Translations under genes and position numbers: made by a program | Source: Chrysopilus asiliformis | Taxonomy: Eukaryota > Arthropoda > Insecta > Diptera > Rhagionidae | NCBI GenBank assembly: GCA_964034945.1 | Contig: OZ035961.1 | Span: 87,500,124-87,564,123 of the forward strand | Direction: 5' to 3' | Length of the DNA: 64,000 nucleotides | Notes under the pieces: generated by a model | Databases searched by the model: none | Told to the model about the DNA's origin: nothing | Seen by the model: the letters and a program-made list of their open reading frames with translations, nothing else | In this document: positions 1-64,000 of the stretch, one piece after another | How positions within the stretch are numbered: position 1 is the stretch's first letter | How the letters are laid out: every line of letters starts with the position of its first letter

Positions 1-899
1 CGTCTAAAACTCGTCCAAGATCCGTCGACAGCAACAGCTGAGGATTAGATCAAAGCCTTTAAGAGGTTCATTCAATCCAATGCCAATGCAGTAACGGGAA
101 TACCGTAATGGTCAACTATACCAGTTTCTACAGCAGGTATTTCACTATAGAGCACTTCAGGTACCAAAAGCGCATTAAGGAACCTATTCTGTTCTACTAT
201 TATATTGGAACCTATGCTATTCTAATGCAGACAAACCGATCGACGGCCGAGTATATCTCAATTGATGTGACTGCAATTGAAACTGGAAGGTGCATTAGAG
301 AGGAATCATTACCTGGGCAACGGTACTTCGCATCTCTTATATAATCATCATCACCATGATCGGCGCGATCCACTTCACCCCTTATATAAATTCGCTGAAG
401 TTGTCGATGTGATCTGGCAGTAGGTAACGAGAAATGTGACTTTTGGACCACAAGTAAACTAAGATGTGCGGCACATGGTTTAGAAAGATAACAACTATTT
501 TGCTTACAGAGTGAATAAGTAGTAAAAGTTTACCATACGAATGTATATTTCAGATATAATACTCGTGGCTGGCAGACGTCCGCCTGTAAAATTCCACCGT
601 TTTCTACACTGATACCACATTGCCCACCTTCATCTATGGCTCATTGGGATGCTGTTAATCATTGAAAGTTGTCCAAACGTACAGCTCGTCTGCAATTTTC
701 TGCAGCAACAATGAAAGTTGTTGGATTGAATCAAGTTGGTGTAATACAAGGAAAAGTGTAAAAATATAATCACAAGAAAAAATTTAAAAAAGCTTTCATT
801 TAGAAAAGGGAAAAAATATCGCTTTTATTTCTGATACTGCTTGTTTATTCTTTTTAGTTTCCCATACATCCTTGCTTTTGAGTTATTCTTACGGACCTT
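1..899. other. Non-coding stretch, nothing recognised
   Basis: No conserved reading frame, TIR, satellite or RNA gene was recognised. The open frames at 108-344 (+) and 212-451 (-) overlap on opposite strands, lack any recognisable domain and are probably chance ORFs. The stretch may be intronic or intergenic. Confidence 0.5.
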
Positions 900-1115
900 T
901 TGACACCAGAATCGGATTCAGCGACCCCAAAAACCCCCAGAAGAGATTTTTTCCCGGAAAATTGGAGGAAAAGGATAATCACGTTATCCTTACAGAACCT
1001 ACCGTTATTCTTACAAAGACCAAGTAGTGAAAATATATTTCTGTCGGACGTACATATGTATGAAAAATTTCAAGATCCTGACAGCCAAACAAACCGACAG
1101 ACAGATACAAAGGCA
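900..1115 (+). repeat. Dispersed repeat, family D copy
   Basis: This stretch resembles 26845-27065 over about 200 bases: a TTGGATTCAG-like segment, a run of A and C, AGAGATTTTTT, ATCACGTTATCCTTACA, then an AAATTTCAAG segment near the 3' side. It ends in a short GACAGACAGATACAAAGGCA run. The AAATTTCAAG motif beside GACA-type repeats is shared with the mini-me-like elements in this window, so it is probably an eroded relative. Confidence 0.45.
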
Positions 1116-1493
1116 AACTAAACAGAAGCTTTTAAAATGACACAATTCCATACTTACATTTGTCAAATTTAATCATGCTAGTTTTTTGCATTTCAAATCC
1201 TCCCTTCTTTCGTCCCGCTTTTTTGTGTGGCGTTTAGTACAGCCTCCCCACTACCTTATTTTATGGCCAGTCCTTATTACTTTCCAACATGTTTTCTTAG
1301 TGTTCTTGTGTTGTTTATTTTAATGGTCATTTATAAACTCCATGTGCCCGCGAAACTTCATGTCAAATTTCAGTAGAATCGTTTTAGCGGTATTCCGCTG
1401 CTCAGAGTATTGACGTCTTTTTTATTTTAAAGAATTTTTGTTAAATATGTTTTTACTTCATGAAGGAGACCGACTTCACGGCCTTCTTTAATT
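1116..1493. other. Non-coding, nothing recognised
   Basis: AT-rich sequence without a supported gene or repeat. A segment near 1340-1400 (cgcgaaacttcatgtcaaatttcagtagaatcg style wording of old transposon DNA) hints at another eroded repeat, but no second copy was matched. Confidence 0.35.
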
Positions 1494-1562
1494 ATGGCAC
1501 TTTTTCGATTTACGGCCCAAAATGTTTCGTTATACGGTTCCAAAAAAAATTGCGAAAAAAAA

Positions 1563-2012
1563 ATAAAAGCTATAATTGCCAATCTGGCAATTATTGAAAA
1601 CCCTTATGGTGATATTCGTATCAAAATTCGAACAGTTGTACCAAAATTCCACTTTGAAGTCAAACTTTTCATTAAGATTTTTTAAAATTTATTCCAATCG
1701 GATTTTGATGTATGGGAGTGTTATGCAGAATCATATCCTAAATAACTTTTGTTTTTGAACTTTTTTGATAAGATGCACCGTTTTCGAGAATCCGTGCGCC
1801 CGCAATCCGTGCCACAAACAGACAGACGGACAGACGGACAGACAGACGGACAGACGGACAGACAGATGGACGGACAGACGGACGGACAGACGGACGGACA
1901 GACGGACGGACAGACGGACGGACAGACGGACGGACAGGCAAAAATTAATTTTTGTTTATCATTCTAAACACACTGGTGTAATTAATTTTTGTATGTCATG
2001 ACGGGATCTTGC
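1563..2012 (+). mobile_element. Mini-me-like element, copy 1 (truncated)
   Basis: This is a copy of the seven-member family described in detail at 44646-45397. It begins with the AAAAGCTATAATTGCC head, has the TGATATTCGTATCAAAATTC and GATTTTGATGTATGGGAG blocks, and reaches the RATCCGTGCGCCCGCAATCC block followed by about 125 bases of GACA/GACG microsatellite (1817-1937). It then has the TTCTAAACACACTGGTGTAA block. The central GGGGGGTACCCCCC palindrome and neighbouring sequence are deleted, and the terminal GGGTATAA end is lost after 2012. Confidence 0.75.
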
Positions 2013-2203
2013 AGCTTACCGATTCTTCATGTTCATTTTCGTCATCAGATTAGAACCGATTTAAACATTTTAAATTATGTTTTTTATTATGTATGTAAGC
2101 ATTTTTAAATGAAATAAAAAGAAAAAAAATGCATTTTAAACTAAAAACTACGTCATTTAAACAAAATTTTGAACGGATCCTATTGAATTTGTATGGGTTT
2201 GTA

Positions 2204-3253
2204 CACAGAAAATAAAATGTATGTAAATATTACGAAAACGTTTGTTAATATAACGAAACCATTTGTCCCCCATGGGCCGACAAAATATTTTGTTAATGGT
2301 ACGATGTCAATTTTGTTAAGTTTTTGTATTTTTGTATTTCGTTTTCGCAAATATTTTGTAAATATTACAAATATTTTGTAAATATTACAAATATTTTGTA
2401 AATATTACAAAAACAAATCTCTCTTGTTGATATGGAATCTCTTTCTGTTTCTTGCTTAGTGTGTGTTCATAGAATTTAATATATGCAACTAACGAGCGGA
2501 AATTGTTTTAGTGTGATGACTTCAAAAATTAAGAAATGCGTGTTTGTTTCTGATAGTTTCTATATTGAATATTCGTATGGAGGAAATGTTTTATGACGGC
2601 CAATATGATGCGAAATGAAAATAATTTATTTTGAATGATTTTTCTTACAAAAACTTCGAACGAATGAATTCTTTCGGCGAATGTTGTTGTGTTTCCTCGA
2701 AAAAATACTATTCCCGTTTAGTATTTTTCGAAAATGGGAAAAAATTATCGAAATCTGAAAAAAATGGGCATAAAAAATATTTCAAAAAAGCATTTCAACT
2801 AATGTCTAAACTAAGAAATGCTTTCCCAAAACTGATTTTTTGCATCAGTTTTATGAAAAATTATTGGAATCGCTTTAAAATCGAGTTTTTAGAACTGACG
2901 AATCGACTAACAAAATCGTCGCCATTTTTTCGTCATGCACAAGTGTGGCGCAGTTCTACTAGTAGTCTAATTACCTGCTGCAGGCATCCAAACATTAACA
3001 GCAGGGAATTGGATGCTTACAGCGGCTAATGAGACCACTAATAGAAAAGCTTGTGTATCGTAATGACGCCATGATGCAAATCAGATTTGACAAAATGTAC
3101 TTCGTAATATTAACAAATTTTAGTAACTATACGAAAAAATATTCGTTAATTTTTTCGTAGTATATACAAAACTTCAGTAATATTTACGATTTTTTTTTTG
3201 TTAGGCTTAACAAAACCCATTTTGTAAATAATACGACATTATTTTTTTCTGTG
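2204..3253. mobile_element. TA-flanked TIR element, non-autonomous (Tc1/mariner-like)
   Basis: The ends are inverted copies: CACAGAAAATAAAATGT on the left and, reverse-complemented, CACAGAAAAAAATAATGT on the right. Both sit directly against TA dinucleotides (2202-2203 and 3254-3255), as expected for a TA-targeting element. The subterminal regions are rich in AAATATTACGAAAA-type words on both sides. The 132-codon open frame at 2631-3029 (+) shows no transposase motif and is probably a chance ORF, so the element is likely non-autonomous. Length is 1050 bp. Confidence 0.6.
2349..2408. repeat. 20-bp tandem repeat, three exact copies
   Basis: The unit AAATATTTTGTAAATATTAC occurs three times in a row at 2349, 2369 and 2389. 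The unit contains the palindrome GTAAATATTTAC with small changes. It lies in the left subterminal part of the TIR element at 2204-3253. Confidence 0.85.
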
Positions 3254-3264
3254 TATGAAAATAA

Positions 3265-3343
3265 TTGATTCGTTATACGGCTTTTCGCTTTACGGCCAAC
3301 TTTCCCGGAACGTATCTAGGCCGTAAAGCGAGGTATGAGTGTA
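3265..3343. repeat. Inverted CGCTTTACGGCC end, pogo/Tigger-like fragment
   Basis: TTCGCTTTACGGCC at about 3282 is mirrored by GGCCGTAAAGCGAGG at about 3319, followed by TATGAGTGTA. Read from the minus strand this gives a TACACTCATACCTCGC-type end, which looks like the terminus of a pogo/Tigger-class element. Related words (TCGATTTACGGCCC, TTCGTTATACGG) occur at 1507-1542. Only the end is recognisable; the class assignment is an inference. Confidence 0.35.
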
Positions 3344-3470
3344 TTGTTTCCTTTAACGGTTCTCGAGATATTTGAAAAAAAAATTACGTTTTACATATTT
3401 TTTTCCGAAACTAAATTTGCAGAGTAAAGTTTTGTGTTAAACGCAACTGATATCTTTATGATATGAATAT
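3344..3470 (-). repeat. Dispersed repeat, family B fragment
   Basis: In reverse complement this fragment reads ATATCAGTTG...CAAAACTTTACTCTGCAA...TTTCGGAAAAAAATATGTAA...ATATCTCGAGAACCGTTAAA. These are the same blocks as the head of the family B copies at 19050, 25865 and 55095. Confidence 0.55.
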
Positions 3471-6400
3471 GTTAAGATTTATAATGCAACAATACTTAGA
3501 GCTAAAAGCTAATCTGTAATCCACAGAAAAAATAAACTTTTTTTACATGAAACAAAATAAACAAATGAAATGCGACTCTAATTTTATTTTAGCACCACAA
3601 ATTCCTCCCTCAAACTTCTAAAAGAACAGACAAATGTAGGTTAACCTATAAAATAATAAATAGTTACAAGGGAACTGGACTACTAAACCAGGACAGATGA
3701 ATGCAAGATGGGATAATTTTCAATAACAAACTTCATTTAGCGTCCATTCATTCATCTTCACATTTAATTCAATTAATTTTGTTAAAAAATTGTTGCATGT
3801 CATTTGCCGCTGACCTTCCGTGAAGCTTTTCACGGGAACCAAACACAAAACCAAAATATTTTTCTTAAAGATATCCCAATCCATCAATTTTCTATCTCTA
3901 ATCATTGTCCTACATAATTGGCTTACGGTGTGATCCCGCTGGGATGGTTTTGTGTATTAAATCGTTCGCACATCGCATCCATTTGATTGATGTTTATGTC
4001 GCGTTTTCTAATCAAATACAATCAACTGAATTTTATCAGATTTCGAACATGAAGTCCTACTGACGGTTTCCAACTGATTCCTATGCTGTGTAACTGAATG
4101 GCTTTGTTAAGAAAATCCGAATTTAACTTGTTCAGAATCAATTTAAACATTTTACAATTTTAAACAAACGTATCGATAAAATATCACGCTGGTTGGCCAG
4201 AGAAAAATCTCAAACACGTGCGATACAATTACTGCCAAAAAATCGCGGTCATTAAATGATGGTTCGAAGAAAATTGCTAATCGATCAAGTAAGAACCGCA
4301 AAAACATTGAAAATTTATTTTTCAATAAATAGCAATTCTGATGGCATTCATATTTATTAGCCCAAAGAAATGGGTTAAATACAATATTTGATAGGAAACA
4401 TTGAGGGATGGGCTACTCTACGAATGCTCTATAATAAGCCAATTTACTTTCCATCTAAACTGAATCATTGGTTCCGAAAAATCGGAAACGAGGGCGCGAA
4501 TTATTAGTCAATTAAGAAAACTAGCCAGTGTTCATCACATCTCAATTAAATGCGCACCCAATAAATTTTCCTAAATGTTAAAGATCTCAATCTTCTAGCT
4601 AGAATTTCAACTTTAGTTATAAAAAACTCATGGTTTTAAAACGCGACACACCTTTAAAGTAAGCAGGTCACATTTTATCATTATTCTTGACCAAAATAGA
4701 TTTTTTTTTCGCAATTTTCAACGGTGGACCAGAACTTTTATTCCGAGCGTTTTTTTTATTCGAATTTTGTGACCAGAAATGTTTGGTTTAGTCCCACAGG
4801 CCAAGATTCGCCGCTTTGCTGAGCAACTGGTTTGGTTTGCCTCGCGGGATCAAAAGAATCTCAAATCTTAGCACTGGTTTTCAAATTTTTTATTTGGCCA
4901 TTTCGACTTTAATTTAATTTGGATTTTTTTTTCGTTTTTGGATTATTCGATAAAGAATCGCAAGTGGCCAAGGCTTGGCGGCAGTTTTGTCGACTTATTT
5001 TTATTTTCTGTTTATTTTTTTTTCGTTTCTGCTGGAACCTTACAAAAAGATTGAGTCCCAAGTGAAGAACCAGTTTTATGCAGAATTCCTGAGAAAAAGG
5101 CATTTTGGGAGGAGTTGGTAGCTTTTTTAATTTTATTGCAGAAGAAACTTGGACGTCCAGACTTGAACTAAATCACCATCCACTGTGGTGCTGGTTCAAG
5201 GCTTCGTCTTCTTAGAAATATGCGAAATGCCCGACATAAATATATTTTATTATCTTTTTTTTAAGAATCAAGCAACCCTGAGTACATAAACGGAAAACCG
5301 AAATAATGGTAATAAGTGTAAAAGTTCCATCTTACTGGTTTTTATGTCCGTAAACTTTTTTTTAAAGGTGGTCTAAACTTCACTGAAACGCATAAAATTG
5401 CTGTGCAGGCACGTAAGGCGAAAAATCATTAAATTTTCGAGGCTTTTTTTCAAACATGATTGTTGTTGGTGTACTTATGAATATGACGTGATGTGCATTT
5501 TTAACTCGTCTGTTATAAGATCAATGGCATTTTACTTACATAAGAGATGAAGTAATGCAAAATTTTGATTAACTGGATGTTATACGTAAATAATTTGATG
5601 TTACCTGAAAAGAAAAAAAGTTTAATTGATTATATAGCCTTTAAAAGAACCGTTAAAGTATGTATCATCAATTGGATTTTCGGAAGAAATTTGCAGAATT
5701 TGAAAACATGGAGTCAAATATGTTGACTTCGGAATAACTTTAGGAAAGACAAGAAATTTTTACACAATTTTTGGACTGAAAAGGTTAGTTTTTTGATGAG
5801 TATGAATTCAAACAGCAATAAAATATAATCGAAAAAAAAATCTTTTTGAAAGTCTTGGACTGAGTTTCATTCCAAATGCCAATAATTATATAAAAAAATC
5901 GAAATTCAGTACAAAATTAATTTGAAGCCTTCACATGACCTTGACTCCCTATAGTCTATCATGTTGTAATAGCAATAAATTAGACAAATTAATGACTTAA
6001 TACTATCACAGGGAATTTTAAAAAAATGGGAGAATTAATCGCCCTAAAACCATAAAATCTGGTATCGTGAAACAAAAAAAAACTTCATCAAAAAGTAATT
6101 TTGAACAAAAATTTTGTTGGAATAGAAGAACATAATTTTGCTCGTTCATTTTTGAAGTCATGCGGCGATCAGCTTTTCTTTGCAGAAATAACATCAGCAA
6201 CAATGTTTTCTTATCTGTTCATCATAGAAAATGAATAAAATAAATTTAGCAATAATAAGAACAGATACAGTCTGTAATGCTGTCTGCTGTTTAGATTCTA
6301 CGAATAAAAATCACATTTATCAACATCGTTTCAGGATTTCAACGTACAAAACATTGGAAATCTTAATATCGGATCAGTGGGAAAGAACGTCTCAAGGTAA

Positions 6401-6721
6401 GAAACATTCTTCACATATGATCGAAATCATAGACATCAGTTTATGTGAAAATTTATGCTAAAACAAAGGCAATCGTACATTATCGTTTCTACTTTGGTAT
6501 TTTCATGTGGAAATAGAATAGTATTGTTAGATTTCGATATATAAATAAATGGTAAGGATTTTTGAGACTTCAGTGTATTTTTTCAAATGTTCGAAGACAC
6601 GACACAATTTTTACAACAATTTTTCGGCCAGGAAACTGTTTTTTCCAATTTCTGAAGGGATGCAAGAAGATTTTTAAGTTTTTTTAAATTTTTTTTTTAC
6701 CGAAAATAAAAAGTTTTTCGT
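3471..6721. other. Non-coding, AT-rich, no gene seen
   Basis: Short open frames (for example 3720-3905 -, 4909-5103 -, 6018-6203 -, 6231-6461 +) lack domain signatures, overlapping conservation or splice context. No TIR, microsatellite or RNA gene was recognised. Confidence 0.45.
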
Positions 6722-7075
6722 ACAATACGGGTATTTATGCAACATATCAGATTTAGTACACCGTTTGTAACGCATCGATCGGTTTGTAACGTGTTTAGAA
6801 TAGGATTTTCGGACAATTGCTTCCCCCCTCTCCCTTACAAATGAAATATTTTTTCCCTATTTTCTCGAAAACTGTGCATCGTATCAAAAAATTTATAAAA
6901 ATGAAATGTGTTTAGAACATGATTTTACATAACCGTTCCATACATCAAAATCCAATCGGACCTCTTCTTTCCCCCTCTTGTATAGGAGATTTTTTTTTTA
7001 AATACCATTTTGTCTGTCATCATATAGAGTATTTGACGATTGACCCCTGGCAATTGTAGCTTTTCTTATGTTTTA
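6722..7075 (-). mobile_element. Mini-me-like element, copy 2 (diverged, reversed)
   Basis: Read on the plus strand this has the order of the family in reverse: ATACGGGTAT, CCGTTTGTAACG (twice, near 6763 and 6783), GTGTTTAGAAT, CGAAAACTGTGCATCGTATC, ACATCAAAATCCAATCGGA, then GGCAATTGTAGCTTTTCTTA TG. The GTCY microsatellite is reduced to TGTCTGTC near 7011. It is clearly older than copies 4-7. Confidence 0.6.
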
Positions 7076-10000
7076 AATTTATTTTTGGAAAAAAAATGAT
7101 CAATGTGTCGAACACTGAATATTAATTTGGTGAAATTTTAGTGAATTGACGCGGAATTTGAGATAATTCAAAGCAAAATGTCACCACTTTGAACATTAAA
7201 TTCGCATCAAGTATCTTGTTACCTATTCTCTATCAAAATATGATGATGATTTCATCATAATAGAAATGGTAAAGTGAATGATATGTTTTCATTTAACAAA
7301 TTTCAGTTCTTTATTTGAATTGAAAAGAATTACTGGCTTTGTATGAAATTCATCTAAAACTCAGTCCAATCTAACCCATCACAGGTGCTACAGACGATGT
7401 AACTTTGTGTGTTGATTATATGCTGTAGTTGATGCTGTTCGCTGCCATAATTATTCATTCAGATGGTATTACCTTTAATTTATGCATGGCCAACAGCATC
7501 TAACACCGCTTGACATCAAGGTCTTTTCAGAGGATTGGAAAAGATGAACTCGTGCTACACAAAACGCGCAAAACGGTCGAGAAGGGATCACTATCTGTAA
7601 TAATATCTTAATTAATTAGGTGTCGCATTTGATCTCGCAGGTAATATCGAATGATACACCAATTGATTCACCATTAAACCGTTACATTTACTTAGATTTA
7701 ACTTCTATAAGTACATCTTTCGGTTTGACTTATTTGCGTGTAGACTTCGACAGATTTATTTTCGGATTTTCTATTTCAAAATATCGTACGCGGGAAACAT
7801 TCATTCGCGTGGATGTTGCGTAACTATGATACGAGAATTTCGTACTGACAAACTTTATGCAAATATAATTCGATATGAAGAACTTACAAACTGCAGACTC
7901 GAAACTGTTCGATCTAACTTCGTTTGCAGTGCAGCAAAATGAGGTGAACCTTTGGCAATATTCCTTTTTTAGATCCTGTGGGAACGAAATCGATCATCGA
8001 AGATTCTGCATAGCGGTTAACTGTCATGATTCCCAATACGAGTCTTACTGCAAGCGAATTAGTTTCTCCGATCAAGAAATATTCTACGAATCGTACACGG
8101 AAGCGATGTCAGGCGAAGTGCAAAAATGTCGGATTTTTTTTGGTATTATTATAAATGATCATCTTTTTACGACAGTTCTGAACTTTAATTGAATTTAGTA
8201 TTTAATTAGTTTTGCGCCAATTTCAATTTAAATAGTTGAAATAGACATCTTATCATGTGAGGAAAATTCATGGTACGCAGATCTTCTTCTTCAATTCCAT
8301 TTTCGTTCAATATTACTTAAAATGTTTTGAGTTAATTTGTTGCCGGATTTTTTCGAGAGTGTAGAGTTATAATGAACATACAGATTTTTTGTTTTCAAAA
8401 ATTAAGACTTTTGGAAAACCTCCAATTTGTTGATTTTGTGGGTTGGCCACTTTTGCTTTGAACGCTTCATATCTATAACAAAAAGTTTTTTTTACAATGA
8501 TTTTACGAATCTTCAAATGCACAATTTCCCAGTCTTTACATATTGTAGTGATGTTTTTTTTGCGATTGTAGTTTATTTTCGGGATTTTAACATAAAACTG
8601 TAATTCTATCTCAACGCGTAATTGATGTCAATAACACTTTTAAAATACAATAAAATCCTTATAAATTCTATGCAATTCTATTCTATTCGATTTTATTTTA
8701 TTCAAATTCCACTGGGAGTTTTACACAATTATGCAATTAAACTTTATTTGAGAGAAATGTTCAAGAAATTTTACAATCATTCTCGTTGCAATCTCCAATT
8801 AAATCAAGTATTTATTTAGTTGAATGTAATCGCATAATCGCTAAAAAAAACAGAGTGTATGAAGAATATAATGCTTTGCTAAATTCCACTACGACAAAAG
8901 AAACAGACATCGATGGATTTATTGACAATCCGGGAATTATCCCAAAAAGGAAACGACGTTCGATCAACATTCTTCAGCGGATCGTAAAAAAAAAATCGCG
9001 AGGAAAAATCAGTCTCTTGATTTTCGCATTTTCAATGCGTTCCAACTAAAGGCGGTTTCCATTTTAAGAAAATCGAAAGTTCCACTAGAATCTTTTCTCG
9101 AAGATCTCAAATCCCTTTGGTGCTGATGATGTTTTAGGCTATGGCTTTGTTATACGGCGTAGAAACTTCATTGTCTTCCCATAATCTTCCATTATAATTA
9201 ATGCAACTTCTTTAAGTTGCGATAGAATTCTTGAACAAATAAAAAGAAAGTTAATGGCCACAATGCGGTTACTTATCTTCTCCCCGGAGGCCCTGATATT
9301 CTGAAGTTGTCATTGTGCCATCATATATGAATTTTAGAGGATAGACGGCTGTCATATCGTGTCACCAACTTGGCCATCAAAGGCCTCCGGTCTGGTTTCC
9401 CTGTACACCTGAGCCTCTTTTATCAACCAACATATTTCTACTCATTTCAATAGTTTGCACAATGAGCATTGAGTCCGTCCGTTTAAGTTCCCTGGCCTCC
9501 GTTGAAGTAACTAAACAATATAAAGATGATTGCTTGAAGGTGAGTACCGAGCCGCTAATGTGAGAAGACGGTAATCACCGCATTACGTTTAAGTAAAAAT
9601 GGGTTCTTCGCACAATTCTGTGACGACGAAGGCAAGGTAGACAGGATGTAATCGCTATATGGGCACCTTCCACTTGATCCGCGTTCCCGAGTATTCCTCC
9701 ACCTTAGCCAGACACCTTAGACTTTTAGAGTCCATACGACTCGTCCGTACCTCAAGTAGATTGTCTTCATATACCAAGACTAAGGTGTCACTGACTTCTT
9801 TTTTCGTAATTCGTCAGTTCGCCACTCGTCAAATGTTTGATATTTGGAAAAAATACCGGCTGCTGGTCGTTCGATGACGGTTTATACCTCACTTTGTGGT
9901 CATTAGTTTTTTAATCAAAACCAAATGTGCCATTGGAATGATGGATAAGCATCACTTGAGTTCAGGCTCAGCCAAAGGTGAATCTTAACACGTTCGCTAT

Positions 10001-10406
10001 GCGTCAGGTGGAAGCATAGAAGCAGTTTAAGGTTAACTTCTACTTTTATTAAGTCATCTTTCCTATTCTTTCGTGAAAGTAAAACTCTGAACTGAACAAT
10101 GGAACGCAAAAGAAAATGAAATGCTGCTGATGCTAATGGCTATTGAAAAGCGAATCTCAATCTTGGTGTGGTTTTAGTTTGCATGCAATGGCGGTCAGAT
10201 AATTTGAGACAGACATTTCGCAAGGGAAAGCCCCACGCAGTAAACCGGGTTTAATTTCTTTGCATTTTGTTTGTAAATTCAATAAATCTTTTGGGTGTGA
10301 AAAACATTTGAAAATATTTCAAGAAACAATGGATTTTACAAGGTTTTCACCTGATTGAATTTTTAATTACCTGGTAAAATTCAAAGTTTCTATTTCTTGT
10401 TAAAAA
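7076..10406. other. Non-coding stretch with unsupported ORFs
   Basis: The longest open frame is 7875-8192 (+), 105 codons, with no domain I recognise; it shares a frame with 7620-7823 but stop codons separate the two. I find no splice context that would turn either into a convincing exon. The rest is AT-rich DNA without TIRs or tandem repeats that I could see. Confidence 0.4.
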
Positions 10407-11307
10407 CATAAGAAAAACTACAATAGACATGCGCCAATCGTCAAAAAGTCTATCGGAGGACAGGCAAAATTTTTGCTTAAAACATAAGAAAAACTACAAT
10501 TGCCCGGAGCCAATCGTCAAATAGTCCATACGAGGACAGATAAAATTTAAAAAAAAAAATCATTTGTATCGGAGATGTAAGAAGAAGTGATCCGATTGAA
10601 TTTTGATGTATTGAAGACTTATGTCAAATCATATTCTGAATACATTTTGTTTTCATAAATTTTTCGACACGACTAACCGTTTTCGAGATAATTACAAAAA
10701 ACTGTTTCATTTATATGGGTTAAAGAACTTATTCATACTGTTTATGAGAAACGCAACTATACAAAGTTTCAAGTCTCTAGCTAAATCCTCTCAAGGTTTT
10801 GGCGTGATCAGCGACCTCAATAACTCGGACCAACTGTTCCGAATTTTGAAGTTCCCACATCAGATTCGAGATCAGCGGCCTTGAAAGCCCCTTCATGCCA
10901 GTTTTCCCGAGGAAAGATCACAAAAAGAATATTACCGTAATCCTACCAGGACCTTCTGTTGAAATTTTCACACCCCGACCCTAAGAACCCCCGACAATAA
11001 TAGAGGCTTCGCTCCTAGATATATCCCGCCCAGTAGTTACTCAGCCTTCGGGATATATCTAGGAGCGAAGCCCCTAATGGTCCATTTTTGCCCATTAACG
11101 AACTTAGCCTTGCATTTTACGAAAAACCAATCTGCTCAAAATTTCAAGTCTCTAGCTCAATCCGTGCGCCCGCAATCCGCGCCACAGACGGACAAACGGA
11201 CAGACGGACAGACGGACGGACATGCTAAATTCAATTTTTTTTTATAATTCTAAACACACTAAGGCAAATCTAATATACCCTTTGGTTTCACCATACGGGT
11301 ATAAAAA
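10407..11307 (+). mobile_element. Mini-me-like element, copy 3 (rearranged)
   Basis: The head (AACATAAGAAAAACTACAAT) is present twice, at about 10407 and 10479, as a diverged tandem duplication of about 72 bp. Then come the ATTTTGATGTATTG block and a TTTCAAGTCTCTAGCT block (10770). After an unrelated 10800-11000 segment comes a hairpin (11005-11072), and after it a second, well-preserved 3' half: TTGCCCATTAACGAACTTAG, RATCCGTGCGCCCGC, GACGGACA repeats (11187-11222), TTCTAAACACACT, and the CACCATACGGGTATAA end at 11307. It is probably two overlapping insertions of different age. Confidence 0.65.
11005..11072. repeat. Perfect 24-bp inverted repeat (hairpin)
   Basis: The arms at 11005-11028 and 11049-11072 are exact reverse complements (starting GGCTTCGCTCCTAGATATAT), with a 20-base loop. 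The hairpin occupies the place where other copies of this element carry the shorter palindrome GGGGGGTACCCCCC, immediately before CCCTAATGGTCC. Confidence 0.9.
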
Positions 11308-13889
11308 GTATAGACATTTATTTTTACATACAAAAAAATGGCAAAAAAATCAACAAATTGCAACAAAAAAAAAAAACAAATGAACAATTTTTGTAATATT
11401 TATTGGAAGCGAATTATTTTTTTGCAAGACAGTTTTTTGTACTTAAGGTATACTGGCCATAAAATACGACATACTGTTAGGGGGAGTGGGGTCTGCAGTA
11501 GTGTGACGGTGGTATAGTAAACTTCATACAAAAAATATCGATTAACCATGACTACATAAAATTACAAAAATTCTTTTAAATGTTTTACAAAGGTAATTTT
11601 TTCACGCTGAAAATACTCAGATCAAATACACTTCAATATAAACGTCTTATGGGTACAAAAAACACCATATGATTTTTGTCTCGACGTAAGACGAGTTTGA
11701 TAAATATTTAACGGGATTTCTTTCGGTTAAAAATGCGTCATCTGAAATAAATGACTGTCAAGTGTTCCCAAAAAGCAGTTCCCACAGGTAAACAGTCAGC
11801 AACCGGTGGACAACGTGATGGCAAATTAAATCTCTTCCGTGTTGCATTTAGCTGTAATATCCAATGTTCAACCCATTTGGCCACTCGCCAACTTTATTAT
11901 TATGTAATATGCTGTTTTTGTCGGAGTTTTATTCTTTTTTAGTCAAGGCGCATTTGAATTGCAACTTATGGCATTGTAACATTTGTCGTAAGACCCCGAA
12001 GTCAAAACTACTCCCAGTCCAAGTAAACCACTCCCTAGGAGAAATACTCGTACTTGAAAAAATTACATGAAATTCAAGATATAGGAACAATTCTTGGGTT
12101 TTGTTGTCCACCCTTCAGGGATAGAAGGAAACATTAGCGAGCATTGAAATCTTAGCAGAATGGAAAAATTAGTTGGTCATAAATAAATACCCGGAATAAG
12201 TCCTCTGATTGTATGTTAGAAAAATATCCAAATGCAGTGGGAGCCTCCAGGTATCACCACGAAGAGAGATTCCCCTGGATGAATAGTGCTATCAAAAGGT
12301 AGACGAAAGGGGTTCCAACTGGACCTAACTAAACTTTGGCTTGGTAGAACGTCATGTGGAATAAAGTTGCGTGGCATTGCGAATGAATGTTTATTCTGGG
12401 AGCTGTCCATCCAGTCTACAGCTGTCGGATGATGCAAACCGCCAAGCAGATAGATATTTACCTGGGTTGATAATCAGCCAGATATTCCTTTGCCACCTCA
12501 GCTCTTTTCTGAGGTCTGTTTGACTGCTTGCAAACAAATCGAAGTCCAAGTGCAGTTACAGCCAAGCAAAGCAAAGGAGACAGAGAAGGAGATGTCATTG
12601 ACTTCCCATATGGGCCCCACAGGTAAGAGGCCCATGGCTAAAACGTCCTATTCGATTGCTGTATTGCATCAAATTTTAATTTTTCGTTGTTCTGCAACAA
12701 TCACGTTAGTCGTACGATAAGACAACAAAGTAGCATCGAAATCCGAAAACGGTTAAAGGGAATTTTATGAACCATTAATTGTTCGTTGGAGATTCTGGTA
12801 AAAGGAAATCGGAATCAATAAAAGATTTGATATGTGAAACTGTTTGATTAAACCACTAGCTGTACCGGTAATTCGAAGATACGATGCTGCCCTAAAACAT
12901 GTACTTTCGAAGATTCTTAAAAGCATTTTTAAAATTATTGTACCATTAGTGGGCAGCCCCATTTAAAATCAATTTCACGATAAAATATTCATCACATTAA
13001 AATAATTATTGTTTGATAATTCTATCTGATATCTAATTAACTTTCAATAATACTCTTTAATAACACAAAGCCCGGTTAATACCGTACTATCGATATATCA
13101 ATAGAATACTTTGTCCACAAATTTTTATCCTGCTAATGTTGTTTTTGTTACAGCATTGGTAAATACAACACCTTGAACCAACTTCAATTACGGGATATGA
13201 AATATAAGCTGTGCTCACGCGATCTGCACGTTCTCCTAATTAATTATGCAACATTTTGCCATACATATGTACATATTTGATATTCAGGTAAATATAGATA
13301 CATTAGACTCTTGTGAAGAACTAAAAAAAATCTAATGCAGAATATTTGAACAGCGTACGAGTATCTTCAGATGAGTTTCCCCTTTCTTCTAGCCCATATT
13401 TTGTGATTTCCCTGAGTAACCAATAAATTCATACCAAGTGTGTATCTTTTCGGCACGGAATAGATTTAATCTTGAATCTCTCTTAAGGCTTTCGCTGCTA
13501 TCATGTGCAAGATCAACTTGTGCTTCTTGGCGAATGTGTAAAAAGACCGAAAGCTTCAACCATACCTACCTAAACTAAACTGACTGAAACGAATTGATTC
13601 CCGTGGGCTTGTTAGTCTGAGATTTGCTGTTTTTTCGAACCTCCCCCGTGTAAACACCTTTCTTTATCATCATCTAATCTACTTGAAGCTCAGAGGCTAT
13701 TTACTTAAGCCGATCATGACAACGCATCAAAAAGAGTTTTTTGGACGTTCATCCGCTGCGGAATCGGTCTGTGATCTTTTGTCGCAGTTTTTGAGAAAAG
13801 TTTGGTATTTTCTTATATGAATAATAATAAAGTATTGCATTCATTAAAAATTTCGACCAGTTAATTTTGCCTTCCCGAGCACTTTTGAG
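11308..13889. other. Non-coding stretch, no supported gene
   Basis: This includes somewhat GC-richer, apparently single-copy DNA at 11750-12720. A strong donor-like CACAG/GTAAGA at about 12618-12628 follows a short open frame, but no matching exon structure could be built. Nothing else was recognised. Confidence 0.4.
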
Positions 13890-14625
13890 TCGATTGGAAC
13901 ATTCTTACAAAAATGTCTCTCTGTCGGTTAGTTTGTCAGTCTGTTAGACTGTGTACAGGATTTCTTAAAAATTACTAGAGCTAGAGCCATGAAATTTTAC
14001 ATGGATATTTGATCTTGCAATGGAAGTAACCAAAACGGCGGCTTTATTAAAATAGCGATTTCTTTTTTTTTTTGCCGAAACTACACGTTTTTCAGTAGTT
14101 TTATGTGTGACAAAAGTTGAAGACAATAAAATTTCCTCATTTTCTGTCTTTTACTAAATAGAACTCAATAGCTCAAACCGGTATCGAGATATACCGATAT
14201 ATCAAAAAATCAGTTTTTGCGATTCTCTTGCAAAGTAATGGGTTTTAGGTGGTTCAATGCATGAGATGAATTGAATAGAATATTTGCCACAATTTTGGCT
14301 TTAACTATTATCCGCTGTATTTTACCGTTATTGAGATATTTGCATTAAAATTTAAAAAAAAAACAGATTTTTGCAAATTTATTGAAAACTTACGGTTTTC
14401 GAAAAAAAAAAAAATTTTGAAGGAAGAATTAAAGATATTCTCCACTACTTCCCATATTATTTTAAGTATTATTTTAAGTTGATAGCTTTTACTATAACAA
14501 AGATATTTCAGATTTCGAAAAAAAAAATTTATATGCAGACTAATATTCGGGATATAAATTGCGCAGGAACGTAGATTTTGTATAAGAAAGTCATGTGCTG
14601 ACCACATCAGATATTTTTTCTATTA
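13890..14625 (+). repeat. Dispersed repeat, family C, copy 1
   Basis: This shares a long series of blocks with 51080-51600: TTGAAGACAATAAAATT, ACCGGTATCGAGATATACC, TTTTGCGATT, TGGTTCA, ATGAATTGAA, TATCCGCT, TTACCGTTATTGAGATATTT, and near the end GATTTTGTATAAGAAAGTCA. Upstream at 13918-13950 lies an eroded CTGTCGGTTAGTTTGTCAGT run, like a decayed GTCY microsatellite. It is a candidate relative of the mini-me type but a different family. Confidence 0.65.
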
Positions 14626-16070
14626 GATTACTTAAGGTTTCCCGGATTTGTTTTTTAAGTTTAGAGTAAACGCACGAAATTCTAAATTTCTTAAAAGTAC
14701 ACATTTTTTTAGTGTTTTCTTAACAAGTATCTCTTTGTTGTTAAATCAAATTGAGGTAACACAACTTTAATTAAACGAAAACATTTTTTGCACACGCAGG
14801 CGATCAAGAGTGACGATTTCAGGGGAAAAAAAGTTCTTCAATTAAGAAGAACTTTGCTAAATTACAACACTTGCTCGGGTATTCAAGAGGTCTTGGCATT
14901 TCTTTTACAACTTTAAGAAAAAACATCGATACTTATTTTAAGAATATTTTTTCGTATATTTTTTGTGTTAATTTTCGCAGAGAAACTACCTTCAAGGTTG
15001 TTGAACAATGGGCACAGTAAAAGCAGTCAAAAATCATCGTCGTCAAGTAGACTGGATCTGCCCACACGTTCAGAAATCGTGAAAAGTTTATTTACTTGGT
15101 CTATTTGGCTCAATGACAGTCAGTTTTGCAATATCGATGACTTTTTCTGCTGGACTTCCACCATAATTCACCATGGCAAGGAAAATATTTAAATAAAGAA
15201 AAAAAATGTTAACTAAGAGTATAAAGTAAGAAGAAAAATGCCGAAAAGAAAACGGTTTATTAGAAAAAACGGATAAAACAAAAAAAAAATGCTGGTAATA
15301 CCACAAATTGATTTAAACAGGTGAATAAAAAACATGAACACACCTTTTGTTTGTTTGACACATTTTTTAACAATTTGCTATTTAGTCGTTTTTGTTAAAT
15401 GTAATTAGACACTTATTGAGAGTTGTGGCAGCTTTGCTGATATTCAATTGATATTTAATTTTCAGAGTTTTTTTTGGGATAACTATTTATGGAATTTCCA
15501 GATGTTTATGTGTTTATTTAGAACTTATGTCATAGCTTGAAAACTTTATTTGTTGTTTAAATAAGGAGGTTGAAGGTGAATGATTGAAAATCAAAAGATT
15601 TAAGAGACAAACCTTTGTTTAGTACACGAATCATAATTAAGTCTTATACAAAAAGGAAAATATGATTTTTCGCGGTTTTTTTTTTGAAGAATTAGTTTTA
15701 ATTTGTTTGAGATTACGTGCTAAAATAGTAAAAATAAACAAGGCTCTGTAATCGGTCTACTCCGCAAGAAGCACGTTTACATTTTAAGCGGCTGTCCATT
15801 AAATACGTCACGCCCTATTTCGACCTTTCGAAGTCTTCTATCGCTTTTCACAGTTTTCGTGATTTTTCGATAGGAGTTTAGTAACGCCTAAAATGAAAAT
15901 TTAAAATCCAAAAAGAGGACATAAAATCGCAGATGTTAAAGGTGTTATTTTTATTAAAGCGTAAGGTGTGAGATCCTAAAGAGATGTAATAAAAGGCACA
16001 GTGATTTGTTTTAATATCCTCAGTACTCCTAAAGAGCACCTGTTTTTAAAATGTGAGAACGTAAAGGCCT
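14626..16070. other. Non-coding, AT-rich, nothing recognised
   Basis: No supported gene. The two opposite-strand frames at 14965-15192 and 15088-15306 overlap and have no domain. Confidence 0.45.
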
Positions 16071-16226
16071 GTGTCCACATGGAAGTTTATTTGCAGAAGT
16101 CGCTTCTAGAAGAGATTTCTGGTGTCACAACTTCTGGAAGTTCACTTGCAGTTAGTGTTTCCACGGGAAAAACTTCCAGAAGTCTCTGCTAGAAGCGACT
16201 TCTGCAAATAAACTTCCATGTGTCTT
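16071..16226. mobile_element. Palindromic MITE with 33-bp perfect arms
   Basis: The arm beginning ACATGGAAGTTTATTTGCAG (16077-16109) is mirrored exactly at 16189-16221. Further imperfect pairing continues inwards (AGAGATTTCTGG versus CCAGAAGTCTCT), so nearly the whole element folds into one hairpin. No coding capacity. I could not fix the target duplication: the outer left sequence is AGGCCTGTGTCC and the outer right is TCTTGA. Confidence 0.75.
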
Positions 16227-19049
16227 GATTTTTAAAGTTACCTAAAATTTTAATATCGATGGCTTCTAACTAACAGTCAAAGATATTGCTGGAGTAAAAG
16301 TGCTTTTGCATTTTTTTTAGGAAGAAGTCAATGGTATACAGACTTCATATGAACTTCTCCAAAATATTCTAAGGTTTTATATGAAACATTCAGGACGACT
16401 TTTTGAACCAATTGGTTTATATGGTTATGTAAAATGGAAGTATAATTTTACTTGTATTTCAGGTATATTTTCGTAATATTTTAACAAATTTTCGCAAAGA
16501 ATCGAAAATCCTAAAGATCGCACAAGTGTTGAAAGAGGCTAAGTACCGAATCTTGACTGACTCTGTATGCTTAAAGAATTTTTCCCTTCTAGGAATTTAG
16601 TAAAGCTGAATATGACGAAAGTCAACAAACTTTCAAGCTAAAAACAGGATTCCGGCTGGGGTTTTGGGCGCAGACATGTCAGATTCTATTAGGAGAAAAT
16701 TTTATAGGCCGAGAAAACAAATGCAATACTTATTTTTCTTTTTTAGTAACGTAAATTGCTGAAAGGATAGAATAATTAATTGTCAAAAATCATTAATCTT
16801 TAAGACTTTGAATAATTTTTCCAGAATGACAATTAAAATACAGAATTTCTCTTAACGATTTATATTTGATTGATTTCCGCACATTCGAATAAATTCAGAT
16901 GCAAAAAAATCAATCAAAAAATCCATAAAAACTTGAAGACAGCCTTGAAAATAATTAAACAGGCACCAAACAAACTCCATTAGAACCAATAATTAACTAA
17001 TTCCACTCGAATAGTTTAATAATTAATTGTCCTTCTGTTGTCTATAATTAAATCTTTCGGCAGATTACAAACTTCATAGAAGATTCTCAGCTTCATTAGA
17101 AGTCCATTAAACCTTTGATTTCCACATCATAAAACGATGAAACCACCAGTTGGCTTTAATAAGCCCAGACATCATTTGCAGCCCTGAAAAACAGCAATTA
17201 TCTCATTTATCTCCCATTAGACATTTAAGTCGATTTCAGTCGGTTTTCGCTTTTCTTTCTTTGCGTAATTCAGCGAAGGTGATTTAGATTTCCTCACCTG
17301 GAGCTAAGCAAACAAAGACGGCCACAAACCGACCACCAACCATAAATGACCAAAATGGAAATGCATCTCTTGTTGCATGTACTCCGTGTGACATCAGACA
17401 TCAAAGACACCACTTTTGCAGCGTTTCTAATTTCCATAATTCAACCTCACCTGTCGTGATCTGCCACCGGATCAGAATCACTTTCAGCTTTTCGCTGTCA
17501 ACCATTAAACTCGCATTCACTACGTTCGGATCCCCGCATTTTCTGAATATCCATCACCCAACCAGTAATTTGTTCGACACAAACGTGAAAAAAGCCGAGA
17601 CTGAACTTTTTTAATGCCGTATGTCGAGGTCACATGACGTCATGGTCTGTTTGGTTTTCATGTATTTTTAGATATTAAATTGACGTGAAAAAAAGTGAAT
17701 TACAGCAACTATTTTTCATTTTTACTTTTTTTGATTTGCAACTTCGAAAACAGAGGGAAGTTCGAAAAGCTTGAGATGATCATTTTTGCTCGATCATCTT
17801 AGCCCAGACCCCTAAAAATTTTTTTCTTGAATCGACAGCGGTAGATAATATATAAAAAATCCCCCAACAGACCACAAAAGTCTTTAACTTTAGCTGAGTC
17901 AGTTAGGTAAACTTTAATAACTCAAATGTTGGCGATCACCTACGGCCTACTGCTAAACAACACTACTGTAGAAATGATCTCACCTTTTGCGTGTGTACAT
18001 CCTATTAATATTCCAAAAAGGCAAAGCACGATCACCAATGAGTTTTGCATTTTTTAATATTTAAATTTCTTAAGCCAATGATCAAACTAAGATTTCAATA
18101 ATTTTTTTTTCAATTTTGCGGTATTATTTTGTCGTCATTCGATCGAGGATCAAAAGGGAAAATGTTGGAAATGTGTGGGAGGTAGAATAGAGGGACGTAA
18201 GCACTTAATCACTGATAAATAATTAATTTTAATAAAAGATTAGTTACACTTTTGTTAAATCATCATATTTTTAAATAACCAACATTGAATTGTTTTTATC
18301 TACGAACAATATTTTCTTTTTTCTTTTTATTATATTTGAATAAAAATTTATTCACTTTATTTGGATAGACTATGAGGCTTGAGGTCGATAACTCGCGAAT
18401 ATGGCGAAATTTAATAAAAAATGCAAATAATTTAATCTAAAACGGTTCGAGGAAATAATACCACACGAAACCACCTAAAAACTTTAAAACGATCACACGA
18501 TCAAATTACGTACGGACTACGAGGTAAAATAAATGAAAGTTTTCTCAGGTGTGGAAATGTATGAAACGAGTCGATTATGTAGTACCACCCCGGACGACGA
18601 TTCTCTTAAGACTGATTCAATGTACCTCACGATGGATAGTAATCAAGAAATGTGCAATGCCCAGGTGAGGCAAGTTAGCTACCTACACCTGAAGAATTGC
18701 CAGTTTCTTCCACTACTTCGAAACCACTTAAGAGTTGAGGTGCCTAAGTTAAGTTGGTTACAAATGGCTTTAACTATATATGCGAATACACATTCGAATT
18801 TGGACCGTGTTGCTATGAAAGTATAAAACTATAGCTGCTTGTGTGCAAAGATTTTTTTTAAATTTTCTGTTTTGATAATTTTTTTTTGCTTATGGATGTG
18901 GAGAATCGATGTAGTGTTTGAGTTATCTATCAGAATGCGTGTAAGTCTTATATGATGGAGAACCTTAGATAGTCGGGTTGCAAGATCACTCTCTACTATT
19001 TAAATGCATTTTGATTTTGTGATGTAAAACAATAGTCCGATATAGAAAT
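16227..19049. other. Non-coding stretch, no supported gene
   Basis: Around 16780-17560 the sequence is less A/T-simple and looks single-copy, with homeodomain-type AATTAATTA words. This could be regulatory DNA, but nothing in it can be named. The 97-codon frame at 18533-18826 (+) has no recognised domain. Confidence 0.35.
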
Positions 19050-19490
19050 ATCAGTTGTGATCAATACAAAACTTCCCCTTGCAATATTTAGTTTTGGAAA
19101 ACATATATAAAAAAAATTTAAATATCTCAAGAACCGTTAAAGATACCTACGTAAAAATAGATAGAGTGCACAACTTTCGAAAATTTTTCGAAAAACTGAT
19201 TTTTTTTTAAATGTATGGGAAGTACCCGTTATACCCAACGTCACTTTTCCAAAAGTTGATAAAAAAACCACGATTTTCACAAAATTCATTCGAAAAAAAT
19301 TTCAAGTCGCTAGCTCAACGCGTTCTCGAGTTATTTGAGATACGTAAAACGAATAGACCGGCATCTTAATTTTGCCTGAAACATAAATCGACTGATCAGA
19401 AAGTTCTATCTGCCACCATTCTCCAGTCGGTCTACGTCATGAAAACAATACCTTTCCTTTATATCAGAGGAAAGTAAAAAACCAAATACG
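19050..19490 (+). repeat. Dispersed repeat, family B, copy 1
   Basis: Blocks in order: ATCAGTTGTGATCAATACAA, TTGCAATATTTAGTTTTGGA, AATATCTCAAGAACCGTTAA, TGTATGGGAAGTACC, CAAGTCGCTAGCTCAACG, TTCTCGAGTTATTTGAGA, CATCTTAATTTTGCCTGAA, GATCAGAAAGTTCTATCTG. The same order is found at 25865-26250 and 55095-55560. The AAATTTCAAGTC-CTAGCTCAA block resembles the mini-me-like family, but the GTCY run is missing here. Confidence 0.7.
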
Positions 19491-19772
19491 TTTAATTTAC
19501 TCATTCAACTTTTTTTTGTTAAATTTCATGTTGCTGTTTTAGCGTAATTTTCTTTATAAAATCAAGTTTTTTTTAAATTAAAAAAGCAACAGTTCTACTA
19601 AAAATTGAAGCGCAGGCTATTCAAGAGAGAAACATTCTGCGCAGCATTTCTTTTATATACATAGTTCCACTTTCTGCCGTACTTTCTTTAAAGATTCGCC
19701 GGCGGTGCATTTTTCTTAATTGATTTGATTATAACTGCAGTTGAAAAATAGGGTTGTTGATTCATTTACCCC

Positions 19773-19893
19773 TAATTTATTCACTAGGAGTTAAGCCGAG
19801 TTAGTGAGTTAAGGGAGTTAGCTAACGTTATTTTCCATGTTAAAGGTGAGTTAAGGGAGTTAAGGCGATTTAACTCCTAGTGAATAAATTGGC
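19773..19893. mobile_element. Small palindromic MITE
   Basis: The left arm AATTTATTCACTAGGAGTTA (from about 19774) is repeated in inverted orientation at about 19868-19889. Between the arms lie several GAGTTAAGGGAGTTA words. The right side ends GGCC and the left CCCC, so the outer bases are not symmetrical. The total length is about 120 bp and there is no coding capacity. Confidence 0.65.
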
Positions 19894-20713
19894 CGTTAAA
19901 GTTCTAAATTTCAAAAAAGTTGGTAGCGTGTGAAAAAAATATTCACTGTGTAATTAAAAACTGCACATAAAAATGGTCCGTTTCTTGAAAATACATGATT
20001 TTTTTAAAAATTGTTGAGCATTGAAAGTCTGAACAAAATTCTAATACTTTAAGTTGGTAAGTCCTATTTCTTTTTGTCAATAATTTCATTCGAGTGCCCA
20101 TACCCACATAATTGTATGAATATGAAATTTGTAATCAAATAAAGAATACTGATGTGGATTATATTTGAGCTAATAAAACATGTGGGAGTTACTTCAAACC
20201 ATTTGACTTTTGCTTAAATTATTAAATGATTATTGTTATTGAAATCTATATACGTTATTAAAATCGTCGCCTTATTTCAGTATCACGTGATAAATAATAA
20301 AATAATTTATATTCGGAAATTTGCTGAAAATCTGCATAAATAAATTTGCGGTTATAATAGACTAATTTATTCAAGTTTTTTATATTTTACTTTTTATTTT
20401 TTACAATTTTAAAAAATTCCGACAGTTGACTTCAAAATCTTAAGTGCAAATAATAAAACTAAAACCTTCCTTTTTTTTCTTGTCTACTTAAAATTAGTTA
20501 TCAAACAGTTCAAACTTAGCCTATTACACGTACACGGTAATAAAATAATTTATATTTGAAAATTTGCAGAATATTTGCATCTTTTATGGATATTCTTAAG
20601 TAAATTTTGTAGAAAATTAAAAAAAAAACACAAAGTTCTTGATCGAATCTGCAAACTAAAAAATCTACCATCAAATTTTTATTTCATTTTATTAAATTTC
20701 TTTACAATTTGTT
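19894..20713. other. AT-rich non-coding stretch
   Basis: Very AT-rich DNA; no gene or clear repeat was recognised. ATAATAAAATAATTTATATT-type words occur at 20296 and 20539, a weak hint of an old duplication. Confidence 0.4.
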
Positions 20714-21034
20714 TTAAATTTCCCCAAAAAACTCTAGCCAAATAGTAGTAACATTATTAGTAGGATCAGATTGTCGGTAAACTGCCTTATACTCTCCAAT
20801 TGGGAAGTTAAGTGGAAATAAGCTAATGATGCTGGAATATTGCAAGCCATTTGAGGACCACTTTTCGGACATCCATCCTTCTGTTTTTCGTGTCCTAGTA
20901 CTGCTTTATAGAGTTTAACAAACAAAGCATTCAATTTTTGATCAGCAGCACCATCAACGCACAGAGTAAAAACCATAGGTTCAATGATACGACGGTAGTT
21001 GTTGCCTTTTTTAGTGAGAAAAGTTAACGTCACC
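20714..21034 (-). pseudogene. DUF1091-like coding relic (terminal exon, frameshifted)
   Basis: On the minus strand a TTTTTTAG acceptor at about 21035 precedes an open frame that reads like the last exon of an insect DUF1091 protein (small, usually secreted, function mostly unknown). It has the TKKGNNYRR-type strand, the FTLCVDG cysteine, an LFVKLYK helix and the CPKSGPQ cysteine. The first frame fails after about residue 72. From about 20810 the next frame carries the expected FPIGEYKAVYR and VTTIWLEFFGE segments and stops with TAA at 20714-20716. A single-base loss around 20812-20830 separates the two halves. No convincing upstream exon or signal peptide was found, and a pogo-like end lies just upstream at 21070. 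It is either a pseudogene or a live gene hit by a sequence error. The family name rests on pattern recognition only. Confidence 0.55.
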
Positions 21035-21069
21035 TAAAAAATTTCAAATTTAGAAAATTCTGTGATTTT

Positions 21070-21260
21070 CAAATACAGGCAACCCTTGAATAACGCGGGA
21101 GTTCAGTTCCGAAATAAAGTGGCACAATAAGAATTGCGTTTCGCAAAATTCAGTAATCTAAACATTCAAAAGATTTTCGTGATAATTTCAACATGCTCCG
21201 CGCGTTATGTAAACGTTATATGCCGAGATATTAAGAGTTATATTATATCGCGTTATCGGA
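21070..21260. repeat. Pogo/Tigger-like end fragment
   Basis: ACAGGCAACCCTTGAATAAC at about 21077 is close to ACAGGTATCCCTTGAGTTAC at 39807 and 40023. Reverse-oriented words of the same kind (CGCGTTATCGG, CGCGTTATGTAAACG) follow to about 21260. It looks like a decayed short element with pogo-type termini. Confidence 0.4.
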
Positions 21261-21859
21261 GGGCCACTAGTGCTTACAGTTTTGAAATACTTTGACATTA
21301 TCCAAAATTCCAGGTAAATCGGAGCTGAAAGAAGATGTTGAATTTTTATTTCCAATTTTTCGAAAATCACACTGTGTTATTTTGCAGATTTGGTTATGAT
21401 GTGAATCACAAATAACATTTTTTACTCGAACTTTTGGGGCTCGCTAAAATTTAGATTAGTAAATATATTATACTTGAATTTTAGGCCTGCATTAAAAATG
21501 ACTTGAGAATTCACAAATATTGACAAAGCAAATATAATTAGAATAGTTCAAGCAAAAGCCTTTTTTGCCATTTTTGGCTAATATACAATATTAAGATTGG
21601 CAAAACATTTCAGGAAAAGCAACATAAATATAAATTTTTTCAAAGTTTAAAAGTATAACTAATGATTCGAATAAAAAAATAAGCAATTTATTTAAATTAC
21701 GACAACGGGAAAAATTAAAAATAAATTATGTTAAATTTGGATAAAAGAATTGTATTACCGACTAGAAACTTTTTGATCAGTACGAATCCATTTCAGGCAA
21801 AATTATGAGGATGTCTGAATCTGTCTGTCGATTTGTCCGTTTTACCCGTTTTTATAAAT

Positions 21860-21945
21860 ACAGTACCAAAGACCTCTAACTCGAATTGTCTGCTGGCAAA
21901 ATCGTTTCGAGTTAGAAGAATTTCGAGTTAGAGAGTTCTTTTTTA
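21860..21945. repeat. Inverted TCTAACTCGAA motif, pogo-like fragment
   Basis: TACAGTACCAAAGACCTCTA with TAACTCGAATTG is followed by the inverted words TTCGAGTTAGAAG and TTCGAGTTAGAG at 21905-21933. The spacing and the CAGTA start resemble the ends at 26289-26748. Confidence 0.35.
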
Positions 21946-22300
21946 AAGAAAAATTGAAGGGAGCGCAAAAAAAGGTTAAAAAATTCTTGGTTTTCTGTAA
22001 ACTTTTGGAAAAGTAACGGTAGCCTATGCAGTCGGGAATATAAAAAAAATTTAAAGGATATTAAATTTACTACTTTTTTTTGCCGATTTACTTGTATTTC
22101 TAACGGTTTTCGACATTTTTCAATGTTTTTTGTAAATTTCTCGGAAACTATGCGCGTTTGAGAAAAAATGAATACAACAAAATTCAAAGAAAATAAAACT
22201 CCCTGCATTTTTTCCTTCAACAGTTTTTACGTATTTTTAACTGTTCTCTAAATATTGCAGACGAAAGTTTTGCATTGATCACAACTGATATTTTCTGATG
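21946..22300 (-). repeat. Dispersed repeat, family B, reversed fragment
   Basis: In reverse complement the stretch ends with ATATCAGTTGTGATCAATGC, AAAACTTTCGTCTGCAATAT and TTTAGAGAACAGTTAAAAAT, which are the head blocks of family B. The minus-strand open frame here (21912-22220) is low-complexity repeat DNA, not a gene. Confidence 0.5.
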
Positions 22301-25300
22301 TTGTCGTCAGTAATCCAACCAGCCCTAAGCACTTGACATAAATTTCCACAACAACGAGTTGCTCGATATTCTTATGTGAAAGAACAATAGCGTCCACAAT
22401 GGAGATATGTACTTAGTTTACTTACAAATCAGGTGCAAAAACATACTTTATGCGCATGATAAACCCAATAAAACATTTGTGAACAACATTACAAATATCA
22501 CCTCCACATGTAGTTACTCAAATAGCAAAAACCTGACGATGGCGATGTTTTTGTCACGGTCGGCGCTTTACTTCTTTGTCTTTGCACACTTATATGCGAA
22601 TTGTTCCATAGTCCTATAGAGTATACACAATTTTAGAATCATGGAAGAATAGATGTCAATTGATAATGGATTCCACCGGCGATTTGGATTCAAAATTCAT
22701 GCTAGTATCTACTCGTCTTTGAAGAAATAGAAAAACGGTAGACGTCGATTCACGAAGACAAAAGTTCTAAATAAATTTTGCACAAGTGAACCGGACAAGT
22801 GAATGACATTGTCTAGCTATGAGACGCTTGCTCCAACTGAATACAAGTTGGTAGGATGTATGGCGAAGTGGAGAGGATCTAAAACGATTTAGTATTCTGG
22901 TCAGGTGCATGATGAAGCAATGTCTGTTTAAACGAAAATCCTATGAGCCGTAGGAAAATTGCCACTGCTTAAGATCAACATCGACAGTTGGATAGACAGA
23001 AAGTTAGATAGATTGTAGGTATCAGATATACGAGTACATATGGTGGAGTCGTCATTGATCGCAATCGGATAAGCAAAATAAAAAAATAAAAAATGGCTTC
23101 TTGTGGTGCTCATCGATTTTTTTTTTAAATTTCTTATTAGAAAACTTGGCAATAGCGATGGTGGAGATTGCGATTTATGGGCTCGAAGGATCGGTTAATT
23201 GGCAATCGCCTTACATTTATAGAAAATCCAGAATTTAGATACATCAGAATGCAAGTTAGTTTCCTCCCAACAGTCTCATTGGGATCTTTCTCAGACAAAA
23301 ATCTTTTGGTGGTGTTCCCTGGTCAAAGGGATCGATGGATCGATATTTGATTTGAAATGTGTTTTGTCAAGTCATCTCACTCTCCTCGCAACGTGATTGA
23401 CACACAATACGGCCACAGACTTTATGGGAAAAATCAATGCCAGGAATCTTCAATTATCGATATCGATAGAATAAATTACACTAGGAAGTGATCTCGTCCC
23501 TGATCTATTCGTATCTTTAGTTACCAGTATTCCTCATTAATATTTGAATCGTCATCAATCCCCCAGGGCATTATTATGTAACTTAGTCTATATGTTGACC
23601 ATCTTCACCAAAAAGAATTGCTTTATATGGTATCACGAGAATAATTTCACTGAATCAATAGCTGTATTGGCATTACTTGGAAAAATGTTTCCCTTTTTGA
23701 GAAATAATACTCTTGGATGCACTAAATCGATTAAGATCGATGTTTTCGCACCATTTATCGAGTGATTTGTGTTAATATTGAAATAACTTGCCCTAAATTT
23801 ATGGTGAAGTTGAGATTCATTCTTACATTCAGCGTGATTGAAGAATCTTCTGGTGGAATTTCCTGTAAAATTCTTTTTATAGTAAGATATTATAGGTTTC
23901 TTCCAACAAACTGACTGTCTGAGGCACTTATAGGCCATATATTTTACCATGGTTAAAGAGCTGTTCAGAAAAAATTTAACACGGTAGCGCTGTGTGGTTT
24001 TGACATTCCTGTTTTAAGGAATTAAATATTTATGTTAACACCGTTTTGAACTCAATTTTGAATTAACTCCGAAAATGAGTCAAAAGTTCACTCGAACTCC
24101 TTCCATTGTAAAGGGTGTTTTCGGTTAGAAGAGGCTTATCAATTGACTTCAATAGTCTATTACAAAACAAGAGGTCTCATGTTTGAGCCCTGGGCAGAAA
24201 CATGCAAGCAAAGTTCTCCACTTTGAAAACTCGAGAAAAAATCATAACATCTCAAATGTGAGGTGAAATTTTTCGTTTTTTTTACTCCTTTAATAAGTTG
24301 TTTTAACACCGAAAAATTGTTAAAAATTAACACTCAGAGAAAATTGCCATGAACTTCCTAGCCAGGAGTTCGATTTTCTCCGAAAGGTGATGGACTCCAT
24401 CAAACTCCATTTCGGTGCGTGATCGACTCCGTTTTTTCAACCATGTACTTTGACTAGTAAATTAAGTAATCATTTAAGACGCATTGGAGGAAAAAATATC
24501 TTTATAGTCGGCAATTAATTCTTCATGGAATTTCACTTACATCTAATTTATTTCCAACTTTAGACACCATGCAAATATTTTACTTGTCCATGTCGGACTA
24601 GATTGATACAATTTCAAGTAGTTCGACACTAATCCCATCGCTTCCATTTGACGAGAACAAATCGCAACATCCTATCGTTCGCCGTTTAACTCTAGAAGGA
24701 ACTCTGTAATCTTGTTTATATTAGACGCAGGCATTGTTTGAGTTCAGCAAAGCGTATCATCGCTTTTTTACTCCACTCAACTATTGAGATTTTGTGAAGC
24801 TTCCTTAGTCCAGACGAAATAAATAAACATCTGATAAATATCTTGATTTTTAAGTAAATTAATTCCACCGAGTGACCCCTGCAGACGTTCGGTTTTGCCT
24901 ATGCGGTTAAAAATCTATTAGATATTTTAGAATTTGTTTACTGAACGAGTCACGGTTAGGTTTTTCTTGTTGCGTGTCATCATCGGAGAATTCAGATGCA
25001 AAAAAAATCCAACACGTAGAAAATTTATTCCGCTGCAGAGTTTCCAGAAATCTTGAAGATCATGAAGTCCCTCCATGGGACCACATTCGAAGTTAAGCTA
25101 GGTATCAACAAACCATAATATTTCCCGACAGATTCAAACGATAAGATTTATATTTGAAAAGTGTTTAAAGGTAAATATTTGCTGTTTGATTTCAAGTACC
25201 TTCCAACCTAAGCCAACCAGCAGCATGTGAATGAACTTGCAAATTAACTCCTATAAAAAACATTCTAACCATTCTATTTGGTTCTTTTGCGGTATTTGGT

Positions 25301-25864
25301 GGCGCTGCGGTGATCATCATTTTCTTGCCGTGGAGGAGCACTTGACTGGGCACGTGCTATTTCGCTAGTTGCGATTTTTTTCATTATTTGTTACTTGCCA
25401 TTTACCATTTGATAAGTGATCCCCAGTATTTATGGTAATTTGGTGGGCATCAGGCATCGGACAGTAGACATCAGATAATGTTGTAGGATAACAAGTTACG
25501 TGAAGGTAAGCTAAATATGTATACCTGCTAATTATGAATGGTAATCGTATATTAGCCAGGTTAATTAGAATCACAGTTATCATTACAATTCCATAGTTAC
25601 TTACAATTCCTTGTGCTCGTGATAAATCAACATTACTTTTATTCAGTGATTAGCAACGTTAGTTGAAAGATTTACATATGCTGGCACTAAGTGGTCATTC
25701 TTACCTTGTGTTTATTGTTAAGCAAGTTTTCATTACATATTTCTTCACACTTCACGTCGTTGGCTGGTCATAAATATTTTAAGCTACCAAGAACTTATTT
25801 ATGCTCATATTAATTAAAAAGAAATTTTAAAAAAATCAAAAAAACGTTTAATAAAGAAAAAAAA
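22301..25864. other. Non-coding stretch, no supported gene
   Basis: Several short frames (22407-22619 +, 23168-23350 +, 23633-23950 -, 25365-25583 -) lack domains and splice context. AACTCCGAAAA/CTCGAACTCC words around 24065-24105 and again at 30870-30940 suggest a shared old repeat. Confidence 0.4.
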
Positions 25865-26250
25865 TTAGTCGTGATCAACACTAAACATTGCTCTGCAATA
25901 TTTAGTTTTGGGAAAAATATGTTAAAAAACATGAATTTGACTACATGCATTTAATTTTTAAAAAACTGTATTTTTTCAAAAAACCTGTATGGGAAGTACC
26001 TGTTATATCTAACTTTACTTAAGTTGATAGAGAACTACGGGTTTCGTAAAACCCATTTACAAAAAATTCAAGACGCTAGCTCAACGAGTTCTCGAGTTAT
26101 GACAGAATGGCAGACAGATGCACGAACATCTTCCTAATTTCCTCATGAAATGGATTCCGTACTGATTAAAAAGTTTCTATCTGCCCTCGTTCTCAAGTCG
26201 ATCTTCGTCATCAATACAATACTTTCCCTCTTCTATAGAAAATAAAAGAT
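25865..26250 (+). repeat. Dispersed repeat, family B, copy 2
   Basis: Same block order as 19050-19490: GTGATCAACACTAAACATTG, CTCTGCAATATTTAGTTTTG, TGTATGGGAAGTACC, CGCTAGCTCAACGAGTTCTC, a GCAGACAGATGCACGAACAT segment, and TTTCTATCTGCC. Confidence 0.7.
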
Positions 26251-26288
26251 TTGGGCGCTGTGTATCAGAAATAAAAGCGCGATGAATA

Positions 26289-26748
26289 CAGTAGAGATTC
26301 GGTAATTCGAATCAATAGAAACCAGACCTAATTCGAACCACGGAGATATTCGAATTACTAGATTTTTATGGTGGACATTTTGTTTAACAAAACAGTCTTA
26401 ATGGCAAAAAAAATATACTTTCAAGTAAAAATTAAGTAATAATGTTTCTGAATTCAAGAGTATATATACCTATGTGACAATATTCAATTCTATTTAAGGA
26501 AACTTGAAATTTTGGCTTTAAAATAACACCTGTACAGTTACGACAGTCCTTTAACCACGCAAATCTTGTGGGTAAATGGTTTAGTTATTGTATTCAAGCC
26601 ATTTCCATGCTCGACAACAAAAGTTCGAATTACAGATACCAATATATCAATAACAATTCCAATTACAAGATACCCAATATGAAAAAATAGTTGTTCGAAT
26701 TACCGAGTGCTCGAATTACCGAGTGTTCGAATTACCGAGTCTCTACTG
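26289..26748. mobile_element. Pogo/Tigger-like MITE with 15-bp subterminal repeats
   Basis: The left end CAGTAGAGATTCGGTAATTC and the right end (reverse complement CAGTAGAGACTCGGTAATTC) match at 19 of 20 bases. TA precedes the left end and TT follows the right. Inside the right end the word TTCGAATTACCGAGTG is repeated three times at 15-bp spacing (about 26694-26740); the left side has related ATTCGAATT words. No transposase frame is present. Tandem 15-bp motifs near the ends would suit binding by a pogo-type transposase, which is an inference. Confidence 0.65.
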
Positions 26749-26844
26749 TTATTATTATTTTTTATGCTTTAATTTCGCTTTTTTTCCATTTTAGATGTTT
26801 TTTTAAAATAAAAGCTTTTTCACAGTTTTTTTCCTTCGACACGG

Positions 26845-27065
26845 TATCCTTACACACCACGGTATCCTCACAGGACCTTTCATTATCTTTACACATTTCT
26901 TAGTGTCACAATTGGATTCAGCAACACCAAAAACCCTCAAGAGATTTTTTTCTGGAAAAATTTGAGAAAAAGGAAAATCACGTTATCCTTACAAGATCTT
27001 TCGTTATTACGTATGTAGTTACGTATGTGTGCAAAATTTCAAGTCAATCAACAGAAACGTAACCA
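26845..27065 (+). repeat. Dispersed repeat, family D, copy 2
   Basis: Matches 900-1115 in order: ATTGGATTCAGCAACACCAA, AGAGATTTTTTTCTGGAAAA, AAATCACGTTATCCTTACA, then GTGCAAAATTTCAAGTCAAT. Confidence 0.5.
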
Positions 27066-27889
27066 AGTGCTTTTGCAGCCTCTGTAAGAGTTATATAAAT
27101 ATAAAAAGTTTTGAAAATCTCTAATAATTTTGAGAGAAACTGGAGCTCAAAATTCCTTTTTGAAGGGAAAACAATAAAATTGGGTTTCAACTTCGAAGAA
27201 TTTGTTTAAATTCTGGAGAGATGATGGGAAATGCCTATTTTTTAATTTTTTTTACGGAGAAATTAGGGAAAAATGTTTTTGGGCTACCTACAAGATTTTT
27301 TTTACAATTTTCTTAAAATATCCCTTTGATGGCATTTTTTTAGAAGACCGGGAATTCTAAAATCCTCGACTGCACCTAGCGAAATCCTTAGTTGAGATGG
27401 ACAAGGTATTTTATATATTTTTGATGATTTCACATATTTTTTCTGTCAATGTTAATAAAATTCTTATGATTAATTCCATTAAGTTGGTTAAAGATTCTTT
27501 CAAATTACATTAAAGTTCAGTAAAACCATTTGGATTTATCACTAAATCAAGTTGAATAACAAATCAGGTCCTAAACGACTGCCCTGAGGTACTACACAAC
27601 GCAGTCGTTAATTTTCAAAACAAGCCAATAGATATAAAACTCTATTTAATTGCGATAAAATTATTCAAAGAATTCGAGCAAGTGTTAAAATGGTAAAATA
27701 TCTTTCATGTACAAGTATGAAGTCTATCATGTATTTTAAACATTAACGGTTGATCCTAACGAGAAATTCGTTTAAATGTTGACACAGAATGTTCGATCGT
27801 AAATCAGATTTATGTCCAAGTAAAAAATTTTAAGAACTTGCCCTGAGGGTGTGACTACAATTGTCCATCAATTTACTGTAATTCTTTGA
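27066..27889. other. Non-coding, nothing recognised
   Basis: AT-rich DNA with no supported feature. Confidence 0.45.
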
Positions 27890-28975
27890 GATGATGTTGG
27901 TACTTAGTATATCCGCACCGCCAGCAGCAAATTTACCACAGGGTCTGAAGTGTCGAGTTAAAATAGGCCATCAATACGACGAAAACAGTCCTACCATCGA
28001 AAACATGAAAACATTTCATCTAAAGTCACCAAGTCAGCATCCACAGCATCCCAGTTCGCTTCTTCGTCTCGTCGACATCTTGATTATAATTGCCTGAAGG
28101 TGACTTTTAACTAGATCTCTTGTGCCGATTGCAATTAAAAACCGCCATTGGAACCACACTTGATGCCCTGTTGCTGTCGGATCAATTGTTTTAAAGTGAG
28201 AATCCATTAAATATTTTCATTCTCTGGCGTCTCACACCTTCTTTATAGTACGATGTATCCAGGATAGACTAAAATCGGCCAAAATTTCAATGTCGAAGTT
28301 GATGCTTCTCCCAAGATTCCCGATGAATGTGTCTTTCGAGCAGAGTTTCGGCTCGAAGTGGTTCCGAATGTGGAATCTTTCGTCTTGTCTTTGATGGATC
28401 GCGTGGGAATCTCGAATGTCTGCTGACTGACCCTACGTGCTGTCATGCCAATACGAAAATGATGAAGTCTGCCAATCCACTCAATTGGTAACAGATCAGA
28501 TCAACCAGAAAATGGTCATGTCGACATTCGCCTCGAACAGGAAGAGTCATTGACCGCAGAAGAACCTTTTCGCCGAAAATCCAATGGATGTACCTTGGAC
28601 GTCAGCCAGGCCTGGTTTCTTGCAAGTCGTTCTCCAAGTTATTGCTGCCCGCGAAATTTATTCCACAAGGTGCGCACTCCACGTAAGTACTCAGAAGTGC
28701 AAAAAAAGTTGGCTACCATTTGGTAGTTCCATCGCGGTGACTATTGGGAAATGTTCACGAACTACGGTATCGATCTGGTGGTGTACGGAGTGAACTGCAA
28801 TTGTTCATTGCGTACTTTAAACCAGCCAATGTACAACAACGTGTCACATATGTCCAAGTGGGCGATATTTATGGTCAGCAGCGATTACTCAATGAGTCAC
28901 TCGCGATCGAGTATCTGCGATCTTCGCCATTTGGGGACAACTTGTTTCAGCAAAGTACGTTCAAGGAACTTTAAA
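27890..28975 (+). other. Coding-like, GC-richer patch of unknown identity
   Basis: Base composition and codon-like texture rise here relative to both flanks, and several frames read like protein over 30-75 codons: 27891-28097 (+), about 28266-28430 (+, rich in charged residues), about 28520-28735 (+) and 28744-28974 (+). The pieces lie in different frames with stop codons between them, and I could not join them with convincing splice sites. I recognise no domain. It may be a decayed retrogene, an old mobile-element coding region, or short exons that I cannot resolve. Confidence 0.3.
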
Positions 28976-31404
28976 AATTTAAACGAAAATATCTTAAGTG
29001 GCCATCAAGTGAAATCTCTATTATGAAAATTATTAAAAAATCTATTAAAAATGTTGTTATAAAGTTAGAAAAAATTAGACTAGAGTAATAACTAGAGTGT
29101 GGTCAATCCTTACTCGTCTTCAAATATGCACTGTTCAAAATTGTGTATATCGTGAGGAATTTTTCATTTTCTTTTATATTTTTTAAGCAATTTACGCGAT
29201 TTAAAGTTTTGTTAACCTTGAAATAATAAGCGATATTTCCACATGAAAAGGCGACACTTGATATTTTGTGGATCTGTGATTTTAAATTTTTTATTTTTTG
29301 AAAACAAGCGCCAAATGCTAATTTCAAATTGCCACGGAAACTTCAGACGGAAACTTTCGCTCATTTCATTGTTTTGAAGAAAAAAAGGTGAAATGCGTTA
29401 AACGTCTGAGAATATGCAAAAAATTTCATCGTGTATTTATATTTTTCATTTTCCATTAATCTTTTTTAAGCGCAATTAATTTTAAATTTTTTTTAAAGAA
29501 GTGTTTGTTGATAAAGATTATGCTGTATTGTTTTAGAATATCTTAATGGGTTTTAAAATAGACTAGACGCTGTCTATATCGTTTGCGGGAATTTGCTCAT
29601 ACAAACTTTTAGATATACATTTTGATGCTTTTACTGTCACAATAATGTTCTATTTGACTATTTCAAAGAAAAAGTAAAAACGAAAAATTCCCAAAGATCG
29701 ACAAAAACGGTTGCCTGCGTCTAAGTTACACGGAAACACTTTTGAAATAAATCGAGAAATTGCACAATTGAATCTCCATCTGTATCTCCACTAGAACTCC
29801 TTAAACTATAGGTAGAAGAGCCATGAAAACTCAATGGGACAAACACAATATGACAATCGGCACAGATAACATAATTTCGCATCTCCAACAACAACAGCAA
29901 TAACATCTCATTGTCAGTGCGTAATTTATATTGTTGCAGGTGTATTGTGCCAGTGCAATGCGACAGGTTTACGATGATGATCTTAATCGGCTACTCTGAT
30001 ATTCTTCCTGCCCGGTGTTTACTTTGAATCTTCTTCCATTTATTTAAGAAGAAACGGACGACGCCTGAAGACGCCACAATAATTCAGAGCAATTATTGGC
30101 CACAATAAAAAAATGTCGTTCGTGTCTAGTAATAATTATTGCATTCAGTAGATTGACTCCTCTAAGCCATTAACAAAAGCAATCTGCCTATTCTCAATTT
30201 CAAACAAGGAATTTAAATAGTCACGCGAATTCAGTACAATAAATTTTCTATATCAAGTATAGAACTTACAACTCATCTGCTATAATTACATAAAGAGTTA
30301 AAGAAAGGAAATTACATATTCAGATTTTTCACATGAATTCTATTGTCGCCATTTTTTAATTAGTCTAATTCTAATGGGATTTTTTTGTGTCATTCTATGC
30401 TTTTAGTTTTTGAAATTCGCACGAAAAAGTGTTTTATTTCTTATTCAATTTAACAACAATTTCTCACTTTGTTGCAATAGAAAAGAAAGTTTCTTAAAAA
30501 ATCACAAAAAATCTTCTGTTGATATCCATATGAAATACGTATATAAAAATGTAAATAAATATGAAGAAAAGCAGAGTTTGGTAGACATTTTTTGTTTCGA
30601 CCAAACTTTTTTTTAAATATCCGAGATCTTTTGAGTAAATTTTTTAATCAACAATGTGGATTTTAACTTATGATAGAGTTTTTTAGATTTATGTACGACT
30701 CTTATTTCCAACAATATCTAAAAAGTTAAAAGAAACCTGTGAAAAACAACAATTGTCAAGGGCTACCATTTAGAAGTGGTATTTCCAGGGGTATAAGGGC
30801 AGACAAATTTCAATTTTTTTTTGAAAAAATCAATTTGTGTGGGAGAGGCTGGGTAGGATTGGTCCGAAAAATTCGGAGTGAATTAAACTCCCAAAGCTTT
30901 GCGGAGTTAAAAATGTAAAATCAACTCCATGCAAATTTAAAATAAAATGAGATCGAGTTCACACCGCTAAATTTTGTGATTAATTGAAAATAAAATTATT
31001 TAAACATCTCTTCAACTTCAATAAACTGGAATTTGTAAAGAAATTTCATTTCCTAATTAGTAACAAAATCCAATTGCAATAAACGCATAAATATTTTTAA
31101 AGTCCAACCGATAGTAATTTCAAAATGGAAAAAGAAATTCTTACAACACTGAAAAATTTACTTGCAATTAACAAATCGCTATCAAATTCCCGGAAATCTT
31201 TCAAATTTATATTTTAAAAAGAATATTGTCAAAGTTCTGAATTCTTTGACCAAATACTAAACTCCCGCCAAGTTTTGCGTTAAAAACATTTTCTTGTACT
31301 AAACGAATAGAATTGAAAACACATAAAATCTATTATCCAATCCATACGTGTATAACTATAAGATTTTCTAATTTTTGTCATAATTCTATTTCCTAAAAAC
31401 CGTC
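28976..31404. other. Non-coding stretch, no supported gene
   Basis: AT-rich, with short chance ORFs only (for example 29103-29327 -, 30410-30616 +). No TIRs or tandem repeats were noticed. Confidence 0.4.
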
Positions 31405-31860
31405 AGTTTATTTGTCTTCCTCCAGCTATCTGGTGGTCCCTACTCCTACCTATATCTCCCTTATTTTTCTTACTCAAGTCCTATATTTGGGTTCAAGGGT
31501 TTTTTTGGTCGTTTAGACCCCTACTGGCACGGCTGAACGTTTTCGACCCCGCCACGGGCCTTATTTTTATGTTTGGTGACACGTTAAGTGTTTTATTGCT
31601 CGGGTTGTTAACGCCCAATTCGTTGTTTTTATTAAATTTATTTATTTATTTAATATATTTTAATTATATTATTATTACCTTAATTCTTTTCTGTTTTCTC
31701 TGCTGTTTTCCTCCTTATTCCATGCTCCGCTGGTCCTTCTTGCAGCTCCAATCAAGACGATCCAGTATTTTTGTCTAATTGTAATTGTAATTAAGTGTGC
31801 AAGTTTCCACACTACCTTTATTACAATTTATGACGAAACATAAATTATAATATGAGGTAT
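31405..31860 (+). other. Compositionally distinct patch, possible retroelement leader
   Basis: A GC-richer, pyrimidine-rich patch with TTTGGTGACACGTTAAGTG at about 31574. It resembles the segment just after an LTR, where a TGGTGAC-type primer-binding site lies. It also carries (TAATTG)n-like AATTGTAATTGTAATT at 31777. No LTR partner or gag/pol frame is attached, so this is a guess about origin. Confidence 0.2.
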
Positions 31861-31886
31861 TGCACTCAGCGCGTTATCTCTTTTTT

Positions 31887-32062
31887 TTATACCCGTATGG
31901 TGAAACCAAAGGGTATATTAACTTTGCCTTACCGTTTGTAACGCCAAGATCCCGTCATCGCACAAAAAAATTAATTACACCAGTGTGTTTAGAATGATAA
32001 AAATATTTAATTTCTGCGTGTCCGTCCGTCTGTCTGTCCGTCTGTCTGTCCGTCTGTCTGTC

Positions 32063-32097
<35 letters not shown>

Positions 32098-32486
32098 CTG
32101 TGGCGCGGATTGCGGGCGCACGGATTGAGCTAGAGACTTGAAATTTTTCGCAGATTCGTTTTTCGTAAAATGCGAGGCTAAGTTCGTTAATGGGCAAAAA
32201 TGGACCATTAGGGGGGGTACCCCCCATACGAACGAAAACGTTTTTTGCGAATATCTCAAAAACGGTGTATCTTACTAAAAAAGTGCTAGAACAAAAGTTA
32301 TTTAGAATATGATTCTACATAAAACTCCCATACATCAAAATCCGATTGGAATAAATTTTAAAAAATCTTATTGGAAAGTTTGACTTCAAAGTGGAATTTT
32401 GGTACAACTGTTCCAATTTTGATACGAATATCACCATACGGGTCTCCAATGATTGCCAGATTGGCAATTATAGCTTTTGTTATGTT
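31887..32486 (-). mobile_element. Mini-me-like element, copy 4
   Basis: A complete reversed copy. On the plus strand it runs TTATACCCGTATGGTGAAAC, GGGTATATTAA, CCGTTTGTAACGCC, a TTCTAAACACACTGG-complement block, a GTCY microsatellite (about 32020-32100), GATTGCGGGCGCACGGATTG, TTGAAATTTTTCGCAGATTC, the palindrome GGGGGGTACCCCCC near 32210, and ends with GCTTTTGTTATGTTT. It is very similar to copy 6 at 38993-39572, indicating fairly recent activity. Confidence 0.85.
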
Positions 32487-32487
32487 T

Positions 32488-32701
32488 ATACATGGATGAT
32501 TCTCCTAGAGACCTATTGAACCATGTTTTACACGATTTATACCGTGTATTTCGGAAAACCTATCTCCTCTTATAGTTCTTTATTTCATAAAAAACTAACA
32601 TTAGGTACTCGTGCACTTTATCGTGCTGCCACTTTTTTTTATACATGGATTGGCTCCCATTAAGGATTACTGGACCATGTTTTATACGGTTTATACCGTG
32701 T
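32488..32701. repeat. Diverged direct repeat of about 60 bp
   Basis: 32488-32548 and 32641-32701 share ATACATGGAT, a middle TACTGGACCATGTTTTA-like block and TTTATACCGTGT, with scattered differences. They lie just 3' (in the minus sense) of the zinc-finger ORF that ends at 32702. They could be the end structure of the element or gene that contained that ORF. Confidence 0.5.
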
Positions 32702-33725
32702 CTACCATTTAGGATCATTAAATCTTATGGTTTGGAAAGACAAAGGATTGCATATAAAGCCAACGTTATCAGTTAAATTTTCGTTGTCCCTGAAGCTCGA
32801 CAAACAGCTAGAATGATAGATCCCAATTTTACAAAATGGGATTTGACATTCAACTGTTGAACCGAGTTGCTTTTCTTCGTTGTTTCGGCACACACAATGT
32901 CGTTCGCATAATGCATCTTCGCTATGCTTCCTTGCCATGTGGCGTTTATATGACCCGTACTCGACAAACACTAATTTGCATTTTATACAATTTAGTCTTG
33001 TGAGTGTTATATACTTTGGCGGCTTTAGTTTTTTTGGGGCAATTGCAGTACACTCATGATTTAAAAACATTGTCGTGTTAGGAAAATGTTTGTCGCATGA
33101 ATGACACATTCTTTGTATAGTGTGTTCGGCGTTTATGTGTATGTGTAACACACGCACATCTTTATTGCAGATATTGCATTTTTCTGTTGTAGGGTGAAAT
33201 TTTTTACAATGCAAATGCAAACTGGTGCGGAATGAAAAATTCTTCGAGCAATACTTGCAACTCCACTTCTTTGCTATACTATGTGCAGCTTTCATGTGTC
33301 TCAGAACTTCTGCTTTTCGTATAAATGCCTTTCCGCATATTTCACACTTATATTTTTCTTTATGTATTGCCATATGTCTCCGCAACACGTTTATTGTCTT
33401 AAACTTTTTATCACAAACCCTCACATATAACTTCATTTCCTTGACACTTGTGTGTACCTTTAATGTGACGAGTTAAAGCTGATTTCCGAACATAGCATTT
33501 ATCGCATTGATTACATTTGAACTTCTTTCTTTGCGATGTGTTGTTATTGGTGACACAACGTGAAGTGCTAGGTTGATTTTCATGTTCTACATTATTTGTA
33601 GACATGTCATCAGATCCGTCATTTTGTGACAAATCATCAAAATCAAGCATTTCATCGAAGCACTCTTGGAGACCTTGTATTTCCGGAATCTCCATATTTA
33701 AAAGCTGTAACGGAAAATTAACCAT
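32702..33725 (-). pseudogene. C2H2 zinc-finger protein with PHD-like C-terminus, one-base frameshift
   Basis: The minus-strand frame starts at ATG 33725. About 60 residues are acidic and serine/asparagine-rich, followed by a first C2H2 finger (KCNQCDK...HIKGTH). One extra base in the CCC run at 33418-33420 breaks the frame inside finger two. The second frame (33436-32702) continues with about five more C2H2-type fingers and one weaker one. The last 60 residues carry C-x-C, C-x4-C, H-x2-C and a final C, spaced like a PHD finger that lacks its eighth ligand. C2H2 fingers normally bind DNA, but the target is unknown. The start overlaps the end of the upstream frame (33718-33720). Codon texture is good, so the break may be recent or a sequence error. 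It may be a host gene or part of a mobile element; I do not recognise the family. Confidence 0.65.
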
Positions 33726-33890
33726 AATCAGACATTTTGTCGAATAAAATGGTTTTTATGATATTGTTTAAAATCATATCAAAATGTGTCATACAATTAT
33801 TTGTTTGTATCACATCTTTCCATCTCGGAGTGTTTTTAATAAATTTATTTATATTTTGCGTATAATTATATAGCACAGATTTACTATTTA

Positions 33891-34895
33891 AACATAACAA
33901 AAGCTATAATTGTCAATCTGGCAATTATTGAAAACCCGTATGGTGATATTCGTATCAAAATTCGAACAGTTGTACCAAAATTCCACTTTGAAGTCAAAAT
34001 TTCCAATAAGAATTTTTAAAATTTATTCCAATCGGATTTTGATGTATGGGAGTTTTATGTAGAATCATATCCTTGGACTTTTTTGATAAGATGCACCGTT
34101 GTTCTTGGACTTTTTTGATAAGATGCACCGTTTTTGAGATATTCACAAAAAACGATTTCGTTCGTATGGGGCAGAGCTGGGCAAAATACTCAATACTCAA
34201 GTATCAGTACCAGTATATGGTAATGATACTTTTAACCGCATTTCAGTATCAGTACAAAGAGTACTGGTACTGAGATTTCAGTACCAGTAAATTTTGTACT
34301 GGTATTGCTCTGACTGAGCAGTACAAAAATACCAACATCGTTACTGGTACTGAAACTCCAGTACCAGTGCTATGTACTTGAAAAATATCAGTACTTTCGC
34401 GAAAAATACTTGAAAAAATTCCAGTACTTTTGCAAAAGTACTTGAAAAAGTATAAAAGTACTGGTACTGCAAAACTCAAAACCAGTACAAAAAGTACTGG
34501 TACTGCAAAAACCAATACCAGTACAAAAAGTACTGGTATTGCAAAAAACCAGTACAAAAATACAAATATTGTAAAAAACCAGTACCAGTACTTTTTGTAC
34601 TGGGAGTGGATCCGTGCATCGATTACAAGTACTTCAAGTACTGGTACTGATCGTGCAGTACCAATACTTAAGGTATTGATACTGGTGGCAAGCCCAGTAC
34701 AAGTATCTATGTACTGGTACTGCTCGTGTACTGCAGTATCAAATGTACTGAAGTATGCCCAGCTCTGGTATGGGGGGTACCCCCCCTAATGGTCCGTTTT
34801 TGCCCATTAACGAACTTAGCCTCGCATTTTACGAAAAAAGGATCTGCGCAAAAATTCAAGTCTCTAGCTCAATCCGTGCGCCTGCAATCCGCGCC

Positions 34896-34928
<33 letters not shown>

Positions 34929-34935
34929 TGGACGG

Positions 34936-34966
<31 letters not shown>

Positions 34967-35106
34967 GATGGACATGGAAAAATCAATTTTTTTTATCATT
35001 CTAAACACACTGGTGTAATTCATTTTTGTGTGTGATGACGGGATCTTGGCGTTACAAACGGTAAAGCAAAGTTAATATACCCTTTGGTTTCACCATACGG
35101 GTATAA
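33891..35106 (+). mobile_element. Mini-me-like element, copy 5, split by a MITE
   Basis: Left part 33891-34171 (AACATAACAAAAGC head, GATTTTGATGTATGGGAG, a small local duplication of TTGGACTTTTTTGATAAGAT at 34074-34131). Right part 34768-35106 (GGTACCCCCCC, TTGCCCATTAACGAACTTAG, GACR microsatellite 34903-34974, CACCATACGGGTATAA). A hAT-type MITE sits exactly in the GGGGGGTACCCCCC palindrome. The element itself lies inside the unrecognised minus-strand coding sequence. Confidence 0.85.
34172..34767. mobile_element. hAT-type MITE with 8-bp target duplication
   Basis: The ends are CAGAGCTGGGCAAAATACT and, reverse-complemented, CAGAGCTGGGCATACTT. The 8-bp sequence GTATGGGG flanks both sides (34164-34171 and 34768-34775). 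Removing the element and one duplication restores the sequence found uninterrupted at 44907. The interior is built from many copies of the self-complementary word AGTACTGGTACT in both orientations. The 8-bp duplication and the CAGAG-type end indicate the hAT superfamily. There is no transposase; open frames here (34249-34557 -, 34430-34789 +) are products of the repeat. Confidence 0.9.
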
Positions 35107-35349
35107 AAACATTGGTAGTGTACCTACAATGATATCGTGCATAACTGACGTTATTTTATACATTGTATTATTCACTGTTTTTGTACTAGTATCAATATCC
35201 AACATCAGACTATTTTGATGATTGCAAGACACACAATTTTCAATTTGTGCCTTCAATTCATCTATAATTTTATCGCAATAAGCATTCAGAGATAGCCATT
35301 CAGCAATATTTTCCTGAATATTGATTGGTAACTCATAATGATCTAGAAT

Positions 35350-35363
35350 ATTAAAATCTATAT
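35350..35363. repeat. Target-site duplication, left copy
   Basis: ATTAAAATCTATAT here and at 38348-38361 flank the 307-bp array. The last few bases may overlap the element ends, so the true duplication is 10-14 bp. Confidence 0.8.
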
Positions 35364-35443
35364 ATGAAATGTACTTGTTTCCTTGGGTTACTCGGTCATC
35401 GAATTAAACTAATTAATCCTTTTTAGAACATTTTTATTGAATG

Positions 35444-35484
35444 CCTCAACGTTTCGCCTACTGTCGTCAGGCTTCTTCAGGAGG
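35444..35484 (-). ncRNA. Hammerhead-ribozyme-like core, left-arm copy
   Basis: Same motif as 36353-36393 but on the minus strand, in the first unit of the left arm; a second copy lies at 35751-35791. The third left-arm unit is cut off at its centre-facing end and keeps only the GAGG/CGTT side. Confidence 0.55.
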
Positions 35485-36352
35485 ACTTTTATTAATTAAT
35501 AAGAAAAAACGAAAAAAAAGTACAAAATGTACACATGTATCACTTTTTCACCAATAAATAAATAAAACAATGAAATTCCTCTAATGTGCTCATATGATGG
35601 TGTGATGAGTCCAGTATTCACCCACTGGTTGTTGTAATCCATTCTTTAAAGCTCGACCGTTGATCAATTTATGAAATGTACTTGTTTCCTTGGGTTACTC
35701 GGTCATCGAATTAAACTAATTAATCCTTTTTAGAACATTTTTATTGAATGCCTCAACGTTTCGCCTACTGTCGTCAGGCTTCTTCAGGAGGACTTTTATT
35801 AATTAATAAGAAAAAACGAAAAAAAAGTACAAAATGTACACATGTATCACTTTTTCACCAATAAATAAATAAAACAATGAAATTCCTCTAATGTGCTCAT
35901 ATGATGGTGTGATGAGTCCAGTATTCACCCACTGGTTGTTGTAATCCATTCTTTAAAGCTCGACCGTTGATCAATTTATGAAATGTACTTGTTTCCTTGG
36001 GTTACTCGGTCATCGAATTAAACTAATTAATCCTTTTTAGAACATTTTTATTGAATGCCTCAACGACAGTAGGCGAAACGTTGAGGCATTCAATAAAAAT
36101 GTTCTAAAAAGGATTAATTAGTTTAATTCGATGACCGAGTAACCCAAGGAAACAAGTACATTTCATAAATTGATCAACGGTCGAGCTTTAAAGAATGGAT
36201 TACAACAACCAGTGGGTGAATACTGGACTCATCACACCATCATATGAGCACATTAGAGGAATTTCATTGTTTTATTTATTTATTGGTGAAAAAGTGATAC
36301 ATGTGTACATTTTGTACTTTTTTTTCGTTTTTTCTTATTAATTAATAAAAGT

Positions 36353-36393
36353 CCTCCTGAAGAAGCCTGACGACAGTAGGCGAAACGTTGAGG
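36353..36393 (+). ncRNA. Hammerhead-ribozyme-like core (type I layout), representative copy
   Basis: The order is CCTC (stem I), CTGAAGA (core box 1), an extra A, GCCT - nine-base loop - AGGC (stem II), GAAA (core box 2), CGT with stem III reduced to the self-complementary ACGT, T as the cleavage-site base, then GAGG pairing with CCTC (stem I). A very short self-complementary stem III is typical of hammerheads thought to work as dimers, as in newt and cricket satellites and Penelope-like elements. The extra A after box 1 departs from the consensus and could weaken or abolish activity. The same motif recurs every 307 bp (36660, 36967, 37274, 37581, 37888, 38195) on the plus strand. Folding and cleavage are predicted, not shown. 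Confidence 0.55.
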
Positions 36394-38486
36394 CATTCAA
36401 TAAAAATGTTCTAAAAAGGATTAATTAGTTTAATTCGATGACCGAGTAACCCAAGGAAACAAGTACATTTCATAAATTGATCAACGGTCGAGCTTTAAAG
36501 AATGGATTACAACAACCAGTGGGTGAATACTGGACTCATCACACCATCATATGAGCACATTAGAGGAATTTCATTGTTTTATTTATTTATTGGTGAAAAA
36601 GTGATACATGTGTACATTTTGTACTTTTTTTTCGTTTTTTCTTATTAATTAATAAAAGTCCTCCTGAAGAAGCCTGACGACAGTAGGCGAAACGTTGAGG
36701 CATTCAATAAAAATGTTCTAAAAAGGATTAATTAGTTTAATTCGATGACCGAGTAACCCAAGGAAACAAGTACATTTCATAAATTGATCAACGGTCGAGC
36801 TTTAAAGAATGGATTACAACAACCAGTGGGTGAATACTGGACTCATCACACCATCATATGAGCACATTAGAGGAATTTCATTGTTTTATTTATTTATTGG
36901 TGAAAAAGTGATACATGTGTACATTTTGTACTTTTTTTTCGTTTTTTCTTATTAATTAATAAAAGTCCTCCTGAAGAAGCCTGACGACAGTAGGCGAAAC
37001 GTTGAGGCATTCAATAAAAATGTTCTAAAAAGGATTAATTAGTTTAATTCGATGACCGAGTAACCCAAGGAAACAAGTACATTTCATAAATTGATCAACG
37101 GTCGAGCTTTAAAGAATGGATTACAACAACCAGTGGGTGAATACTGGACTCATCACACCATCATATGAGCACATTAGAGGAATTTCATTGTTTTATTTAT
37201 TTATTGGTGAAAAAGTGATACATGTGTACATTTTGTACTTTTTTTTCGTTTTTTCTTATTAATTAATAAAAGTCCTCCTGAAGAAGCCTGACGACAGTAG
37301 GCGAAACGTTGAGGCATTCAATAAAAATGTTCTAAAAAGGATTAATTAGTTTAATTCGATGACCGAGTAACCCAAGGAAACAAGTACATTTCATAAATTG
37401 ATCAACGGTCGAGCTTTAAAGAATGGATTACAACAACCAGTGGGTGAATACTGGACTCATCACACCATCATATGAGCACATTAGAGGAATTTCATTGTTT
37501 TATTTATTTATTGGTGAAAAAGTGATACATGTGTACATTTTGTACTTTTTTTTCGTTTTTTCTTATTAATTAATAAAAGTCCTCCTGAAGAAGCCTGACG
37601 ACAGTAGGCGAAACGTTGAGGCATTCAATAAAAATGTTCTAAAAAGGATTAATTAGTTTAATTCGATGACCGAGTAACCCAAGGAAACAAGTACATTTCA
37701 TAAATTGATCAACGGTCGAGCTTTAAAGAATGGATTACAACAACCAGTGGGTGAATACTGGACTCATCACACCATCATATGAGCACATTAGAGGAATTTC
37801 ATTGTTTTATTTATTTATTGGTGAAAAAGTGATACATGTGTACATTTTGTACTTTTTTTTCGTTTTTTCTTATTAATTAATAAAAGTCCTCCTGAAGAAG
37901 CCTGACGACAGTAGGCGAAACGTTGAGGCATTCAATAAAAATGTTCTAAAAAGGATTAATTAGTTTAATTCGATGACCGAGTAACCCAAGGAAACAAGTA
38001 CATTTCATAAATTGATCAACGGTCGAGCTTTAAAGAATGGATTACAACAACCAGTGGGTGAATACTGGACTCATCACACCATCATATGAGCACATTAGAG
38101 GAATTTCATTGTTTTATTTATTTATTGGTGAAAAAGTGATACATGTGTACATTTTGTACTTTTTTTTCGTTTTTTCTTATTAATTAATAAAAGTCCTCCT
38201 GAAGAAGCCTGACGACAGTAGGCGAAACGTTGAGGCATTCAATAAAAATGTTCTAAAAAGGATTAATTAGTTTAATTCGATGACCGAGTAACCCAAGGAA
38301 ACAAGTACATTTCATAAATTGATCAACGGTCGAGCTTTAAAGAATGGATTAAAATCTATATCAATATCTTCTATTTCCTCATGTATCAAAAGATTTGAGT
38401 TTTGAAATAGAATCACCAATTCTTGAGAATATTGCTTGGCAAAATCTACCGAGGTAATTGAGGGTTTATCACCTTTAAACTTTAAA

Positions 38487-38535
38487 AATAAATCTTCAAT
38501 ACCATCATTGTTACAGATGGTATTGAAGATTTATT
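38487..38535. repeat. Perfect 20-bp inverted duplication with 9-bp spacer
   Basis: AATAAATCTTCAATACCATC at 38487-38506 is mirrored exactly at 38516-38535. It sits at the point where the unrecognised minus-strand coding sequence changes frame. It looks like a snap-back (templated) insertion that broke the frame. Confidence 0.85.
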
Positions 38536-38992
38536 AAGTCTGTTTTCATACTTCCAAACATATCAATGTACACAATGATGGCATTTATGAAGTTCATTAA
38601 TTTTTTAAATAATGGTGAATCCTTTAGTTTCTCGCGGATTGAACATAAAATGACGTAATCATCATCATCTTTGGTCACCGTTTTCGAACATTTCAATGAA
38701 GTAGAATATATAATTCTAATCACTTCTGAAATGTCCTCATACATAGATAAAACTACATCCAACCCCTCGCGTTGCTCTGTGGGGAATTTCGACACACGTA
38801 ATTTTAGTACCGTCAATACGTCTTTGTTAAATAACGGATTACAACGGCCGCTCTTATATCCTGAAGTTTTCAGTATCGGAATTTCCACTTGGTAGCACAA
38901 TTTCAGTCTTAGCCGACGATATGTATTTTTTTTGTTCTAACTTCTTAATCACACTTAGATAACTTCTTAATCACATTTTTATTTATCACTTT

Positions 38993-39572
38993 TTATACCC
39001 GTATGGTGAAACCAAAGGGTATATTAACTTTGCCTTACCGTTTGTAACGCCAAGATCCCGTCATCGCACAAAAAAATGAATTACACCAGTGTGTTTAGAA
39101 TGATGAAAAAAGTTGAATTTAGCATGTCCGTCCGTCTGTCCGTCTGTCCGTTCGTCTGTCCGTCCGTCTGTCCGTCCGTCTGTCCGTCTGTCTGTCTGTG
39201 GCGCGGATTGCGGACGCACGGATTGAGCTAGAGACTTGAAATTTTTCGCAGATTCGTTTTTCGTAAAATGCGAGGCTAAGTTCGTTAATGGGCAAAAATG
39301 GACCATTAGGGGGGGTACCCCCCATACGAACGAAAATGTTTTTTGCGAATATCTCAAAAACGGTGCATCTTATCAAAAAAGTGCAAGAACAAAAGTTATT
39401 TAGAATATTATTCTACATAAAACTCGCATACATCAAAATCCGATTGGAACAAGTTTTAAAAAAATCTTATTGGAAAATTTGAATTCAAATGAAATTTTGA
39501 TACGCCGTTCAATTAAATCACCATACGGGTTTTCAATAATTGCCAGATTGGCAATTATAGCTTTTGTTATGT
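38993..39572 (-). mobile_element. Mini-me-like element, copy 6
   Basis: A complete reversed copy, nearly collinear with copy 4: TTATACCCGTATGGTGAAAC at the left, GTCY microsatellite about 39126-39199, GGGGGGTACCCCCC at about 39310, and GCTTTTGTTATGTTT at the right. The last part differs slightly from copy 4 (a deletion around 39495). Confidence 0.85.
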
Positions 39573-39649
39573 TTCTGCATTCGCGTTTTATTCTCCAATT
39601 CGGAATCAATTTTAAAAGAAAGCCCGTCCTAAGACAGGTGACTTCAACC

Positions 39650-40081
39650 TTGATAGGAGTTCCGTGAGATCTCAGGCGAATATCGATTCGACGACTCTCC
39701 AACTTCATCGCTAGAAGGTCAAATTGAAAATCTATCGAATCGAGCACGGAATAATCTTAGGATTAGCTGTAATTCCAGTTTTCATCCAATGTTGTATGAA
39801 AGCTGTACAGGTATCCCTTGAGTTACGCGGTACTTGACTTACGCGGTACTTGACTTACGCGGTACTTGATAGGGGTTCCGTGAGATCTCAGGCGAATATC
39901 GATTCGACGACTTTCCAACTTCATCGCTAGAAGGTCAAATTGAAAATCTATCGAATCGAGCACGGAATAATCTTAGGATTAGCTGTAATTCCAGTTTTCA
40001 TCCAATGTTGTATGAAAGCTGTACAGGTATTCCTTGAGTTACGCGGTACTTGACTTACGTGGTATTTGCGTTACGCGGTAC
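39650..40081. repeat. 216-bp tandem duplication carrying a pogo-like end
   Basis: The segment beginning CTTGATAGG is repeated with a 216-bp offset (GTTCCGTGAGATCTCAGG at about 39660 and 39876; ACAGGTAT at 39807 and 40023). Each copy contains CAGGTATCCCTTGAGTTACG followed by 15-bp repeats of GTACTTGACTTACGCG. Between the copies only a few bases differ. Confidence 0.8.
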
Positions 40082-40154
40082 TTGAGTTACGCGGTACTTG
40101 ACTTCCGCGGTACTTGACTTCCGCGGTACTTGACTTACGCGGTACTTGACTTAC
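39808..40154. repeat. 15-bp repeats ACTTGACTTACGCGGT
   Basis: About a dozen near-exact 15-bp units lie in two clusters, 39824-39866 and 40040-40154, and resume at 40502-40545 after an inserted MITE. With the CAGGTATCCCTTGAG ends, they look like subterminal repeats of a pogo/Tigger-type element. Confidence 0.75.
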
Positions 40155-40499
40155 GCACGGCAAAAAATCCTGGAGTATTTTTCAATCCAAAAATTATATT
40201 GACGAAATCTTAATACATATTTTGGATTGGAATTTAATACATGCGAATTTTTGAAAATATTTTAGCCTTTTTTGCCTTCATATTTGAATATTTTTTTATT
40301 ATGTATTGAATTTAAATACTTTTAATATTAATGTCTACAATTTAATCAAAATTTTAGACTTTAATACTGAATTAGACCAAAAATAAAGTTATGAAAATTT
40401 CTAATCCATATTATTGGATTAGAATTTTCCATTGGATTACATATAGGTCCAGTGTAATCCAGTTTTGATTGGAATTCACTCCAAGATTTTTTACCGTGC
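40155..40499. mobile_element. TIR MITE (GCACGG... ends), complete copy
   Basis: The left end GCACGGCAAAAAATCCTGGA matches the inverted right end GCACGGTAAAAAATCTTGGA at 18 of 20 bases, and pairing continues inside (CAATCC / GGATT words). It is 345 bp and non-coding. It is inserted in the 15-bp repeat array, whose units continue on both sides. The target duplication is short or obscured by the GC at both borders. A partial relative lies at 47412. Confidence 0.75.
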
Positions 40500-40545
40500 G
40501 CGCTACTTGACTTACGTGCTACTTGACTTACGCTGTAGATTATCA

Positions 40546-41707
40546 GATTTGATTTCAATTTTTTGAGCTTTCTTATTTTTTAGACAAATTTTCATCATGG
40601 AATCAGACAACCTCACTCATGAATACTTAAAACTCGTGAAAAACATCGGCTGAGCAATTACTTTAAGAAATTCGAACACATTTTTCATCTGGACCGAACA
40701 AATTCGCGTTTTTAAAGGCGGTTATCCAGACTTTCCATGCCATGATTTAAGAAAACTACAAACCCAATACTTTTGGCGTGCAAATACAATGCTTTCAGTG
40801 TTCCAGAACTGATATTCGGAAATGTTTCTAAGGAATTTGTTCCAACTACTGTAGATTCAAACCAAAGAAACGAATTTTATTACACCACCTGGAATTCAAA
40901 TATTAAAATGTTTCAACACCTCATCAAAATTTGGTGCGAAAACTCAACAGAGAAAGTTTTATTGGATTTAGCGATTTCAAAATCGTATCAATGAGCGATT
41001 ATTCAAAATATTCCAATATGGGGAAAATTCAGAATGTTCCTGGAAACCACTTTGCTGCAATTAAAGTTTCCCAGTGAAAAATTAATAAGGCCTTATCCAT
41101 AAGCTGGTCATAAGCAGGTAAATGGAGATATACAACATTAACATGCGGGAAAAAGATAGGGGATTTTAGCAAATACACGGGAGGTGGAGATTCAAACCAT
41201 CACAAACATTTGATCCAAGATCCAAACCTCCAAGTCGGGAACTTTTAGTGTGACATTTCATTCCTGTCACAAATTCACACCAACTGGAAGGGAGACCGAG
41301 ATTTTCAAGGTAAAGTTGTTCTTTTATTAAAAATACTTAAGTTAATAGCGTTAAAAACCGAGAAAATGTGTTTTCACAATATGGACCAAATATGACGAAA
41401 TAAATTTTAGTTCGTGTTCGCCAAAAGGCTTCAGGAAAACAGATTTTCTTTATGTGACCAATTCTCGAAAAAAAAGAGACCGACTATTGCCGTTCGCTGT
41501 GCATTCTTCGCTGTGCCAATGCCGAGAAATCACCCTTAAATTTTATTCCCTTTGAACAACTGTGTTGCCGTTTATCCGAAAAAGGGTTTTAAGAACGAAT
41601 TTGAACTTAGTCCCCGTTGAATAACTGTGTTGTCGTTTACCAAAAATAAAACAATAGTAAAAATATCGAACAAATTTTAATTTTGGGGTATATAATTTAA
41701 AGTTTTT
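40546..41707 (+). other. Region upstream of the retrotransposon frame
   Basis: No LTR could be paired with sequence downstream of 47258, and no convincing primer-binding site was seen. A diverged direct repeat at 41547-41580 and 41611-41644 (TTGAACAACTGTGTTGCCGT and TTGAATAACTGTGTTGTCGT) lies in the leader. Part of this stretch should be the 5' untranslated region of the element. Confidence 0.4.
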
Positions 41708-44405
41708 TTGAAAATGCCACAGTTGATTGATGATTTGGGAGTTGTCGAACTCCGTTATTTTCTACGGAAGAAAGGATTATCGACTACCGGAAATAAAAAC
41801 GAACTTATAGAACGTCTTACCGAAGCTGTCGGAGGAGGTGAAATTCCAGACGAAGCATGCAGCATGGACGAAATTACCGACCTTCGAGCCGAAGTCACCA
41901 ATATGAAGACGACGCTAGAGCAAATTTTGGGCACGCTAAGGACTCGAAACAACGCTGTTGCGACCCAACCCGCGAATGTACCATCACCAGGTCAAGGGCA
42001 ATCTTCGTCTAATACCGAAAGTCGAACAACAACGCCGAATATTCGTGATATTGCTGAGGTGCTGCCGATGTTTGACCCTTCTTATCGTTCGCAGTTGACA
42101 TCAAGACAATTTGTCGATCGCGTTGAAGCGCTTATGATGACATACAAGTGGTCCGATCAAGCGGTCATGTTAGCCGTACAGACGCGTCTGAGAGGACATG
42201 CTAAAGATTGGTGTGACAGTTTACCTACCGTTCACGAGAATTGGTTGTCGTTTTCCCGTCACCTGCTAAAGGATTTTCCCGTGATGGAATCAGAAGCAGA
42301 CGTTCATATTGCAATGATGTCCACCTTTCGGAAACCTACCGAAAAAGTTGAAGACTATATTTACCGAATGTGGTCCATGGGACGAAAAGGGGGTTTGACA
42401 AATGACTCTATAGTGCGATATATTCGAAACGGTATGAAACACTCGTCGCTACAAATCGCGATTTCCGGTGTAACGGTTAAGGATCCGAATGAATTACTCG
42501 CCGTCGTGCATAGATCCGAACCTCAACGCCGTCCTCGGTGTACAAAATGTCAGAAATCCGGACATTTGGCTGACAAATGTCCAAATGTTGCTGGAACCAG
42601 CCGAGATTCGAATGTACGAGGAATCGTCGAAACCCAGAACGGGAGTGATATGACAAAGCAAATTATCCTCGGCCAAAAGCAAACTGTCGCATTGATGGAC
42701 ACCGGTAGTGAAAAATCTCTAATTCGAAAGTCATTCGCTCAAAATTTGAATTCGGAAAGTTGCCGTCCCGTAAATTTGCGAGGATTCGCCGGAGGATCTT
42801 TTGTGGCCGATTCGAAGGTTTGCTGCGAACTTCAGATGGACGAAATCCGCAATCAAGTGGAGTTGCTGATTGTGCCGGACGAACTCTTGTCAGAGTCGGT
42901 GTTGGTGGGCCAGGATATTCTTTGCAAGAAGGACACGCGTCTCGTAGTCGAGTCTGGAATATGCCGTATCGAAACAGCTGACAAAGACATCGTTTGTGGA
43001 GAGAATTTGACTAAGCGGCAGCAGGATAGCGTTCATGATCTCATTGCAAAATATCGAGGTTCTTTTGCGTGTAATATCGGAGAATTAGGATGTCATAAAA
43101 CCGCTGAAATGAAAATTACCTTAACTTCCGACAAACCGATTTTTCGACCGCCATATCGGATTCCGTTCCCGAAAAGAGACAGAGTGAGTCAGGTTTTACG
43201 TGAGCTCGCGGAGAACGATATAATTCGCCCCAGTGTGTCGCCATACGCGTTCCCGTATGTGATGGTTCGCAAACCATCGGGAGAAGACCGGTTTTGCGTG
43301 GATTTCCGGGAATTGAATGCAATCACCGTCACTGTACCGTTTGTGATGCCGGTCGTCGAGGAACAGCTCGCAATGCTGTCCGGAAACAATTACTTCACGA
43401 TTTTGGATTTACAGTCGGGGTATCATCAAATTCGACTCGCCGAAGACTCGAAACATTTAACCGCTTTCGTGACTCATGAAGGGCAGTTCGAATACAACCG
43501 AGTCCCGTTTGGACTTAAAAACGCGCCGGCCGAGTTCCAACATACAATGAATGAGCTGATTGACCAAATGCCAAGAGGACAAGCCTTTCCGTATATTGAT
43601 GACGTAATCATCGTCAGCAAAACCTTTGAGGAAGGTTTACAACGACTGGAGCGGTTTCTGCAGATCGTAAAGTTGTCCGGACTAACTCTCAAGTTAACCA
43701 AATGTAGGTTTTTGGTGGAGGAGGCAGTATTCTTGGGTCACCGTATTCATCAAGACACGATAAAACCAGGTTTGGACAAAACCAAAGCAATTCGAGACTT
43801 CGCAAAACCCGAAAACGTACATGAGGTCCGCAGATTTCTGGGTCTCACTGGATTTTTCAGAAAGTTCATTGAGAACTACGCAACTATCGCAAAACCGTTG
43901 ACGCACCTACTAAAGACGAATCCACCGACTAAGTTTGAATGGGGTCCCAAACAAGATGAATCCTTTGAATTATTGAAACAAAAACTGTGCACCGAACCGA
44001 TCCTAGTCATGTACGACACGAATTGTGAACATGAGGTTCACACAGACGCTAGCTCCGTGGGCCTGGCAGGAGTCTTACTACAGAAAAGTGGTAATGAGTT
44101 AAATCCTGTATGTTATTTCAGCCGCACATGTAGTATTCCCGAAAGCTCATACCACAGCTATGAGTTGGAGGTCCTCGCTATTGTTGAATCGGTCGAACGA
44201 TTTCGTATGTATTTGCTGGGAAAGAAGTTTCGCATTGTCACCGATTGCGCTGCCGTCACCGCGCCGAAGCTGTCAAAGCCGTTGATACCACGAATTGCTA
44301 GATGGTTTTTAAAACTGCAAGAGTATCAGTTCGAGATTGTACATCGATCGTCAGACAAACTAAAGCATGCAGATGCACTTAGCCGTTGTCCGGTAGAACC
44401 ACCAT
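41708..44405 (+). CDS. Gag-pol, 5' portion (SAP, gag, zinc knuckle, protease, RT, RNase H)
   Basis: This encodes the structural and copying functions of the retrotransposon. Residues 4-42 form a SAP-type helix-extension-helix (GVVELRYFLRKKGL...GNKNELIERL), a DNA/RNA-binding fold unusual at a gag N-terminus. A coiled-coil-like stretch follows (55-80). The gag core comes next, then a CCHC zinc knuckle (C278, C281, H286, C291). The aspartic protease motif DTGS is at 331-334. Reverse transcriptase has the FPYIDD box (YIDD 629-632) and RNase H has TDAS with D780. The frame runs to about residue 899, where a hAT-type element interrupts it before the integrase; extra residues beyond 44405 come from the inserted element, and a stop follows at 44485. 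The start is the first ATG after a leader without longer frames. The lineage within Ty3/gypsy (possibly mdg3- or Mag-related) is uncertain. Confidence 0.85.
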
Positions 44406-44645
44406 TAGAGCATTCAATCCCGGGTACCCGAAACCCGGGTACCCGGGAATCCCGGCCATTTTCTGGAACCGAAAACCGGGTTTGAATTGGGTAAAATTAC
44501 CCGGTTTTCGGTGCTGAAAGCAAGCAATTTCTTACTTGCTAAAATATCAAAATACTGTTCGTTCGCTGCTGAATATATACGAAATACATATTTGTAAGTA
44601 CATATTTCTGTTAATAATAACTGTAAATTAAAAGATTAATGCAAA

Positions 44646-45031
44646 AACATAACAAAAGCTATAATTGCCAATCTGGCAATCATTGGAGACCCGTATGATG
44701 ATATTCGTATCAAAATTCGAACAGTTGTACCAAAATTCCAATTTGAAGTCAAACTTTCCTATAAGATTTTTTAAAACTTCTTCCAATAGAATTTTGATGT
44801 ATGGGAGTTTTATGTAGAATCATATCCTAAACAACTTTTGTTCTTGGACTTTTTTGATAAGATGTACCGTTTTTGAGATATTCGCAAAAAACGTTTTCGT
44901 TCGTATGGGGGGTACCCCCCCCTAATGGACCATTTTTGCCCATGAACGAACTTAGCCTCGCATTTTACGAAAAACAGATCTGCGCAAAATTTCAAGCCTC
45001 TAGCTCAATCCGTGCGCCTGCAATCCGCGCC

Positions 45032-45064
<33 letters not shown>

Positions 45065-45397
45065 TGGACGGACAGACGGACAGACAGACGGACAGACAGA
45101 CGGACAGACAGACGGACAGACAGACAGACGGACAGACAGACGGACAGACAGACGGACAGACAGACGGACAGACAGACAGACGGACAGACAGACGGACAGA
45201 CAGACGGACAGACAGACGGACAGACAGACGGACAGACAGACGGACAGACAGACGGACGGACATGCAAAATTCAACTTTTTTTTTTATCATTCTAAACACA
45301 CTGGTGTAATTCATTTTTGTGTGTGATGACGGGATCTTGGCGTTACAAACGGTAAGGCAAAGTTAATATACCCTTTGGTTTCACCATACGGGTATAA
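44646..45397 (+). mobile_element. Mini-me-like element, copy 7 (reference copy)
   Basis: Order: AACATAACAAAAGCTATAAT head; GATTTTGATGTATGGGAG; TTTTTTGATAAGATGTACCG; palindrome GGGGGGTACCCCCC; TTGCCCATGAACGAACTTAG; TTTCAAGCCTCTAGCTCAAT; CCGTGCGCCTGCAATCCGCG; a long GACR microsatellite; TTCTAAACACACTGGTGTAA; ATGACGGGATCTTGGCGTTA; ACGGTAAGGCAAAGTTAATA; and CACCATACGGGTATAA. Dipteran mini-me elements carry a GTCY microsatellite next to a conserved core with CCGTTTGTAACG, which matches this layout on the other strand. It has no coding capacity and no clear target duplication. Seven copies of varying age are in the window. Confidence 0.8.
45032..45262. repeat. Long GACA/GACG (GTCY) microsatellite
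   Basis: About 230 bases of GACA and GACG tetramers without interruption except one GATG near 45064, the longest such run in the window. All reading frames stay open through it (SVCLSVCL- or TDRRTDRQ-like), which produces false ORFs on both strands. Confidence 0.95.
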
Positions 45398-45870
45398 TTA
45401 AGCCACCCGATTACATTTTCTTTACAAAGTCTCTTTAAAACAACGACAATATAATATATTTATATGCGCTCACAGAAAGTATTAAATTTCCTGTAAAGTT
45501 AAAATGGTTTTTTTTATGTATAGGCAGGGAACAACTATTATATAGAATGGAAAATAAGAATTTTCCTCATTAACTTCCACTAGAGTAAGCACTACACTAT
45601 AGAAATTGGTTTTGTCATACACTCGATGAAAAAAATCAAATATGATGTGCCACAGAGTAATTCAAAAGGTGAATTTTTCAACTGTAATTTTCGGATGTAC
45701 GCTTCCAACGCAAAAAATTTTGTAATTTCTTATTTTTTTTTTGGTAATTTCTTATTTTTTTTTTACATTCTCAGCACCGGTTCCAGAACCGGGTACCCGG
45801 TTCTCGAAGATTCTAGCACCGAAACCCGGTTCCTTAAAATTGTCTCGGTGCTGAATGCTATAACCACCAT

Positions 45871-47258
45871 GTGACGTCTCTATTGTTTCGGAGACCATCA
45901 TGCGCGTCGAGGTGGATTCCGAGGACTGGATAGTTTCCATGCAACTTCAGGATAAAGATTTACAACAAATTATGCGATCGTTAAAAGGGGAAATCGTCCA
46001 CGAACAGTCTGTCAATTGGAAAAAGGAATACATCCTAAAGGAAGGCCGATTATTCCGCCGATGTGGTTGCTCTACATTATTGGTCGTACCAAAACCCGTA
46101 CGATGGCGCATTGCAAAACTGTGCCATGATGACGTTGGCCACTTTGGGCTAGAAAAAACCGTAAGTCGAATACTACAACACTTTTGGTTCGCCAGAATGA
46201 GAAATTATTTGAAATCGTACTTGTCATCATGCCTAGAATGCTGCTACAACAAAGCCGTTTCCGGAAAACCAGAGGGCCAACTACATATCGCCGAGACGAC
46301 ACCAATGCCGTTTGTTGACCTTCATATCGATCATCTGGGTCCATTCCCGAGGAGCCGCCAAGGGAATTGTTATGTGCTGGGAATATGTGACGCTTTTACA
46401 AAATACATCATCGTTAGAGCCGTCAAAACCACAAAAACGCAACCTGTAATCAAAGCCCTGAACGAATTGTCAGCGTTCTTTGGTTTGCCGCAACGTATTA
46501 TATCCGACCGGGGTACCGCATTTACTGCGAAACAATTCGAGGAATATTGTAAAGAGTATGGTATCCAACACATCAAAACAGCTGTCCGAACGCCAAGAGC
46601 GAACGGACAAATCGAACGACTAAATGGTTCAATTTCAACTTACTTGCGTACGAGTACCGAACATTCAAAAGACTGGGACACAAATCTCCATGGTCTTCAA
46701 TGGTCATTAAACACCCAGATAAACAGTACTACCGGATTTAGCCCGAACGCATTAGTTTTTGACTTCCGCCTGCGAGACGTCACCCATAATCGTCTCGCCC
46801 AAGCATTGCACGACGACTTCCCGGAAGAGATGTATCTAAACCAGCGGCGAGCGGACGCACTGTCCCGTATTCAACTTGCCAGGGAAAAATGGAAGGAGAG
46901 ATTTGATAAGCAACACAAATCACCTCACGTATATACTCCCGGAGACCTAGTAGTTATCGAAAGTGTTCCGGCCGCTACAGGCGAATCGAGAAAATTAGAA
47001 CCCAAGTACAAAGGTCCCTATATTGTCAACCGGGCCATCGGAAACGATCGCTACCTTGTAGAAGACATCGATGACGTCCAGAGGAAGAGTCGAAGGTTCA
47101 GTTCTATTTATGAAGCCTCTAAACTGAAGCCCTGGTGTCCGTTATATCCGGATTTGGAAGAGGCCATCCTCGAGCCTGAAACAGTCGAAATGTCCGAGGC
47201 GGACATTTGCCAGGAAGGGCCGAGCTGTCACGCTGGCAATGATGGCAGCGAGGCCTAA
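45871..47258 (+). CDS. Gag-pol, 3' portion (integrase)
   Basis: This continues the same reading frame after the insertion. Counting from the ATG at 45900, the zinc-binding H76-x4-H81-x29-C111-x2-C114 module is followed by the catalytic triad D144, D203 and E239 (exactly 35 residues between the second D and the E). A conserved RANGQIERLN context surrounds the glutamate. A C-terminal GPYIVNRAIG-type segment and a YEASKLKPW motif follow, then an acidic tail ending in TAA at 47256-47258. Integrase inserts the DNA copy into the host genome. As the DNA stands, this part could only be made from an internal start or from RNA in which the insertion is removed. No stops or shifts are seen within it. 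Confidence 0.85.
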
Positions 47259-47411
47259 CTAAGGGAGAACGAGAGGAGGGGAGTCGAGTCGATCGGTAGT
47301 CGATCGGTAGACGAAAGGGAAAAAAATCTTTTTCATACTTATGTTTTTTATTTTCAGATTAAATTGAAACAGTCGAATTTGGATACCAAACATTAACTAT
47401 CCCTATATTCT
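47259..47411 (+). other. Retrotransposon 3' region
   Basis: After the stop there is a purine-rich segment (GGGAGAACGAGAGGAGGGGA), the repeated word GTCGATCGGTAG (about 47288 and 47300) and a polypurine-tract candidate at about 47318-47330. No 3' LTR could be matched to the 5' side. Confidence 0.4.
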
Positions 47412-47622
47412 GCACGGCAAAAAATCCTGGAGAACTTCACAATCCAAAAATTATATTGACAAAATTTTAATACAATTTTGGATTAGAATTTAATGCTTGC
47501 GAATTATTAAAAATACTTTATTCTTTTTTGCCTTCATATTTTAATCATTTTTTATTATATTGGGAACTTAAATACTTATGTCTCCGCTTTAACCAAAATT
47601 GTAGATTTTAATACTAATTTTC
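47412..47622 (+). mobile_element. TIR MITE (GCACGG... end), truncated copy
   Basis: Begins GCACGGCAAAAAATCCTGGA and follows 40155-40370 block by block (AATCCAAAAATTATATTGAC, TGCCTTCATATTT, TTTAATACT). The right half and right TIR are missing. Confidence 0.7.
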
Positions 47623-48301
47623 ATTGCTTTGGACGGTATTAATTCCGGATAAACATCCGGATAAAAGTGGTGGGTCTCTTAACTTGTTAAAATTGAAATT
47701 CGCTAAAGTCTCTAATCTAGAATACCAATTCTATTAAGATCTTAACATTAATAGTTCAGAGATCTCCTACCTTCTCTAATTCGGAATATAGGGGACACTC
47801 AGCTACCAAAAGCCTTTATTCAGCAAATATTCTTAACAAACGCAGCGCTATGAGATTCACAACTTTGAGTAGACGAAAAACTATACACCAGTGCTGGCAG
47901 ATTGTTTATGAAAATCGTCTGCAACTTCATATTCAGCACACTTGAGCGGTTTTTTTTGAGAAAATTAACAAACGAATCATTTTTCGGTTAGAATTTCAAT
48001 TTTATTTCACCCATTCTGATTTTTATATTTATTTTGTTTACACGTCTTTATAAAAATACGTGTGTTTAGTCTTTAAAATTTGTTACAAACTAAACTATTA
48101 CAGTACAAATTATTGCCAAATAATCATTCCCAAAATTTAAGAATGAAAAAAAAAACGAAATCCTCGACATAAAAAGGGAGTTTAAGTTCTGGAATCGTCG
48201 CATAAGTGCCACTACCACACATTTTGTCCACCTCTCCTACAACCACGGCAATACTATGTTTAGAAGATTCAAAATTGAATTTTATAAAATTGTAACGATA
48301 T
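47623..48301. other. Non-coding stretch 3' of the zinc-finger gene
   Basis: No supported feature. A 76-codon minus frame at 48124-48354 (with an EVDKMCGSGTYATIPELK-like stretch) has protein-like texture but no recognised domain, and it overlaps the likely 3' end of the zinc-finger gene. I leave it unannotated. Confidence 0.35.
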
Positions 48302-48307
48302 TTTATT
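48302..48307 (-). promoter_or_regulatory. Candidate polyadenylation signal
   Basis: AATAAA on the minus strand about 100 bases past the stop codon of the zinc-finger gene (48409). Confidence 0.4.
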
Positions 48308-48408
48308 AATAAGTTCTCATCGAAAACTCTTATTATTGGACAAGAAAACTTCATGATTTTAAAATAAATAAAACATATATAAAAAAAACTAAAAGTAAAA
48401 AAAAACTT

Positions 48409-50206
48409 TTAATCAACATTAAAATCATTACAATTTAATTTCTTAATACGAATTTTCCGACTTTGTTCAAATTCATCCGGATGAAGTCTTCTTTTGTGCT
48501 CGTGTAAACTTGAATCCCAAGTAAATGATTTTGGACAATACGGGCAACTATGCAATTTTTCACCAGTGTGAGTTGTTAAATGCCCCTAAAATGAAGAAAT
48601 TTGTTAAATCAATTAAAATAAAAAATGTGTGCTCCAAACCGTTAAATTCAACTTCCTTTTGAATGCTTTATCGCACATTGTACACTTAAATTTATAACCA
48701 GCGGTGTGTACTTGTCTTATGTGTAAATTTAAGTTCCGTTTAAACTTGAATTTACGTTCGCAGATGCTGCAACTATATTCGCTTTTTTCAGTGTGGGTTT
48801 GCATGTGAAATTTAAATCCTGTCCGAGATTTGAACTCGGCCCCACAAATTCTGCATTTCAGTTCGGGATGCGTGATTCCTGCATGCTCCATTTGATGTAT
48901 AGCAAATTCGCGTTTGCCTGGTATTATTTTTGCGCAAATTTCGCACATTTTCGCGTAGACATGTTCATGTACGTATCGCTGGTGATGTCGTAACAAGCTT
49001 TGAGAACCAAATCTACAAAAAATTATGCTTTAAGAATCAACAACTAATCAAAATTGCAATTGAATTTACGATTTTTTACACTCGTCACAACAGAATTCTC
49101 TCTGATCCTCTGGGATGTGGGTAAGTTTATGTCGTGAAAGTAGAGTTTGTGTGTGAAATTCTTTTGTACATTCATCACACTTAAATGGTTTTACTCTTGT
49201 TCCCGAGTGGTTTTCTATATGTTTATGGAAGTACCACTTACTCTTAAATATTTTACCACATTCTTCGCATCTAAAAGGCAATGAAAAGTTAAACCATTTG
49301 TTAAACCTGCTGAAAATTTTGTGAATTACTTCAAACCGTCCGGGTTTATGTGCTGCTCGATGTGATTTAAAAAATACCATCTATCTGAGAATTTTTTTTT
49401 GCAACACATCACATAGCCTTTTGAATTGTGAATTGTTTCATAGTGTTTTTTAACATCAGCAAATGTCTCCGCCTCGTACTCACATTGCTCACATTTTAAT
49501 TTCATAAAGGCTGCAATTTTCGCGTCTTTTTCATCCTTAATGTTATCTGATAAATGTAATTGCGCTTTGCTTGGACACTGTGAGTCCTCAATATCACAAC
49601 TTTCATTTTCAATTTGTTTTTTTAGTTGGCTATTTGGTGATGTGATTTTAAAATTAGTCGTAATATTATCTTGATTTTCTATACTTGGACTTGTTGAAGA
49701 GTTGGTCAAATTCTTTGCAGCTGTTTCCGGTACGTCTTCTTTAAGAAAAAAAAAATACTTTCAAGGGAATAAAAACTGCTAAAATTTTACCTGTTTTTAT
49801 TACTGCAAGGGGAATTAAAGATTTCATGTAGTTCTCTTGATTGTCATCAAATTCTTCAGCTAAATTATCTTCGGGTTCTATTTTAATTTCTCCAACAGAA
49901 AAGTACTCTACTGCTGGTGTTGAAAAATTATTTTGAGCCTCACCTATTCGCAAATAAAACGAGTGGAAATTATCGATCTGTTGCCAGCAATCAAAGCAGA
50001 TACTAGTTGACATGGGATCATCTTCTTTGGGCTGACAAATTAAAAAAAAATGTTTTGATTTAAAAGCACAATAATTAATAAAACATTGGCAAGTTTACTT
50101 CGAACCAAAAATGCTGTGCAACAATATTTGCGATATTTAGTTCTTTCCCATCGAATCCAAACATTCCCATGGAGTTTAAGGAATCGAGAAAACACACCCG
50201 ACACAT
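48409..50206 (-). CDS. ZAD plus C2H2 zinc-finger transcription factor, six exons (grauzone-like)
   Basis: Exons on the minus strand: 50206-50099, 50031-49791, 49738-49330, 49270-49070, 49012-48640, 48585-48409. Every intron (52-67 bp) has GT/AG borders and the phases agree, giving 502 residues. Exon 1 opens with MCRVC and exon 2 supplies CFDC, together the four zinc-binding cysteines of a ZAD dimerisation domain (residues 2 to about 65). An acidic linker follows, then about ten C2H2 fingers from residue 200 to near the C-terminus; TGEK-type linkers are few. The finger layout, with a GYVMCCKKKF...H-x3-H finger followed by INPDGLKCEEC, resembles Drosophila Grauzone and relatives. Such proteins are nuclear DNA-binding regulators, often active in germline or early development. 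It looks intact. The ATG was chosen because it precedes the first ZAD cysteine directly. The target and exact orthology are unknown. Confidence 0.88.
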
Positions 50207-51079
50207 CATTTTCGTTCACAATTTATCAGACTAGGTTCTATAAATATTATTTTGTGTATTTTTACTGTTTTTTAAACAATTAAACTATATCTATTTTGTA
50301 AATATTTCACGGTAAATCAAAACAAACTGACTGGCTTTCTCTTTCCTCTATGCTTTTCTGTCGCATTCCATTCTCTGCATAGTGTTGTTGCACGCAACAA
50401 TCAATCAATTTACAGATTTAAGAAACATTCGAATTGAATAAGAAGAAGATAGGGAGACCGTAATTCACAGTTTTTCCCAGCAGAGGCGCTAAACTCTTCC
50501 AGTCTATTTCAGGCACTTTCTGGAATAACCGGGAAAATATAGCAAAACAAAAAAGTCGTTTATTTGAAAATTAAACGGGAATTTGGTGTACATATCAAAT
50601 TTTTCTCGACCACGTGCGAGACTAAGGTCGCCGAGCTTCAAGCTCTTGGAGATTATGGTTAATTTTTTGTGCCATTTAGTTGTTCGCGCTTGAAATATCT
50701 TTGTATTAAACTATGGTTGTACCTAATTGTTTTTACACTCTGTAACTTTCATTTGTGTCCATCAAATGCATGGATCGTTAAAAACATTTGACATGAAATT
50801 TAAACGTATGCCGTCAAATCAAAGGTCTGTTACATACCTATAAACATATTTACAAATTATGGATCGAATTCCTATATTTATAGGAATTTTTCATTTTTAA
50901 AACTCAAGTTTAATGCAAAGACTGATATTTAAAAAGAAAGCAAAATTTAAAACTCGATATTTGCATTAAGAAATCAACGGTAAAAAAGTATATTTAAAAA
51001 AAAAATTCTTTTAAAAATCGCAGTTTAAAAATCGCAATTTAAAAATCACACTTTGGCTTCTTGCTGTTTACTCAGTAGT
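50207..51079. other. Upstream region of the zinc-finger gene
   Basis: This should contain its promoter and 5' leader; no TATA box or initiator could be fixed. An E-box CACGTG lies at about 50611. A 14-bp tandem of AAAAATCGCAGTTT-type units occurs three times at about 51011-51055. Confidence 0.35.
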
Positions 51080-51600
51080 CATATGTATGACAACAATTGA
51101 AGACAGTAAAATTTTCTACATTTTTATCTTTTACTAGAACTCGATATCTTAAACCGGTATCGAGATATACCATTATTTAGAAAAAATCAGTTTTTTGCGA
51201 TTATTTCGAAAACTAATGAGTTTCTAGTGGTTCATTGTATGTGATGAATTGAAGAGAATAATGTTTGTCGTGCACTGTTATCCGCTATCATCTACCGTTA
51301 TTGAGATATTTTCATTAAAACGTAAAAAAATAGATTTTAGCGAATTGCTAGCAAATTAACGGTTCCCCGTAAAAATAGTTGAAAGAAGAATTAAAGATAT
51401 TAAAATTCTCTACATTTTTACCTTTTACCGTAAATTGATATCTTTTACCGTTATCGAGATATTTCAGATTTTGTAAAATAAAAATTCGTATGTTTATGTA
51501 AACTAATAACTAATATTTTATTCGTAAATACGTGCAGAAACGTGGATTTTGTATAAGAAAGTCATGTGCTGGTCACAACAGATATTTTTTTCTTATTTTA
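51080..51600 (+). repeat. Dispersed repeat, family C, copy 2
   Basis: Matches 13890-14625 block by block, including AACCGGTATCGAGATATACC, TACCGTTATTGAGATATTTT, and GATTTTGTATAAGAAAGTCA followed by TGTGCTGGTCACA. Confidence 0.65.
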
Positions 51601-53330
51601 ATGACAAATTTTACAACATTTTGTATATCTTGCCATTTTTGACTTTACAATATTCTACATTGAATTTTTTCTTAGTGCCTCACGCAAATTTAAAAACCTG
51701 AAGAAAATAAGAGTAAAATTGCATTTAAAGTTATTGCCAGAACAGGATTAAAAAGCTAAAGCCACACTCTTAAAAAAGCATCTTATCTTCAATGTTATCT
51801 CCAGAAAGCTTTGATCTGACTGTTCTCTAACAGTCTCTACAGCCACCTTAATGAATCAAAACAGGTTACATATTGATAGGGCAAAAAAGGGATTCCCTTT
51901 AACATCGCCGCATATTCTAAGGATCTGTGGTGATGCGACGGCGTGTTTTAACACTAATACATTGTCCAACGCTTTTCCCATAAAGTGCATGTGACGCCTG
52001 TTGTATGATGTTTTCTCGCATCCGAATCAGTCTGAATATTGGCGTCACGGCGACCGAAACCTTCGACCATCACAATTTATGGAAATTCATAAAGTTTTCC
52101 AGTGATTTCAATTGCATTTTGTGATAAAAATAACCAAAAATTACTTTTCCTGATATCCTTCCATCGTGAATAGGATCGGGAAAAGAATAGACGAAACAAG
52201 GCAAGATTTTCAAGGACATCCTGTAACGGTTGGATTTTTAAAATCTCTACCTGAGGAAATAAGGATACCTCTATAGTAACGGATTATACTTTAAATAAGG
52301 ATAATATCGACATTGAAAACAGTTGTAATCCTTTAAAATCAAAAGTCCAATACAAATATGAGTGATTTAAATTCTCAAATATTTAAAGGTTTGTTTGTTA
52401 TTCTAAATTAAAAAAGCGGTTTGTGTTATTTACATTTTTTTCGAATAAATTGTGGATAAAATATTCGTGTGGAGGTTTTTTTTTTGAGTTTTTGGTCGTT
52501 TCCGGTGCAAACTTGTAGCGGTTAAGGTTGAGGTGTGGCTAAGTGTCTTCGTTCAATTGGAAATGTGGCAAAAAGATTTGAATAATACTCAAAGGATGTT
52601 CGACATCACCTTCGGATAACTGAATGTGAATGTTATTTATGAGAACAGATTTTCCTGTGTTGTGAAAAAGAGCTCTGTAAAAAAAAGTTTTTGTGAAAAA
52701 GTCGGAGCAAAAAAAAGCAGGTGGAAAAAAAGATTTATTCCGTGATGTTGGATTGCCGTTGGTATTTGAAATTGAAGAAAAAGTTATAAGACGACATCCT
52801 CTGGGGATCAGTCAAATATGCCAGATTTTATTCGTAAATTTACATATTTCACGAATAAATTATTAGCCTTAGGGCATTTATTCTATTGTGCGTAACTTAA
52901 AATCGTTCAATTCTCCGCAAAAAAAAATCGATGGTGGTTTCCGTGATTCCGCTAAAAAAAATACCTGTGATTTGTTATCTTATTGCTCGATGCAAAGTGA
53001 TTGCGTGATGATTAATCTGTGAAATACCTAAATATATTTCATTCACTTGAAATAAATAGATCCAGTGCAAAAAAAGTTTAAATTGAAAATCAGGGAAATA
53101 TCTGAGAATTTATTATCTAACAAAAATCCATTTTCAAAACCAAAATTTATTGAAATTCAAACGGATTTTTATAGATTATAGAAAATTACCATTTCTACAA
53201 AAAAAAAAAAACTTAAGAAACGGATACTGGAGAAGCGAAATATCAGCAATTAATCTTATCACAGGTAAATTATGCTTAAATCTTGCACAAAATTCATTAG
53301 GGATCATTTGATTCGATTAAGAGTTGAATC
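51601..53330. other. Non-coding stretch, possible 5' leader of a plus-strand gene
   Basis: No domain-bearing frame. The A-rich segment 52670-53265 ends with CACAG/GTAAAT (53259-53268), which could be a splice donor or acceptor. If the exon at 53331 is real, this region could hold its leader and promoter. That is an inference. Confidence 0.3.
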
Positions 53331-53412
53331 ATGAAAAGTATAGTAACTTACTTGAAATCTTATACGCCTTCGCAGAAGAAACGGAAAACTCTTGATGAGG
53401 ACTCGGTTCAAA
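53331..53412 (+). CDS. Possible first coding exon (nuclear-signal-like), remainder not found
   Basis: The ATG at 53331 is preceded in frame by a stop (TGA at 53325-53327) and opens 27 codons with the basic run QKKRK, resembling a nuclear localisation signal. An acidic DEDS segment follows. At 53413 there is a good splice donor (AAA/GTAAGC). Without splicing the frame would end after about 36 codons. Codon texture is clearly unlike the surrounding AT-rich DNA. If it is an exon, the rest of the gene lies downstream across a long intron, possibly beyond this window, and the protein is probably nuclear. I do not recognise the protein, and a chance ORF is not excluded. Confidence 0.35.
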
Positions 53413-55094
53413 GTAAGCAGCAGAGAGAGTTTGTGCGCTAATGAAAGGGTTTTAATTATGATGATATTTGATATAATAAATTCCTAAGATATACTCGTAT
53501 ATACCTTTACCTCAAATTAACCTTTATAAATTATATGATTAAAAAAGTTATTTTTCTGTAGAATCTTTGTTGAACTAAAATAGCTCACTGAGATGGCCAC
53601 CTACAGATCGAAAAATGTGGATAGAATACTTTCAGACTTGAATGACCTTTTCACGTAATCTATTGCCAAGAAAAAATTCTCACGATTTGTATTAATATTT
53701 TTTGTTTGGCGTTATAACCGTTTTTTTGCTGAATACAAAAATCCATTTTGTATAGTTATTAACAAACTGTTGCCCTTTTGACAGAGGCGGTAAAACAGGT
53801 GGTTATTGACATATGGTCCAATGTTGACTCATCATCATCGATATCACTTTTAGTGAATGATTTATTCGGTAGAACATTTCTTTAAAAATGTATCTAAAAT
53901 CTGTTGCCATAGGCAAAAATTAGATAAATATGCGGCATTTATTTAATCCCAGAATTTTTTTCCCTAAAGCAGGCACAGTATAAAGTTACTGGTAAATAAG
54001 TCACGTATAACTTTTAGCAAACTTTTCGTTATCTCTTTGGACTCCTTCCTTTAACACATTGGCGCACAGTAAAGACTTTTACTATTGAGCTGCAAAAAAA
54101 AAGTTTTTTTGATTTATATTTTAAACTAATCGTGATTTCCAAATTTTTAATAGATAAGTTATTTTCTCCAGGTACAAGTTTTAGGTAGATTTTGAAAAAA
54201 ATACTACCTTTTTTTAAGAAATACTACCTTTAAACATTTGGAATTTCGCTGTGTTAAATTCGAACTTCACAAAGAACACTAAATTGAGATACGCTTATCT
54301 GGCAAACTTTTTAGGCCAATGTGTATTTGACCTGGCATTGAAAAATGTCGACACATTTTTTTATAAGTTTTGTCTATAATGAATTTTTTTATTTAAATTT
54401 TTTCCTCCAGCGCAGTTTTTTTTAAAAGTTCTGGATATTGTGTATTTTTTTAAAAATTTAGCCGTCAGCGTAACTTTTGTTACATACTAAAGAACTAAGA
54501 TATCTTTATCTTTTTATCTAAATAATCACAAACAAACTGTCTTCTTTCTAATCGATTTTTCCGAATTTCCATGCACACAAAAATGCATTTTTATCAAAGG
54601 ATGGGGTCGCCAAATACCCGGGCGCCACTTTGACTTGGCACGGCTCTGAATCTTGCAATCTCTGTTACAGAGATAATGTCAGTGGAGTTTTTATACCCCC
54701 AATTAGCAAGAATTTGAATCCAAATGAACGTATTTCAAAGAAAAGTTTTAAATGGTTTTGTGTATAATTAATATGCGAAACTTATATAAGTTTTCTGCTT
54801 ATTGGGAACAATTTATACATTTAAGAGCTTCATAATGTTTTCAACAAAAGTTCTTCCTAGAAAAGTTCTTCGAGTTTAAACGAAACAAAGTCATATGTGT
54901 TTTAATTAAGCTATAATTCATCCATAAATTAATTGTATTTACGGGAGTACATGTTTTATGATGTTCTGGTGAAAATGCTTGAAATTATAAAACAAAAAGT
55001 TAAATGTATAATCGTTCCATGTATTAAAAAACAACTTGTCGGATATAAGAAATATGACTGAAAAACTCTCCAGTTTTTCATTAAAAAAAATATA
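53413..55094. other. Non-coding stretch, possibly intronic
   Basis: AT-rich DNA with no supported feature. Confidence 0.4.
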
Positions 55095-55560
55095 CAAATA
55101 TATCAGTTGTGATCAACACAAAATTTCCCTCTGCAATTTTTCGTTTTGGAAGAAATATGTAAAAAATACAATTTTTTCAAATATCTCGAAAACCGTTTAA
55201 GATACGTAAAAACCATTAAAATAAAAAATCTGGAAAATTGTATATCCTTTATATATTTTGATATTCATTTTTCCCAGAAGTTCAATGCTTTCGAGAAATT
55301 GTTAAAGAACTGTACATTTTCAAAAAATTGTATGGGGGGTACCTGTTATAACTAACTACGATTTCCGCAAAACTCATTTACAAAAAAATTTTAAGTCGCT
55401 AGCTCAAAGCATTCTCGAGCTATTTAAGACACGTAAAAAAGACAGAGCGACGGACAGATGCACGGACATCTTCATAATTTTGCCTGAATTGGATTTCGAA
55501 CTGATCAGAAATTTTCTATCTACTACAGAACTTAGGAAAATTTCGCACGTATCCGTTTTT
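55095..55560 (+). repeat. Dispersed repeat, family B, copy 3
   Basis: ATCAGTTGTGATCAACACAA, CTCTGCAATTTTTCGTTTTG, AATATCTCGAAAACCGTTTA, GTATGGGGGGTACCTGTTAT, AAGTCGCTAGCTCAAAGC, a GACAGAGCGACGGACAGATG run, TTGCCTGAATTGG, TCAGAAATTTTCTATCT. The GACR-like run here links family B to the mini-me-like layout. Confidence 0.7.
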
Positions 55561-56335
55561 TAACCAAAGTTGAACTCCGTCTAAATACGGGGAAAATTTA
55601 GCCGGTTTTTCTCTTCTCCGCCATACAAATAGAAAAAGCGGTTTTCTCGAAAATTGCTCATTTCGAAAAAATCTTGATTGGTTATGTTTACCTGCAATCT
55701 TTGGAGAAATCGAATTTTTTCTGCATATTCTTCAAGTTCTCGAGTCATATCTCTCAAAAATTTAAGTTGTTCGTATGTTTTGCCGAAGTTATGCCGCTTT
55801 ACCTCTGTAGCCCAATCAACGCAACAAAAACGCACAAACTGTCACGCAGCGCAACATTTCAGCGGCAGATCCCAATGGCATCTCATGAAGTACACTCTAG
55901 TTGATTTGTTTGAATTCCAACAAAATTTTGTGGGTAAAAGCCCATTTTTGGAGCATATTCGCATTTTTGATGAGTGATTTTCAACAAAGCGAGTGAAATT
56001 CCTATTGCAGCGTAGTTTCACTACTAAATTGGTGTGATTTGTAACAAACGACAAGTGATTTCCAACAATCTAAGGTAAATAAGTTCGCGTAACCAGTTAA
56101 ATCACAACATTGGCGTGATTTTACTATTAAAAGTGAGCAAAAACAGTTTGTATGAGTGTTAAATTATGAGTTTTTCGGTAAACAGTTATGTAGAGCGTCA
56201 TTCCAAGTTCAAACTTGGTCAGGATAAGAAGTTTGTTTAATTTGTCGTAATTTTTTTTATTCTTTGGAAGTGTTTTTATGAAAATGATAGTTAAAATGAA
56301 ATAAAAAATGAAAGTTAAAATGAATATGAAATATA
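55561..56335. other. Non-coding stretch
   Basis: Opposite-strand overlapping frames at 55581-56054 have no domain. Words such as GTGATTTNNAACAAANGANAAGTGA recur between 55970 and 56060, a weak local repeat. Confidence 0.35.
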
Positions 56336-57561
56336 CCCAACTAACAAACTCTCCAGACCAAAACTCTTACGAACTTTGAAATCTTCTCATTAAACTTTCT
56401 TAACACACTGGATACTCTCATAACATAGTTCTTGTAATGACACTCTAATTTTTTCTGATAGCGTTCTTTTTATAAGAGTATGACGCTACTAGAGCTACTG
56501 AATCTTTTGCGCTTATAGCAAGGCGATTTTTGAACTCTTGTAGCGAGCCTTTAAAAACTTATGTTCTCATTGTATATTTTTTATAAAGTATTAACACTTA
56601 AAGAGTTTAAATCTTAAATAAAAATGTTATGAGCAGTTAATTCGTAAGATTCTCATAAAAACCCGCTTGTGAAAGTTTAAGTATAAAAATACTTGTTAAA
56701 ATGCTCACATGAGACATAAAAGAGTTAAACTCGCATAACGCGAGCTTATGTTCTTATTAGTAGAATTTTATTCTTAAAATAAATCTTCGTCAACAGGCGC
56801 CATATTTTCCCTTGATCTTTTTTGACAGTAAAACTTTGGAATTCCAAAAACAGCTTACATATGTAAATTAGGACCTAAAAACACTGCAAAAAGCTATTTT
56901 CTTTAAAAACAAAAACGCATTAAAACAATTGAAACAGTTTGATCAATTATATTAAAAATTTGATTTGTCCATATTATATTTCTGATTTTTAAAATATCTC
57001 ACATTTTCGATTTTTTCGAGGGGTTTCGCGTTTTTTCGAAGTAAAATATGTTATATTATCAATAAAATTGCATTCCCCATATAATTTTTGCCTATATATC
57101 CGAAAAAAATAGAATTTAAAATCTATGTCATATGAAATTCTAAAACAATATTATCATACGCAAACGTAGACATAACTCGGATCCGAAAATAAATAAACAC
57201 TTCAAAAATAACTTTTACTCTTTAAAAAATTACTTTAACTCTTCAAAAATAAAACCGGCTAGATATTTTTATATACTCTTCTCTTTTTAGCAAAGCATAA
57301 AGTACTTGTTATGAAAGTTTTATGAGAATATCAATAAACTCTCTTTAGAATTCAAATAGTGTTCTTGTGAGACTTTCGTGACTCTTACAAAAAGAACTGT
57401 TGTCTTGTTATAAAATAAAAAAAGTTCTCATAAGTGCGCCATTTAAGCCTCATGAGCCACTCATAAAACAGTTGTAGCATTCTACAAGGGTGAAATAGCC
57501 CTGTATGAAAACTCTCAAAAGACTCTAGTAGAGTCTTATGAGACGAAAATTGTTAGTTGGG
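56336..57561. mobile_element. TA-flanked TIR element rich in ACTCTTATAAGAG words
   Basis: The ends CCCAACTAACAA and TTGTTAGTTGGG are perfect 12-bp inverted repeats, flanked by TA on both sides (56334-56335 and 57562-57563). The interior has many copies of GTTCTCATAA, ACTCTTATGAG and relatives in both orientations. No transposase frame is visible. The length is 1226 bp. The superfamily is uncertain; the TA flanks suggest a TA-targeting element. Confidence 0.65.
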
Positions 57562-57814
57562 TAACTTTTTAAGGTGTCGTACATGACATAATATAAAGTG
57601 GTATAAAGTTGGCAAAATTACAAAAATGGGTAATTTTGAAGCAATAATTTGCTTTGTTGGTCTTTATCTTTGTTATTTGTATGTTATTGCACTAAGGCTA
57701 TCAATTTTTTTCTCGAACGACATTTCCCGAACCTCACTTTATGAACTGTCAACGCAGAATTCTGCGGCAAAGTTAGAAGTTTGCAAACTTTATGTTTTAA
57801 CTTATATGTTTAAC
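57562..57814. other. Short non-coding interval
   Basis: Contains a 63-codon frame (57626-57817 +) that runs into the next MITE; not supported as a gene. Confidence 0.4.
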
Positions 57815-58428
57815 TAGGGCTGCCATCATATCTCTTTTAAAGAGAACCTTATCTCTTTTTTTAACCCCATTCTTTTTCCTCTTTCTTTTTCCTTGCCAGT
57901 TCTCTTTAGTTCTCTTTTTTCAGAAAACTCTTGGTTCATACTATGCGTAAAAAACCAAACAGATTTTTCCACGAAAATTCCATTATGAATTAAAATTATC
58001 ACGTTATTTATTGTATAGTAGTACTCTACTCTACAATTTTCTGTGTGTAGTGCGAAACTGTACATTATAATTGTAACGTAAAGCTATTTATTGTATGCGC
58101 CAGCAAGAACAGTTTCTTCTCCCACGATCAGCTGCTGTAAAAATCAAAACAAATCAAAATTGTGCGGTTAAGGAAATACCCGGTTTTGACATTTGATATT
58201 GTAGTTTTGACATTTTCAGTTTTTTTTCGATAGATACGGAAAATAACAGGCACGAAAAATTACACTTTTTTGTAATAATTCTGTGCAGTCATTCTAAGTT
58301 CTGTAATTTTCACATTCAAAAAAAGTTCTCTTTAAGTTCTCTTTTTTCATTTGGTTAATTTCCTATACAATATCTCTTTTTTTAACCCAAAGGTTCTCTT
58401 TTCACAAATAGGTTCCATGGCAGCCCTA
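57815..58428. mobile_element. hAT-type MITE with 8-bp target duplication
   Basis: The ends are TAGGGCTGCCATCAT and, reverse-complemented, TAGGGCTGCCATGGA. The 8-bp duplication TGTTTAAC lies at 57807-57814 and 58429-58436. AGTTCTCTTTTTT and TATCTCTTTTTTTAACCC words are repeated near both ends. It is 614 bp and non-coding. The 8-bp duplication and end type indicate the hAT superfamily. Confidence 0.9.
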
Positions 58429-58506
58429 TGTTTAACTTATATGTTTTTTACAAGTTTCTAGTTTTAACTTTCTTTGTGCGCTTGATGAAATTAAATGTGT
58501 TACTAA

Positions 58507-58633
58507 GGCCCGTTTGCTGAAACAAGTCATAGCATCTTATGTTCAACTTAAATTATTTAAGACCCAGAATTTCTATGGTTTAAGTAGGCTAAGCACAACT
58601 TAAATTGTTATGACTTGTTTCAGCAAACGGGCC
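58507..58633. mobile_element. 127-bp palindromic MITE with TAA duplication
   Basis: The perfect inverted ends GGCCCGTTTGCTGAAACAAG are flanked by TAA on both sides (58504-58506 and 58634-58636). A 3-bp TWA duplication with a GG-starting TIR suggests the PIF/Harbinger superfamily. It folds into one long hairpin with AACTTAAATTRTT words inside. Confidence 0.8.
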
Positions 58634-58659
58634 TAAGCGATTCAACTTGAGTTTAATTT

Positions 58660-58845
58660 TGTTTCTTTTTGGTAAAATTTTCTTGTGCTCGTAAGCGGTT
58701 TATGTTCATAACAGAATTGCTGTTAAGCGGGTAATTCTCAGTACATATCTAGCAAAAAGGCAATGGCTTTTAGGATTGTGTGTTCTTAAGCGGTTTGTGC
58801 TGCTAAGTGGGTTTCTTTTAAGCAGTCTCTATTGTATTAGCTTTC
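58660..58845. repeat. Pogo/Tigger-like end with 15-bp repeats
   Basis: TTAAGCGG-type words recur at 15-bp spacing: 58690, 58706 and 58722 on the left, then 58786, 58801 and 58816. The right side ends GCAGTCTCTATTGTA, whose reverse complement TACAATAGAGACTGC resembles the TACAGTAGAGA end at 26287. Confidence 0.5.
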
Positions 58846-61675
58846 CTGTGAAGAGAAAAAAAATATATCTGTGAAGAGCAAAAAAAATATGATCTGTGAA
58901 GAGCAAAAAAAATATATAAAACAAGCAAATACCGACAATTCACTTGGATCAATTTACATACAGAATATTGTTCTCATATAAGTTATAAGCTCACAAATTT
59001 TCTAAAGGTTGCGTTTTGTAGGAGCTGATAAATTTTTCATCATAATGAGACATGAGATTTAGTACGACGGTTAATAAAACAATTAAAACAGCATTTATTT
59101 TAAAAGCAGCTGTAAATTAATTTATGTAACACATAATGTTTAAAACAGACTTACATGCGGATGGTGATCAAGTATGATGCTTTAATCAGAGCATATATGT
59201 ATAAACTACGGTGACATATTAATTATATAGGCCCTATAGTCACTTAAAATACAAATAAAGCAATCAAAATTTTATAAGTTGATTAAAAGAGTTTGAATAA
59301 ATATTATCTTGTCTGACATGATAAAATATGTGACACGTTAAATGATATTTGAATACATTACTTAATATATAATTCTCCGTTTAATCAAATATTTTTTCGG
59401 TTCAAACATGACAAGCCATAAAACCTGATATGCTATTTATATTAATCCCATAATCAAATTGTTAATCTTATAGCTAAAGCCTTTGTCAACACATAAACAA
59501 AATTCTTCGGCAACGACCAGGTAAAAGCTAATATCCAGCCAGGAATGAGAGTACGTAAAAACAAATTTGTTGACATTCTCGTAGGCTTTCATTAGACTTA
59601 CTCAGAGCACTCTGTTAGAAATCGCATTATCCTTAACCAAAATGGGACTGCTTTTAATACACACCAGCATTATTCTTAAGGATAGTACATCCCGGTTTCC
59701 ACTTCTGATCTCAATACTGATCCCACTTCTGAACTGAATCCCAACAGTATGTAGTCATCAATTACTTTTGGGCTCCGTATTCTCGTTAACATTTCTATGG
59801 AAAACAAAGGAGAACAACAAAAACTCCAATAAAAAAGGAAAACAGAAATACCGAAGGACCTGGGAAGTTTCATGTGTTATCTTCCATTCTAAATTCACGT
59901 AAGTTTACACGTTATACTGATGTCTCTCCTTAACCGTAAACGTTCGACCGTTACGAATACCTTCTGGTTAGTTGAAGGGGGTTCGTAATTCATTCCAGCT
60001 TTCCGTTGTCTCGACGTGCATTTCGACGTTTATGGGTATATAACCTTTGAGCCCCTAAATTAAGAGGATTTTAATTATAAGGCATATCCAGTCACGGTGT
60101 AAATACTCGTATATGAATTCAAATCTAGAACCTAATCCAGAGAATCTCTCACAAAATGAATCGTGGTAATTAATTAAAGTGGGCTTTAGCTCAAATGCGT
60201 AAATAGCTCAAGGATTTAGGGTTTGATTATTTTATTGTCGGTGCTTGAAAGGGTGGAAAATGAAAGAAAATATAGTACTAAGAGAATCACATATGTGACT
60301 TGTTATTTAACGTAAATACTTCATTCTGACGGTGTAAATTCAACATTTTCCCACACAAAAAATTGGCTGACGATTAATTAGCCAATCCTGAGTGAATATG
60401 ATAAAAAAGAAACCCACTGGCACAGTGAAAATCCAATTAACCCAACATTTTAGAAAGGATTTACGAGCAGACCCATGGGAGTTCATGGTGAAAATGTTTT
60501 ACTTTTATGCTTCACACATTTATAACTTTGATGTTAGTTTACGGACTTGCATATAAAGATGTTTTGTAAACTAATTATAAACCAAAAAATTTAATTGAAG
60601 GTTTTAGAGAGTTTAAAATGATTTAAACTGCTATTTTGAAAACTGATATTTAGTGAAATCCTTAGTATAATACTAGACAGAGCTGGAACTAAGAAATCAT
60701 TTTTACCTAGGCTAAAAACATAAAGATTGTGCCATAATCCAAAAAATTATGATGAAACTTGTACAAATGAGGATTACACGAAAGTATAAATGAATACAAG
60801 ACATCTTATAATAAAATCAAATGCGCCGCTGGCAAAATTATTTTTAAACGATTGCTTTCTAAACGAAAATCATTCAAAAAAGATCCACCCTTTTTGATTC
60901 TCACACCTAAGATTCTTATCAATTTTTTCGATTAATAATTTAATTAATAACCATCAAATATTATATGCATGCAGACTCTTCGAATTAAACCTATATCAAA
61001 AGTTTTGTCAAATCAAATCAAGTATGTAAAAGAATCTTTTCAGACAGGAAATATTCAAGTAATCAATAAGAGGGTAAATAATATAAGGTAAGTGTATATA
61101 ATTCGGATCGCTGTTTTGAAGCTAAGATATTAGAATTAAATTGTAAATTAACCATGATTATTTTCAAACATTTTTACATAGTTTCATTAAGCTGAAGTGG
61201 TTATTTATCGAAAATATTCCATTTTTCGTGAGATTCCTGCGTGCAATTCGGACAATTTCAATAAAAACGGATCGTTCCAAATGTACACAATCGTCCGCCA
61301 ATTATGATAGTATTAACAGTTTGAAGATTTTTTTCTAAAGGTAGTTTGATCAATTCTTTAGTTTTTGGACATAACAGCAAAAAATAATTTCTGATCACTA
61401 TTAACCATTACAGGCTTGACGGTACACGCGATGTTCAATTTTTTTCGTAACAAATGCTGCACGCTGGTCGACTTCCAGTGCTGCATGAGAGCTTTGAAAA
61501 ATTATATAATAATTTTTTTTTCGTATGCAGCATGGGTGAAAATATTCGCTAATTTTCTGTGCCTCTAAGGGTTAAAAAGTTTAAAGGAGTATCCAACTTC
61601 CCTTATTTATTTCTTAAGATTTTAAAAACGAATTCGTTAACTTACTGCACTTGAGTAATTGTTGACGGTAAGGTA
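58846..61675. other. Non-coding stretch, no supported gene
   Basis: AGAGCAAAAAAAATAT-type tandem words at 58850-58918. A 65-codon minus frame at 59676-59873 begins with a hydrophobic, signal-peptide-like stretch but has no family match that I know. The rest is AT-rich without recognisable features. Confidence 0.4.
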
Positions 61676-62130
61676 GGTAGGTAGGTTAGAGTGGCGGTCT
61701 TCCGACCCACTTAGACCAATGAGGTCCATTGTGATACCACATATATGTTTATTTCTTCTCTACTCGAACCAGTGTGAGCTTTTTATGAAGCCTAGGAGAT
61801 TGTTGATGTTTACATCTTCCAATTCATCAGTATTTTCAAAGAAAAAGGATCCTAAAAATGATTTCCTTCTACGAGCCAGTGCTGGGCAGGTGCAGAGCAG
61901 ATGACCTACAGTTTCTTCCTCCTCTACATCTTTGCAGCTTCTACAGAAGTCGTTAGAGGGGACACCAAGTCTACTCGCGTGTCTCCCTATAAGGCAGTGT
62001 CCTGTGATCACGCCTACAATCATGGTAATATATCTTCGGTGCAGCAGAATCAGCTTGCATGTACGCTTTTTATCCAGCTTTGGCCAAATAAGTTTGGTAG
62101 CGTAACTCCTTTTCCTGGTAAACAATAACA
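61676..62130 (-). mobile_element. LINE (non-LTR retrotransposon), 5'-truncated 3' end
   Basis: The minus-strand frame about 62110-61760 matches the very C-terminal part of jockey/R1-like LINE ORF2 proteins. A TGH...GRHASRLG segment is followed by C-x2-C (FCRSC), then ETVGHLLCTCPALARRRKSF, the cysteine/histidine motif found after the RNase H or RT domains. After the stop, the 3' UTR reads GTATCACAATGGACCTCATT and GGTCTAAGTGGGTCGGAAG, and ends in CCTACCTACCTACCT, a simple-repeat tail typical of such elements. Reverse transcriptase and endonuclease are missing because the copy is truncated at about 62110-62130, a common outcome of target-primed insertion. It cannot move by itself. Confidence 0.75.
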
Positions 62131-64000
62131 ATAAATTGAGAATGTACATAAAACACATAAAAGTTGCGGAAAGTAGCGGAGAATACATGAAAATTTTTTA
62201 TACTTTGGTGCGGTGATTAGTTTTCTTGTTTTACAAAAAATAAATAGGGGCGATTCACATTTGGGACGACTATCCGAATTTTGAGTACTTACCTTATGTA
62301 TGATTAAATTATTCAAGTCAGTTTTGCAATTCCCAATTAATAGAAAAAACTGAAAACTTCCTATTAAGGCAAAAAGAACCATCGCAATTCCAACATATCA
62401 ATTAACCTTTTTCCATTTTGAAATTTCATTTCAAAAGATTCTCTTCTGATTATCCCCATTAGCTACCGAAGGTACTTTTCCTAAAGATAATAAGGCAAAA
62501 AAAATCATTTAGCCTTTTAAGATTTGGGTCAATTTTAATTATTTATGACAGAAAAAGGTCAACCGATCCCCATATTATTCAACTTCTGTCGGTTAAAAAC
62601 ATTGTCCCTTGTTAATCGTCCGATGTTTATGAATTACCTTTATCAAAAAGTTTAGTTTTGCTCTCCTCGGAAAATTTTCGGATTTCGGTAGATTGGAATT
62701 TTCTATTTCGAATTTTATTTCATTTTCTGTGATTAGGGATGGTTTGACATTAAATAAAATGTGAGTCTATTGCTTCGAAAAAGTAACATTTTTCTTGTCA
62801 TCTCGTCAACAGAGAGTTGCCCTAAGACAATGACGTCAATGTTCATGTTTAAGTGGCGAAATGTTAAATCTTTCTTAATTTTAATGTCCTGTGCGCATTA
62901 AGTCCTTGGTCCTTGGTGATGAATGGTTAGAAGTACCACGAAATGGATCCCAAGTCTATCGATAGCTGCCAAACGAGGTAACTAAAGAAGCGTAAAATAA
63001 CCATCAAAAACTTGTGCAAACAAAGTAAAAAGCTTCTAAACCATCTCGAAACCTTTCCAATGACACTCACAAAAAATGATGATTTGATACATTTTGATAC
63101 ATAATAAATACTCGGTACCACACACATTTTGATTTTTCGAAAAATTCATTCAGTGTGTTTTGTTTGTCCCAGTGATTTGTTTAATTTGAAAATATTTTTT
63201 CGCCATGATTCCTGTCTTCATAACCCTTCGGGAAATGTAAACATTGGCACTGTTTACACATCCTTTTTAAGTGGTTTCATCAATGAGCAGTGTGCAGAAA
63301 CATCCCAGAATTATAGAGATTTTTCGGGCTATCCGAAATGCGTTACCACGAATGCTGTCAGAGGAATCTCCAATCTCTAGTTTCTCAATACTATGAAAAA
63401 TGTCGTTTTATCTATAAAATGGTTTTTTTTGGTGAAGATCCTTTCATTTCTACGTGTGTTTACTTTTTGCTTGGCTGGAATTAATTTGAATGACAAAAAA
63501 AATATGAAAGCTGGGGAATGGAAATTCACAACCGTAACATAAAAATACTCGAAAAACAGCAGACGTTTTTTGCAAATATATAAATACGTTGTGAGTTTAA
63601 AAGCATCTTTCAAATTGGCGACCCACGCAGATTTAAATCTAAAGGATAAATTCAAAATATATTTACAGGATGTCGTTCTTTTGGTACATTAGCATTTCTC
63701 TTATGAACGGAATTCACTCAAGTAGATAAATTTTCAACTCGCACATTTCTCTTCGTTTTACCGTGATCTTTTTCATCAGACCGCACTACATTGGATTGGA
63801 CGAAAGACATTTTCAAATTTTCAGATATCTATCAGATTCTTTTACCGATGGAAAAGTCACTTTTAAAGGTCGCCAGATCTGAATGGGATCTTAATTGAAT
63901 TTGAAATACAAGCACGTAGACTTGATTTCAATGTCTGTACTACAGATGGAAAAGGTAAAAAAAGCAAACACCTCCAATAATTCAACATCCATTGAAGAAA
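62131..64000. other. Non-coding stretch to the window end
   Basis: AT-rich DNA; open frames (62050-62382 -, 63129-63380 +, 63377-63655 -) have no domains. No TIR or tandem repeat was noticed. Confidence 0.4.

What the first reader, a model, noticed from the sequence alone, without database searches (positions are those of the whole stretch)
35364..38347. Head-to-head 307-bp array with a hammerhead-ribozyme-like core in nine units
Seen: exact 307-bp periodicity, two arms in opposite orientation, and in every complete unit the order CCTC, CTGAAGA, a GCCT/AGGC hairpin, GAAA, CGTT, GAGG, with CCTC and GAGG able to pair. Known: type I hammerheads with tiny stem III occur in Penelope-like elements and in satellites of newts, schistosomes and cave crickets. 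Inferred: this may be a dipteran hammerhead-bearing satellite or a Penelope-type terminal-repeat multimer. The stem III sequence ACGT is self-complementary, which suits a dimeric ribozyme formed between neighbouring units. One extra A after CTGAAGA deviates from the consensus.
Basis: partly seen in the sequence, partly recalled or inferred. Interest (0 to 1): 0.92.

Follow-up and report, generated by a model that had tools for sequence, protein, structure and literature searches.

The report
Retrotransposed array of spliced Penelope RNA
A 3-kb head-to-head array in an animal genome repeats a 307-base unit that equals a Penelope retrotransposon lacking two segments, each missing exactly between splice-site sequences, so a spliced, ribozyme-bearing RNA, probably a circle, was likely copied back into the chromosome by the Penelope enzyme, which suggests how tiny ribozyme retroelements may be born.

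Summary
In detail: two exact head-to-head arms (703 and 2289 bp) with nine identical hammerhead cores. A 14-bp target-site duplication bounds the array, so it is an insertion, not a satellite. The host genome explains the unit: it is the terminal repeat (pLTR) of a resident Penelope-like element (PLE) whose intact 845-aa ORF lies elsewhere. Against genomic PLEs the unit lacks a 59-nt pLTR intron (GTAAGT...TTGGCAG) and nearly the whole ORF (GAAT|GTATGG...TTTCACAG|TTC); neither junction has microhomology and both are exactly GT...AG. The array therefore most likely derives from doubly spliced sense RNA. Its ends fall in the two zones (79-97 and 113-129 nt past the predicted ribozyme cut) where all 44 other ends that I measured fall, the known PLE tail signature. 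The hammerhead is the minimal PLE type; its extra nucleotide is usual in this genome and its stems covary among PLE families, although no Rfam hammerhead model hits it. Best reading: a 307-nt circle from spliced PLE RNA was reverse transcribed for several laps from both nicked target strands. Splicing and insertion are read from sequence; circle, cleavage and enzyme action are inferred. A new variant: a newborn retrozyme-like element.

The parts
35350..35363 (.). Left copy of the 14-bp target-site duplication ATTAAAATCTATAT
38348..38361 (.). Right copy of the 14-bp target-site duplication
35363..36065 (-). Left arm, 2.3 units, sense strand is minus; outer end at unit position 84-85 (short PLE start site)
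   Evidence: exact match to the unit; compared with other copies
36063..38351 (+). Right arm, 7.5 units, sense strand is plus; outer end at unit position 116-120 (long PLE start site)
   Evidence: exact match to the unit; compared with other copies
36063..36065 (.). Head-to-head junction with 3 bp (ACG) shared by both arms; minus arm starts 1-4 nt and plus arm 17-20 nt upstream of the predicted cut
36390..36696 (+). One 307-bp unit, numbered from the predicted cleavage site (unit position 1 = 36390)
36353..36393 (+). First complete minimal hammerhead of the plus arm; predicted cut between 36389 and 36390; six more at +307 steps (CTGAAGA at 36664, 36971, 37278, 37585, 37892, 38199)
   Evidence: covariation with other PLE families
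35751..35791 (-). Complete minimal hammerhead of the minus arm
35444..35484 (-). Complete minimal hammerhead of the minus arm
36263..36343 (+). Exon 1 (81 nt, unit 181-261), starts right after the acceptor TTTCACAG of genomic PLEs
36344..36569 (+). Exon 2 (226 nt, unit 262-307 and 1-180), carries the hammerhead; ends right before the donor GTATGG of genomic PLEs
36502..36569 (+). Remnant of the PLE ORF start: ATG and 22 codons (MDYNNQWVNTGLITPSYEHIRG) plus 2 nt
36343..36344 (+). Exon 1-exon 2 junction where the 59-nt intron of genomic copies is absent
36262..36263 (+). ORF-skipping junction AGAGGAAT|TTCATTG, found only in this array

Best explanation
The array is one insertion, flanked by a target-site duplication, of a Penelope-like element (PLE) RNA that was likely spliced twice, probably released and closed as a 307-nt circle through its own predicted hammerhead ribozymes, and likely copied for several laps by the PLE reverse transcriptase. 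Shown by sequence: the unit equals a PLE terminal repeat plus the first 22 codons of its ORF; the pLTR intron and the rest of the ORF are absent, each exactly between GT and AG; the outer ends lie in the two PLE start zones and abut a TSD; the arms are head to head. Inferred: (1) a sense transcript of pLTR-ORF-pLTR is spliced over the ORF and over the 59-nt intron; (2) two hammerheads in one RNA pair through the self-complementary ACGU, cut at CGUU|GAGG and release 307 nt; (3) a host RNA ligase closes it; (4) the lone hammerhead of the circle has no partner, so the circle lasts; (5) PLE protein nicks both strands of an AT-rich target and from each 3' end starts on the circle at one of the two sites, running 2.3 and 7.5 laps; (6) the two cDNA ends join through 3 bp of microhomology inside the hammerhead.
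For: Zero mismatches in 9.7 units. 14-bp TSD; 7 of 5000 random pairs of places have 12 bp or more in like geometry. Resident PLE with intact 845-aa ORF, RVT_1 and conserved GIY-YIG residues. Both missing blocks lie exactly at GT...AG without microhomology; exons and downstream part identical to L076 over 242 nt; 20 of 37 alignment rows run through the intron, the rest start inside or after it or are partial; the spliced exon junction occurs in the 9 array units and one fragment only. Ends at 84-85 and 116-120 past the cut, in the two zones that hold 44 of 44 other measured ends (32 after dropping 5 of 37 rows, 12). One end of each kind in 11 of 12 other head-to-head loci. Same signature published for PLEs. 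Hammerhead stems covary.
Against: No RNA data: circle, splicing and cleavage are not observed. The donor (AAT|GTATGG) is weak. No copy with both donor and AG acceptor was found: the donor occurs in two copies whose acceptor reads CACTG, so the source copy is unseen. A microhomology deletion next to the same donor exists in L088. No Rfam hammerhead hit. The published lizard PLE hammerhead cut only with protein present and was not needed for insertion in vitro, and no RNA ends were found at its cut site. Two of five covariation measures did not stand out. The same circle could come from back-splicing. Two of 12 other head-to-head loci have no direct repeat and two only 7-8 bp. Copy number rests on one assembly.
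Confidence: 0.6

Rival explanations
1. Back-spliced circle: the spliceosome joins the donor in ORF codon 23 back to the acceptor at the start of the same pLTR and removes the 59-nt intron, giving the same 307-nt circle without ribozyme cleavage; PLE enzyme then copies it for several laps.
For: In one pLTR-ORF copy the order is acceptor, exon 1, intron, exon 2, donor, just what back-splicing needs, and the product is the same 307 nt. It needs no active ribozyme, and the hammerhead is unproven.
Against: It leaves the conserved, covarying hammerhead without a part in making the circle, and it needs a transcript that starts upstream of the acceptor. DNA sequence alone cannot tell it from the ribozyme route.
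Confidence: 0.22
2. Linear spliced multimer: a long transcript through many tandem PLE copies was spliced at each copy into a 307-nt-repeat RNA, which was reverse transcribed once, without any circle.
For: Partial tandem PLEs exist (L072, two pLTRs 2143 bp apart; other ORF pairs in tandem).
Against: It needs about eight identical tandem copies in one transcript; no such source was seen, and the units show no mismatch.
Confidence: 0.08
3. DNA-level origin: two deletions in a PLE followed by tandem amplification (unequal exchange or a DNA circle), that is, a young satellite.
For: A microhomology deletion beside the same donor exists in L088; L087 is another internally joined copy.
Against: Both array junctions are exactly GT...AG with no microhomology (about 0.0024 each from dinucleotide frequencies). 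TSD and PLE start sites at both outer ends mean that the array was inserted as a whole. No other locus with the ORF-skipping junction.
Confidence: 0.05
4. Single-primed insertion with twin priming or self-priming: one strand primes first and the inverted arm comes from fold-back or a second priming on the same or an antisense template, as proposed for rotifer Penelope.
For: Head-to-head order is the rule in this genome (12 of 12 opposite-strand neighbours within 6 kb, array included; 18 of 18 among the first 100 of 556 places; counted by eye). The array junction lies in the palindromic AACGTT stretch, and palindromes at such junctions are published.
Against: Both arms end at a PLE start site next to the TSD and both are spliced, so both were probably primed on sense RNA from target ends. 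An antisense template would not be spliced. This rival differs from the best reading only in the order of priming.
Confidence: 0.15

Closest known systems
Penelope-like elements with GIY-YIG endonuclease (PMC3846280 passages; PMC11167929 parts 1-2 of 4)
   Same: RT and GIY-YIG-like ORF elsewhere in the genome, pLTR, intron in the pLTR, minimal hammerhead, head-to-head inverted copies, two start sites about 31-36 nt apart (tail), TSD.
   Different: The array has no ORF and no intron, and repeats only the 307-nt spliced remainder 9.7 times.
Metazoan non-LTR retrozymes (PMC7229834, parts 1-4 of 6)
   Same: Short tandem repeats (170-400 nt) with a type I hammerhead, low GC (33% here), TSD longer than 4 bp, PLEs in the same genome, proposed circle and PLE mobilisation.
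   Different: Published invertebrate retrozymes carry canonical hammerheads with helix III; this one has the minimal PLE type, occurs at one locus only, can be read out of a resident PLE by splicing, and has two opposed arms.
Minimal hammerheads of PLEs said to cleave as dimers (Lunse et al. 2017, Cervera and de la Pena 2014: seen only as references and in passages of PMC6155905 and PMC7761336)
   Same: No stem III in the monomer, GAAACGU that can pair between two cores, PLE context.
   Different: An extra A or T between CUGANGA and stem II; whether those papers describe it I could not read.
Chrysanthemum chlorotic mottle viroid plus-strand hammerhead (PMC3705267 passage)
   Same: A natural hammerhead with an extra A. 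That it sits after A9, as here, is recalled.
   Different: A viroid ribozyme with normal stems; no relation implied.
Newt satellite hammerhead (PMC6155905 passage; PMC7229834)
   Same: Tandem repeats of about 330 bp, weak helix III, activity as dimer.
   Different: Dispersed satellite or retrozyme family; not a single spliced PLE insertion.

Membership tests
PLE insertion (non-autonomous derivative) | Sequence derived from a PLE with RT and GIY-YIG ORF | tested here: met
   Unit matches the pLTR and ORF start of a PLE with intact 845-aa ORF at C2:69821863-69824397; RVT_1; GIY-YIG residues conserved in alignment, though Pfam PF01541 itself did not hit.
PLE insertion (non-autonomous derivative) | TSD of about 8-15 bp | tested here: met
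   14 bp.
PLE insertion (non-autonomous derivative) | Outer ends at the two start sites (tail of about 30-40 bp) | tested here: met
   84-85 and 116-120 past the cut; 44 of 44 other measured ends at 79-97 or 113-129.
PLE insertion (non-autonomous derivative) | Own RT/EN ORF (autonomous element) | tested here: not met
   Only ATG and 22 codons remain; so it is not an autonomous PLE.
Metazoan non-LTR retrozyme | Tandem repeats of 170-400 nt with a type I hammerhead, low GC, TSD over 4 bp | tested here: met
   307 nt, 33% GC, 14-bp TSD.
Metazoan non-LTR retrozyme | Canonical hammerhead with helix III | tested here: not met
   GAA-ACGU-U leaves no loop for helix III in a monomer.
Metazoan non-LTR retrozyme | Dispersed multicopy family | tested here: not met
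   ORF-skipping junction only in this array, up to 2 mismatches.
Metazoan non-LTR retrozyme | Expressed as self-cleaved linear and circular RNA | not testable with these tools
   No RNA data at hand.
Minimal PLE hammerhead ribozyme | CUGANGA, stem II, GAAA, UH cut site, stem I | tested here: met
   With one extra nucleotide before stem II; invariant core in 8 aligned hammerheads, covarying stems.
Minimal PLE hammerhead ribozyme | Match to an Rfam hammerhead model | tested here: not met
   None at gathering score or E<=10.
Minimal PLE hammerhead ribozyme | Self-cleavage, as dimer | not testable with these tools
   Needs a cleavage assay.
Satellite DNA | Amplified in place by unequal exchange, many or dispersed arrays | tested here: not met
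   One array, TSD-bounded, both outer ends at PLE start sites.

The most novel reading that the evidence does not exclude
A retrozyme caught at birth: the spliceosome strips a Penelope element's own RNA of its ORF and intron, the leftover 307 nt closes into a ribozyme circle, and the Penelope enzyme copies that circle for many laps from both strands of one cut target. This would give retrozymes an origin in a single step, show that Penelope can use a spliced sense RNA as template, and give the dimer-only hammerhead a use as a switch that cuts multimers and spares monomer circles.
Probability: 0.5. Interest if true: 0.86.

Novelty: new variant of a known kind. Interest (0 to 1): 0.74.

Why it matters
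Two open points become testable. First, Penelope elements keep their introns, and an antisense or unspliced template was proposed for that reason and left open (PMC3846280, passages). Here is a Penelope insertion in which both arms come from what looks like a spliced, hence sense, RNA, each arm ending in a known start zone; that favours priming from both target strands on sense RNA over self-priming on antisense RNA. Second, retrozymes have been proposed to come from 'genome reduction' of PLEs (PMC11722881, passage); in the passages I saw no mechanism is given. Splicing is one, and here it can be read base by base. Nine literature searches, judged by titles and the starts of abstracts, listed no report of a Penelope insertion made from spliced RNA; that library lacks most subscription papers, among them the two main papers on PLE hammerheads.

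Tried and rejected
Rfam at gathering score on the window, at E<=10 on the array and on one core: no hammerhead. The sub-threshold MIR7993 hit is the hairpin of the head-to-head junction. Core pattern in viral contigs: 8 stretches, in prokaryote genomes: 31; the hammerhead descriptor run on these 39 loci found one weak fold, L029, judged chance; an exact piece of the unit gave none in viral contigs. C4:41901152, the only near match to the ORF-skipping junction, is a 21-bp coincidence. L088 looked like a second use of the donor but is an AAT-microhomology deletion. L087 has 4-6 nt that fit a second spliced template; too short to count. Satellite, DNA-deletion, linear-multimer and back-splicing readings are weighed under rivals. 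A search with the right flank, to look for an empty site or a repeated flank, was sent three times and never answered. Structure prediction and fold search were not run. The species was not identified.
Full report
1. The observation. The array is as described: period 307 bp, two arms of opposite orientation, nine identical hammerhead cores. Exact matching to one unit runs over 35363-36065 (minus strand, 703 bp) and 36063-38351 (plus strand, 2289 bp) without a mismatch; the arms share three bases, ACG, at the inversion. A 14-bp direct repeat, ATTAAAATCTATAT, stands at 35350-35363 and 38348-38361. Of 5000 random pairs of places in the window, 7 had a direct repeat of 12 bp or more in like geometry. 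The relaxed hammerhead descriptor gives no hit in the rest of the window and 0.01 per simulated window.

2. Where the unit comes from. The window lies in a genome of 429 Mb in 42 contigs. Matches to the unit elsewhere are partial; most of those examined run from upstream of the hammerhead to about 113-129 nt past its predicted cut, or only to about 79-94, and the part upstream of unit position 262 is offset by 53-62 bp. One place, C2:69821863-69824397, holds an intact 845-aa ORF between two such repeats. It has RVT_1. Of 589 related proteins the best 120 were listed; the named ones are from Musca, Eurosta, Lucilia, Drosophila virilis, Haematobia, Eupeodes and Episyrphus, all flies, and one beetle at rank 118. 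In an alignment with five of them, residues that I know from GIY-YIG endonucleases are invariant (Y753, G755, R764, H768, H785, E814). The Pfam GIY-YIG model itself did not hit this protein even at E<=10, but two of the aligned relatives carry it. So the repeats are pLTRs of a Penelope-like element. The genome holds many: 55 matches from the 54 candidates scored out of 1250, among them several families with ORFs over 800 aa.

3. Splicing. Against genomic pLTRs (L076, L072) the unit lacks one block, CTTATTAATT|GTAAGT...TTGGCAG|AATAAAAG (59 nt in L076), and keeps both sides exactly. It also lacks nearly all of the ORF and the 3' flank..CACATTAGAGGAAT|GTATGG... (as in L070) is joined to ...TTTCACAG|TTCATTG.. 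(as in L072, L076). The pieces that the unit shares with L076 are identical over 81, 46 and 115 nt. Neither junction can be slid by a base, so there is no microhomology, and both are GT...AG. With the window's dinucleotide frequencies (0.052 and 0.047) that is about 0.0024 per junction by chance. Exons of 81 and 226 nt make 307. Twenty of the 37 alignment rows run through the intron. A script that looked for the splice signals themselves found 18 such spans, 53-62 nt long. Genome-wide, the spliced exon 1-exon 2 junction with up to three mismatches occurs 10 times: nine array units and one fragment, L087. The ORF-skipping junction with up to two mismatches occurs in the nine array units and once as a 21-bp coincidence. 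Against this reading: the donor is weak. It was found in two copies whose acceptor reads CACTG, and a third near match (L088) is a deletion through an AAT repeat. An AG at the acceptor stands in 8 of the 43 pLTRs that matched (counted by eye). So a source copy with both sites was not found in this assembly.

4. Insertion by the PLE machinery. Counting from the predicted cut, the left end is at 84-85 and the right end at 116-120. Of 37 rows I dropped five: three reach the end of the reference and two are fragments. Of the other 32 ends, 11 lie at 79-94 and 21 at 113-129, none between. Two of the 21 belong to a tandem pair, L072. Six further head-to-head pairs gave 12 more ends, 6 at 81-97 and 6 at 114-128 (measured on the older copy L070, which is 2 nt longer here). 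Of the 12 head-to-head loci other than the array with both ends measured, 11 have one end of each kind and one, L091, has two short ends. Eight have direct repeats of 12-14 bp, two of 7-8 bp, two none. Opposite-strand neighbours within 6 kb are minus-left plus-right in 12 of 12 cases (array included) and in 18 of 18 among the first 100 of 556 places that one search lists (counted by eye). Among those listed cores no other same-strand neighbours lie closer than about 2 kb; the other 456 places were not shown. Published work gives the same picture. A lizard PLE starts reverse transcription 111-118 nt into its ORF, which is 85-92 nt after its hammerhead cut (my arithmetic), at two adjacent sites that define the tail of 30-40 bp; it cleaves and extends both target strands and prefers ATT (PMC11167929, parts 1 and 2 of 4). 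A rotifer Penelope has a 31-bp tail, head-to-head inverted pLTRs and TSDs of 8-10 bp (PMC3846280, passages). Against a need for the ribozyme: in the lizard system the hammerhead cut only with protein present, its loss did not stop insertion in vitro, and no RNA ends were seen at the cut.

5. The hammerhead. Ten stretches upstream of other PLE ORFs were fetched; nine hold a core at the matching place, one (L104) does not. Eight hammerheads, the unit and seven of the nine (L102 and L103 left out as repeats of L100 and L101), align with invariant core columns. Nine pairs were counted: 87.5% of cells paired against 62.6% in shuffles, 22 cells changed on both sides against 8.2, covariation 0.734 against 0.283, each reached by 0 of 500 shuffles; sliding the partners lowers all. 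Two measures did not stand out: pairs with a change on both sides (36 of 500 shuffles as high) and further pair types (379 of 500). Stem II is paired in 95% of cells, stem I in 78%. The structure was named by me from the unit, which favours it. The extra nucleotide is A or T at the same place in all nine and in the unit. Pattern counts over the genome: 69 with A (reversed control 0; array included, and a few without a good stem II), 556 with T (control 0), 37 without an extra base (control 5; letters not shown). Stem III as ACGU cannot fold in a monomer; two cores could share it. Rfam does not recognise it. In the predicted fold of the circle stem II forms with probability about 0.9 and stem I about 0.4.

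6. How it most likely works. See the best explanation. Firmest: an RNA origin by splicing and a PLE-type insertion. Likely: a circular template, because 2.3 and 7.5 laps are identical and no multimeric source was seen. Less sure: that the hammerheads and not back-splicing made the circle. The inversion falls within the hammerhead, one arm starting 1-4 nt and the other 17-20 nt upstream of the cut; that would fit run-off near a reopened circle, but it is one event only.

7. Known or new. PLE hammerheads, their dimer action, pLTR introns and retrozymes are known (PMC6155905 passages; PMC7229834 parts 1-4 of 6; PMC7761336 passages; PMC11722881 passages; PMC6466107 passages). A derivation of retrozymes from PLEs has been proposed. 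What nine searches did not list is a PLE insertion made from spliced RNA, or a retrozyme-like unit that can be read base by base out of a resident PLE. I therefore call it a new variant of a known kind.

Noticed in passing
window 35059-35358 (-) and 38514-38936 (-): The array sits between two open frames on the minus strand without a Pfam match above cutoff; possibly a broken gene or element.
   Followed up: partly
window 41696-44485 and 45864-47258 (+): Gypsy-like LTR retrotransposon: gag, protease, RT, RNase H with an N-terminal SAP domain, then an integrase-like ORF (by eye), with a GACAGACG-repeat insertion between them.
   Followed up: partly
window 32702-33472 (-) and 48613-49029 (-): C2H2 zinc-finger ORFs (the first confirmed by Pfam).
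   Followed up: no
window about 1542-1957, 31884-32493, 33876-35109, 38990-39463, 44631-45397: Several copies of an interspersed repeat, in both orientations, with a (GACAGACG)n microsatellite.
   Followed up: no
window 39649-40085: A 216-bp tandem dimer with a 16-bp sub-repeat CTTGACTTACGCGGTA.
   Followed up: no
G000, genome-wide: 556 further minimal hammerhead cores with an extra T and different stem II sequences in the 64 of 556 rows whose letters are shown.
   Followed up: partly
L105, L107 (upstream of other PLE ORFs): GTAAGT-like donors followed by AG shortly before the hammerhead (by eye): other PLE families here may have a pLTR intron too.
   Followed up: no
L087 (C2:18739182-18739358): A PLE ORF fragment joined to exon 2 with 4-6 nt of exon 1, as if from a template spliced at the pLTR intron.
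   Followed up: partly
L093 (C1:5441564-5441793): A small head-to-head pair whose inversion also falls within the hammerhead (arms start 19 and 4 nt upstream of the cut), much as in the array.
   Followed up: partly
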